A stretch of 64,000 nt of DNA from Gongronella butleri. Its lineage: Eukaryota; Mucoromycota; Mucoromycetes; Mucorales; Cunninghamellaceae. A program made the translations under genes and the position numbers. This document shows positions 1 through 64,000 of this stretch, one piece after another; position 1 is the stretch's first letter; each line of letters opens with the position of its first letter. Where the stretch lies: positions 1-64,000 of the forward strand of contig JAIWZP010000097.1 of the NCBI GenBank assembly GCA_025201375.1. The letters run 5' to 3'. The notes beneath the pieces were generated by a model, which saw only the letters and a list, made by a program, of their open reading frames with translations, made no database searches and was not told where the DNA came from.

Positions 1-90
1 GACTCGGGTGATGCGCTTAGCGGCGCTGTAGACGATGACGGGGAGCACGAGCGTCTGAATTTGCTCATTTGTCCACGGGTCACAAAGAAG
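1..90 (+). other. Possible partial exon at the window edge
   Basis: The first 90 bases are open on the + strand and end in AAGAAG followed by GTAAAA, a plausible splice donor, and then a long A run. The + reading gives a short acidic then basic stretch ending in VTKK. The opposite strand is also open here (a hydrophobic stretch reading off the edge), but no splice acceptor precedes it, so the + strand is slightly preferred. An acceptor-like TTTTAG lies at about 155-160. No family is recognised. Confidence 0.3.
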
Positions 91-385
91 GTAAAAAAAA
101 AAAAAAAGATGAAAAAGACATGAAAAAAAACCAATGGCCGTCTGGTTCATTCATTTTAGCACGCGTGCACGGCGCCGATCCAATTGATTGCCCCATGGTC
201 TTGGAACAGGGATGCTACAGTATCAACAATCATACAATGAGCCCATTCCGGATTGTGCAATTGCCAATAAAACGCCAGCACACTCATTAATGGCTGTTTT
301 GCACGCCATGCATGTTGACGGACCAGGGAAAGAAGTTTTTATTTGTTCCATGGGAAGGCTGTTTTAGAAGGAGAGAGAGAAAAAG

Positions 386-892
386 CTAATCATAGGTGTA
401 CATGGAACGCGCTGCTTGAAGGTAGAATTGCTTGTTCTCCGGTGCCATTGTGTACCAATGCACGTGCAGTGCCTGATTGATGTTTTTGGGCTGGAATTGA
501 TAGTTGTGGTGGCACCAGTCGTAGAGGCAGAGGGCATAATTTTCCTTATGGTATAGAAGAAACGCGTCGCGCTCGAGGCACGTTTCCATGGGCGGGCCAT
601 ATTGAAGCGCTTGGCCCGCGGCAATGGTGAAAGGAATGCGGAAGCCCGGCATGATAGACGCAACTGGCCGCGTGGGTAAAGCGGACACCATGGGCAACGG
701 AGGGCCCCTGCTCGATGCTGCTGCGGTCGCGTAATAAGATGCATTGGGCGAGTTGTGCACGATCAGGGGTTGCACGCGCGGCAGCATCACCGGCGGCGCA
801 AGCGATGCACGGGACGAGCCCTCGAGTTTGGACGGTGCCGAATACACACTCAATGATGGCCGCGACGATTTGCGACGACGCGCTTTGCTCAT
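386..892 (-). CDS. HMG-box protein, possibly sex-locus type
   Basis: Intronless 168-residue reading frame starting at the first ATG after a pyrimidine-rich leader. The N-terminal half is Ser/Pro/Ala-rich with a basic KARRRK start. The C-terminal third resembles an HMG box: RDAFLLYHKEN at the first helix, then NINQALHVHWYTM and PENKQFYLQAA, matching the usual spacing of the start, middle and last helix of MATA_HMG-type boxes. HMG boxes of this family bind and bend DNA; in many fungi small single-HMG proteins specify mating type. The protein ends right after the box. The flanking genes that define the mucoralean sex locus (a triose-phosphate-type transporter and a helicase) are not visible because the window begins here, so a mating role is only a suggestion. 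The divergence of the box leaves a generic HMG protein as the alternative. Confidence 0.6.
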   Translation of the reverse strand: MSKARRRKSSRPSLSVYSAPSKLEGSSRASLAPPVMLPRVQPLIVHNSPNASYYATAAASSRGPPLPMVSALPTRPVASIMPGFRIPFTIAAGQALQYGPPMETCLERDAFLLYHKENYALCLYDWCHHNYQFQPKNINQALHVHWYTMAPENKQFYLQAARSMYTYD

Positions 893-2094
893 CGTCAAGA
901 TTCCGAGAGAAAAAAAAAGGAACAGGCAAAAAGAAGAAAAACAGCAGAGCAAAAGCACTCGATGTACTCTTTTTGCCCGAATTGCGCAGGGTTTTGGCCC
1001 CCGACGAGGCAAAACGCGACCTCCCCCCTCTTTTTTCTTTTTTTTTTACGCGCACGCGCATAACAAAGGGTGGTCGTACATGCAGACACAGACACCTGCT
1101 TAGAATTGCCAAGGCTTATCTGAGGTTGACCTCCGGTAAAGGTGTCTCATTTTCTGTCAAACATGTTACTTTACGTAAAAGTCGCGATTCATGTCAATGT
1201 TGGAGATTCGCCTTTAACGAATGTCAAGAAAAGAGCGCAAACGTTGACATTCAGCCAATGTTGACAAATTCGCGTCTTTTTTTTTTGGACAATTTAGCGA
1301 ACACTACAGGGGTAAAAACTTTAATGGAAAAGCAGGAAAAGCATTTGTTTTGGGCTTTCGCGTTGAGAAAAAGTAAACTATTTTAATCCACATGGCCGTT
1401 TTGAGGCAGACCAAAAGCCCCAATTCTTATGGCCCTCAATTACAAAATCTGCAGAATTGAGCCGCGGTTTCAAGAGAATTGCTTTCATCAGGCTAGGATG
1501 CACATTCTAAAATCAAAACAGCTTTATCTCAAGAAAAATTGATTAATTTACGTTTTCTCTCGAAAAACATCGGTCCGAGCTTGAATTTCAGATTTTTTTT
1601 ATAAGATGTGGATCTATCACTTGCCGCTCACGACATAAATTCACAAGATGAAAAAGCAAAAATGGCGCCAAACATACCATGCCATTTTTGGGCACTTTTG
1701 CGCTTACCGGTATATGTCTTTGGCAATATCTACTCTGGCGCTGTACAAACCCACTGTGATACACAACCTGCTTCACGAATTCGTCGCTCTTTGGCGGTAA
1801 AGTTTTCAACTATCACGGTAGCCGGGGATCAAATATGATATTGAAATTAATGCACTGTTTGCTTCATGACGCTTCGATGAATCTACTTTTTTTCAAATGT
1901 GGCGAAGGCATCGCTGCAAGCATGAAGCCAGTCGTCTTGACTCTGTTTGAAAAAAGTCATCAATATGATCATCAATCCAAAGCACCCGAGAAAATACACA
2001 AAGATAATTTTCATCGCTTTTTTTTGGTTGTTGGATTTTTCGCATAACAAAAATGTATAATCCGTGCACTTTTAATCACAGTAGACATTCTTGA
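893..2094. other. Intergenic DNA, mostly degenerate repeat
   Basis: The first part is the HMG gene leader (runs of T and CT on the minus strand). Beyond about 1100 the sequence is AT-rich and has no supportable reading frame. Words shared with the dispersed repeats elsewhere (for example TTGGCGGTAAAG near 1790 and TTTTTTTTCAAATGTGG near 1890) suggest strongly diverged repeat. No RNA gene was recognised. Confidence 0.5.
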
Positions 2095-2345
2095 GTTGAC
2101 TACTACAGCATCCACTGGTCTGAATTTGGTCTCTTGGCGCCATATGGTCAGGCTCATTGGGAGAAGCGCATAAAATCTGTATTACTGTATCATATTTGGT
2201 CAAAAAATGGCTAAGTCAGCTCAAGACATACGGCAAATTCTATTTTGCCCAAATGAATAAGCGGGCAAACGCGGTAAAAAAAGCGCTCGTGGTTTTGGGA
2301 TCTCGCATCAAGTTCTCGGCGAGTTACTGCAGCCTTCTTGAGGAG
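2095..2345 (+). repeat. Repeat family R2, partial copy
   Basis: This stretch matches the tandem units at about 5310-5720: both share a CCACTGGTCT / ACTGGTCTAAATTTGG region, ATGGTCAGGCTCAT, and AACGCGGTAAAA followed by GCATCAAGTT and GCGAGTTA. Similarity fades after about 2345, where a more GC-rich block begins. It is noncoding. Confidence 0.55.
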
Positions 2346-3100
2346 GGCTGGAGGGGTCGTCGTTTTGACCCTGATTTGGCGGCCCTGCCACTTCGTTTGC
2401 CAATTGTTGTTGTGTGCGTGGCTCCCTTCTTGCTTGTTTCGTCCTTGAATTTCGCTTGAAGAACGATCTTCTTGGCCTCTTCCCGACCAGTTCTTCATTT
2501 TTTCCTTGTCTTTAAAATCTTGGTTGAACCGGCGAAGAATCAACTGCTGAGAATGCCCGACGGCAACAGCCAGATGCGTCTTCCTGGCCATGTCAATTTG
2601 TATGTTCTCCACCACCACCACCATAAACGGCGTTCTCAAATTTCAACAGGTGCCATTCGTCGTAAAGAATTGATGGGTGAGCTTCAGTCCCAGGCTTCTT
2701 CTTCTCGGGATCTGACTCCAACTGAAGGAGGAGCAGAAGAATCTGCTTCGCCCTCTTAAAGCATCCAAGTCCTTTGCGGCAATGGAATTCGCTTTCTCCG
2801 TTGCATTTCCAATCATTGTTGCCTCTTGAGGGCCAACAGGGGGAGACTCCCTCCATGGCCACAATCGCCGCACGATAAGTCAAGACCATTTGCCAAAGTC
2901 TAGAAAATGCAAAACATCCTTTCGTCGGTCGGTAGTGGAACCTACTCGACTTGCTCTGCGTGCAGCAATACCGGTAATTGCACAGTGGTCCAGCAGCTGG
3001 CGTCGAGACCACGCAAGCAAGGTCAGAATCGGTGCTACGCGGCGCCGCCGTGTTGCCGTCGTACTCCTCGAACGCGCCATTACCATCGCTTCGCCTTCAG
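2346..3100 (-). pseudogene. GC-richer block with broken coding-like frames
   Basis: This block sits between AT-rich repeats but has a base composition closer to the genes. On the minus strand three reading frames take turns at being open over about 700 bases: one contains EATMIGNATEKANSIAAKDL, the next QLESDPEKKKPGTEA and ILYDEWHLLKFENA, and a third MARKTHLAVAVGHSQQ and NWSGRGQEDRSS. No splice sites join them convincingly. The pattern fits a decayed gene or transposon remnant with frameshifts. No family is recognised and no function is proposed. Confidence 0.3.
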
Positions 3101-4014
3101 CAGTATGTACGTACAGTATCATAAAAACGGCGGGTTGGACTTTAATTCGAGTGCATACTGTATGACACTCCAAAAATCACAAATTTGGCCTATTTTTTAT
3201 TCATCTCGTCATCTGCTTGGTTGAGCCCACTCAAAAATCACTGCATCACAATCAACGCAAAATTTGCAACAAAAAAGCTTAAACCCCCAACGTGCTACGA
3301 CCACTTTTGAAAAATTCAGGGGTCACACATTTAAATCCCAAAAACATGCAATTTGGATCTCCGAGTGATCAATGCATCTCAAACAGGTAACTCCGACAAT
3401 TTGCTATTGGCTGACAAAATGGCAGGTCGCCCTAACTTGAGAAAAATGCCCAAAGAGTGACGCATGAAATCCGATCGACTAAGAAAACTGCCTACTTTGG
3501 TGCGAGTTTTTTGCAAAAATTTAAGGTTTGACACTTCCAAATTAAGGTTGTGGATTGCATGGAATTTTTCTTTTTTTTCTTTTTTTATTTTTTTCTTTGC
3601 ACATTTCGTACGCTGAGTGGTGGGCTGCAGCCTACAGAAATACTGTAGTACTGTACTGTACAGTACAGTAATCGATGCATAAAGTCAAAACCCAAGCCAG
3701 CGCGCTGCAACTTATTCTGTTAGATACTTTGCCCCCTGTTTGTTATCAAAACTGCAATAAAAATCAAGGGTCAACTAGACCGTTGTCGAGAAATTCGCGA
3801 TCAAAGAATTTGACGAAAAAGTGAATTTTCTCTGCGCCATCCATCTGTGGAGCTAGTCTCATTACTGTATTTGATAGCGATTCAATAGCTACATTCGACG
3901 TGTTAAAAGCACTGTATGTAGGTTGTTGTCCCAGTTATCGAGAAAAGCGAGGTTGAAAATTAATCCAAAGTTTGATCGACTTTTGCAAGGGTGCAAATTT
4001 CGTCTATCGGCTTG

Positions 4015-4019
4015 CAAAC
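4015..4019 (+). repeat. Left target-site duplication of the solo LTR
   Basis: CAAAC directly before the LTR; an identical copy follows the LTR at 4476-4480. Repeat copy B has only one occurrence at the equivalent place (GAGCAAACAATC). Confidence 0.85.
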
Positions 4020-4475
4020 TGTTATGCCCGCAAAGTCAAGATTCACGCCATGCATTTTTTTCTGGATTACCTTTTTTTTACGCGCTCCTGTGCCATCCCT
4101 CCTCAAGGCTGTCCCCTTCGCGCGACCGCTCTTAGCCCCTAATCCCTGATGGCCAATACCAATGCATGATGACCCAACCTCCTAACATGCAATAATTGAC
4201 CCTTAACGTGGCGTTAAATCCCCCTTTTTACTGATGGATCCTTCAGATCCATCATCTTGACTCATCTGTAGATACGACCCCCTATTTTCCCTTGATCCTT
4301 AGAGTATAAAAGGACATCCGCACAGCGCATGCATGTCCTTCCTTTTTCCCTTATCTCCACAATCACCACATACATTTTTTATTGCTACAGTATAATAAAC
4401 CTGCCACATTGCTTTTACAAATCAATGCTGTCCCTCCCGTGCCTGTGGCACCGGTGCCCTTCTGCGGGCACAACA
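4020..4475 (+). mobile_element. Solo LTR of a retrotransposon
   Basis: A 456-bp insertion in repeat copy A begins TGTTATGCCCGCA and ends TGCGGGCACAACA, giving 13-nt terminal inverted repeats with one mismatch and the canonical TG...CA ends. It is flanked on both sides by CAAAC (4015-4019 and 4476-4480), a perfect 5-bp target duplication of the kind made by retrotransposon integrases. Internally it has a TATA box (TATAAAA, 4315-4321) and an AATAAA signal (4394-4399) about 75 bases later, as expected for a U3-R-U5 layout. No internal retrotransposon genes remain, so it is a solo LTR left by recombination. Assignment to Ty1/copia or Ty3/gypsy is not possible from the LTR alone. Confidence 0.88.
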
Positions 4476-5310
4476 CAAACAATCTGGAAATGATATCCAA
4501 TTGAGCCTCTTTCGAACTGTGTTATTTTCATTGCGATCCACAAGATACAGTATTTCGAGACCCTGTGCCAAGTTTGTGAGAAAAACGGCATTTCTAATTC
4601 ATCTGCACAAGGACCAAGCTGACCTCTAATTTTTACGAGTTTGTAGGAAACGGAAGCCCAAATACAACCTACCGTAATGACTATCATAGGTTCGGAGAGG
4701 CGAAAAAACTCTAGGTCGTGGATTATAAGACTAGGTAGTAGATTTGTGAAAATCATGGAAAAATTGCCAATTTTTTTAAAATTGTCGACAACAGTCTGAT
4801 CATCCACTGGTTTAACGTTTCTTTACCGGTATACTGTAAATTGACGTGCCAAAATTACCTAGTGGCTAAATTCGGAACCGATCCAACATGGTTTGTGGCA
4901 ATCAATATGATATTGTTGCATTTGTGAAAATTCCTGAAATCAGTGCATATCTCGACAACGGTCAGAGTGACCACTGGTTTTTATTTTGTTACTGAAAAGA
5001 GGGGGCGTTAAAAATGCACGATGCTAAGTTTTTTTTGGCAGTGATCAAAGCATGATTTTACCGCGAAATGATTTTTTGAAAAATGCGCTACTACAGCCAA
5101 TTTTTCAGCAATGTCCAGTTGCTCGCGGAACCAGCTCTTTGGCGCCGGGATTTTAATTTTTCTGAAAAGAGAGAAGCCGAATCCTACTGTATAGTTGGGA
5201 AAGTTTCATGGCGCTGTGACGAGTCTTTGGCGGTGAAATGTTTTTTTTTCGAATTTCGGAAAAAAGTAAGTTGTTGTTGGTCAGGTCAAAATACTGTAGT
5301 TTGAGTCAAG

Positions 5311-6560
5311 TACCTACTACCCGTATATCCACTACTGTACTGGTCTAAATTTGGCGCCAGATGGTCAGGCTCATCAGGAGACACGCGCAAAATATTATTT
5401 ACTGTAGCGCTGGTGGGTTTCACTAGTAAAAACGCATCTCGCGATTTCTCGAGATTGAGTGATCCGGTTCACGAACAAAATTTACACCATTGAACAAATG
5501 GGTTTACCATCAACTGGTCCAAATTTGAGGCTAAATGAGCGAGTTTCTGAGGAAGCCCCAGGCAGTTTTTTTCATAGGCGTAAAGGGGTAGGATCAGTAC
5601 CATTTGATCTCGTACCGCGGTAACGGCTGAACGCCCCGACACGTGAGTCGCATGAAATGAATCATAGGGAAAACGCGGTAAAAGCGCTTGTGGTTTGGGG
5701 ATATCGCATCAAGTTTTGGGCGAGTTAGCCTTCAGGGATCGATTTGAGCACCCTGATTTGACCCTAATTTTATGAAAAATGCATTTGCAAAGGACTGGGT
5801 GATCCAATTTCTGAAAAAACTTGGAATCATCAAAGTTTTGAGCCGCGAATCCACTGACCTAAATTTGGAGCCGTATGTTCAGATTCATCGGGAGGAACGC
5901 GTAAAATATTGTTTTGCGCTGGGTGTTCAATCACTATGTAGCAAACACGAATCTCGAGATTTCTCGAGACTGGGAGATCCGATTCGCGAAAAAAATTAAC
6001 ACCGTTGGAGAATTAGGTTTATCATCAACTGGTCCTAATTTGAGCCCAGGCGAGTAAGTTTTTGAGAAAGCGCCAGTTTCATAGGCGTAATGGGGTAAAA
6101 TCACCATCATTTGGTCTCGTACGGCGTCAAAAGCTGATCGTCCCGACGCGGGAATCGCCTCAAATGAATTAGAGGGCAAACGCGCTACCATAAAAGTGCT
6201 TGTAGTTTGGAGACATCGCGTCAAGTTGTCGGAGAGTTAGCCTTCAGGGGATTGATTTGACCCAGATTTATGCAACATGCATTTTCTCAGGACTAGATGA
6301 TCCGATCTCTGAAAAAACTTGACATCGTCGGATTTTCGGGTTCAGCATTCTCTACCTTAAATATAGGACCTGATAAACAAGATCTAGAGAATGCACCCAG
6401 CAAAAGGAAGGCAAGGTTTTGTCCATTTTGGCAGCGTGCGCGATTAGGGCACAACATACCGGTATCATATCGACGCGCGAGTCATCTCAAATGAGCCAGC
6501 GGTCAAAAGCGGTAAAAGCGCTTATGTTTTGGAGAGTTCGCATTGAGATATCGGTTGGTT
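5311..6560 (+). repeat. Repeat family R2, tandem units of about 515 bp
   Basis: Two near-complete units and a partial third follow each other. The phrase ATCAACTGGTCC ends at 5520 and recurs ending at 6035, a spacing of 515 bp. The words CATAGGCGTAA, GATCTCGTAC/GGTCTCGTAC, GAGTTAGCCTTCAGGG and CTGAAAAAACTTG each recur at the same spacing. The third unit fades after about 6560. A partial copy is also present at 2095-2345. No conserved reading frame was found. Confidence 0.7.
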
Positions 6561-6730
6561 TGGTGCTTAAAATGTATAATACGTACAGTAATACTGCATC
6601 GCACTGCAATTGGCGTTTGGTGCTCGTCTGGGAGCTGCAACTTGGCCCTGGTCAATGCTGATTTTATGCGGAGTGCGATTTTCATTTTTTTTTTTTTTTG
6701 GCCAGAAGATTTTTATACGCGTTCTCGTCC

Positions 6731-6762
<32 letters not shown>

Positions 6763-6907
6763 GCATTAGACACCTTTATTTTAAATGTGTATAGTCGCCA
6801 GTGACGCACGTTAAGGAAATACTAGGTGAAAAAGATGGAGGGCGGGGGGAATTCAATCATTATGTACAACAAGGATGCGGGTGAGGGAAAAAGGAGGAGG
6901 AGCAAGA
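6561..6907. other. Downstream flank of the CDC7-like gene
   Basis: This short stretch between the repeat block and the kinase stop codon contains two long T runs (near 6688 and 6736-6762) and no supportable gene. It presumably holds the 3' untranslated region of the minus-strand kinase. Confidence 0.5.
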
Positions 6908-10913
<4,006 letters not shown>

Positions 10914-11689
10914 CGACGAATTCCGGAAAGAAAGCAAAAAAAAAAAAAGAGAGAGAAAAGGCGAAAAAAAAGAAAAAGAAGAACAAAGAAATAAAATAGC
11001 AGGTAGGAAAAAAAAAACGAGAAACTCGTGCCCTTTTAATCCCGCTCCTTTTTTTCTCTGATTGGCCACTGAGACCGTGTACGACCGTCTTGTCTTGAAG
11101 CCCTGCATGGCCCTTTTTATTCTTTTCATTGTGCTCCAATGTAACCAATGGCTTGTCAATCGGGTCCATTTCATTGTGCGGGATCAATATTTTCTTTTGC
11201 ACTGATCGTCGTCTCTCCATTGGCCCGGCGCATCCGCGTGAAGGAGAGGAAAAATGCGAAAAATAAGCGAAAATCAGCCATTCATTATCTCTGGGTCAGA
11301 CAATGTCGCTGGGCGCAGCTTAATTACTCTGTCCTTTTTGATTTGCGCGCATCTTGAACGAACCAAGTGAGCGAGAGAGAAACAAAGGGCCAATTGGGCC
11401 ATTTTAATACGATTTGACTCCAAATCACTTTGAACTGCCCTTGCTCATGCCTATATTTGCTTTTTTTGTGGTGAAAACGTCTCAATTGAATTCTATCCAC
11501 GCGTGAATGGCGTAAGAAATTGGAAAGAAAATGCTGGTGACGCGCTCCGGCTGTCGAGGGCGGGGTTTCAAACAAGCGTGTGTGGCTTGATGCCACCACA
11601 AAAAAAAAAAAAGACAGCATGAATCCCCGCCTTTTTTTTTTTTTTTTTTCCTTTTTCTTCTTCAAACTCACTCTTTAGAGGACGACCCC
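10914..11689. promoter_or_regulatory. Divergent promoter region of CDC7 and TRM11
   Basis: A 776-bp gap separates two genes transcribed away from each other. It contains A/G- and T-rich runs next to each start codon. An ACGCGT hexamer lies at 11499-11504; that is the core of the MCB element bound by MBF in yeasts, but one hexamer in this length is weak evidence. No other gene was seen. Confidence 0.4.
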
Positions 11690-13586
11690 ATGCCTTTCTA
11701 CCTCGTCCAGTTTGCACAGGCAAGTCTTTTTCTTAGCCGAGAAACCCGGCGTGGTGGCGCTCTCTGTGCCGTGTTTTGACGTTTTGTTGTTCTTTCTTTT
11801 TTTTTTCTAGTTCCATGAGGAGTTTCGCCTCCCCGAGCTCGAGTCCCTGGCTGTGCTGGAGAAGGTCAACTATAGTTACAACAAGGAAGACTATTCGCAA
11901 GTTGTACGTGGCATTGGAAGCTAAACAGAGGAGCATGGATGCGCAAAAGAGACTGATTTGTGCACTTTTTTGATGATAGAGTCCCTTTTTCAAGCTGGAG
12001 CTTGAGAACGACGAAGCTGCGCAGCGCCTTTCCCAACGATCGATCCTGATCAAGTAAGACCATCGAGGTCCCATGGATGGAAAAAAAAAAAAAGGCGAAA
12101 AAATGCTGATTTTGTGCTGTTATTTTTAGGCGAATTTATGAATTGTGGGGCGAGGGCGCGACGCACGAGGAAACGCACACGATGGTCAAGAGCCGGCCTG
12201 AGCGGTGGGACGCGTACATGAACGATACGTTTAAATTCTGCGTCAAGGCATTCAACAACACGGTGGCGTCCAAGCGGCAGCTGGAGATCATCAATGCGTA
12301 CAGCTATTTGGGATTCAAGGGCGCGATTGACATGAAGCGGCCGCAGCAGAGCTATTTTGTGATTGAGGACTGGGGAGCGGAGCTGCGCCACCCACAATTG
12401 CAGCGCGTGTACATGGGCCGTCTCGTCGCCTCGGGCAATCGCGATCTCGTCAACACGTACACACTCAAAAAGCGCACGTACCTCGGAACCACGTCCATGG
12501 ACGCCGAATTGTCGCTCGTCATGGCCAACCAAGCACTCGCCACGCCTGGAAAGCTCGTTTACGACCCATTCGTTGGCACAGGCTCGTTCCTCTTCACCTG
12601 CGCTCATTTTGGCTCCTACACTATCGGCTCAGACATTGACGGTCGCCAGATCCGCGGCCACTCGGCCGAAAACAGCATCCATGGCAATGTCAGCCAGTAC
12701 AATCTCCGCGGCCGCGTCGTTGGCGCGCTCGTCTTTGATGTCTGCCACCATCCCTGGCGCTGTACAGAATGGCTCGATGCCATTGTCACTGGTAAAGAAA
12801 GAAAAAAAGGGGAGGGGGCTTTTTTCTCAATTTTTTTCTCACTTTTTTCCTCTTTTGCTCCTCTTTTTCCTCCCTTTTAACAGATCGTATGTTTCTCTTT
12901 CACATCCCCAATTGGCCATTGGCAATTGCCCAGGACTGGCATCTCATCGTTTTCTTTCTTTTTCTCTAGCCCCCTATGGTGTTCGTGCCGGTGCCAAGAC
13001 GCTCGGTCGCCGTGAAGACAAGAAATACTCCAAATTAGCGCATGATGGCCCGCGTGCTCCGTAAGTGCGCCTTTTGAAGCCAATTGGAGGCCCGAATGGA
13101 CGCGCTCATCCCCCTTTGTTTTCTCTTTTTTTTTTGAATTGACAGCAAGGACGAAGGTTACCCGCCCACCAAGCCATACGAGATGTCTGCCGTGGTGTCC
13201 GACTTGCTCAGCTTTGCCGCCAAGCATCTGCGCGTGGGCGGCCGACTCGTGTACTGGCTGCCCACTGTCGTGGACGAATACACACCCGAGGATGTGCCCA
13301 GCCATCCAGGCATGACATTGATTGCCAACAGTGAGCAAAACTTTGGCCAATGGTCGCGCCGCCTCATCACCATGGAAAAGGTCCTGCCACTCGACAAAAT
13401 GGACATGCAAAATGCATCATCACAAGACCCACAGACCGCTGGTCACTATTTGTTTAGAGAAAAGGTAAAAGAGAAAATGAAAAAAAAAAATGAAAAACAG
13501 GCGCGCTCGAAGATCCTCGGCTAAACTATTGCTTTTTTTCTTCTTTTTTTTAGTATTTTTCATTCAAACAAGATCAAAGCGCATGA
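11690..13586 (+). CDS. TRM11: tRNA (guanine-10-N2) methyltransferase catalytic subunit
   Basis: The eight exons are 11690-11719, 11811-11900, 11980-12053, 12130-12791, 12884-12886, 12970-13060, 13146-13464 and 13554-13586, giving 433 residues. With its partner Trm112 the family methylates G10 of tRNAs. The N-terminal part resembles the Trm11 THUMP-like region (FRLPELESL, SPFFKLEL, IYELWGEG). The Rossmann fold has the SAM-binding motif VYDPFVGTGSFL, then SDIDGRQIRG, and the catalytic DPPYG at residues 286-290. The DPPY motif depends on a 3-nt exon (ATC, 12884-12886): joining exon 4 directly to exon 6 stays in frame but gives APYG. The first intron (11720-11810) begins with GC rather than GT (CAG/GCAAGT). 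An AATAAA lies at the end of the coding region. Spacing to the next gene is 309 bp. Confidence 0.93.
12884..12886 (+). other. TRM11: 3-nt microexon (ATC) of TRM11
   Basis: The bases ATC lie between AACAG and GTATGT, so both splice sites are consensus. The exon completes codon 286 (G+AT = Asp) and starts codon 287 (C+CC = Pro), restoring DPPYG exactly as in other Trm11 proteins. The flanking introns, 92 and 83 nt, have the usual size for this genome. Confidence 0.82.
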
Positions 13587-13895
13587 ATAATAAAGCATTT
13601 TTGTATACTTTTTTTGTCGCGATTGGGGTTGCCAATTGACAATGGCGGAGATTCGAAAGACTCAGCGCAAATGCGCCAGGCAAGGCATGGCATTGCGCGG
13701 AACTTCGTGGGTAAATGATCACGCCAGCGGTGACCCCACACTTTTCCACGTCTTTCCCACTGCTTGCTATTTGTCACCTCCCTTTTGTTTCTTTTACTTT
13801 TTCTCTTTTTCTTTTCTTTTTCTCCTTACCTGTCTTTCTCTCTCTCTCTTTTTCACTCTTCCTCTCTTCTTCTTCTTTATTCTTTCACCACTGCC
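13587..13895 (+). promoter_or_regulatory. TRM11 3' end and upstream region of the Fat1-like gene
   Basis: An AATAAA sits immediately after the TRM11 stop codon. The 100 bases before the next start codon are almost pure pyrimidine (CTTTT and CTCTCT runs), a composition seen before several start codons in this window. No TATA box or gene was recognised. Confidence 0.4.
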
Positions 13896-15173
13896 ATGTC
13901 CACAGGTGAGTGTGGTTGCGTTGGCGAGGCATAACACCGAGAAAAAGAGAAACGCGTGCTAAACATGTCTTTTTTTTTTGACCTCTTTTGCCCAGATAAT
14001 GTCCTGAAGAAAGCCGCGCTTGGTGTCGGTGGTGTCTTGGGGTCTATGTACTTGGACTCAAAGTACAATGTTGCTGGCGATATCAGCACCGTGTTCCGTG
14101 CCGTGCGTGTGCGACGAGCGTAAGACAAAAACGAGGCATTATGCTCTTTTTTTTTTTGCACAACGGCTTTTTGCCTGACTGTGCCATTTTTTTATTCTTT
14201 TTACACAGTGTGCGTGGCATGCAGCAGCGCGGCGAGCTGCACACGTATTATCGCTTCAAGGAAAAGGCCAAGGCGACGCCCAAACGCGTGTTTTTGGAAT
14301 TCGAGGGCCAAAAGTTCACCTTTGAGCAGGTCGAGCGAGGTAAAGTTGGCGTGTGTATTGCGATGACCTAATGCGATTTGATCTCAGCTTTTCGTCAATG
14401 GGGTCCTTGTGTAACCATTCGTCCCATTCACCCTTCAAATCGCTTTTCTCATAGAATCTAACCGATTGGTAAGGCCATCCACTCCCAAAAAAGAAACGCT
14501 GAGTGCGAGTACCACGGCAGCCCCCTTTTCTCCATCCCATGGGTCAGCCATTGGGATACAATTGGGATGCCATTGGATGACAATTCGGCTTACAATTTTT
14601 TTTATTTTTTTTCATCTGAATGACAGGCGAATTGGCTCTTGTCGCAAGGTGTGCAGCCTCAAGGTAAGCGTGGATCCAGTGGATGACTATCGAGAAAGGA
14701 CGTGGCTATGAGCACATGACTGAATTTGTCGCGTTTTTCGCCCTTTTTTTTGCAGAGCACGTGGCAATGATGCACCAGAATCACCCGACGTTTGTCATTT
14801 CGTGGTTGGCGATTCTCAAGATCAATGCCGTTGCGGCGTTCATCAACCACAATCTGAATGGCGACGCGCTCAAGCACTGTGTGGATGTGGCCAAATGCAA
14901 GATGTTGCTGTTTGACCCTGTGTACCAGGAACAGGTCGAGACGATTGTCGGTAAGGAGGGCAACCTGCGCTTTGTCGCGTATGGCGAGGCCACGCAAACT
15001 GGCGCGACCAATGACGTGCCCTTTGCCACTACCCTCACCCCCGACACGCTTGCCCAATGCTCCGACGCCGACACCCCCGACGCCCTCACGCGCAATGCCA
15101 CCTACGATGACAATGCCATGCTCATCTACACGAGGTAACAAGAAAAAAAAAAGCCAACGTGGCCTTGCTCATT

Positions 15174-15217
<44 letters not shown>

Positions 15218-16896
15218 TGGCACGACCGGCTTGCCCAAGGTAATAAAAAAACAAAAAACAAAAAGAGGATTGGCATGCTCACTCTTCCCGTAGGCTGCTG
15301 CGATCCGCCATTCTCGGTGCGCGATTGGTTCTGTTGGCTTCTGCTTGACGATGGGTTTGAACGCGACCGATCGCATGTTCACGGTACTCCCTCTGTACCA
15401 TAGCTCTGCCAGTCTGATTGCCACGCTCGCACCTCTGTATGGCGGCTGCACTGTCATCCTCAGCCGCCGATTCCGCGCCTCGCGCTTCTGGGACGAGATT
15501 GTTCAAGCCGATGCCACCGCCTTTGTCGTAAAGTCAACTCTCTCTCTCTTCCCCCAATGGCACTCTTTTCTAAGCAGACATTTTTTTCTCTAGTACATTG
15601 GCGAGTTGTGCCGTTACTTGCTCAGCCAGCCCGAGCGCCCTGCCGAGACCCAGCACCGTTTGCGCCTCATTTGCGGCAATGGCATGCGCCCCGACGTCTG
15701 GAACCGCTTCCGTGAGCGCTTCCACATCCCCACGATCGTCGAGGTAAGAAAAAAAACGAATTGACGCGCTTTCCATGGCGCATGACACGTTTTTTGTCAT
15801 TTTTGTTGTCATTTTTGCTAATTTTTTTCCTTTTTTTTTTTCTTCCTGCTTTTTTTCACCTAGTTTTACGCGTCGACCGAGGGCCCTGGTGGCTTCTTCA
15901 ACATCAACAAGAGCGAGTTTGGCTCTGGCGCCGTTGCGCGTATTGGTCCTTTGCTGCGCGCCATCTCGCCGGGCGTCATGGTCAAGGTCGACCCCGTCAC
16001 CGAATTCCCTGAACGCAATGCCAAGGGCTTCCTCGTGCCTGTAAGTCACAACGAGGGCATTCTGATTGGCGGATGGCTGATTTCTTTTTTCTTTTTGGCA
16101 GTGCAAACCTGGCGAGGAAGGCGAATTGATTGTTTGCCTGGACACGACGGGCAATGACGACGTTGGTCTTGCGCGCTTTGACGGCTACTATGGCAACAAG
16201 GCGGCAACGAACAAAAAGTTGATTAGCGACGCGTTCAAAAAGGGCGACTTGTAAGTCTTGACATGAGCAAGTCGGGGAAAGAGGGACAAGCATGTTAAAA
16301 CTGGCCTTTTTTTTTTTCTCTTTTTCTTTTTCCGACCCATCCAGGTACTACCGCACGGGCGACTTGCTGCGCTTGAATCAGGACGGTCACGTGTACTTTG
16401 TCGACCGAATTGGCGACACGTTCCGCTGGAAATCAGAAAATGTTGCAACCACCGAGGTTGCGCACGCGGCATCGATTTTCCCGGGCATCCAAGAGGCCAA
16501 TGTCTATGGCACGCTCGTGCCCTTGCACGACGGACGCGCCGGTAAGAAGCCCATTGAGTGTGGCCTTGGTTCCCATTGACACGCTTTTCCCTCTTTTTTC
16601 GCATAGGTATGGCCGCCATTGTGCTTGACAACCCGTCGTCGTTTGACTTCAAAGGCTATGCAAAGCACCTAAAGGAGCAATTGCCGTCGTACGCGGTGCC
16701 TCAGTTCCTGCGCATTGTACCTGCCATGGAAATCACAGGCACCTTCAAGCAACAAAAGGTCCAATTCCGCAACCAAGGCATTGACCTTGCCAAGGTGCCC
16801 ACTGACCATCCCCTTTACTGGCTCAAAAATGACGAATACGTGCCTTTCAAGCAGGAGGATCTCGACGCCATCAACGCCGGCAAGGCAAAGCTCTAA
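13896..16896 (+). CDS. FAT1: Fat1/FATP-type very-long-chain acyl-CoA synthetase
   Basis: The 13 exons are 13896-13905, 13996-14119, 14209-14339, 14455-14468, 14627-14663, 14756-15134, 15218-15239, 15294-15527, 15594-15743, 15864-16040, 16102-16250, 16345-16541 and 16607-16896, giving 637 residues. The enzyme activates long and very long fatty acids to CoA thioesters via an acyl-AMP and helps fatty acid uptake. The AMP-binding signature [10 protein letters not shown] spans exons 6-7, the 22-nt exon 7 coding its second half. Further motifs are [15 protein letters not shown], and [19 protein letters not shown], the FATP/VLACS-type motif. A glycine-rich hydrophobic segment near residues 5-20 could anchor it to membrane. 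The C-terminus is AKL, a PTS1-like tripeptide, so peroxisomal targeting is likely. Exon 4 is only 14 nt and supplies the SNRL of the conserved [13 protein letters not shown] stretch. The first coding exon is 10 nt. Confidence 0.93.
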
Positions 16897-17660
16897 ATGA
16901 ACCGCAAAAGCCAAACAAAAAAATGGCGCATTTGCCACTGTAGATCATGGATGCCCCCCCCCAATTGTACTTGTATGATGACGAAATGATGACGACGATG
17001 CTTATCTTTTTTTTTTTACACAATCCTCAATACAACATAAAGAAAGGAAAAGCTCTCTTTTTGCCTCTCATTATTATTATTATTTTTTTTTTTTGCCTTT
17101 TTTTTCTTTTCTGCCTGTCTTCCAATGCGTGCGCGTCGCCTCACTTCTTTGCCAAGAAGTTGAATTTTAAGAGAACCTCACGTGAGGTGCAGATGCTGCG
17201 TACAAAGAATGGCAAGATGCAAAGTGCTCGTTTTTTTCTTGTTTTTTTCCTTTTTTCTCACATTGCTATCCACATTGAGGAAAGATGGAAACCGACTTGT
17301 CAGACGGACTGGCGGCGCAAAGCGCGTTGCATGGTGGTACGAGAAGCCGGATTGTGGGGAAAGGGAGCCCCATGTGGGGTGACACGAATTAATTTTTGCC
17401 ATCATCAGAGTGAATTTCAACATCCATGTGCACAAATTAGCACATTGGAGGAATGCAACGCCTAGACAGCTCGCACTGATCCGCTTTTCAAAATCACCTT
17501 TGAGCCCCCTTCCTCAGGGACAACAGCATCGAACTTCAACAACCCCCTTCCTTTCCTTTTTTTTTTTTTTTTTTTTGTTCGCTGCCCCTCATTTTGTTCC
17601 CCCCCCCATCCACTCCTTATTTTTTTTATTAGCCATTTGATTGTTTTCCACTTTTCGGAC
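16897..17660 (+). other. Intergenic region between Fat1-like and phosphoesterase genes
   Basis: This 764-bp gap carries the 3' end of the Fat1-like gene and the promoter of the next. Short T- and C-runs dominate, including a T run at 17560-17575 and a C run near 17600. No gene is supported; the open frames here are short and of low complexity. Confidence 0.45.
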
Positions 17661-20600
17661 ATGCACTTGCGCCACGCCTCCCTCTCTTTTGGCGGCTACA
17701 ATCGCTACAGTGCGCGCGCATGGCTTGCGTGCGCGTCTTTGCTCTTATTTCTCGGCGCGACCGCCGCCAGTCCCGTGCGAATTGCCAACCGCCAGGACCC
17801 CGTCGTGTCTGGCAAGTCGTTTGACCGCGTCGTTGTCATTGTGCTCGCCAATGGCAACTATGACGATGTCACCAAGGACGTGTACTTTTCCTCGCTCCCT
17901 ACACGGCACAATGGCCTCTTGCTCACCAATTACGAGGCTGTCGCGCACCCGTCGCAGCCCAATTACGTACGTGAGACTTGAAGACGAGGACAACCCGCCC
18001 TGACCGCGTTTTTTTTTTTCATTTTTTTTCATAGGTCGGCATGATCAGTGGCTCCTCAAGCGGCGTCATGATGGATCTCAAGACAAATATAAAGGGCCGC
18101 GAGTCCATTGTCGACGCGCTCGAGGACAAAGGCATCTCTTGGAAAGCATATCAAGAGGATTATCCTGATGGTAAGCCCTTGCACACCTTTTTTTTTCGCC
18201 TTGTCGCGCGTACCCATTCATTTATTTTCATTTTTTAATAGACGGAAAATGCCACACGGATATGGCCATTGCGAATTATCGTCGCATCCACAACCCGTTC
18301 ATGTCGTTCAATAGCATTTCATCCGATGCAAAGCGATGTGCCAACATTGTCGCCGCGTCGCAGCTTGACACGGACATCAAAAACAACGCTGTCCCGCAAT
18401 TCGTCTTTTACACACCCAACGTAAGTCGCCATCTTGCACTCTTGGCTGCGATGCTCACACATGACGTCTTTTTCATCTTTTCACTGCGCGTTTCTTGCCA
18501 TGCTTTCTTTTACTTTTGGCAACTAGGTTAAAAATAATGGAGCAGGTACGTGACACATAGAAACAACATGTGCAGGCCTATTTTGTGTCGCCAAAGGCAT
18601 GATTTTGTGGGGTAACCTTAAAAACAATTGGTGCTCACCTCCTTTTTTCTGCCATTGAATCGCTTTCCATAGACACCGGCCTTGCTGTCGCGTCCAATTG
18701 GACAAAGACGTTCTTGGAGTCGCGCATCAACAACAAGGCATTCTCGAAAAACACGCTTTTTGTCCTAACATGGGACCAACACGCCGGCAGCATGTCCCTC
18801 AAGAACCAAGTGCCCGCCTATTTGTTTGGCCCTGCCGTCCAGCGTACCGCAAAGACGGATGGCAACCCTTACAGCCATTACTCCATTGTCGAGACCATAC
18901 GCGCCAATGTAAAAAAAAAAAAAAAGTTCCTTGTGCGTTCCAATACTCAACTGGCCCCATCTTTTTTTCTCTCTCTCGCTCTTGCGATCCACAGTGGGGC
19001 TTACCCGCCATCGACGGCGACAAGAATGACAAGATCAGCCCCTTTGTGACCAAGGATGGCGCGAGTAATTTGATTTTCTTGTTTTATGACAGGATGGGCG
19101 ACTAAAATGGATGCTCTTTTGAATTTTTACTAGGCAATGGCGCGTCGGAAAAGATCAAAAACGTGGTGATTCTGTTTTTTGAGAACCGCAGCTACGATCG
19201 CATCATGGGCTGGTTCAAGTATAACCCGGAATTGGATGGATTGACGACGGAGCACTGCAATTACTTTGACCCGAAGGACAAGACCAGCACCAAGATCTGT
19301 TCCGACAATGAGGGACCTGTCACTGACTCGACTGATCCCGTAAGAACGTGTCTGAAATGATTTTGGGATGCGATTTCTTACGCGATTTCCTTTTTTTTTT
19401 TTTAGAAACATGAATGGTACCACACCACGCATCAGATCACGGGCGACATGTGGGGCGAGGCAAACACATGGGACAACATGGACATGAGCGGCTTTGTTGC
19501 GCTGGAACGCATCTACTACCCCGAGTACAAGGACAACATCACCGTGCTCAAAGAAGTCATGCAAGGATTCAAAGAGTCCACGATCCCCGTCACCTACGAC
19601 CTTGCCAGCAATTTTACTGTCCTCGACCGCTGGTACGCGTCGTTCCCCGGCAAGTAAGTTAATTTGCAGAGACGCGCCAATCGAGGGCGGAGCCGCAGCA
19701 ACTCATGTTTTTATTTTTTACGCGCACGTCCCTATGGCAGCACGATGCCCAACAAGCTTTACCTGTTTTCCGGCACATCACACGGCGAGGTCACGACTGA
19801 CAAGCCGCGCATCCTCATGGGTTACCCGCAGCGCACCATTTTCAACAATTTGGAAGGTAAAAAAAAGAGCCTATAAAAAGAGACGCACGCTGATTTCTCT
19901 TTCTTTTTTATTTGTCAGATGCTGGCATTGACTGGGCAAATTATTACCAGATGCTGCCGACGCTGCTCGTGTTCAACAAGCACCGATATACGTCGGAAAA
20001 GAACTTTAAGCGCTGGGGCTTCTTCCTCGAGGACGCTGCCGCAGGAAAATTGCCCCCTGTGTCAGTCATCGACCCGTCCTACTTTTCCATCGGCAATTGC
20101 ATTGTAACGTCAAAATGTTCACCGAGCCGATGAAGGCACCACGCGCTGAGAAACAAAGAAAAAAATCTAATTTTCTTTTTTTTTTCTTGCCTTTTTTTTT
20201 AGCCCAAGACAGATGCGCACCCACCCGGTGGCAGCATGGCGGACTCTGAGAAGCTGTTGAAGCAGGTTTACGAGGCGCTGCGCGCCTCGCCGCAGTGGAA
20301 TAATACACTTTTGATCGTCGCCTATGACGAGGTAAAAAGAACAACGACTTTTTGAAATCGATCTTTTTTAATTTTTGTGCATGTTTTTCATAGCATGGCG
20401 GGTACTACGACCACGTCAAGCCGCCTGTCGATGGCAGTAAGAACACACGACGCTTTGCACACGATCAATGGCTGAAATTTGCGATTTCTTTCCTTTTTTT
20501 ATCTAGTTCCTAATCCTGATGGCATCAACACGACGGTGAACGAGACCACCGTCACCTTTGACAAGATGGTAATAATGCCGGGGAGCCACAGGAACCCAAT

Positions 20601-21175
20601 ATCATAGAATGGATGTGCTGATTTTTTGTTCCATTACAGGGTCTGCGCGTGCCGGCGATGCTGATTTCGCCGTGGATCGCCAAGAATGGCGTTGTACACG
20701 AGCCCAAGAACGGGCCGTACAAGACATCGCGATACGAACACACGTCCGTGCTGTCCACGATCAAAAAGGTAAAAAAAAGAAAACAAAGAAAGAAAATGGC
20801 ATGAGACCTGTACTGACTCCCCTCTTTTTGCATCTGACAGATCTTCAATTTGCCAAACTACCTGACAGCGCGTGACGAGTGGGCAGGTACGAACGCGAAA
20901 AAAAAAATAAGCGATGCTTGAGACTCATCAAGTTATTTTCTTATTTTCGTTTTTGTAGCCTCTTTTGATGATCTCCTGCTGGACGAGCCGCGCACAGACT
21001 GCCCCATGACGCTGTCGGAACCGCCTCCCTCAGCATATGACAAGCCAAAGGGACCCGTTGGTAAGCAAAGACGCGTCGATTCACGCGCCAGTCGGCTCAT
21101 TTTCTTTTTTTCCACTGTTTTTTCTTAGACTCCGCCTTTTGCAACGCGATGAAGAAGATTTTCCAACACGTCTAG
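17661..21175 (+). CDS. Secreted double phosphoesterase: acid-phosphatase-like domain fused to phospholipase C-like domain
   Basis: The 17 exons start at 17661, 18035, 18242, 18527, 18673, 18995, 19134, 19406, 19741, 19919, 20203, 20394, 20507, 20640, 20841, 20959 and 21129, giving 752 residues. A signal-peptide-like segment (WLACASLLLFLGATAASP) ends near residue 38. Residues about 50-315 match fungal acid phosphatases of the phosphoesterase family (HPSQPNY, DLLEDKGISW-like DALEDKGISW, YQEDYP, YTPN). Residues about 320-752 match non-specific phospholipase C (ENRSYDRIMGW, SGTSHG, HPPGG, YDEHGGYYDHV). The second domain keeps its metal and catalytic residues (E332-N333, D609-E610). The first has A63-N64 where the family has Glu-Asn, and D248-Q249 where it has Asp-Glu, so it may be inactive. 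Likely substrates are phospholipids or phosphate esters outside the cell. The domains are joined by the intron 19065-19133; if it is retained a stop follows and the first domain ends alone. Confidence 0.85.
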
Positions 21176-22946
21176 ATTTTTAGTTTCCGTCCCTTTCACT
21201 TGTCTTTTATGTAAAACTTTCTGCCCACCGTTTTCCTTTTTTTACGCGCTACAAATGTCGCGTGTCACATGATGAGCGCCTCTCTTATATTTTTCCAACG
21301 AGCTGTTCGTCACTTTTATCGTTGCCACCGGGGAGTGCGTCAAAAATTTTACAGGGGTAGAGGGTCTGGAGCTGCAGTAATGAAGAAAATAGCAAGGTTG
21401 ATCACTTTCAACTGAAATATTGGTTAAAAAATCAGCTGTGAATAGCCACAAGCAAGGGAGGACAGTGGCAAAAAGGCGGAGGAGACCTCGCGTCTCACAT
21501 CTGATTCGAATTGATTTTCAAACGTCGTGATTGCGCGGCATCCAGTGGCCGCAGCGCCGCGGGGGTGGGCTCATTCGAACGGCACTCTTTGTAATGACTG
21601 ATTCAAAAGTGGTGGATCGACTTTTTTAAATGTGAACTTCTTGGCAAGCAATCAGAAAACTAAAAAAAGTATCCATTTTGATTTTTCTCCTCAACCCCTT
21701 GATTGTTTGCCCTTTTGTTGCTGCGTTGTACGTGGCTATGATTGCAGAAGCGTAAAGTATATGCTGTATATCTGATGGACGACGGCTGCCAGCAGCATTA
21801 TTTGATACAACAAAAAATTAATATAGTGTAAATTCGTGCCCGGCCAATCTCCTTCCCCTCTTCAATGCCTCCATCCTTGCCGCCTGGAAACACCACTTTG
21901 AACAAGTCGGCCCAGCCATCGACGCCTCATGCAAAAGAAGCTGATCACCTCTGCCCCCCCCCAGTCAACTGTTTTTTATTATTCTCTTTGTTCCTCCATC
22001 TCCCATCCCGCTGCCACTTACCCCCCACCCGACCCCTCCCCCCTGACTTGATCTGTTATGTTTTTCTAGCATGAATAACGGTTGCCCATTAAAAGTTAAT
22101 CATTATACAAAAAAAAATATAGTGTAAATTCGAGATTGTTGACTTGCAATGCTTGGATGTCTGTTTAATTTGGACCAGCTATTTCTACTGGACATTGAAA
22201 GCAACGAGCCAAATTTGAGGCCGCTAGGCCGTATCTCAGAGAAGATACAATTATAAAAATAAAAAAAGTGCATATCATAGGGCAACCTGCTTAGAAATCA
22301 TTCCATTGCCGAATTTAAAGCATGTGTGCACTGCTAATGAGTCATGCGATCTAGAGTCAAACGATGAAGAGATGCTAGGGCTCGTGAACGGCAAAAATAA
22401 AAAAAATAAAAATAAAAATAAAAATTAAAAAAAAGACGCCAATGTCAAGACGACCGACGAGGCATGTTTGACTTTTTTTTTTTTGCCTGTGGTGCACTTT
22501 TTTTTTTTTCCTCTGCGTTTTCCCACGTCATGTGCGACGGTTGGTCGGGCTGCACAAAAGTCGATGGTCCAGAACAAAAACGATGAGAAATAGAGTTTTC
22601 CCTGGCACGTGAAGTGCGCTAGCGCCAATTGGCACGACGCACGGCACGCGGGCTGCGCGATCAGCGTGAACGCGCGTGGCGGCGGTGCTTGAAACGCGCT
22701 GATCCGAGCCCTGATTGTGTTTCGCTCTCGAAAAAAAAAGGGAAAAAAAGCATTGTTTGGTCTTTAATGGCACTGTACAAGAAGTATTGGGAGGAGAGAA
22801 AGTAGGAGGGGGGAATAGTACACAAGAAAATACAATTAGAAAGGCAAGGGGGGTTGAAAAAAATAAAAATAAAAAGTGAGAAAATAAGGTGGGGATGTAC
22901 ACAAAGCAATCATATAAAAAAAAAAAGCTTTGATTTAGCAATTGAT
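21176..22946. other. Convergent intergenic region
   Basis: This 1.8-kb gap lies between the 3' ends of the phosphoesterase (+) and the AreA-like gene (-). It holds AT-rich DNA, C-rich patches near 21950 and 22020-22040, and a short (AAAAT)n tract at 22394-22433. The only open frames are short and of low complexity. No gene or RNA was recognised. Confidence 0.5.
22394..22433. repeat. AAAAT-type microsatellite
   Basis: Several tandem AAAAAT/AAAAT units lie in the 3' flank of the AreA-like gene. It is a simple-sequence repeat with no sign of function. Confidence 0.7.
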
Positions 22947-25255
22947 TTAGGAGTTTGATGGGAAGAGCTGTTGGAGCAAAGCAGTGACGTCGTGGGATGG
23001 TGCGGGTCCGCCGGTCTGTTGGTGTCTTTGTTTGTTTGCGGCATGATAATTGGCAGCAGAGACGATGAGCGGGAGCATTTCGGGTGGCAGCTGGCTCAGC
23101 TGGACGCCGATGGACTCGAGCACCTGGTAGACCTCGTTGCCACCATTGGCATTGGCATTGGACACCGACGATGGCGGTGTGGACGCGGCCGACGACGAAA
23201 GCGAGCCTGAAGCTGCCGCTGCGGCTGCTGCATGCTGTGCGTGTGGGTGCTGCGACCATTGGCTTGCAAGCGACGAGTGCGAGGACGACGACGACAGGAG
23301 ATCCGGCACAGGGGGACCGCCTGTTGGCGACGATGCGAGCTAAAAGAAAAGAAAAAAGCGAAAAATGAGCCTACTATGTCTATTTTTTTTCTTTCGTTTT
23401 TGCTTACCTGTTGCAATGGGGAGCCTGTTGGCATAGAGGAAGACATGGAGTGCAATGAGGGCATAAAGGGCTGATGTGTGGGTAGATGATTGATTTGATG
23501 GTGATGGGAGGCCATGGACATGGACATGGAGCGTGGTGAGGGGGAGGTTGGGGATGTGGGAGATGCCATGAGTGTGGTGCGTCGCTGGCGCTTTGTGCCT
23601 GTGGTACTGGGATTGGGATTGGCGCCGAGATTGGCGGAGATGATGTGTAGATCTGCGGTGTTGATGCTATGTCGATGATGTGTTTGGTGAGTGGGGGACA
23701 TGGAGCCCGTGGAGGGAGGCGGTGATGAGTGAGTATTGTCAATGATGGAGGACGATGAGGAAGGGGTGGCAGCAGCAGCAGCAGGTGCATTGCCATTGGG
23801 ATTGGGATTGTTGTTGTTTTTGCCCTTTTTTGAGGCAGCATTGGCGCGATTGCGTTTTTTGATCACATCTGTCTTCATGCTGAGCGGTCTGACGACGCCA
23901 TGCAGCTTCAAAAAGAGGCCGCAGGCGTTGCAGAGTGGATGGCCTTGCGGGTCGCGTCGCCAGAGCGGGGTGGTGGAGGTACCGCAATTGGAGCATTGGG
24001 TCTTTCCCTGCTGGGCCTGCTGGGTCTGCTGTGAATGTTGCTTGGCACTTGTCGCGGCATTCATGGGCGGCGCCACGGTCGCCATTGGCCCATGGTCGTC
24101 GTCATTGTAGCTGTCTGAATGGTGCGATGAGGCCGGCGAGGTGGGCGATGGCGTGTAATAGCCGTTTTGAGTGGAAAAGTAGCCCTGAGTCGGTGTCATC
24201 ATGGGATGGGCAAGTGGCGACGGCGTGGTGGACGCTTGTTGCTGGCCTGGGTGGTGCTGATGGCTATAATACATGGTCAACAGCTCCTCAAACGACATGC
24301 CACCGGCGTGCATTGCGCCTGGCGCCCCGGCAGCGCCCGTGGGCGTGGTGGGGATGGATTGCGTGGTGGCCATTGGCGCCAATGTGTCGTGTGTAAAGTA
24401 GGTCGGCGCGTACGGTTGGTGTTGCAGCAGCGGATTGGAAGATGACGAAGACGACGACGAGGCCATATGATGAGGAAGCGATTGGCTGATCAGCGATTGG
24501 TCCATCATCAACGGCGACGCAGCCATCATCCTGCCACTATGATAACCATCATATCCATCATCACCACCTTCTTCAATGGGGATTGTGATGCTATTGTTCG
24601 TCGCAACAGGACGATACAGGCGTGCAGGTGACTCTGCGCGCCGCTTGGCCGGCTATACCAAAGCAAAGAAATGAAAATGAGCAAAATACGAGCAAAATGG
24701 GCAAAACGAAAAAAAACTCTTCCATGTCTCTCTCTTTTTTTTTTTTTTTTTTTTTTTACTTACCGTGCATTTTCTGTCCCTGAGATCATCTGCGCGCGCG
24801 CTGCCCGAGACGAGCACGTTTTTCCTGTCCTGTTGCTCGAATCGCTCGGCCAAAAAGTCCATCATGTAGGGCGGAGCTGACGACGACAGCAAACTTGTGG
24901 TGTCGTCGGCGAGTGGCGGCTCGGCGAGGCCATTGTTCATGTCCTGGTCGTCGTCGTCGTCGTTGTCCTGCATGGCCTCGTCCTCGTAGGCTGCCGGCGA
25001 TGCCGGTGAGGGCGTCGTGGTGGTGGTGGTGGTGGCATCGTCATCGTCCTTGGATTTTAGCGTCATGGCCATCATGCGCCATGTCAGGTTCTCGAGACGC
25101 GAGCCATTGGGCAACGCGTCCTTGGCCTTGGTATACATGCGCCACACCTGCGACGACAGCGGGTCGTCTGGTTTTTTCTCCTCTTTCTGCACCGCCGTCG
25201 ACGGAAACAGCGAGTCAGATAGTAATTTATCAGCAATCTCGGATTTGGTAGGCAT
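22947..25255 (-). CDS. areA: AreA/NIT2-type GATA transcription factor
   Basis: The three exons are 25255-24764, 24652-23408 and 23339-22947, giving 709 residues. The family activates genes for using poor nitrogen sources when ammonium or glutamine is scarce. Near residues 38-67 is the AreA-specific N-terminal region ([20 protein letters not shown], followed by TWRMMAM). A single GATA finger at about 384-408 has the C-X2-C-X17-C-X2-C pattern with [19 protein letters not shown], followed by [20 protein letters not shown], the exact AreA form rather than the siderophore or light-response types. A basic KKRNR tail follows. The rest is low-complexity: poly-Ser, poly-Gln and SPTSP runs, plus an acidic DDDDD patch in exon 1. 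Several GATA-containing sites lie upstream (25256-26300), which fits autoregulation, as known for this family. Confidence 0.9.
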
Positions 25256-27003
25256 TGGGGGCGCGTCTTTTTTTTCACAAAGACTGTGGGGGGTGACAAC
25301 AAACAAACGAAAAAAAGAGAGAGAGAAAGTGAGGAGGGCAACAAAAAAGAAAAAAAAAAAGAGAGAGAGTGAAAGGGAGAAAAAGCGACAAAAAAAAAAA
25401 AAGGAAGAGGGCAATGCCAAAATAGGTGTGTATCGGAAAAGGGGTCCCTTTCTTTGTCTTTTTTTTTTTTATATGAGCTCAGTGTGTGTCATCCCGTATT
25501 TTATTTCAACGGGAAAACAAGGTTCAATGGGCTAAGACGGAGTCAAGTGGAATGGCATGCGCGCGCGTAAAAAGGGCGTGAAGGCAAGAGGGGGGAGATC
25601 AGCGATCTCTTTTTTTTTTTTTGCTTGGTCCAGGGCCAATGGCGGACGCAAAGAGCAGAGCGGGTCCAAATCAGGGAAGTGAAACGATCATTTTCATTGG
25701 CACCCGCGTCGACTTATCAAGTGGCCATTTCGGGTAGACTCGCTGATTACGATCCTGGATGTTTTTGTTCATCGTCTATCAGTTGGATGGGGCCAATTTG
25801 CCTCGTCCTTGCACCACCCCCAATTTTCGTCCAAACGGAATATTTTCTGCAATGACAAGCAGCGTCTTGAATCGCCGAGCTCTTGGCTCGCTGACTCTCT
25901 CTATTTTTTTTTTTTTGGCCATGGAGCCCAATGGGCAAATGCCGTCAATGGCTCTCTTTTCGTTACCATTGGCCCGCATGGACCGCGGAGAGCATTTTTT
26001 CGCGTTTGAGCAATTGTTGATGAACCTGGGTTTTGCAACCTCTCCCTTTTTTCCTCATGAAAATCAGCGATTCTTGGTTTTTACCATAAAAATAAATTAG
26101 AGTGAGCCATCCATTGTGTTTCCTTTGTGGTCTCTCTGTGTGTGTCTCCCCCCTTTGGATTATCATCTCGCGCCCACGTTCATGTGAGCAGTAGAACGTT
26201 TCTTATCTTTTTGATTACTTTATATGGAAATGATATCAGCAAACATTAAGCTCCTATGCCGAGGAAGGCCATGTTTGGATCTCCGGGCATCATTAAGGTT
26301 CCTGTCGCGGCGGGATGGCTCTGAGTTGTTCATGCGTCCCATTGGACAGCCATGTTGCCCTTGTCGCTCGCGCGATTTTGCAATAGAAACCCAGGTCGCC
26401 GGGCCAAATGGGCCAAAAAAAGTGTGTCATGCTCATTGCGCCTCGCCCAATTTCTCCGCGCCCTTTTGTCACTCGCGTTCCCCCCCCCCTCGCGGCACAT
26501 GCGAGATCGCCGCGAATGGAAAACACACAAAAGATATCCCCTGGATCATCGATCCACACAGGGCACCAATCGCCAAAAAAAAAAAAAAAAAAAAAAAAAA
26601 GGAGAGTGGATTGTGGGGCTCAGGAGGCCCACCTGTCGTCCCCGGAATCCGGTGTCACAGGCACGCCATGATGACGTGCAAAGCGTGATGGAGACAGAAC
26701 GGTCCGCCGTCATTTTATTAGCTTTTTTTTTTTGAGTTCAATGGCACAGATAAATAAAAAAAAAACAACGATGGGAAAAAGGAGGAAAAGGGGATAAAAT
26801 GATAAATGACGAACAGAAACTGAAGAAAAAGAAACCAAGAATGGTGTGGATAGAGTGATGCGGCAAAGAAAAAAATAAAGAGTGGGGGTCATGGCGAGAA
26901 GGTCATGGGTATGTACAGATGCGAGCGGCGTGTGTTTAAGAAAGAGGGTGCGGGGAGAACGGGAAAAAAACGAAAAAAAAAGGGGGGAGGGAGGGAGATT
27001 TCT
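25256..27003. promoter_or_regulatory. Upstream region of the AreA-like gene and 3' flank of MCM4
   Basis: This 1.75-kb gap has no supportable gene. The first 200 bases upstream of the GATA-factor start are A/G-rich on the + strand (pyrimidine-rich on the coding strand). GATAAG cores read on the minus strand (CTTATC on +) occur at 25713-25718 and 26212-26217, with further weaker GATA cores near 25772 and 26160. A run of about 24 A lies near 26576. The last 300 bases, A-rich, are the likely 3' region of MCM4. Confidence 0.4.
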
Positions 27004-30271
<3,268 letters not shown>

Positions 30272-30555
30272 GGTCAAATCCGAGAAAAGAGAATAAAAAT
30301 GAGAAAAAGAGTAAAAAAAAAAAAAGGAACAGAAAAAAAAAGAGAGAAGAAAATAAAAACAATCGGGCTTTGGGGGCGCGAAATTTTACATTTCGGCGCG
30401 TCGCTGCTATTTCCTTTTGTGAAAATGTTGGCCAATCAGAGGCTGCAAATTCTATGGGGCCGGTGACTGGTCCTTTTTCACACAAATCAAGGAGCGCCTG
30501 TTGCGGCTCTCGTTCGTTTTCAACTTGTCTTTCCTCCTTCCTTTTTACGCATCAA
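30272..30555. promoter_or_regulatory. Bidirectional promoter between MCM4 and RBM22
   Basis: This 284-bp gap separates two divergent essential genes. It contains GCGCGAAA at 30376-30383 (TTTCGCGC on the other strand), which matches the E2F/MBF-type consensus used for G1/S genes, and a second CGGCGCG cluster 15 bases further on. No TATA box was seen. Confidence 0.5.
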
Positions 30556-31933
30556 ATGAGCTTGACCAAGGCGGATATCAACAAGCAGGGCTGGGAGGAC
30601 TCGGTAACGAATAAAAAAATGTTGCAATTGAATGCCGACCTTATCTCTTTTTTATTGTCTAGGAATTCCCCATTGTGTGTGAAACCTGCTTGGGCGACAA
30701 TCCATATGTCCGCATGAGCAAAATCCCGTACGGCAAAGAGTGCAAGACCTGCAACCGCCCCTTCACCGTCTTTCGTTGGCAACCCGGCACCAATGCTCGC
30801 TTCAAAAAGACCGAGATCTGCCAGAATTGTGCAAAGATCAAGAATGTTTGCCAAACCTGCGTCCTCGACTTGCAATACGGTAAGACAATTTGGATGCCCA
30901 GTGGGCCCTCTTGCTCCCTTCTTCGCATGGGCTCTTCGTTTCGCACAATAGATGACTCAATTGGCCCCTGTTTTTCATTTTTACAGGTCTCCCTGTGCAA
31001 GTGCGTGACCAGGCGCTCGGCATCAAGGCGGATGCGCCATCGACAGACATCAATCGTCAATACCACGCGCAAAACCTGCACCACCAGGTCGAGAGCGGGC
31101 TTCTGGATCCCCATGCACCGAATTCGGCCTATGCACAGGTCGGCAATCAAGACATTCTGCAGCAATTGACGCGCCGTGGCCCCAATTTCGAGCGCAACCG
31201 CGCCCACATCTGTTCGTTCTTCGTCAAGGGTGAGTGCAAGCGCGGCGCCTCTTGCCCCTATCGCCACGAGCTGCCAAACACAGACAAAGACCTCGCAAAG
31301 CAAAACATCCGCGATCGTTACATGGGCGTCAACGACCCCGTCGCCAAAAAGATGCTCAATCGTGTAAAGGACGTCAAGCCCGGCCTCACGCCCCCAGAAG
31401 ATCAGACCATCGTAAGAAAAGAGAAAAAAAGAGGGGGAAAAAGAGCAAAAACCTCATTTTTTTTGTCTTTTTTTTCATAGACGACTCTCTTTGTGACCGG
31501 TGTGGATCCCTCCATCTCAAAGGAAGACATTCAGTAAGTGACGAATTGGAGGGGTGAAAAAAAGAGCTGTGCGCATGCTGATGCTCCCTTTCTTTTTTTT
31601 TTTTTTTTTAGAAATTATTTTTACGCGTTTGGCGAGATTACATCGATCATTGTGGTGCACAAGAGCAAGTGCGCGTTTGTCAACTACGCGTCGCGTCAGT
31701 CGGCGGAGCTTGCTGCAGAGAAGATTGCCGAGATTGGCGTGACCCTCAAGGACAAAAAGCTCAAGGTGACCTGGGGCAAGCCCAAGCCCAAGGGCCCCCG
31801 TGCTGCGCCGAGCGCCGCCCCCACCGACGCGCGACAAATGCACGTCCCCGCCCCGCCAACGCTCAATGCCAAATCCAATGCCGTCGAATATCCCAGCCAG
31901 GATCCCTCTGCCAAGGGCTCCGCAGGCGCATAA
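30556..31933 (+). CDS. ECM2: Pre-mRNA splicing factor RBM22/Ecm2 (Slt11, Cwf5)
   Basis: The five exons are 30556-30603, 30663-30879, 30987-31411, 31481-31533 and 31612-31933, giving 354 residues. It belongs to the spliceosome NineTeen-related group and contacts the U6 snRNA and intron in the active spliceosome. The N-terminal zinc region has [18 protein letters not shown] [14 protein letters not shown], then [16 protein letters not shown] and [22 protein letters not shown] finger follows ([19 protein letters not shown]), then a single RRM ([31 protein letters not shown]). The C-terminus is Pro/Ala-rich. The order zinc region, CCCH, RRM is diagnostic. Exon 4 is 53 nt and splits the RRM. It is transcribed divergently from MCM4. 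Confidence 0.95.
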
Positions 31934-32634
31934 ATTGCAACCCCCTTCCCATCATTTCATCTTGCCCTCCTCCCTTTTTTTGTTTGCATTGTACATATCA
32001 TAGCTGAAAAATAAAAAAGAGAATTATTGAAAGAAACAACATTGAAAGAAACAACGTGTGTATCCAAAAATGACCTACTTTCTTGAAAACGTATGTAGGT
32101 ACAGTATCATGTACCTAATTCGAACAACAAGGCAACAACATGGCAAGCAAGTTTCATTGCGATTATAGAATATTATTATTTGCCCAATAGAGAGTGTTTT
32201 ACTGTAATTTTGAAAAAAATGTCGATATTTTGGGTTCATCTGCACAACAACTCAACTGACCTCTTGTTTTCAATGCCATGTTGAAAAAAAATGCGACGAA
32301 ATGGCACAATGTAAAAGGTTTAGACTTTGGACGCGATCCAGTATTATCGTGTTTAAGACTGAATTTGGGAAAATCTGCATTTTTTTGGTATTTCATTACA
32401 ACCGTCTGATTGATTTCTAGATTTTAAGGATTTTTTTTTTTTTTGAAACGAGACGCGCGGAGATAGTCTACTACTATAGCGTTGGATTCAATCAAAGCAT
32501 GATTTGTGAGAGAGAAAAAAAAAATATGATATGAAGCGCAAAATTGGCTGGCGTGGAGCTGCGGATTGAAAAGTTGCTCCGCTCGCTGGCTGAATAATGC
32601 ACGACTTCTTCCCCGCTTCTTTTTCATTTTCAAC
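31934..32634. repeat. RBM22-GPN2 gap with an R1 repeat fragment
   Basis: Positions about 32200-32460 carry a fragment of repeat family R1: GGTTCATCTGCACAACAACTC resembles GATTCATCTGCACAATGACTC in copy C at about 63023, and the following AATGCGACGAAATGG matches the GGCGGCGAAATGG region. TACAGTATCAT occurs at about 32100. The rest is the 3' flank of RBM22 and a pyrimidine-rich leader of GPN2 just before 32635. Confidence 0.5.
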
Positions 32635-33970
32635 ATGCCGTTTGGTCAGGTACAAGAAGCTGCCTATGCAACCAAAAGTGTCTGTGGTGATCGCTCAGTG
32701 TGTTTTCTTTCTCTAGGTGGTAGTAGGGCCTCCAGGCTCTGGTAAGACGACGTACTGTTGGGGTGCGTACCAGTTTCTCAAGGCGTCTGGCAGGTAAACA
32801 TCGCATTCTTTACCGTGATTGATGTTCTTTTTCTTGTGTTGCGTGCTCTTGTCTTTTCTTTTGTGCCACTCACACGCGCGATCGCACATCTCTTTTGTAG
32901 AAAAGTGGCCATTGTGAACCTGGATCCGGCCAACGAGTCGGTCCCATATGAATGCAGCGTCAACATTTTTGATCTTATCACGCTGGACGATACCATGAGT
33001 GAGCTCAAGCTGGGCCCCAATGGCGGCATCATGTACTGCATGGAATACCTGCTTGAGAACATTGACTGGCTCATTGAGCAGCTGGATGCCATCAAAGGTA
33101 AGAAAAATGAGATCCTTTTCATGCAAGACCTGTGACTTATTTCGTTCTTTTGTTCTTGCTTTTTTTTTTTTTTTTTGCCAGACCACTACATCATCTTTGA
33201 TTTCCCCGGGCAGGTTGAGCTCTTTACACATCACCACGGTGTCAAGGATCTTTTGCAGCACCTACAAAAGAATGATTTCCGCGTAAGCAGAGTCACTGGG
33301 CGTGTTTTTCTCCCTTTTTTGCGCTTTTTTTGGATTTACGACGCGCCTGACCTCTCCATTCGTATTTTTGTTTAGCTCGTGGCCGTGCACCTTGTGGACG
33401 CACACTATTGCACGGACGCGGCCAAGTATATTTCTGTGCTGCTGCTTTCTCTCAAGACGATGATCCAATTGGAGCTGCCACACGTGAATGTGCTGTCCAA
33501 GGTCGATCTCATCGAGTCTTATGGCAAGCTACGTAAGCGCGACGAGGAGAATCGACGAGGGGAATGAAAAAAACGCGTCTTGTCGCGTCGTGACGCGAGA
33601 TGTTGACGCGTCTTTTTTTTTTTGCTACTTTTTTTTTTTGCCAGAATTCAACCTGCAATACTACACGGACGTCATGGACTTGTCGTACCTGCTTGACTCG
33701 CTCAACGAAGATTCGTTTGGCAGCAAGTTTAAGAAGCTGAATGCGGCGCTGTGCGAATTGATTGAGGATTTCTCGCTCGTCGGGTTTTACACGCTCTGTG
33801 TCGAGGACAAGGACTCGATGACCAAGCTGCAGCAGGTGATTGATAAGGCCGGCGGGTTTGTCTTTGGGTCACTCACCCCGGCCAATGAGTCCATCATGCT
33901 CGCTGCCAACCAGGCTGGCTTTCTCGAGGATGTCAGCGACGTCCAGGAGAAATGGATCGATCGCACATAA
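32635..33970 (+). CDS. GPN2: GPN-loop GTPase 2
   Basis: The six exons are 32635-32649, 32717-32793, 32901-33097, 33182-33282, 33376-33532 and 33645-33970, giving 290 residues. GPN GTPases act in assembly and nuclear import of RNA polymerases II and III. The sequence shows the G1 motif GPPGSGKT at residues 9-16, then [13 protein letters not shown], the defining GPN loop GPNGG, the G3 motif [22 protein letters not shown] and the G4-like SKVDL. It lacks the long C-terminal tail of GPN1, and the sequence [17 protein letters not shown] places it with GPN2. The first coding exon holds only MPFGQ. Confidence 0.94.
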
Positions 33971-34283
33971 AAATCACGCGTCTTTTCTTTCTGTCCTTCT
34001 TTATTGTACATAGCACCACACTATTTTTTCTTTTCTTGAACCTCCAAAAAATATATAAAAAAAGGAGACCGCTAAGTCGACTTTATGGCGCAGCGCCATC
34101 ATCTTTGCATGAATTAAATTGAAATGCAAGGCTAAGCCTCCCCTTGGGGGCAAGGCGGGCGGGGCTTAAATTGGCGGGCAGGGCAAGGTGCTCTTGCTTT
34201 CAAATATCGCCAGGCTTACCTCGCAAAAACAGACGTCTTTTCTTTTTGCTTTTGTCTTTTTTTTTTCCCTGTTTTTTTTTGCT
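33971..34283 (+). promoter_or_regulatory. GPN2 3' end and uS7m upstream region
   Basis: The gap is 313 bp. Around 34130-34180 is a GC-rich patch (CCTCCCCTTGGGGGCAAGG) containing a short palindrome; the bases before the uS7m start codon are T-rich. No gene was recognised. Confidence 0.35.
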
Positions 34284-34850
34284 ATGTTTGCTCGCTCTTT
34301 ATATCAACGGGTAGCTGTGCTTCCTGGTCTTCGCCTGTTTACGACGGAGGCGACTCAAACGACGACGGCTGCGGCTGCGGCGACGAGCGCGCCTGCTGCT
34401 GGCACTGCGACGGTTGTGCCAAACGATCCGCTTGTGAGCCAGCTTGTGAACACGATTATGCGTGACGGCAAAAAGGCGCGCGCGCAGCGTCTTGTGAGCG
34501 ACAGCATGGCGCATCTGCAGAAGCGCACGCAGCAGGAGCCGTATGCGCAATTGGCGACGGCGATTGAGGAGGCATCGCCACTCATCAAGCTGACATCGAC
34601 GAAAAAGGGCTCAAAGGTCGTGCACGTGCCGACGGCGTTGCGCGAGCGTCAGCGCCGCCGCCGTGCCATTGTGTGGCTGCTGGATGCCGCCAAGAAGCGC
34701 AACGAAAAGACGTTTGAGGAGCGCTTTGCCGCCGAGGTGCACGGCATCCTCGATGGCTCGTCGTCCGTCCTCCAAAAGAAACTCTCTCTCCACAAGCAGG
34801 CCCTGGCCAATCGTGCCAATGCTCAAGTCGCATACAGCTCGCAGCGATAA
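34284..34850 (+). CDS. Mitochondrial ribosomal protein uS7m
   Basis: Intronless 188-residue frame. The start is the ATG that opens MFARSLYQR, after a T-rich leader. The first 45 residues are Arg/Ala/Thr-rich without acidic residues, as expected of a mitochondrial import signal. The body matches bacterial-type S7: NTIMRDGKKARAQRLV, AIEEASPLIKL, VPTALRERQRRRRAIVWLLD, AAKKR, and the C-terminal HKQALANRANAQVAY. S7 organises the head of the small subunit by binding the 3' domain of the rRNA. The absence of introns is notable among intron-rich neighbours. Confidence 0.93.
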   Translation: MFARSLYQRVAVLPGLRLFTTEATQTTTAAAAATSAPAAGTATVVPNDPLVSQLVNTIMRDGKKARAQRLVSDSMAHLQKRTQQEPYAQLATAIEEASPLIKLTSTKKGSKVVHVPTALRERQRRRRAIVWLLDAAKKRNEKTFEERFAAEVHGILDGSSSVLQKKLSLHKQALANRANAQVAYSSQR

Positions 34851-35541
34851 ATCCATCCTCCCATTGACTCATTAGATCCCCCCCCTCCAAATTGTGTACA
34901 GTTAGAAAAAAAATCCATAAAATCCACGTTTTTGCTATTTTTTTTTTTTTTTTTGTGTTTGGAGACGGTGTGACAGGATATAAAAGAGCGGCGCCTCCAT
35001 GCCATTTTCCTCTTTTCTTTTCTTTTGCCTTTTTTTTCTCCTTTTGCTTTTTCGACCCAGTGAGTGTGAGAGCAACCCAGCGTGCTGCGCCGACGAACAA
35101 AACCTTCTTGTCCCTTGTGGAAAAAGTGACGCGTTTTGCTTCGGTGGTGCGTTTGTCTGCGTGGGTTCCTCTTGTTTGCGACGTGTTGTTGGCAACAAGG
35201 AAAGAAAAAAAAGTAGAAATTGGGTGTTGTTTTGCATCTTTTTTTCTTGCAATTGGAAGGATGATACATTTTCAGGTACTGCTGACCACGCGTTTTGCCT
35301 TGATGGCAACGTGTCGATTGACGAAATGGCATACGCACACCGAGGATAAATATCTGACCCATGAAGCGCATTGAAAAACAAGAGCAACGGACCACACCTC
35401 TTTCTTCTCAATGATCAAAAAAAAAAAAAAAAAAAATTAAAAACGAGGCTCCGCCTCCACCTTTTTTCCTTTTCTCTTTCTTGTTTCTCTCTCTCTTTTT
35501 TATTTTTTGTTCTTTTTTTTTTTTCTGGCACTTTTGGACTT
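34851..35541 (+). other. TATA-bearing gap without an assigned gene
   Basis: A clear TATA box (TATAAAA, 34979-34985) is followed by a pyrimidine leader (about 35005-35050) and a GTGAGT-like donor (35062). Downstream, between 35060 and 35370, two frames are open; one ends LTKWHTHTEDKYLTHEAH before a stop near 35371. No start codon and exon structure could be fixed, and no family was recognised. It could hold a small spliced protein gene or a noncoding transcript. Confidence 0.35.
34979..34985 (+). promoter_or_regulatory. TATA box
   Basis: TATAAAA preceded by GGA and followed by a CT-rich stretch beginning about 20 bases later. It is too far upstream to be the obvious promoter of the gene at 35542. 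Confidence 0.5.
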
Positions 35542-35899
35542 ATGAGTGACACGCCTCGCTGGGGAGAAGAAGTATGGAAGCAAGAGAGGCAGGCATGGAC
35601 GGCGACGGCGCCTGAGGGACGCACGGCGGCGCGACCAGCGCCTCTATCCGACGACGTCAAAGACGCTCTTTACAAGGCACATGTCAAGGAGCGCCAAGCC
35701 TTCCGGCAGCCATTGCCCCTGAATCAAGCTGTAAAGATGGCCTTCAATGAAAGATTCTGGCTCACTTTTTTTTTTCATTCTCCAGATCCCGATTCTCATT
35801 CACGGATGGAAAAAAGATGGCTTGTGGCCTTCGGACGACGCCATGGCCATGCTGCCCAAAGATGAAAGCACCCAATGGGCTGCCCCAAGTTCCAATTGA
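35542..35899 (+). CDS. Small protein with Gag1-clamp / DUF4050-like region
   Basis: The two exons are 35542-35730 and 35786-35899, giving 100 residues. The N-terminus (RWGEEVWKQERQAW) and the pair LSDDVKDALYKAHVKERQAF and PLPLNQAIPILIHGWKKDGL, split by the intron, resemble the fungal DUF4050 family (Gag1-like clamp): a short helix, then PLPL, then an I-L-x2-W-x3-G-L-W motif. Gag1 of budding yeast links to TORC1 signalling, but transferring that role to this short protein is inference. The protein is shorter than most family members. The start codon is the first ATG after a T-rich leader. It converges on the RanBPM gene, with 220 bp between stop codons. Confidence 0.6.
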
Positions 35900-36119
35900 T
35901 ACCCCCTTGACGCAATAAAACACCTTTTTCTGGGAAAATGGACTCTATTTTGTGATTGATGGCTGGTTTTATTTTATTGATTTACGTAATGTAGCTACTT
36001 TGGACGTGCAGGGACACGGACAAGATGTCAAAGCAACGCAGAGAAAGAGAGAGGTGGGGCGAGTAATAAAAAAGGGGGAAAGAGGGGAATCGACGCAGCT
36101 TTTTTTTTTCTTTTTTTTT

Positions 36120-37234
36120 TCACTGGATCGCGTCATTGGCCAAGTTGATGAGCGTGGACTCGCCATGACCAAGGCACGCGAGCGACTTGTTGACGGCGAT
36201 TGCCTGGCGGTACAGGCGGTCGAGTGCGGGCGACTCTGGTTGGCGCTGATCGACCAGGATCGCGGCATTCACCTGGCTCGCGAGCGTCTCGCGCTGCGTG
36301 CGATCGAGCAAATACGCCACGGGGCTCGTCTTTGGGTTTGGGTACGCCAACAGCGAAAAAATTTGCTAAATGAACAGATTGGCCTTAAGTGAGCCGCGTG
36401 TTTTCTCGTTTTTTTTTTTTTCTTTTTTTTTCTCTCGTTTTTATTTTTTTCATGGTTTTTTTTTTTACCTTAAGTTTGCTGCGGACCTTGGAGGGGGCAT
36501 CGAGGCCATAATGGTCCTTTAATTGCTGTCCGTAGGTCATGATGGCGTGCATCTCTGGGTCATTGTCGTCATTGTCCATGGGGATATCGTCGTCGTCATT
36601 GTCCCATTCGTAATGGCTTGCGAGGCCGCCGACACTGCTGCTGCAGGAGCTAAAGATGCTGCTGCTGCCCGCGCTGCCGCGGCGCAGCGACAATCGCCGT
36701 GGTTGCGGCTGTTGTTGCTGCTGCTGATGTTGCGGCGGCGGCGAGTTTGGGACGGTCGGGGTGGCCACAATGGCAGCCCAGCTCATGCGCCGAGGAGGAG
36801 GCGGCGCCGTGGTCGCGCCACCAACGGGCATGGGCGACGTTGGCGGCGCCGGCGAGGCAGGCGTGGCGGGCGGCCCGCCGGGATGTGTAGAGATCGGGGT
36901 GGTGGCCGCCACAGGCGACAAGGGCGACACCGCCCCGTGCATCTCCTCGCTACCCAAGACAACGCCATTCGACGAATTCTGGGTATGCTGGTGGATCAAT
37001 TCTACAAATTTCTGGCATTCGAGTTGGAAAATCAGGCTGCTGCCATCCTCGCGCTCCGGTCGCTTCATCAGGTGCGCGAAATGGAGCATCAAAAGCTCAA
37101 TGGCACCGTCAATGTCACCACGCATGATGGACGCCATCACCACTAAACAGGTGGACGCGTGTCAGTGAAAAAGGAAAAAAAAACCGTGTTTTCGCCCCCT
37201 TTTTTGGTTTTTTGGCTATTTTTTTTTTTTGGCT

Positions 37235-37266
<32 letters not shown>

Positions 37267-38846
37267 TCAGTCGTTGGTCGAGGCCAAGGATGCTGCGGTC
37301 ATAGTCGAGCTCTGTGTGGAACAAGTGGGTTGTTTCCTTGATGACGGCGGTGGCGGTCTGTGTGTAGCCGTGATGAATCAGGTACGACAGAATCAATTGC
37401 TGCAGAGGATCGCCATTGGACGTGACCGTGCTGCTAGTGGTGCCGTGGCTGCTAGTGCTGTCGCTGTGCGAAAGCGTGGTCGGACTGGCGTTGCTGCGGC
37501 CGACTAGAAGGCGTTGTTTGGCGCCAATTCGGGCATGAATGCTGCTGCTGCTGCTGCTGCTGCTGTTGACACCGCTGGACGCGTTGCCACCACGCGTCAT
37601 CACGTCCATTGCATTCGGCTGCGTCACGCCGTCAATTTGCTGCCAGACGCGCTGTTTTTGTTCCTGGGCGGTGTGAAAAAAGGGGCGAAAAAGGAAGAAA
37701 AATATACAAAAGACAAGGAGCGTGTGAGCGCGTCGGACTGGCAACCCCGCGCTCCGTTGCGCGCGGGCCAATGCCCCCCCCCTTTTTTTCTTTGGGCGGC
37801 TTACCTGGATATAATGAGCAATGTCGTAAACAAAGGGGTTTTGGCCGAAATTGACATCGACACACTCGCCGACGGTGCGCATGCCAATGCACGGATACCA
37901 ATGCTTAGCCGGATCAATGTCCGTAAAGGCGACACCAAGGGACAGGCCGTTTTTGGTGTAAAACGCGGTGCCATTGGCGAAATTCACGCCGCAACCAATC
38001 ACGTCGCCCGTCGAGAAGCGTGGCCCGTAGGTCTTGCCCGTGCCAGAGCCCTCAAACGAGTGGCCGTCGTCGCCATGGTAGCCATACGAGAGCATGTCCC
38101 ACCCTGAGGGAGGGGGAAAAAGAGACACGCAATTTAAACCGTGAGAATTGGACTTTTTTTTTTGTGTCCTTCCCGCGCTTTGCGCTTGCCCAATTCTTTT
38201 TTTTTTCTTTGCATACCAGGCAAGCGTTCGAGCTTGTTCGACCCACCACAAAAGCCAATGCCAATGTAGCCATCGACACCCTTGCTTTTGACAACCATTT
38301 CAAAATAGTAAACGCCGCATTGCGGCGGCATGGGCAAATTGGCGCGCACCGTGCCGGCGTGTTCCTCGCCGCGGCCAGGGCCTGCGCGACCAAAAAAAGG
38401 GGAGACGAGCGTGTAAAAAAATGACCTTACTTTTTTTTATGCCTGTTTTTTTTACCCGTGTAATGGACAGACAGGCCTGTTTTGTCGACCTCGAGAAAGT
38501 TTGACTTGTCTGCAACGTTGAGGTTGGTTGGCAAGCGCAAATCGGGTTGCCAAGTGTGGGTATCATCTGCTGCGAGCTTGGTGGGCGTGGCCTGGTGAGC
38601 GTCGTAGCGCCGCTGGAGCTGGTGCTGATATTGGTCTTGGACGAGGCTGGCATAGTGTGTCTGCTTTAGGTACGACGGCGGCTTTGGAGGTGTCAATGAC
38701 GGCGCAAGGTGGTGGCTGAACGAGTGCCGCTTCTTCTGTTGAGGGCTCGAGGCCCACGGAAGCGCCTGCAACGCCGGAAACGCAGAATGATATGTCGTCA
38801 AAGGGTCCACACACGGGGTCGAGGACGTGAACGTCGACATATCCAT
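36120..38846 (-). CDS. GID1: RanBPM/RanBP9-like protein (Gid1/Vid30, CTLH complex)
   Basis: The six exons are 38846-38456, 38381-38217, 38103-37805, 37663-37267, 37142-36469 and 36365-36120, giving 723 residues. In the GID/CTLH ubiquitin ligase this subunit is the scaffold that binds the catalytic arm and substrate receptors. Domain order: a short Pro/Gln N-terminus; SPRY at about 110-285 ([36 protein letters not shown]); a poly-Ser spacer; LisH at about 370-400 ([18 protein letters not shown]); CTLH ([24 protein letters not shown]); and a C-terminal CRA region ([19 protein letters not shown]). Between CTLH and CRA lies an insertion of about 140 residues rich in Pro, Gln, Ser and Asp. The start is the first ATG of the MDMSTF frame. 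Confidence 0.92.
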
Positions 38847-39572
38847 TGGAGTGCGGGGGGGGGGAAGAGAGAAGGGCGCCAAAACGTGGAACCAGAGAGA
38901 AGGGGGGGGGCAAAAAGGAGAGAAAAAGGAAAAAGAAAATAATAAAGGGTGAGAACAAAAAGAATAAAGCAAACAAAGAGCAAGGGAACAGGTTGGCACT
39001 TGAGAAAAAAGGCAAAATAAGGTACGCAGGGTGTCACGTGGCCCCCATTTCCCTCTTTTTTTTTTTTGCGCGCGCGCGCGCTGAAAAGGACAAAATGTGG
39101 AGGCATGCTCCCCCTTCGTGGTACACACTGCATATTTCTCTCTTCCTTCCCTATTTTTAGATGCGCAATGGGGCAATGAACGCGCAAAAAGCGCGACACG
39201 AGCGCGTTTGGCTGCGCGGGGTCCATGAAAACCACCTTTTTATTCGCTTTTTTTTGCGCGTCGATCACGTCTCACTACCTTCCATGGCTAAAAAGAAAAA
39301 AAAAAAAAAAAAAAAGAGGAAAACAAACAAGCGCCATGAAACAAAGCTTGTGCCACGCGCCATGGGGCCAAACGTTTTCCCATTGGTGCCCAGGGACATC
39401 GCGTTTCACGCGTCAAGAGAGGGAAAGAAAAAAAGGAGAAAGGAATGCATGGCAACGTGGTGTGTGCCTGTTTTTTTTTTTTTTATTTATTGATTCATGG
39501 AGAGAGCAAGAGGTATGATACAAAAAGAAAAAAGGAAAAAACAGAGAGAAAAAAAAGAATCTAGAGTGGTGA
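38847..39572. promoter_or_regulatory. RanBPM upstream region and uS10m 3' flank
   Basis: This 726-bp gap contains a G run and A/G-rich strand near 38860-38960 (the leader of the minus-strand RanBPM gene), a CG alternation GCGCGCGCGCGCG at about 39068-39080, and an A run at 39297-39315. No gene is supported. Confidence 0.4.
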
Positions 39573-40330
39573 TTATTGCTTGAGTGCCTCATAATCGAAG
39601 CGAGTGGCGCGCAGACCAATGCCCGAGGGAGCATTGATGGTCAGGTAGCGCAGCCATCGGTCGACGACGTCCGGATGGGCGTCCTTGATTTGCAATAGCC
39701 GTTTGTGCGTCTTGCGCTCGAAATTTTCCTGCGACTTTTTGTGCACAAAGGGCGACTTGATCACCGTCCATCGCGACGTCTGCGTCGGCAGGGGCACGGT
39801 GCCGGAGCACGGCATGCCCAGGTGGAACGCCGCACGTTGCGCGAAATCCGCATAAAAGTCCAATTGCTGCGGCAAATAGCCTCGTAGTTGCAAATTGCAC
39901 ACGGGGATGTTGTGCGTGGGTGCAAGGCGTTCGGGCACTATTAAAAAGCGCGTATAAGAGCCATTGTATCAAGCCATGGACGGCCTCATCTCCAATTGCG
40001 CGAGTCATTTCTTTCTTCTTTTATTTTTTTACCTTGGAAAACCTCGCTCACTTGCTCCGTCTCAGCCGCCGTTGGCACCTGCATGTCCTTGACGGGAGAA
40101 GAAGAGGTGGATGCGGTGCTATGAATGAAAAAAAAAGAGAAAGAGAGAAAAGGGCCGTGGTATGAGCAAATTGGTCTCTATTTTGACAAAATGACGACTT
40201 ACGAGCTCATGCGCAGGGCGTGGCTGGCAGAGACACGGGACACCAGAGGCAGACAGCGACGCTAAAGAAAAAATTGAGTTTGTGTGCCATTGGAGTGCAA
40301 ATAGACCCGTCTTACCGTTGTTGACAACAT
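39573..40330 (-). CDS. Mitochondrial ribosomal protein uS10m
   Basis: The four exons are 40330-40316, 40261-40203, 40118-40033 and 39937-39573, giving 174 residues. The N-terminal 50 residues are rich in Arg, Ser and Thr (RRCLPLVSRVSASHALRMSS), suiting a mitochondrial presequence. The S10 core follows: NLQLRGYLPQQLDFYADFAQ, the loop GTVPLPTQTSRWTVIKSPF, then VHKKSQENFERKTHKRLLQI, which is strongly conserved in mitochondrial and bacterial S10. The tail INAPSGIGLRATRFDYEAL is typical of fungal mitochondrial members. Its first coding exon is 15 nt. It is transcribed divergently from the OPT transporter with 529 bp between start codons. Confidence 0.93.
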
Positions 40331-40859
40331 AATAAAAGGGGTGAATGGATATGTACAAGAGGTTGTCTATGCAAAAAAGAAAAAAGAACAGCAAGCAGGA
40401 AATGGAAGGGGGGTGTTTTTCAACTTCCATTGCTGCCCGGCAATTTTCAAAGCCACCGGACACGCTCGGACAAGCCCGACAAGGTATAATTGCTGCGCGC
40501 CCTCCTTTTTTTCTCCCCCTTCCCCGCAGATGCCGGCTTGCATTCATGTGCGAGAGGGAGACCTCATGACGATCCAACCGGTAGAACACTTTCTCATTCT
40601 TAAATGAGCCAATGCAAGCGTGAATGACGCCGTTTGTGCATTTTTCGCCCCACGTCGATAAAATTCCACGTCTTAAAACCGCAGTAGAACCCTTGAAACG
40701 ACGCTGGTTGAATTTGTCCGAAAGAGGCAAAAAAAAACCAGGCAGCGCCGCCTCCTCGGGGATTGCTGAATAAGCTTTGCCTCCATATCCCCGTCAGCTC
40801 GTTTCTTTTTCTTTTTTTTTTTGCTCTCGCACTCTTTTTCTCTAGGACAAACGACCCTT
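40331..40859. promoter_or_regulatory. Divergent promoter of uS10m and the OPT transporter
   Basis: This 529-bp gap lies between start codons. It has a T-rich stretch followed by TCTCTAG at 40837-40844 that could be the acceptor of a 5' intron of the OPT gene. No separate gene is recognised. Confidence 0.4.
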
Positions 40860-43345
40860 ATGGCCAAACACTTTACTGTAACCCTCCGCAGAGCAATAGC
40901 TGTTTCTATTCGTTGCCTTGGCACTTAGGGCGCCTGACACCGTGTCGCTCACGTTTTATTGTTTTATTTTTTTACTTTTTGCTTTTTGCACGCAGGTGAG
41001 GGCTGTCTTGGTTGGCCTATGTATTGGCATACTTCTGTGCTTTTCCAACATGTACTTTGGCTTGCAGGTGAGGCATCATTGGCGTGCAATTCGCAAGAAG
41101 CAAGGCTCAATTGATTTTTTTTTTTTTTTTTGCAGACGGGTTGGATTTCCATGATGTCGCTGCAATCGTCGCTGCTTGGCTATGCCATTTTTAAGCCCTT
41201 TCAGCCAATGCTTCGCACAAAGTTCAGCCCCGTTGAAAATGTCGTGCTGCAGACTGTCGCCGTTGCCACGGGGACCATGCCTTTGGCGGCAGGTTCGTCG
41301 AATTCATGGCCCAATGGGCACCCATTGACTCACGCGCGCGTCATTTTTTTTTCTTAGGCTTTGTCGGCGTGATTCCTGCGCTTGAGCTTATGACCAGCGA
41401 GGATCATCCTGGGGGCGCAATTGTGTTGACGTTTTGGCAAATGGTGCTGTGGTCGCTTGGGGTTGCATTTTTCGGTGTGTTTTTCGCCGTGCCCCTGCGC
41501 AAGCAGACGATCATCCGTGAGCAGCTGCGCTTCCCCTCGGGCACGGCCACCGCGCAGATGATCCACCTGCTGCACGAGGGCGACCAAGTGGCTCGTCGCC
41601 GACGCACGCTCCCTGACACGGAGCAGCTGGCCTACGACGGTGCCATGGACAGTGAAAGCGACAAGGATAGCGACGATGACCGTGACGGCCATGTGCCTGT
41701 TGTCCCGGAGGAGGACGTGCCTTTGTTGCGAGCCGGCAATACGGACGATCATTCGGGATCCTCGTCGTCGCCCGACAGCTACACGCGTGATTTGCTCGAG
41801 ACAAACGACAAGCAATCCGACTGGCACCTCAAGCTCAATGCATTGATCGTCTCGTTCTCCATGTCGTCCATTTATACCCTGCTTACTTACTTTTTCCCGT
41901 TCATCACCAAGCTGCCCATCTTTAACTGGCTCTGCTTCAACCTCATCGATTTCCAAGCATGGGATTGGTACTTTGCACCCAGTCTCAGCTACGTCGGACA
42001 AGGCATCATCATGGTAATGATAGACAAAAAGGGAAAAAAAGATAGAAAAAGGGATCTTGTTGTCCGCTCACACTGATGTTTTCATAGGGCTTGCCCACGA
42101 CCTTGTCAATGCTTGCTGGTTGCGTTGTTGGATGGGGCATTCTGTCGCCCTTGGCATACTATGCTGGCTGGGCGCCAGGCCCCGTCGACGACTGGAAGAC
42201 CGGTTCAAGAGGGTAAAAAAAGAAAAAGAAAAAGAAGTGCGAAAAAACGGAGGCGCAGCGCTTATACCGTGCCTTTTTTTTTTTTTTTTTTTGGTAACCA
42301 AAGATGGATTTTGTGGGTGTCCCTTGGTGTCATGATTTCCGAGTCTGTGCTGTCGCTTGTGATGGTGACGGCCAAGTCACTTTTGAAGCTGTACCAGCAG
42401 CAACAGCGGCGGCGCAGCAACAGCCACGGACTGGTTGAGCCTGATGACGAGGAAAAGGACGTGCCCAAGAAGATGCGCGTGCCAACGTGGCTGACGGTCA
42501 GCGGTCTGCTTGGATCGACGGCATTGTGCGTGTTTTTGGTGCACGTGGTGTTTGGTCCGATTTTGTCGACGCATCTTGCGCTGATTGCCGTTGGCGTTGC
42601 GCTTGTGCTGAGCGTGCTTGCGGTGCGTGCGCTTGGCGAGACGGATTTGAACCCTGTGAGCGGCATTGGCAAGATTTCGCAGGTGATCTTTGCAGGCCTT
42701 GTGCCTGGCGGGATTGCCGCGAATTTGATTGCCGGCGGGATTGCCGAGGCTGGGGCGCAGCAAGCGGGCGACCTGATGCAAGATCTCAAGACGGGCCATT
42801 TGATCGGTGCGTCGCCAAAGGCGCAATTTTATGGCCAGATGATCGGCTCGTTTGTGAGTGCCATTGTCGCGTCCGGAGCGTACCTGCTGTACCGCACCGT
42901 GTACACGATCCCCGGTCCCGAGTTCCCCGTGCCCACAGCACAGGTGTGGCTCGATATGTCGCGCCTCGTCAATGGCCAATCGCTGCCGCCCAACGTCGAC
43001 ATCTTTGTCGCGGGCTTTGCCATGCTGTTTGCCGTCATTGTCATCATCCAACAGGCTTTCCCGCAGCATCCCGTGTGCCGCTACCTGCCGCAGGGCATGG
43101 CGTTTGCCATTGGCATGTACAATCCGCCCACGTTCACGCTCGCGCGCGTCGTTGGCGGACTTTTGGTCCACACGTGGACGCGCATCTGCGACGGCTCGCT
43201 GCAATGGTCCTGGATCAAAGACTCGCACTACCGCCACGTCGGCCCCGTGCTCATCATCATCATCGGCTCGGGCTTTGTCCTTGGCGAAGGCGCTTTTGCC
43301 CTCGTGAACATGATCATGCAGGCTTGCCATGTCCCCCACTTTTGA
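40860..43345 (+). CDS. OPT-family oligopeptide/metal-chelate transporter
   Basis: The six exons are 40860-40877, 40996-41067, 41136-41292, 41358-42013, 42088-42212 and 42304-43345, giving 689 residues. The protein is a multi-pass plasma or organelle membrane carrier. The N-terminal motif FTVRAVLVGLCIGILLCFSN followed by MYFGLQTGW is the signature of the YSL-like branch that includes yeast YGL114W. Later signatures are the conserved NPVSGIGKISQ segment, AGLVPGGIAANLIAGGIAEAG and GMYNPPTFTLARVVGG. More than a dozen hydrophobic segments are visible. A hydrophilic, Asp/Ser-rich loop of about 70 residues lies in exon 4 (DSESDKDSDDDRDG) and a Gln/Arg-rich loop in exon 6. The first exon MAKHFT joins exactly to VRAVL; an acceptor-like TCTCTAG just upstream means an additional 5' exon cannot be excluded. 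The substrate is unknown. Confidence 0.9.
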
Positions 43346-43524
43346 ATCCCTGTTAGACTATCCTATTTATGTTTTTGCAGTACAGTATTAGAACCTGTAC
43401 AAACCCGTGTAACAATATTAAACAACCCCTCCTTTTTGTAAACAGAAATTCGCACTTATGGTATCATGCGTACTGTAAATGTCAAATCCCAAATACTGTA
43501 TTGTCAATGGATTGGATGATTGAT
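43346..43524. other. 3' flank of the OPT gene
   Basis: AT-rich DNA with three TACAGTA/TACTGTA words (near 43378, 43475 and 43494). Nothing else was recognised. Confidence 0.4.
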
Positions 43525-43534
43525 TGCCTGCGCC

Positions 43535-44087
43535 TAGCTATAATTTTGCGTGGTAAAGTATTTGGCTGGCAAGACGTTTTAATCTCTTGCTAGACGCCCC
43601 GAAATTGCTCTTAGAGGCTACAACGCGTCGCCCCTGGATGTAAAATTTGATTTGGAATCGAATGGTGTTACTTTCGAGCCGTGCTCTCTTAGTAAAAATA
43701 CGAAAAATCACGCATTTACTGCCAAAAATCAAAATCGGGCCGAAATGTCGTAAATTGCGATTATCTCGAAATTTCATTAAGTTAACGGACATCGTGTGAG
43801 AACTTTATTCGATTCTAAATTAAATTTTACATTAGACTTGTGTGGCAAAATAGCGATTCAAGCAAGTTTTGAGGTACTTCCATTAGAGCAAACTGCAGCA
43901 TTTGAGCCAGATTTCTAAGTACTCAAAAACCTGCAATTGGACATGTAATTTAAACACCGCCAGGAGATTCTACGCCCTTGAAAACATATAAAACGCCATT
44001 TTCAGCTTCATCATTATTGACCAAACCCTGAGTATAAGTGGGGTCGGGGTGACGAATTCTAACTTTACCACGCAAAATTCTAGCTAC
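43535..44087. mobile_element. Non-autonomous terminal-inverted-repeat element
   Basis: The left end TAGCTATAATTTTGCGTGGT (continuing AAAGT) at 43535-43559 is matched by its inverse at 44062-44086 with one mismatch in 25. The direct repeat TGCCTGCGCC flanks the element on both sides (43525-43534 and 44088-44097), the size class of target duplication made by Mutator-like transposases. Inside, ATGTAAAATTTGATTTGG (about 43638) and its near inverse (43811-43833, ending ATTTTACAT) form a second, inner inverted repeat, so the element can fold back. It has no reading frame of useful length, hence it would be mobilised in trans. The TAGCTATAA word also recurs right after the right flank, leaving the exact boundary uncertain by several bases. 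Confidence 0.7.
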
Positions 44088-44097
44088 TGCCTGCGCC

Positions 44098-44574
44098 TAG
44101 CTATAAATACATTGCCTGCTGGCGCCACGGTCGGCTCCTGGCTGATTTTAAAGATACCATAGATGATCAGTGTTCAAGGAAAAATCCAGGGAACGCGGTC
44201 GATGATGAAGACAAAGTGCGCATTTTTTTCTCTTCTTTCTCTGTCATCCTCCCTTTGTTTATGAATTACAGTATTATGATACACTCCAATCGCATGTGGT
44301 GGTGTACGTACGGTATCTTCCTCCTTCTTGCCGTCCTCCTCCTGACCGGCGGCGCGGCGGGGGGCTACTGTTGTATCATACAGTATCGGCTTTCGGCTTT
44401 CGGGCTTTTTTCGGCTACTGTATCGCTCATCAGCTACATACCGTACAACAGTATTTTAGAGTACGGTATTATATGATAATACTGTACTGTTTGCTGTACG
44501 AAGGCAAAAGAGACTTTGTCTGAAGCTCTGAATAGAACTGTACACATCATTTAACATATTGGGGTCGCGAAAAG
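44098..44574. other. Intergenic DNA with TACAGTA-rich words
   Basis: No gene is supported. A GC patch (CCGGCGGCGCGGCGGGGGGC) lies at 44345-44365 amid AT-rich sequence. TACAGTAT, TACTGTA and ATGATAC-type words recur at 44268, 44390, 44415, 44450 and 44478. Confidence 0.4.
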
Positions 44575-47385
44575 CAAGTTTTTCAGACTTTACCGGCCGG
44601 CTTGTTGTGCCTCCAGAAATTTTTTTACAGCCTACTTGCCCGCCGATGATGGAAGTCTCATCACGGGCTGCTGCTCGAGAGCGAGCAGCCCAGTGCTCAG
44701 GAAAGATCCGTGCGATTTTTTTTGAGCTCGCAAATTGCAAAAACACCTAATTTTATCTGTTTTGCATTTATCGCTCCATCATCTGCATGATTGACCCCGC
44801 TCAAAAATAGCCGCATCGAATTCAGCGCGAAATTTGCAACAAAAAAGGTTAAATCCCCAAAGCGCTACGACCTCTTTTGAAAAATTCAGGGGTCTCTCAG
44901 GGGTCACACATTTCAATCTCAGAAAATGCCAAATTTGGGAAATTTCGAACTCCGAGTGATCAATGCATCCCAAACAGGGAACTCCGACAATTTGCTGTTG
45001 GCTGACAAAATGACAGGTCGCCCCAACGTAAGGAAATAGCCCAAAGAGTGATGCATGAACGGCGATCGACTGAGAAAATTGCCTACTTTTGGGCAAGATT
45101 TTTTTGCAAAAATTTAAGGTTTGACACTTCCAAATTTAGGTGCGTAAATTGCATGGAATTTTTTTTTCTGTATTTTTTTTTGCAGGTTTTTGTGCGTTGT
45201 AGAGTGGGCTGCAAGTCGGTGAAATGACCGATGCAAAAAGTTAAAACCAAATCTATCATAGCGCCCTGCAAGTCATCCCATTAGATGCTTTGCCCCCTGT
45301 TTTATTTACTGTATTAAATCTGATCAAATAAAAATCGAGGGTTGACTACTAGACAGTTGTCGAGCAAATCGTCATTGAATTGTTTGTTGAAAAAATGTAT
45401 TTCCTCCGCCAGTTTTGATCAGATCGCCGTGAAACTCGTTTCATTCGGTGGAGATGATTCAGCAGCAGTATTTGACACATTAAAAGCATCGTTGGTTATT
45501 TTTCCAGTTGTCGAGAAAAGCAAGTTTGAAAATTGATCCAATGTTTGAGCGACTTTTGCAAGTGGGCAAAGTTCATCCATCGGGCGAGCAAACAATCAAG
45601 AAATGACACCCGAGTGCGTCTCTTTCGATCGGTGCCATTTCACCGCGATGCACAAAATATTTTGAGAGACTCGTGCCGGATTACGTATTGTGGAAATATC
45701 AGAATTTTGGATTCAACTGCACAATACCTCGATCGATTCCTGGTTTGAACGGTTTTTCAAAGAGTCGCGTCGGTAAAACATTACAGTATGTGTAGATTTT
45801 GGCTGGGCTACCCAACCATGATGATTTACGGCATTTAATTCTGTACGTATTTGTAAAAATGTCGAGATTTCGAATTTATCTGCAAAACGATCCAGTCAAT
45901 CTTGGGGTTTCATGTTGTGTTGTTGAATAAGGCGCGGCGAAATGGTCAAAGGGCAAAGGTTGGGAGACAGTCAATTCATGATTTGTGTTGATCATCATCC
46001 ATGGATTTGTGCCAATTCTTGAAAACGGCGCATGCCACGAAAACGGCCCGATCAACATCTGGTTTTTTGAATTTTCTTTCAAAGAGAGACGCTGAAAAAG
46101 CCAAGTGGCAAAGTTTGGCGATGATCAAATCATGATTTTACGCGAAATGAATTTGACAAAAACGCGCTACAGCCAAATTTTCAGTAATGCCGTGCTTCCC
46201 GACAAACCACATGATTGACCTTTGGATTTTTATTTTTTTTTCTGAGAAGAGAAGAGCAACATCCACTATATGTAAAAGTTTCGTGGAGCTGCGATGAGTC
46301 CTTGGTGACGAAATCTTTTTTTTTCAAATTTAGAAAACAAAAGGGTGGGTCAGGTCAAAATGCATTTGGAGGGTTGCCCGCTTTGAGAGGCTCAGGTCTC
46401 TCAAATCCGTTTGGCAACCTACACATTGGACATCTGAGAGTCATATCAGTAGGTGCGTTGACGCAAATATGCAATGAAAATCAGGGGTCGATTAAGCTGT
46501 TATCGAGGAATGGGCAATCAAGCCTAATTTTAGAAAATGAAATTTCTGCATCACTTTTGGTCGTACGCTTGTGAAACTGGGTTCATCCGACAGAGAGTCG
46601 AATTCTGCATTTTATTGTCACAGCAGCACGCCATCCTTTGTCCTGTCCATTGCCGAGAAAAGCGAAGCTGAAATGTTTGATGATTGGGTGTTGCAAGCGT
46701 ACAAATGTTGCGCATCGGCGTTGCCGGGCGGGGATAAAATGACCCCCTTGTGCGTGTCTTTCCACTTGTAATATTATTTAAGGCTGGTCAAATAGCAGCT
46801 TGACGCGCTAGAGATAAAATTGTGAATTTATGGAGCAGAGACTGTCAATTTTCTTGCCAACTGTCAGATCAACCCCCGGTTTTTACTATTGTTCTGAAAA
46901 TAGAGAAACCAAAATGCTCATATGCCAAAATTTCATGGAGCTGCAAGCACTCGATGGTGCGCCACATCGATTTTCAAAACTGACGATTTTCCATCGATTT
47001 TCCATCGATTTTCCAAGGTTACAGTCACGAATTTTAACCTGGGCAAAACTTGGTTCCTCGGATCGCTGTGCCATTCACCGACATGGTAGAATACGTTCAT
47101 TTGCCGATGAAAATGCCATAAACCCTCGGGCTCCATCGACTGGTTCTCCTATAAAATGCAATCTACTTCCTATTTTCGCTACAAGACAAACTCGACAATG
47201 ACTGGGCGCAGATCCTCGAAACGCGGCTCACAAGAAATAGCACGGGCCGTTGCGTATGTGGCCATCGATGATCACTTCAAAAAAACGAGATCCAGGCAGA
47301 ATTGACGAAAACAGTTTGTTTGCGGGATAACTTGGACGTGTGAAAAACCGCGTCAGACTTTGATGTAAGCGCGTCCGTTTCAAGT
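44575..47385 (+). repeat. Dispersed repeat family R1, copy B
   Basis: Positions 44575-46460 align with copy C from 61895, and 47265-47380 aligns with 61430-61550 (AACGAGATCCAGGCAGAATT versus AACGAGTTCCAGGCGGAATT). Internally the copy repeats itself at long range: TTCGTGGAGCTGCGATGAGTCC (46282) is echoed by TTCATGGAGCTGCAAGCACTCG (46933), and the block AAAATCGAGGGTTGAC...GTGCGTCTCTTTC (45332-45630) by AAAATCAGGGGTCGAT...GTGCGTGTCTTTC (46474-46760). No conserved reading frame was found. Confidence 0.75.
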
Positions 47386-47776
47386 CGAATCCATATACCT
47401 CGAACTTCTTTTGCTAGTGAATGTGTCGATGCAGCTCCAAGGACGCGCTCTTGCGTGCCATGGCGATTGGCGCGTCTATTGTCTCGACATCGTCTTTTTT
47501 TTTTGGCCGGATGCGTGTCTGACGCATATCATACTGTACGAGTATTAACGTATTGAGTCGCACAGCGGCGCTGCAACAGCTTTATTTTTATTAAAACATT
47601 TACTTTGAGTTTGCATCTAATATGAAAATGAAAAAAATCTATGATTTGACTGTTATTAGATTGGCAGAAAACGCTTTTGAGGCACCAAAATTAATAAATT
47701 ATCATAGAGTACGTAATACGTGCATTGATGCGCAGAGTCACACAGCGGCGCAGCAGCTTAACCACCAGCAATGAGA
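47386..47776. repeat. Gap with a 180-bp-spaced direct repeat
   Basis: The word CACAGCGGCGC followed by TGCAACAGCTT or AGCAGCTT occurs at 47561 and again at 47741, each preceded by GAGTC, so a pair of about 30-bp direct repeats flanks about 150 bp of AT-rich DNA. No gene is seen. Confidence 0.45.
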
Positions 47777-48182
47777 TCAATTTTGCGAAGCAGGTTGAAA
47801 AAACGATGAAATAGTCGACTGGATGCCTTGATCAACAATATTTTGGTCCTTTGCTGCGATCTTGGCTTTAATAGCGTCGATGATGTCGAAATCCAGCTCG
47901 TGGTCGAGATCAAGGGAGTCCTTGAAAGCTATCAAAAAAATCTTGTGTTCCGGCCAGTGTTTCTTGCCAGTGTCAACATAGTTGTAATCTTTCTCCTCGG
48001 TTGCCTCGTCAATTGTCTCGAGTTCACAATCAACTTTTTCAACGACTTGCATTGAACTTTCGCTTGAAATCAACTCATCGACAGTCTTGCAGGCTTGCTG
48101 TGCTGCCTCCTCGCTAAATAACACAGCAATATGCCACTGCGTTTCCTGATCAACAATTGCATCATCAACATTTGTGTTTGCC
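47777..48182 (-). pseudogene. Orphan acidic coding fragment, possibly transposon-derived
   Basis: An open frame on the minus strand begins after an acceptor-like TTTCATAG (about 48183) and runs to a stop at 47777, coding about 134 residues. It contains VDDAIVDQETQWHIAVLF, SEEAAQQACKTVDELI and QVVEKVDCELETIDEATEEK, and ends QSTISSFFQPASQN. Codon choice and the acidic helical character look like real protein, and the tail resembles the ends of domesticated or DDE-type transposases, but no catalytic motif is present. No upstream exon could be found, so it is probably the 3' exon of a dead transposon gene. It could also be the end of an unrecognised gene. Confidence 0.35.
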
Positions 48183-48185
48183 TAT

Positions 48186-49272
48186 GAAATTCAATGCAAT
48201 CATGAATGAGTTCATGGTTCTTGCTCTTTTTTTCTTTTTCTTTTTTTCTTTTTTTTTTTTTTGGTCGACGCGCGTCCCATGCTAGAGCATGGTGTAGCAA
48301 GTTGCACAGTACCTACTATACAGTGAAGGTACAGTACAAGGGGCCGGTGTGGATGCAGGGTGTCCATGATCCTCATTATGATAACAAGCCCAGTGCCTGC
48401 ACGTCAAGGAGGACACGGGCTTGGCCTAGCGTGTGACCTGATGCACAATGACAGCGGATCTTCAGCGATGGATGGCCCTATTGATTGGTTACTTGGTCAA
48501 TGCGGTTGCCAGTTCAGGCAAAAATTCTAAAAAAAAAAAAAAAAGCAAAAAAGGGCAGCGCGCAAAAGGCGAGCACTCGTTGCAATTTTCAAAACGGGCC
48601 GACCGCCGCGCGGTGCTCGCACGCCATGCATGATCACTCTACCGATAATGTCTCCGCCACATGCCCAACCTGGCAAAGGAGCCAATAAATTCATTGGCAT
48701 GGGGGGGAGGGCTGACAGGGGCGGAGAAAGGAGTGAAAATCAGCAAAATGAGAGGTGTGTTGAAAAAAAAAGGGGGAAGATGATTCAAGACACACTTCAG
48801 GCACGACACGCCCGGGCTTCATGGCTCATCTTGCCGCAGGTCAGGCCATGGAAGGCTTGTTTGCCTGCATCGTGCTCGTGTAACTATCCCAATCTATCAT
48901 CATCGTTGGCGCCAAGCAAGGAAAAAAAAAGATCTCTGGTGGCACTTTTTTTTTTTTTGCGCGCGAGGCCCTGTTTTCGTTCTCTGGCATCCGCGGCCAA
49001 GGGCTGCCATGGGGTTAAGCGTCAGCTGTTTCCCTGGAAAAAAAATAATCAAATTGGGGCTTGCACCATGGTTCCCCCTTTTTCGTTGACGACAAAAAAG
49101 AAAAAAAAGGGCAAGGCTGGCCGAGGGTCATCGGCATTGGGGCATGATCATGCAAAGCGTGTCAGGCGTCTCCTTAAATAGGGCCATGATCATGTTGGAA
49201 GGTGCATGGCGTCTTTTCTCACTGGTGCTTGCGTGATGGGCCCCCATCCCATCGTGCGGATTCCCCTCGTTT

Positions 49273-49310
<38 letters not shown>

Positions 49311-50159
49311 GTGGCCGATCCAGCGTGTGCCAAATAAGTCGGGGTAAGAGGAGTGTGGAGCGCTTCCGTCTCACCAGGCGTCGGCTCTTTTGCAGCAGGC
49401 CTCAAAGCTACCCTTCTATTGGGCGTGGGGGACCAGGCGCCGTCATCACTCTCCCCCCTCTCTCCCTTCTCTCCGTCGTCATCCCCCCCCCAAGCCCGAC
49501 TGGGCCGACACACGCGTGCGTAATGGTGTGGGCCACGGAGAGAGAAAAAAATCATTGCTTGCTCTTGTATCACGTGCAGGGAGGGGAGACATGAAATGAA
49601 GCGAATGGGTTTGCCAAGTTCAGGGCCTGAGAATTTGGGGGAGGGTCAAGGAGATGGAATTGGGAGAGGGACGATGATGATGCGTGTGTGTTCGTATGGG
49701 ATGGGGGGAGGAAATAGGGATCATCTGATTCAAATGGATAGGCTTTTTTTTTTGTTGCAAGCGCTCCCCTTTTTTGACATGAAAAAAATAGGGAGCCTGC
49801 ACCTGCTCCCTCTGTGTTTTTTCTTGTGTGACCGCGGCGGCAAGGCGTGTCCATGGGCCCAACCCACAACAGGGTGTCCAAAAAGGAATCGAGGGGGAAA
49901 CAGAAGGGCCTCATCGATGGAGGATGATGTGGTTTGGGTTGTGGCACACCAAGATAGCCATTGGTTGGTTCTCCCTGTCGCTTTGTTTTCAAACTCCGGA
50001 ATCTTGTTGATTTTGGGCCTACGTCAACTCTATTGAGCAAAATTTTTCTTGCTCTTTTGTTTTTTCCCTCTTTCTTTCACTTTACTCTCATTGTCAACCC
50101 TTTCTCCCCTTTTTTATATTTCTTTTTACTTTCTGTCGAGTTTATCGAGATAAGCAAAC
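48186..50159 (+). other. Intergenic region upstream of the 14-3-3 gene
   Basis: The 2-kb region has no gene that could be supported. It contains several T or A runs (for example about 31 T at 49279-49309) and G-rich stretches near 48700 and 49650. The last 100 bases before the 14-3-3 start are pyrimidine-rich with a TTTATATT word near 50114. It is probably the promoter region of that highly expressed gene family. Confidence 0.4.
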
Positions 50160-51389
50160 ATGTCCACCGTAAGTATTTTTCATTGACAACTTTTGGGTAC
50201 AACGCGTACACGGGGCCTGTCGCGGCCGTCTTTTTTTTTCTTTTTTTGTTTATTTCATCTTGCGTGGGGAAAGCGCGTTGCGTGGTTGAAACTCTTTTGG
50301 GATGAAACAGAACGGTCCGCTCATTTTTTTTTTCTTGAATTCGTCGTAGGAACGCGAAAACAATGTCTACATGGCCAAGCTTGCCGAGCAGGCCGAACGT
50401 TACGATGGTAAGGGCGCCTTTTAAATGGCAAATGACGCAAAAGAGGGTGACAAAAGGCTCATGATGGGTGTTTTTTCTTGTAGAAATGGTCAAGTTCACC
50501 AAGGAAGTTGCCAAGGTAAAGAATTTTGACATCAAAGAGTACAAAAGATGTGGCTCATTTGCTGGCCGCGCGCCAATTGCGCGTCCACCACACAAACACA
50601 CACAAACACACAAGAGACGCGTCTCTTGTGCAAATCTTGGGCAAATTGAGAGAGCTGCATGGGCTTTTTTTTTTCTCACGTGTTTCTTATCTCTCTTTTT
50701 TTTTTTTTCTTTGTCCAAAGTTGGGTGTTGAATTGACGGTGGAAGAGCGCAACTTGCTGTCTGTTGCCTTCAAGAACGTGATTGGTGCTCGCCGTGCTTC
50801 GTGGCGCATTGTGTCGTCTATTGAGCAAAAGGAGGAGACCAAGGGCAACCGCGAGCAGGTTGAGAAGATCAAGACGTACCGCCAGATGATCGAGAACGAG
50901 CTGCGTGATGTGTGCAACGACATCTTGGATGTCCTGAGCAACAACCTGATCCCCAATGCCCAAGGCGGCGAGTCCAAGGTGTTTTACTACAAGATGAAGG
51001 GTGACTACTACCGCTACCTCGCCGAGTTCCTCACGGGCGAGGAGCGCAAGACGTCGGCCACCGAGGCTCACGAGGCCTACAAGGGTGCCACGGACGTTGC
51101 CCAAACCGAATTGGCCCCCACGCACCCCATCCGTCTTGGTCTCGCCCTCAACTTCTCCGTCTTTTACTACGAGATCCTCAACTCGCCTGACCGTGCCTGC
51201 CATTTGGCCAAGCAAGCCTTCGACGATGCCATTGCCGAATTGGATACCCTCAGCGAAGAATCTTACAAGGACTCCACTTTGATCATGCAACTGCTGCGAG
51301 ACAACTTGACCCTCTGGACTTCCGACTTGCAAGATGATGCCGACAAGGCTGAGGAGCCCAAGGCCGAGGAGACTGAAGAATCCAAGTAG
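50160..51389 (+). CDS. BMH1: 14-3-3 protein
   Basis: The four exons are 50160-50168, 50350-50407, 50484-50515 and 50721-51389, giving 255 residues. 14-3-3 dimers bind phosphoserine or phosphothreonine motifs in many signalling proteins. The family signatures are all present: [15 protein letters not shown] in the dimer interface, [26 protein letters not shown] (split here: [13 protein letters not shown] then [10 protein letters not shown]), [15 protein letters not shown], and the C-terminal [16 protein letters not shown] and [16 protein letters not shown]. The tail is acidic ([13 protein letters not shown]). The first coding exon contains only three codons, and the intron after exon 3 is 205 nt, long for this window. 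Only this one isoform is in the window. Confidence 0.97.
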
Positions 51390-51981
51390 AAAACAAAAAC
51401 AAAAAAAAATGAACAATTGGCGACCCGTCGCACACAACTCTACGCATAAAACAAGAAAAAAAAAAAAGAGGAATCCCACCGTCTCTCTCTTTTTCTCGCT
51501 CTCTCAATGTCTCTCTCTCTCGCTCCCGGCTCCTTTTTTTTTTTTCTTGTTCTCTTTGTTCTGTTGTTGCGCGACTTGCTTGTCTTTTTTTCTGCCCTTC
51601 CCCCCTCCCCCCTTTCCCCCCTTTTTTTTCTGTTCCCTCTCTTTCAATCCCACTCCCTCCCCTTTTTTTTTTGATTCTTGGACCTTTCTTCCCTCTCCCC
51701 GTCTTTGTGTATCTCTATTCTCTCCCTCCTTTTTTCCAATTGGATCGTCTTTCCCTTTACAATGGCATTTTGCAAAGATTAAAAATGGCTTTTTATCTAT
51801 AACTTAGTGTTTTGTCTACGCATATGTTGTCGTTTAAAATTTAGAGGTGGGCGTGTAAAAAGTATTAATGTCACTATATAAGGGGGGGATGAGTGTATAA
51901 AGTGGATCTAAAAGGCAGTGTAAATCGAGAAAAAGCATAATTATGGGCGTGTAAGGCGTGTCAATGGATGCCGATTCTATC
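51390..51981. other. Convergent gap between 14-3-3 and the WOPR gene
   Basis: This 592-bp gap is strongly pyrimidine-rich on the + strand (51480-51770) and becomes AT-rich afterwards with TATA-like words. No gene was seen; it holds two 3' untranslated regions. Confidence 0.45.
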
Positions 51982-53678
51982 TCAATGGTATGTGGATGTG
52001 TAGAGCGTGTGTGTGGCGTTGGTGGGGCCATGCTGGAACGCGGATTTGTCCATGCCCGGGTTCATAAAAGGAAGATACATGGAAATTGGCGATGTTGCGG
52101 TGGTTGTGGGTGCAGCCGTGGTCATTTGCATGGCGTTTGGCGACGCCGAGTGATGGTGATGATGGTGGTGCGGCTGGTGATGGTGGTGCTGGTGGTGCAT
52201 GAGCGCAGGGGGGGGCGGTGGCGGCGAGACAGACGCGTGTTGCGCCTGCGACGATGCGTGGACGTGATACACGGGCGACGCGCTTGGTGCGTGCATCAAT
52301 TGCGACGCGTGCGGCGGCTGTTGTTGCTGATGGTGCTCCTGCTGCTGCTGCTGAGGCATGTGGTGCAAGGGCGATGGCTGCTGTTGCTGCTGTTGCATGA
52401 TCTGCGGATGCAATGGCGACGACATGGCCTGCAAATGCGTTGTCACCGCGGGCAGGTCAATTTTTGGCGATGGCAGCGATTCGTGCAGCGTGCTGGCCGT
52501 CGGGAAACTTTCCAAAAGTGCCGATGTTGAAGCTGAACGCGGCACAAGTTGCTTTTCGTCGCCCATCACCATCATGGGCAAGCGCTGCAGTGGCGTATCC
52601 ATGTGCATGCGTTTGGCCTCGAACAAATCCAAGGATGATGACGACGATGAAGAAGAACGACGACGACGTTGGCCGGACCAAGGATCTAAAAAAAGAAAAA
52701 AATACGAAAAATACGAAAAATGAGCGAAAACGCGTTTTTTTAACCCCCCTTATCTTTCAAGATTTCCTTACGCATATAGCCGCGATCCAAGCCGGGGGAT
52801 TGCGTCGGAGGCGAGGGCAAAGATGCACTGATGGCATTTTTTCCCAAAGCATACGGCTCGTAGCGATTCAGGGGTGCATCGGCCATGGGCGAGATACGGA
52901 AGCGCTGGCGATGGACAAGCTCGGGCGAGATGGCCAGGTGTGCTAGTTGCGGAGTGGTGGAAGGCGTAGGGAGAAGGTTGCGCAGCACGTGGTCCTTGTT
53001 GTAATAGCTGATCAGATGAAGATGGCTGCCATTGACCACAACACTGATGGTTTTTTTGATCAATCCACATTCTTTGAAGCGATAAGATGTCGTCAAGGAT
53101 CCGACGAGTGCGCGTTCGCGTTGGTCGAGCGCGTGCGGCAGGTGATCGTCCATCATTGCGCCATTTCCGTGAGCATGATGCGCGTGGTGGTGCTTTAATT
53201 GGTGATGTTCACGCCCATTGAGCTCGCGATAGATCAAAAAATTGCCAAGGATCCTTGATGGGCTCCAAACAAGTCCGTCTGTCCATCGCTTGATGCCTAA
53301 TGAGAAGAATGGAAAGGGTTAGTCACATGTGCTTTACTTTTTCTCCTTGCCAAAATCCGCGCGCGCGCGATTGTAATGCCGAGGGCACACGCGCCTTGTA
53401 GTCCAAGCACCCCTCCTTTTTTGGACGCGCATTCCACGTGCCTGGTCTTGTCCCTCACTCTTTTTTTTTTTTTTTTGATTGTAATTGCGCGCACCTGATT
53501 CTCGGCCGTCAAAGACAAAGACGGTGCCTGAACGAAGATAACCACGTTCCTTTTCTTGAAGGCGACGCGTGATCTTGGGTAGGAGACCGCGCTTGCATGC
53601 CTCAAACACGAGTAGCGCGTCGGTCGTTGTTTCAATATAGCCGTAAAAAGTTTCTGTCAAGGACATTGGGATGCTCAT
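51982..53678 (-). CDS. WOPR-domain (Gti1/Pac2) transcriptional regulator
   Basis: The three exons are 53678-53495, 53296-52772 and 52685-51982, giving 470 residues. WOPR proteins (Wor1, Ryp1, Pac2, Gti1) are fungal master regulators of morphology and development that bind DNA through two paired segments. The first segment is at residues 8-95: ETFYGYIETTTDALLVFEAC, then RGLLPKITRRL, GYLRSGTVFVFDGRESG, then IKRWTDGLVWSPSRILGNFL, IYREL. The second is at about 130-170 (LTTSYRFKECGLIKKTISV, HLISYY). The C-terminal 235 residues are low-complexity: poly-Gln, poly-His, Pro and Ser. The second and third exons join as GYM-H-PWSGQRRRRSSSSSSS. About 2 kb of non-coding DNA lies upstream, which is common for such regulators. 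Confidence 0.93.
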
Positions 53679-55686
53679 GCCATATACAAACGATTTTAAA
53701 TCAATAAAAAAATAAAGAGAGTGGAATTGCGTACAATTAGGATGGAGAGAAGATAAAAAGAAAGAAAAATCGACTGTTCAACTTTTGGCCGCCATGAAGA
53801 TGATCCAGATTATATATACATCACGGTGGGATTCTACCCCCTTGCCTTTTTCTCTACCAATCCATCCTTTCCCCCGGAAGAAATAAAGTTATTGTAATCC
53901 ATTCTCAATTGCTCGTAAGGAGTCGAGAAAATGAACCTGCCCCTCATCAGAATCCCTTTTGTTGTATAAAAAAAAATCGCATGGCAGCGCAACATCCTAG
54001 TTGTACGCCATCCAGTTCCCCCCTCCCACCCCTCCTCCTTCTTGTCTCCCCTCGCCGTCTCCTTCCGTGCTCCTTTTTTCCCATCCCTTTTGTTCAAAAA
54101 GAGTGGAGCAATGGCATAGCTTATCTGAGGTTCAATGGCTTCTCCTTTTTTTTCGCTTTTTCCATCGTTGCTTGTCACAGATCAAGGCCTCCTTTCTTTG
54201 TGACCCAATTCAGTAACACCGTTGACCTGTTTTTTTTTTTTGGTCCAGAGAGGAATCCACAGCACACACACACACACTTGCTCATCCAAGCTACGCCGCC
54301 AATGGGGGGGGCTTCTCCCTTTTTTTTTCCCTGCCATTGATCGGATGGACATCGCGCTGGTGGAGCATCCGATGGCCGATCCAAGCGCGTGGGCCAATTG
54401 GGGGCCCAAACAAGGGGCGCGCAAAGCAGAGACTTGACCGCGCGTTGCCCTGAACACGCAAAATCCGCGTTTTTCGCTGCGTGCCGCTGCGCGACAGCAA
54501 TAGAAAAGTAAAGCGCGTCTTGCAAGGCACGCGCGCGTGGAACACGCGTCACGTTGCGTGATGATACAATGGGCAAAAGGCCAATGGAGCGCCAAAAAAA
54601 AAAGTTGTGCCACTTTGTGCTTGTGGTGCCACATGCGCATTGCAGATGCAGAATGAGGTGCATATCAGGAGGCTATGTGAGCAATTCGAGGAGGAGACGA
54701 GGGGAGTGCGACGACGAGGAGGAAAATGGAGGGCAACAGGAGTTTTCAGCGGCCACCCAGAGAAACAAACAAAAAAAAGTGCCATGGCGGGCCAATTGGA
54801 AGCTGTAGAGAACGGGAGGCATCTCCGATTTATGCGTGGTCTTTCTTTCCACGTGAGCCACTTCCCTGTCAGTTTTTAAAAAGTGGGTCCCACTACTCAA
54901 AGCTAATAATCTGTGCGTATTGTGTGTGTGTTTTTTTTTACTCCTTGTCGTGGGATTTGCCCAGGAGCGTAAACAGCTCTCTGTCTCCTAGTGTCCCTTT
55001 TTGCCGCTCTCTCTTTCTCTCTCAATCTCCATTTCCATGCTCTCTCTCTCGCTGTGACCCGCATGTAACTCTAACTTTTATTCCTCATTGCCCTTTTTTT
55101 TTTAACCCTACATGATGCTAGCGTGGCATATGCTTAAATTTAAACTCTTTCTTCCCTACCATGGCTGCAGTGTCAGGATGATCGATCCCACTGACTTTTA
55201 AATTATGAAAAAAAGATCAAATGAGCGCGTTTCTCCTTTTTTCCTTTTTTTTTCTCATGCTACATTTTTTTGCTTGGTTTGTCGGACCCGAATTTATCAC
55301 ACGCGTTTTCAAACGACCCCATCTGTTACGCGATTCCAGCCGCTGGCCAGGCCACGCAATTAGGGAGTGTGTCAACAAATGACAAGAAAAAAAAGGGGGG
55401 AGAAAGAAGCCGCAAACCAGCGGCTCCGCACACGCGCGAGCTCCCCCGCTCGCTTCTCTCCTCACCATGACACTGACGTTGCGAAGCCCCCTCGCCCTCG
55501 GTTCCCCCACTGTCATTGTCGATCATGTGCTCTGAGAAGAAAAGAAAGAAAACCAGACGATTCATTAGGCATTGATAGGAATAAATGGGTGAAAAAGTGG
55601 GCATCCCAAGGGGGATGACCAATGGGTGTTGGGGAGGTTAGACGGGTGGTGGAATATTGTAAGCAAAGAAAAAAAAAATACAAGTT
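53679..55686. promoter_or_regulatory. Long upstream region of the WOPR gene
   Basis: No gene could be supported in this 2-kb stretch. A TATATATA word (53811-53818) lies about 135 bases upstream of the WOPR start codon on the minus strand. A mix of T runs, C-rich stretches and (CT)n leaders fills the rest. The far end includes the 3' region of the Rab18 gene. An open frame near 54650-54880 (beginning MQNEVHIRRL) was considered and not accepted. Confidence 0.4.
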
Positions 55687-56789
55687 TTAACAAGAGCACG
55701 AGGACGCGTCTGAAAATCCTCGGCCAGCCGTCATGCGCACAGTGGATGAAGGAGTCGACTTTTTTTGCCACAAGCTTGGTGTCTCTATGATCTAATTCCA
55801 CACACCATCCAGCCATGAAAATGACAATGAACGAAATGTCCATTGTGCGCTCATTTCTTATTTTTTTTTTGTTACCTTTGTCACCAATTCTTCAAAAGCT
55901 TCTTCTACGCCGACCTTTGTCTTTGCACTACACTCCACAAAGAGCGTCTGCAGGCGCCGTGCAAAGGCTAATCCTTCTTGGTACGTCACCACACGCGACG
56001 ATTCCTAAAACAAACAAAAAAAGTCAATGTTCGCTCCTTGTCCGTCGTCACGCCAATTGCCCTTCCTCCCCCTTTTTTTTCTCTCTGCGTAAAATAGATT
56101 CCATTGGGCAACGTGATCGTGTGTCTGGCGTGTCTCGCGGCGCGTGGGGTCGCCTTGTTTTAGGCGCCGAGCGCTTACCTTGTCGACTTTATTGCCGACA
56201 ATCATCTTGACCACGTCGGGGCTGGAGCAATACGTGTTCACCTCGTTCCACCACGTGTTCAATGCGTCAAACGTCTCGCGGCTGCTGACATCATACACTA
56301 AAAAACAAGATTTAGCCCCCCCTTGTCATATTTTTCTTTCCTTTCTTTTTTTTTGTCTTCGCCTGGAATGCTTATTGCTTACCCAAAATCACGCCCTGGG
56401 CGCCACGATAGTACGACGAGGTCAATGTGCGAAATCGCTCTTGGCCGGCGGTGTCCTAAAGGGTGGGGTTGCGCCAAAATAAGTCTTTTTTTTTTTCCTT
56501 TCTCCCCTGACTCTTTTTGCCGCCTTACCCAGATAGTCAGCTTGTATTCACGTCCATCGACCTCCATCATGCTCACTTTAAAGTCAACACCTAAGAGGAA
56601 GAAAAAAAGGGCCAGGTGAGCACGCCAAAAAAAAAAAAAGCCAAGCTGCGCTTTTGCCATACCAATAGTGGCCGAGACCTCCTCCTGGGGCAGAAAAGTG
56701 TCGTCTGTGAAACGCAGCAACAAGGAGCTCTTGCCAACGTTGGAATTGCCTATCAGCAGCAGCTTGAGTGTGGGGACGTCGTCAGACAT
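55687..56789 (-). CDS. RAB18: Rab18-type small GTPase
   Basis: The six exons are 56789-56663, 56590-56529, 56455-56383, 56297-56179, 56004-55876 and 55791-55687, giving 204 residues. Rab18 acts in ER-lipid droplet contacts and ER-Golgi traffic. The motifs are: G1 [19 protein letters not shown], the effector region ATIGVDFKV, G3 [12 protein letters not shown] followed by [17 protein letters not shown]4 GNKVDK and G5 [14 protein letters not shown] and [12 protein letters not shown] distinguish Rab18 from Rab1 or Rab8. The last exon reads [12 protein letters not shown] and ends in CSC, a double-cysteine prenylation signal; earlier candidate terminal exons further downstream (55400-55540) gave no cysteine end and were rejected. 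Confidence 0.95.
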
Positions 56790-57114
56790 ATCGTGCGCCA
56801 AGTAAAAAAAGAAAAAAAGTAAAAAAAAGAGAGAAGAAAAAAAAAACGTGGAGCAATTCGGCCTCGCCGCCATAAATGGACACCCCGCCCACAAAACTCT
56901 GTGGCAAAAAAGGGCCCATTCCCCGTCGTCATGTGGCTCAAACCCACCCAACCAACCCAAAATCATGTGTCAAAGCAAAAAAAAATAAAAAAAATTCATG
57001 CGGATGAAATGACGACGCGTCCATTTTTGCCCAGGTAGGGCACACGCGTCTCTTTTTTTAATATAATTAGATGAGATGCACGGAGAAATGGGGGAGGGGG
57101 AGGATGATGATGCT
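56790..57114. promoter_or_regulatory. Rab18 upstream region and RCL1 3' flank
   Basis: The gap is 325 bp. A/G-rich runs on the + strand near 56800-56850 form the pyrimidine leader of Rab18. Nothing else was recognised. Confidence 0.4.
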
Positions 57115-58655
57115 CTATGTGGTCTTTTTGTTGTGATTGACGTAGCCAATGCCCATGCACGTCATTAAAATGGTATTGGTCTGGTCATCCGCCTGCATTT
57201 TGAACGACACCCCAAAGAAAGCCTGAATGTCGCGCAGGTATTGGATCCTATGAGCATAAAAAAATAAAGAGCGTCCGTGAGTCACATGCAAAAAGAAAAA
57301 AAAATAGGGTAGATGAGCGTACGTGAATGGCGTCAGCTGGCCAATGCGGATCTTTCCGACGTCCTCGGGCGACAGCACCATCAGCAGCAGGTTGAGCCAT
57401 TGACTAGTCGTGTCGACGCAGCCACGCAGCTTGATTTCACGCAAAAGTAGCTTGGCCGCCGTCAGACCCACGTCCTCGGGTGTTTGACCACCCTCCGCCG
57501 CCTTTTCCGCAGAGAGCAAGGCGCCCGTCGTCGATTCGGCCACCAGGGACAACGCAAAGCCGGGCGATCTGCGCAAAAACGATAACAAAAGTAAAATGGG
57601 GCAAAATGAGCCATTTGTCGCATAAGATGTCAAGCTGGGCATCCTTACTTTCCACTTTCGGCGCCCTTGAACACGTCCGTGTAGATGAACACGTCAGGGA
57701 TATAGCGATTGAGCAGCGAGCGCGCTGATTCGACCAATCGGTTGGCCGTCTGAGGCGACACGCGTGTACAATAAGCAAGACCGCGCACTTTGCGGATCCG
57801 ACCTTCATCGACAAAGTTGACAGGCTTGAGCTGGCGCACACTGTTGCAATTGAACACGACCTCGCCGCCGCCAAGAGGGGGCGCGCCGCGTTTCGTGATC
57901 TAATCCATTTTAAAAAAAAAAAATTCAGCAATTTGATTTTTTTCACGCTTGTCCCATTTTGCAAACGTGATATTTACCTTGAGCTGGACTCCCTGCTCGA
58001 TGCCAAATCGAGCCAATTGGGGTAGCAGCACTGTGCGGATGATGTCAACCTGCCAAAAAGAAAAAGGAAACAAAAAAAAAAAAAAATTTAGCCCCATTCG
58101 CGCGCTCTCTGCAGCGGAACACTATGCGCTTACCGAAGGGTCAATGTGATCGGTGGTGATGCCCTCGAGTCGGAGGACAAAGGGCAGCTTGGAAAAGGGG
58201 GCAAGCACAAGCATGGGCTCCAAAAAATAGCTGATGCTGCGATCAAGGCCACAATCGTGTTCAATTCGTCCGCCTTGGATGGCGCCAGGCTTGTACAGAA
58301 TCGATGTACCTAGTAAATGAATGAGCCAAAGTGAGTGATCTGTCTTGGGCTGCATTTGACACATGTTTGGTCCCGCTTTCCGCTTACCCGTATAGCTAAT
58401 CTCCATGGTCGAGCCATTGGTCACTTTTTCCAGCAATTGCAAAAACTTGGCCTCGTAATCTACCGACGAAAAAAAAATTGTGAGCTACCGCGCAAGCATG
58501 AAAATTTTTTCTTCTGTGGGCAACTCACCTCGAATACCCGGATCTTGGTCATTTGAGCGGATCTTGTCAATACGAACGATCTTGCCGCTCAGTGTGGCCA
58601 ACACCAGGCGCTGCCTCAGGTACTTGTGGCCTTCAAATTTGAGCACTTTACTCAT
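57115..58655 (-). CDS. RCL1: RNA 3'-terminal phosphate cyclase-like protein Rcl1
   Basis: The seven exons are 58655-58529, 58459-58388, 58310-58134, 58049-57978, 57899-57659, 57568-57323 and 57247-57115, giving 355 residues. Rcl1 is a nucleolar protein of the U3 processome needed for cleavage at site A2 in pre-rRNA; it resembles RNA cyclases but lacks cyclase activity. The sequence shows FEGHKYLRQRLVLATLSGK at the start, SILYKPGAIQGGRIEHDCG, LEGITTDHIDPSVDIIRTVL, RGAPPLGGGEVVFNC, and RVRGLAYCTRVS-like KVRGLAYCTRVSPQTANRLV, all typical of the Rcl1 branch. The active-site histidine region of true cyclases near the C-terminus is replaced, as in other Rcl1 proteins. Length is close to the usual 365. 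It is divergently transcribed from the F-box gene. Confidence 0.95.
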
Positions 58656-59107
58656 TTGGTATGAAAAAAAAAAGAGAGATCTATGAAAAAAAAAAAAAAG
58701 GGAAAGACGGAAGAAACAACGCTCTTGGTGACCGAGGCGACCTTGCGCCTTTTGAAATCCAGCTCAGCCCCTCTGGTTGGAAAATTCATGCAGAAAAATC
58801 GGCAATCAAAATGCCGCCTTTTCGATGCCAACAATGGATAAAGTTCGCCAAGCCCACGATTGGCCGTGGAAACGAGGCCTTTATGGCTGTGGATCAGCAA
58901 ATTTCTTGCTGGTTACCATGTCAAATGACCGCCGTTTGGGGTGTGGGAGGAGAGAGTGCCACATGATAAGCAATCAATGACTCTGTTGCGACATATTGGC
59001 TGCGGGCCCGGTCGTCATTCATTTGTTGTACCCAAGCCGTGCCACAGACAACTGACTAATTTGTCCCTCCTTTTTTTATTCTTTTTCTTCTTCTCTTTGC
59101 TTCATTC
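58656..59107. promoter_or_regulatory. Divergent promoter of RCL1 and the F-box gene
   Basis: The gap is 452 bp. It has an A run next to the RCL1 start (58680-58700) and a TTTTTCTTCTTCTC tract just before the F-box start. No TATA box or other gene was recognised. Confidence 0.4.
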
Positions 59108-61021
59108 ATGCTTCATCTTGCCCGTAACGGCGCGTCCAATGCAATTTTGCAAGTGCCTGACAGCGTGCTTGGGCTCATTTTTAGCCAATTGCATTGGTAC
59201 GAACTTTTGACAGAGGTGCGCCGCGTCAATCGCGCGTTTCATCGCGTGGCAACGCCACTTGCCGCATCAGGCATGACGATCCATATCCACGACCTCGATT
59301 GTCTGCGATTCATGGCCATCGCGTGCAAGTCGATGACGAAAATGCTCTACGACGCGCAATCGCTCAGCATTGACGCGCGTGATTGGCACCTGTACTACGT
59401 GGATAACACCGCCCTGGAGAGTGACATGCAAGTGGTGTCGCTATTGTCGCGTTGGCTTGTGAATGTACGCACGTGTGCTGTCCATTTACCAATCTCGCTC
59501 GATTCCGACAACACGGCCGACCGCGTACGCAAGGAGCTGCTCGCTCAATTGTATGTAATGCCATCGTTACAATCGTTTGCTTCGCAACAATTTCCCATTT
59601 CGCGCGCAGCTTGCATGACGTTGCTCCCTGAGCAGCTGACACGTGTCGATCTCAAACTCCACGGACCCGGACGCTCCATGAAGACACTGGCTGCGCTGTT
59701 GGAACATTTGCCGCTGCTGACACACGCGTCAATTGGCCCGCTGGACCGCACGGCCATGAACGAATATCAATCTCTGTTTGATTGGGTGTCAAAAGACATG
59801 GACAAACGCAATCGGCAATACAAGCAAGTGCAAGAATTGCGCGTCGCGTTTCATCTTTCGGATGCTCAACTGCAGGACCGCAACGCGCTTTTTGTCTATT
59901 TCTTTTTCACGTTGCCGCAGGTCGCGCTGCTCGAGCTACGCATCAATGACGATGGAATGCGCACATGGAACAAAAGACTTCCGCCACCTTGCTTCTTCAC
60001 CCCGCCAGCATCCGTGATGAAGCGCATCGAACGACTGCCTTCTCGCCTGATCATTTCTGACGCAGAAGAGCATCCCGGTGCCGTCTCCGAATCATCAACG
60101 CAAATGGACGATCTGTATGGCGATGCGTCGTCGGCGCATCGTCCCCCACTTATTGAATGTGTTGCACGGCGCGCGTCCAAGGTCAAGGCACTGCTTGCAT
60201 GGATGCAATGCCCTCCACTCTCTGGCGCTAGCACCCTGGTTGTCCGTCATGCAGGTGACTTGGACAGACATAGCACGACGCTGTCCCTGGCCACACTGAC
60301 TGCGCAATGGCCGACTCTGCAGCGTCTGTATCTGGTGTCCATGCCCCTCTGTTGGCAAAATTACATGGAAATTGACGAAATCAGCGCCAATCGCGGCGGA
60401 AACAACTTGACGCAGCCCTCACCGCCATACAAACTGCTGCGCCTGGTTGCCGCCCATTGTGTGTTCACGTCGCGCGCCGTTATCGAGCGCATAGCCACGC
60501 AATGCCCTCAACTGGACTATTTAAAGCTGGATGCTTGCGTTTTCAGGAGCAATGGCTTGATCAGCCATGACTCACGGCGTCCCATCAACAACATTTGGCT
60601 GCTCAAGCTGCAGCACGTGTTAAAAAAGGAAGCACACGCCGCGTGGATGCCGATCCCCGTGCCTAATTTGACGATGGCGATTGCACCGCCCGAACGTGTG
60701 CTTTACTTGGTTCTGCAGGAACAGTCGAGTGTTGCCAACGACAATGTGCAGGCGTATCTTGGCCAATTCAAAGTGGACATTGACTCACCACCGGTGACCA
60801 AAAAGCTGGGGCCCAATGAAACAAATTGGCTGCTGCGGCAAATCCATTACGCCCACGAGGCCAGCATTGCCGATCAAAACTACAAATTGACGGTGCCTTT
60901 CTTCCCAACAGCAACACACGCATATGCATGGACTTGTCTCGTGGAATCCGCCATTGTCATTATAACATGTATCTCTGTCAAACCTGGAACAAGCATATTT
61001 GCAAAAAATCAACTCATTTAA
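59108..61021 (+). CDS. F-box protein
   Basis: Intronless 637-residue frame opened by the first ATG after a pyrimidine leader. The N-terminal 45 residues form an F-box-like motif: LQVPDSVLGLIFSQLHWYEL, then TEVRRVNRAFHRVATPL. F-box proteins link substrates to Skp1-Cullin1 ubiquitin ligases. The remainder contains scattered leucine-rich stretches (LPEQLTRVDLKL, LPQVALLELRI, TLQRLYLVSMPL, CPQLDYLKLDACVF) that could form irregular leucine-rich repeats, as in many fungal F-box proteins. No closer homologue is recognised. The absence of introns and the position next to repeat DNA are notable. The last 25 residues (WTCLVESAIVIITCIS...) are hydrophobic. Confidence 0.75.
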   Translation: MLHLARNGASNAILQVPDSVLGLIFSQLHWYELLTEVRRVNRAFHRVATPLAASGMTIHIHDLDCLRFMAIACKSMTKMLYDAQSLSIDARDWHLYYVDNTALESDMQVVSLLSRWLVNVRTCAVHLPISLDSDNTADRVRKELLAQLYVMPSLQSFASQQFPISRAACMTLLPEQLTRVDLKLHGPGRSMKTLAALLEHLPLLTHASIGPLDRTAMNEYQSLFDWVSKDMDKRNRQYKQVQELRVAFHLSDAQLQDRNALFVYFFFTLPQVALLELRINDDGMRTWNKRLPPPCFFTPPASVMKRIERLPSRLIISDAEEHPGAVSESSTQMDDLYGDASSAHRPPLIECVARRASKVKALLAWMQCPPLSGASTLVVRHAGDLDRHSTTLSLATLTAQWPTLQRLYLVSMPLCWQNYMEIDEISANRGGNNLTQPSPPYKLLRLVAAHCVFTSRAVIERIATQCPQLDYLKLDACVFRSNGLISHDSRRPINNIWLLKLQHVLKKEAHAAWMPIPVPNLTMAIAPPERVLYLVLQEQSSVANDNVQAYLGQFKVDIDSPPVTKKLGPNETNWLLRQIHYAHEASIADQNYKLTVPFFPTATHAYAWTCLVESAIVIITCISVKPGTSIFAKNQLI

Positions 61022-61429
61022 ATTTTTATATTGAGCTTATGTGTGCTTCCGATTCATTCATTACTGTATGATAAAATCATTTTTTAGTCAAACACTCTCT
61101 TTTTTTTTAAAAAAAAAATAAAAGATGAAGGAAGAAGAGTTGTTGAAAAAGTGGTGATTAAACTGTTTTTGTTGTATTTTGGTCCTTTGTCAATGGATTC
61201 ACAGTGTGCAAGGACATGCATGCCTAGAATATATTATTTCAAGCGTTTTCGTTGGAATTAGCTAGGTTACCCTCGAGGCATTGTGATCGCTGGATGGCGC
61301 GCAAAAAAAGACGACTTTCAAAATCACGATTTTTTCCAACAAGGGGGGATATCATACGTAAAATCGAAGATTTGGAAACTGAGACCGTCAGAAAGAGCAC
61401 GATCTGCTGAGAGTAGGTGGATGTACAGT
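61022..61429. other. 3' flank of the F-box gene
   Basis: AT-rich DNA with a T/A run at 61100-61121. No gene is recognised, and repeat DNA follows. Confidence 0.45.
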
Positions 61430-64000
61430 AGATGATCGCTGCAAAAACGAGTTCCAGGCGGAATTATCGCACACAGCCCGTTTGCGGGTCAACTTGGACG
61501 CATGATACAACAGTAAACCGCGTCGGACACCGAGTTACCGGTACATGCGTCTGTACCGAGCCAACCCCATGCACCTGGTGTCACTCTTGCAAGTGGTGGA
61601 CGGCTGGACGCATCATCAACGCTTCAACGGAGTTCTACATATGAGTGCATTTTCTCGTCGCGCAATTCGCACTTGAAGTTTAATCGAAGATCATCAGTTT
61701 CTCGTCAACCAGCAGGTCGACTTTTCTCTGTTTTCTTCTCAGAGGAGAGAAGATGGACAGAAACTGAAACGACGTGCTGCTACTGTACAGTATGATGGTG
61801 CTACAGATGTAGTATCATTTCAATGATGCCTGAAGCATCGCGCTACACTGCACCAAAACGCACAAAAAATATTTACCTATTGAAATCCAAAGTGCGTGTT
61901 TTTCAGACTTTGTCGGCCTGCTGTGCTTCCAGAAATTTTTTTACAGCCTGCTTTCTTGCCAATAAAAATGCATCACGGCATACGGTATCATACAGTAACC
62001 TCTGATCCAATGCACAACAATACGTATCCCCCCGATTTTTTTGGACTCGAAAATGCTAAAAATCTCATATTACTGTATTGAAGTATTTTGCATTCATCTC
62101 GCCATCTGCGTGGTTAAACCCGCCAAAAAATAGTCGCATCGAATTCAGTGCAAAATTTGCAACAAAAAAGTTTAAACCCCCAATCAAAGCGCTACGACCA
62201 CTTTTTAAAAATTCAGGGGTCACACTTTTCAATCTCAGAATATGCCAAACTTGTGTTTTTTTCAAACTCCGAGTGATCAATGCATCCCAAACAGGTAACT
62301 CCGATGTTTTGCTATTTGCAGACAAATTGGCAGGCCGCCCCAAGTTTTAAGAAAAATGCCCAGAGAGTGACGCATGAACGGCGATCGACTGAGAAAACTG
62401 CCTACTTTGGCCAAGATTTTTTTGCAAAACTTTAAGGTTTGACACTTCCAAATTTAGGTGCGTAAATTGCATGGAATTTTTTTATGTATTTTTTTTGCAG
62501 GTTTTTGTGCGCTGTAGAGTGGGCTGCGGCCTGCGCTGCAAGCTGGTAATGTCGTGATCAATGACCGATGCAAAAAGTTAAAACCCAAGCTAGCGCCCTG
62601 CAATTCATCCCATTAGATGCTTTGCCTCCCTGTTTTTTATTAAATCTGAAATAAAAATCGAGGGTTGACTAGACAGTTGTCGAGCAAATCGTCATTGAAT
62701 TTTTGTTGAAAAAGTGTATTATTCCTCCGCCAGTTTTGATCAGATCGCCGTGAGACTTGTTTCATTCCGTGGAGATTCAGCAGCAGCATTTGACACATTA
62801 AAAGCATCGTTGGTTATTTTTCCAGTTGTCGAGAAAAGCAAGTTTGAAAATTGATCCAATGTTTGAGCGACTTTTGCAAGCGGGCAAAGTTCATCCATCG
62901 GGCAAGCAAACAATCAGGAAATGACACCCGAGTGCGTCCCTTTCGATCGGTGCCATTTCACCGCGATCCACAAAATATTTTGAGAAACTCGTGCCGGATT
63001 TTTTGGATATGTCAGAATTTTAGATTCATCTGCACAATGACTCGATCGACTCCTGCTTTGAACGGTTTTTCAAAAAGAGTCGCGTCGGCAATACATTACT
63101 GTATGCGTAGATTTTGGGCCACCCAACCATGATGACATATGGCATTTAATTCTGCATTTGTAAAAATGTCGAGATTTCGAATTCATCTGCAAAACGATCC
63201 AGTCAATCTTGGGGTTTCGTGTTGTGTTGTTGAATAAGGAGACACGTTACTGACTTTTAAAAATGAAGACACACAGATAATACACGATAAAAGGGATCCA
63301 ATCACAGATTACAAAATAACCAAATTTATCGGATTTTTTTAAAATTCTAAAATAAACATTAATACTAATATATTTCTTAATTCCAATATTAAAATTATTG
63401 CCAAGAAAGATTAGAAAAATTAAAACAACACTAATTACAGCAAAATAAAAACGTCACTCAAGGGGCGGCGAAATGGTCAAAGGGCGAAGGATGGGAGGCA
63501 GTCAATTCATGATTTGTGTTGATCATCCATGGATTTGTGCCAATTCTTGAAAACGGCACATGCCACGAAAACGGCCCGATCAACATCTGGTTTTTTAATT
63601 TTTCTTTCAAAGAGAGACGCTGAAAAAGCCAACAAGTGGCAAAGTTTGGCGATGATCAAATCATGATTTTACCGCGAAATGAATTTGACAAAAACGCGCT
63701 ACAGCCAAATTTTCAGCAATGCCGTGCTTCCCGACAAACCACATGATTGACCTTTGGATTTTTATTTTTTTCTGAGAACAGAAGAGCAACAACATCCACT
63801 ATATGTAAATGTTTCGTGGAGCTGCGATGAGTCCTTGGTGACGAAATCTTTTTTGTCAAATTTAGAAAAAAAAAGGGTGGGTCAGGTCAAAATGCATTTG
63901 GAGGGTCGCCCGCTTTGAGAGGCTCAGGTCTCTCAAATCCGTTTGGCAACCTACACATTGGACAACATCTGCTGAGAGTCATATCATTGCGTGCATTGAC
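61430..64000 (+). repeat. Dispersed repeat family R1, copy C (runs off the window)
   Basis: From about 61895 (TTTTTCAGACTTTGTCGGCC) to the window end it aligns closely with 44580-46460 of copy B, landmark for landmark: TTTGCAACAAAAAAG (62156), GAGTGATCAATGCATCCC, GCATGGAATTTTTT, GTTGTCGAGAAAAGCAAGTTTG and GAGAGGCTCAGGTCTCTCAA near the end. The block 61430-61550 matches the far end of copy B (47265-47380), so two units may abut here. It is interrupted at 63239-63459 by an AT-rich insertion absent from copy B. No conserved reading frame was found. Confidence 0.78.
63239..63459. mobile_element. 221-bp AT-rich MITE-like insertion in repeat copy C
   Basis: Copy B reads TTGAATAAGGCGCGGCGAAA without interruption; copy C has 221 extra bases between TTGAATAAG and GGGCGGCGAAA. 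The insert begins GAGACACGTT and its end reads, inverted, GAGTGACGTT (8 of 10 matches), and AAG flanks it on both sides (63236-63238 and 63460-63462). These are the features of a small non-autonomous DNA element with a 3-bp target duplication. It has no coding capacity. The inverted repeats are short, so the family is not assigned. Confidence 0.6.

Follow-up and report, generated by a model that had tools for sequence, protein, structure and literature searches.

A three-nucleotide exon very likely supplies the motif aspartate of Trm11 in Gongronella butleri and is probably overlooked in gene models of related fungi

Inspection of TRM11 from Gongronella butleri (Mucorales) revealed three bases, ATC, lying between two phase-1 introns and completing the codon for the Asp of the D-P-P-Y motif. 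We consider it very likely that ATC is a real exon, normally included and inherited, and that the public Trm11 models reading T-A-P-Y-G at this place are annotation errors. The splice sites of both introns, the reading frame, the uniqueness of the solution and the lack of the Asp in the public model can all be read from the sequences themselves; from the frame and the motif we infer that ATC is spliced into TRM11 mRNA.

The gene lies in the window, by which we mean the whole 64,000-nt stretch of DNA that was analyzed, and the public G. butleri protein BC940DRAFT_314195 matches it at 100% identity and coverage. A sequence-only reading of this DNA had named the gene TRM11, and homology over the full length bore this out; the best named matches are tRNA guanosine and (guanine(10)-N(2)) methyltransferases, with coverage up to 100%. 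The coding part was modeled as eight exons (Table 1) separated by seven introns of 76 to 92 nt (sizes for TRM11 alone), six of which are GT-AG and the first GC-AG. Residues 179 to 321 or so are homologous to three solved chains, and in the alignment Asp287 falls on the Asp of the TDPPYG motif of 5e71_A and of the TDYPY motif of 6zxw_G and 6zxv_A. In Trm11 we take the Asp of the D-P-P-Y motif to be catalytic; by this family background and by its alignment to that residue in solved archaeal Trm11 chains, the same role would fall to Asp287. The G. butleri protein shares full-length homology and the aligned motif with the known tRNA m2G10 methyltransferase Trm11 and would be expected to make m2G10 in tRNA with Trm112; what sets it apart is an Asp codon interrupted by a phase-1 intron, with the rest of the codon coming from the 3-nt exon. 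The D329A change reported for THUMPD2 (PMC13109388) is in a SAM-binding motif and was not counted as evidence on Asp287.

Table 1. Modeled features of TRM11 in the window (positions are those of the window).
Feature	Position	Strand	Description
TRM11 coding part, 8 exons	11690..13586	+	434-aa open frame when the exons are joined; full-length Trm11 homology
Exon 1	11690-11719	+	part of the joined 434-aa frame
Intron 1	11720-11810		modeled as GC-AG, donor GCAAGT
Exon 2	11811-11903	+	part of the joined 434-aa frame
Exon 3	11980-12053	+	part of the joined 434-aa frame
Exon 4	12130..12791	+	ends ACTG; the final G opens the Asp codon
Intron 4	12792..12883	+	92 nt, phase 1, GTAAAG...AACAG
3-nt exon ATC (putative)	12884..12886	+	splice enumeration, shuffles, DP-to-A fingerprint in 14 public models
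Intron 5	12887..12969	+	83 nt, phase 1, GTATGT...TCTAG
Exon 6	12970..13060	+	starts CCCCCTATGG, the rest of P-P-Y-G
Exon 7	13146-13464	+	part of the joined 434-aa frame
Exon 8	13554-13586	+	part of the joined 434-aa frame

Between exons 4 and 6, at positions 12879-12892, the DNA reads AACAG|ATC|GTATGT, in agreement with the sequence-only reading in its letters, its coordinates and the lengths of the two flanking introns. ATC thus has the form of a microexon, in the sense of a coding exon of at most 30 nt with an acceptor to its left, a donor to its right and introns of workable size. It completes Asp287 (G|AT) and supplies the first base of Pro288 (C|CC), giving GAT-CCC. Joining the exons confirmed the predicted products: with ATC included the protein has 434 aa and reads VTDPPYG, and with ATC skipped it stays in frame, has 433 aa and reads VTAPYG, so that the D-P-P-Y motif is complete only when the 3-nt exon is present. 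In transcripts running from exon 4 to exon 6, inclusion corresponds to ACTGATCCCCCCTATGG and skipping to ACTGCCCCCTATGG. Branch-like YTNAY sites were found 42 nt from the end of intron 4 (CTCAC) and 23 nt from the end of intron 5 (CTCAT), the latter intron having a further one, TTCAC, at 67 nt; such 5-base sites are frequent by chance, and the last TRM11 intron has none. Over the 40 nt that precede the acceptor triplet, the pyrimidine content is 90% in intron 4 and 75% in intron 5, compared with 42 to 80% in the other five introns. A single intron spanning the whole interval with ATC inside it would be 178 nt long, versus the 76 to 92 nt of the modeled introns.

To see how many ways of splicing restore the motif, all other exons were held fixed and alternatives were enumerated. 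Single introns of at least 30 nt, with GT or GC donors at 12700-12999 and AG acceptors up to 13058, gave 266 canonical splicings; 72 keep an open frame and none yields DPPY or NPPY. Among 5441 splicings with two introns of at least 40 nt, 1189 are open and 18 contain DPPY, and every one of the 18 uses the donor at 12887 and the acceptor at 12969. Fifteen of these take 72 to 89 nt of intron sequence as exon, two use the 3-nt exon with exon 4 cut back to a GC donor, and the one that leaves exon 4 whole is ATC at 12884-12886. Among all of the splicings tried, no other exon gives DPPY with exon 4 intact. The string CAGATCGTATGT occurs once in the window and in none of 100 shuffles. When the 178-nt interval was dinucleotide-shuffled 100,000 times, with the ends held and at least 40 nt required on each side, YAG-AYC-GTRNGT was never produced, while the looser patterns YAG-NNN-GTRNGT and AG-AYC-GT arose 3 and 43 times, respectively. 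Elsewhere on the plus strand of the window, YAG-NNN-GTRNGT occurs at five sites (3101, 7968, 46447, 52001, and 55361), and on its minus strand there is none. With ATC included, the PF01170 score went up from 24.5 to 37.6 bits and the match grew from residues 180-231 to residues 180-298, through the motif; the TIGR01177 score rose from 57.3 to 69.8 bits, under the cut-off of that model both times.

The prediction that gene finders would miss ATC proved correct: the public G. butleri protein, 433 aa long, is the skip form VTAPYG letter for letter, and the same lesion is found in models from 13 other species. We aligned the best 120 of 2567 matches to the full-length protein, a sample in which animals, plants and ascomycetes are hardly represented. 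Among these listed homologues, 102 read DPPYG, 14 read TAPYG (Gongronella included), and 4 are irregular at this site. The 14 TAPYG models carry a one-codon lesion, DP to A, and come from Mucoromycota, Calcarisporiellomycota and Zoopagomycota. Nine are from Mucorales (Gongronella, Hesseltinella, Cunninghamella, Dichotomocladium, Halteromyces, Absidia, Radiomyces, Apophysomyces, and Lichtheimia) and the others from Endogone, Calcarisporiella, two Syncephalis and Thamnocephalis; the lineages of four of these species were looked up. Of 92 near-invariant alignment columns, the Asp and the following Pro are the only two that differ in all 14 TAPYG rows. Over the remaining 90 columns these rows have 27 deviating cells out of 1260, 22 of which fall in four proteins (P0090, P0092, P0055, and P0002); apart from the DP-to-A change, the TAPYG proteins are largely intact. 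Two further searches with the motif region of the skip form as query (24 matches in one, the best 120 of 165 in the other) added 93 proteins, many of them from Basidiomycota by name. None of the 93 is a TAPYG model; 92 read [DN]PPYG and one, P0189 from Hebeloma, is irregular at the D-P-P-Y site (DPP-CK-YG). Across all the proteins sampled, only Mucoromycota, Calcarisporiellomycota and Zoopagomycota show the A-form.

The four irregular models among the 120 differ from one another. That of Phycomyces (P0016) reads VTEAPYG, without the Asp and one residue longer than the TAPYG form, perhaps through a tandem acceptor on top of a missed exon. P0050, from Basidiobolus meristosporus, reads VTGSAHPPYG. 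The anomaly in two chytrid models, P0114 (Rhizophlyctis) and P0119 (Fimicolochytrium), sits exactly at D|PPYG; the stretch between Asp and Pro in P0119 looks like a read-through intron, which would be in phase 0, and the two models together hint at an old intron near this place. One TAPYG model, P0034 from Endogone, is 708 aa long, contains PF01916 as well and is perhaps a fusion of two neighboring genes.

Going from GAY-CCN to GCN removes AYC and nothing else. Under the GT-AG rule, no three-base displacement of a single splice site can have this effect, since AYC does not end in AG and starts with neither GT nor GC; therefore, either the residue has truly been lost repeatedly, or the three bases lie apart inside what is annotated as an intron, as in Gongronella. 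With GT-AG introns, the lesion fits a 3-nt exon that was missed between two introns in phase 1. Judged from the protein fingerprint, the other 13 TAPYG species would also have a 3-nt exon, although TAPYG models of different species are not independent if they were made by homology. The ATC exon is thus probably old and has probably been mis-annotated repeatedly, and the protein fingerprints would trace it to an ancestor shared by Mucoromycota, Calcarisporiellomycota and Zoopagomycota. Mucoromycota and Zoopagomycota probably last shared an ancestor more than 500 million years ago. Close relatives whose models read DPPYG may have lost the introns. RNA reads may have been used in making the public skip-form model of G. 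butleri; mapping of reads has been reported to fail at a plant 1-nt exon until that exon is annotated (PMC8831610), and the public model is therefore weak evidence of real skipping.

If ATC is an exon, introns 4 and 5, both short, would each be recognized on its own (intron definition). Two splicing complexes could not both fit around three bases, so the introns are probably excised one after the other, and inclusion of ATC is most likely constitutive. Without ATC, Trm11 would lose the Asp of its D-P-P-Y motif. Since a yeast trm11 deletion is reported to grow about as well as the wild type in the laboratory when not combined with trm1 (PMC9957541), some skipping of ATC may be tolerated.

It is also conceivable that ATC is a regulated switch, skipped under some conditions to give an in-frame Trm11 that lacks the Asp and might still bind Trm112, because skipping, unlike intron retention, leaves the frame open. 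If intron 4 or both introns are retained, a premature stop comes at residue 316, and if intron 5 is retained, at residue 315, so that among these outcomes only skipping escapes a premature stop; a condition-dependent microexon has also been reported in Trichoderma Xlr2 (PMC11121469). The switch reading is compatible with ATC being a real exon, but the TAPYG models are explained by annotation and we saw no sign of regulated use, and we regard it as unlikely. We give an equally small chance to its fuller form, in which the 3-nt exon has served as a frame-neutral on/off switch since the ancestor of Mucoromycota and Zoopagomycota, its regulated skipping producing a stable inactive Trm11 that occupies Trm112.

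The annotation could instead be right, with the Asp truly lost, ATC a chance match within one intron, and the enzyme inactive or Ala-based. In favor of this stand the 14 public models with TAPYG, which cluster beyond what shuffled labels give on a quick tree made from the 120 rows with the motif columns left out. Over 116 of the 120 rows (P0016, which reads TEAPYG, P0050, P0114, and P0119 were left out), the A and D states require at least 8 changes on this tree, which has 30 open forks among 117 inner branches and flagged long branches, including that of Calcarisporiella; 1000 shuffles of the labels gave a mean of 13.5 changes and no fewer than 10, so that the observed 8 is lower than any of them. 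A gene structure passed on by inheritance would cluster in this way, but as a genuine loss of this residue the A-form is scattered, and the same one-codon loss would have had to occur each time. The patchiness shows in Chlamydoabsidia (D), which falls with Absidia and Halteromyces (A), and in Syncephalastrum (D), which falls with Dichotomocladium and Lichtheimia (A). The otherwise largely intact TAPYG proteins and the failure of all 100,000 shuffles to produce a 3-nt exon with the right letters also argue against true loss, which we consider very improbable. That the Asp comes from another exon or a second TRM11 gene is less credible still: a PF01170 search of the genome found four other places besides TRM11, but no other source of the Asp was found, no single intron restores the motif, the other 17 two-intron solutions add intron sequence or cut exon 4, and a whole-protein search of the genome with E up to 10 gave five matches, all of them exons of TRM11 at 11690..13586.

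The preferred reading, a normally included 3-nt exon, has parallels elsewhere. Exons as short as 1 to 3 nt have been described from plants and animals (PMC8831610, PMC4674806, PMC7392893), and fungal microexons have been described as few (PMC11121469). The sequence-only reading had placed 3 nt close to the limit of what can be spliced; the limit itself lies lower, as Arabidopsis is reported to have an exon of 1 nt, and further ones are reported from plants (PMC4674806, PMC8831610). Those 1-nt microexons, in plant APC11 and VPS55, resemble ATC in being tiny coding exons missed by annotation and widely conserved, and the stepwise intron removal proposed for Arabidopsis APC11 (PMC4674806) is the model to which we liken TRM11; they differ in that they are 1 nt long, in plants, and shift the frame when skipped, whereas the TRM11 exon is fungal, 3 nt long, frame-neutral and part of a catalytic motif. 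A micro-exon of exactly 3 bp, conserved among insects, is reported in Drosophila homothorax (PMC7392893, which also cites 3-bp exons of troponin T and NCAM). That animal exon is an alternative to a 48-bp exon in Drosophila and encodes a noncatalytic residue, whereas no alternative exon was seen in TRM11. The Xlr2 microexon of Trichoderma virens (PMC11121469), like ATC, is fungal and absent from the public gene model; it belongs to an ascomycete transcription factor and is a glucose-tied switch established with RNA data, whereas the TRM11 exon is most likely constitutive. In the literature searched, with most subscription papers outside it, we found neither a fungal 1- to 3-nt exon carrying a catalytic-motif residue nor a microexon in Trm11/TRMT11. 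What looks new is the size of the exon in a fungus, the catalytic-motif residue that it carries, its likely age and the repeated database error.

If this reading is true, an active-site-motif residue of an enzyme hangs on a 3-base exon, and at least 14 fungal Trm11 models in public databases look dead but are not. The DP-to-A fingerprint would mean that a search of protein databases is enough to find missed microexons. A 3-nt exon that is neutral for the frame and has been kept for so long would offer a clean case of how the spliceosome deals with a pair of introns separated by three bases, and it raises the question of why such an exon persists when loss of an intron would end the risk.
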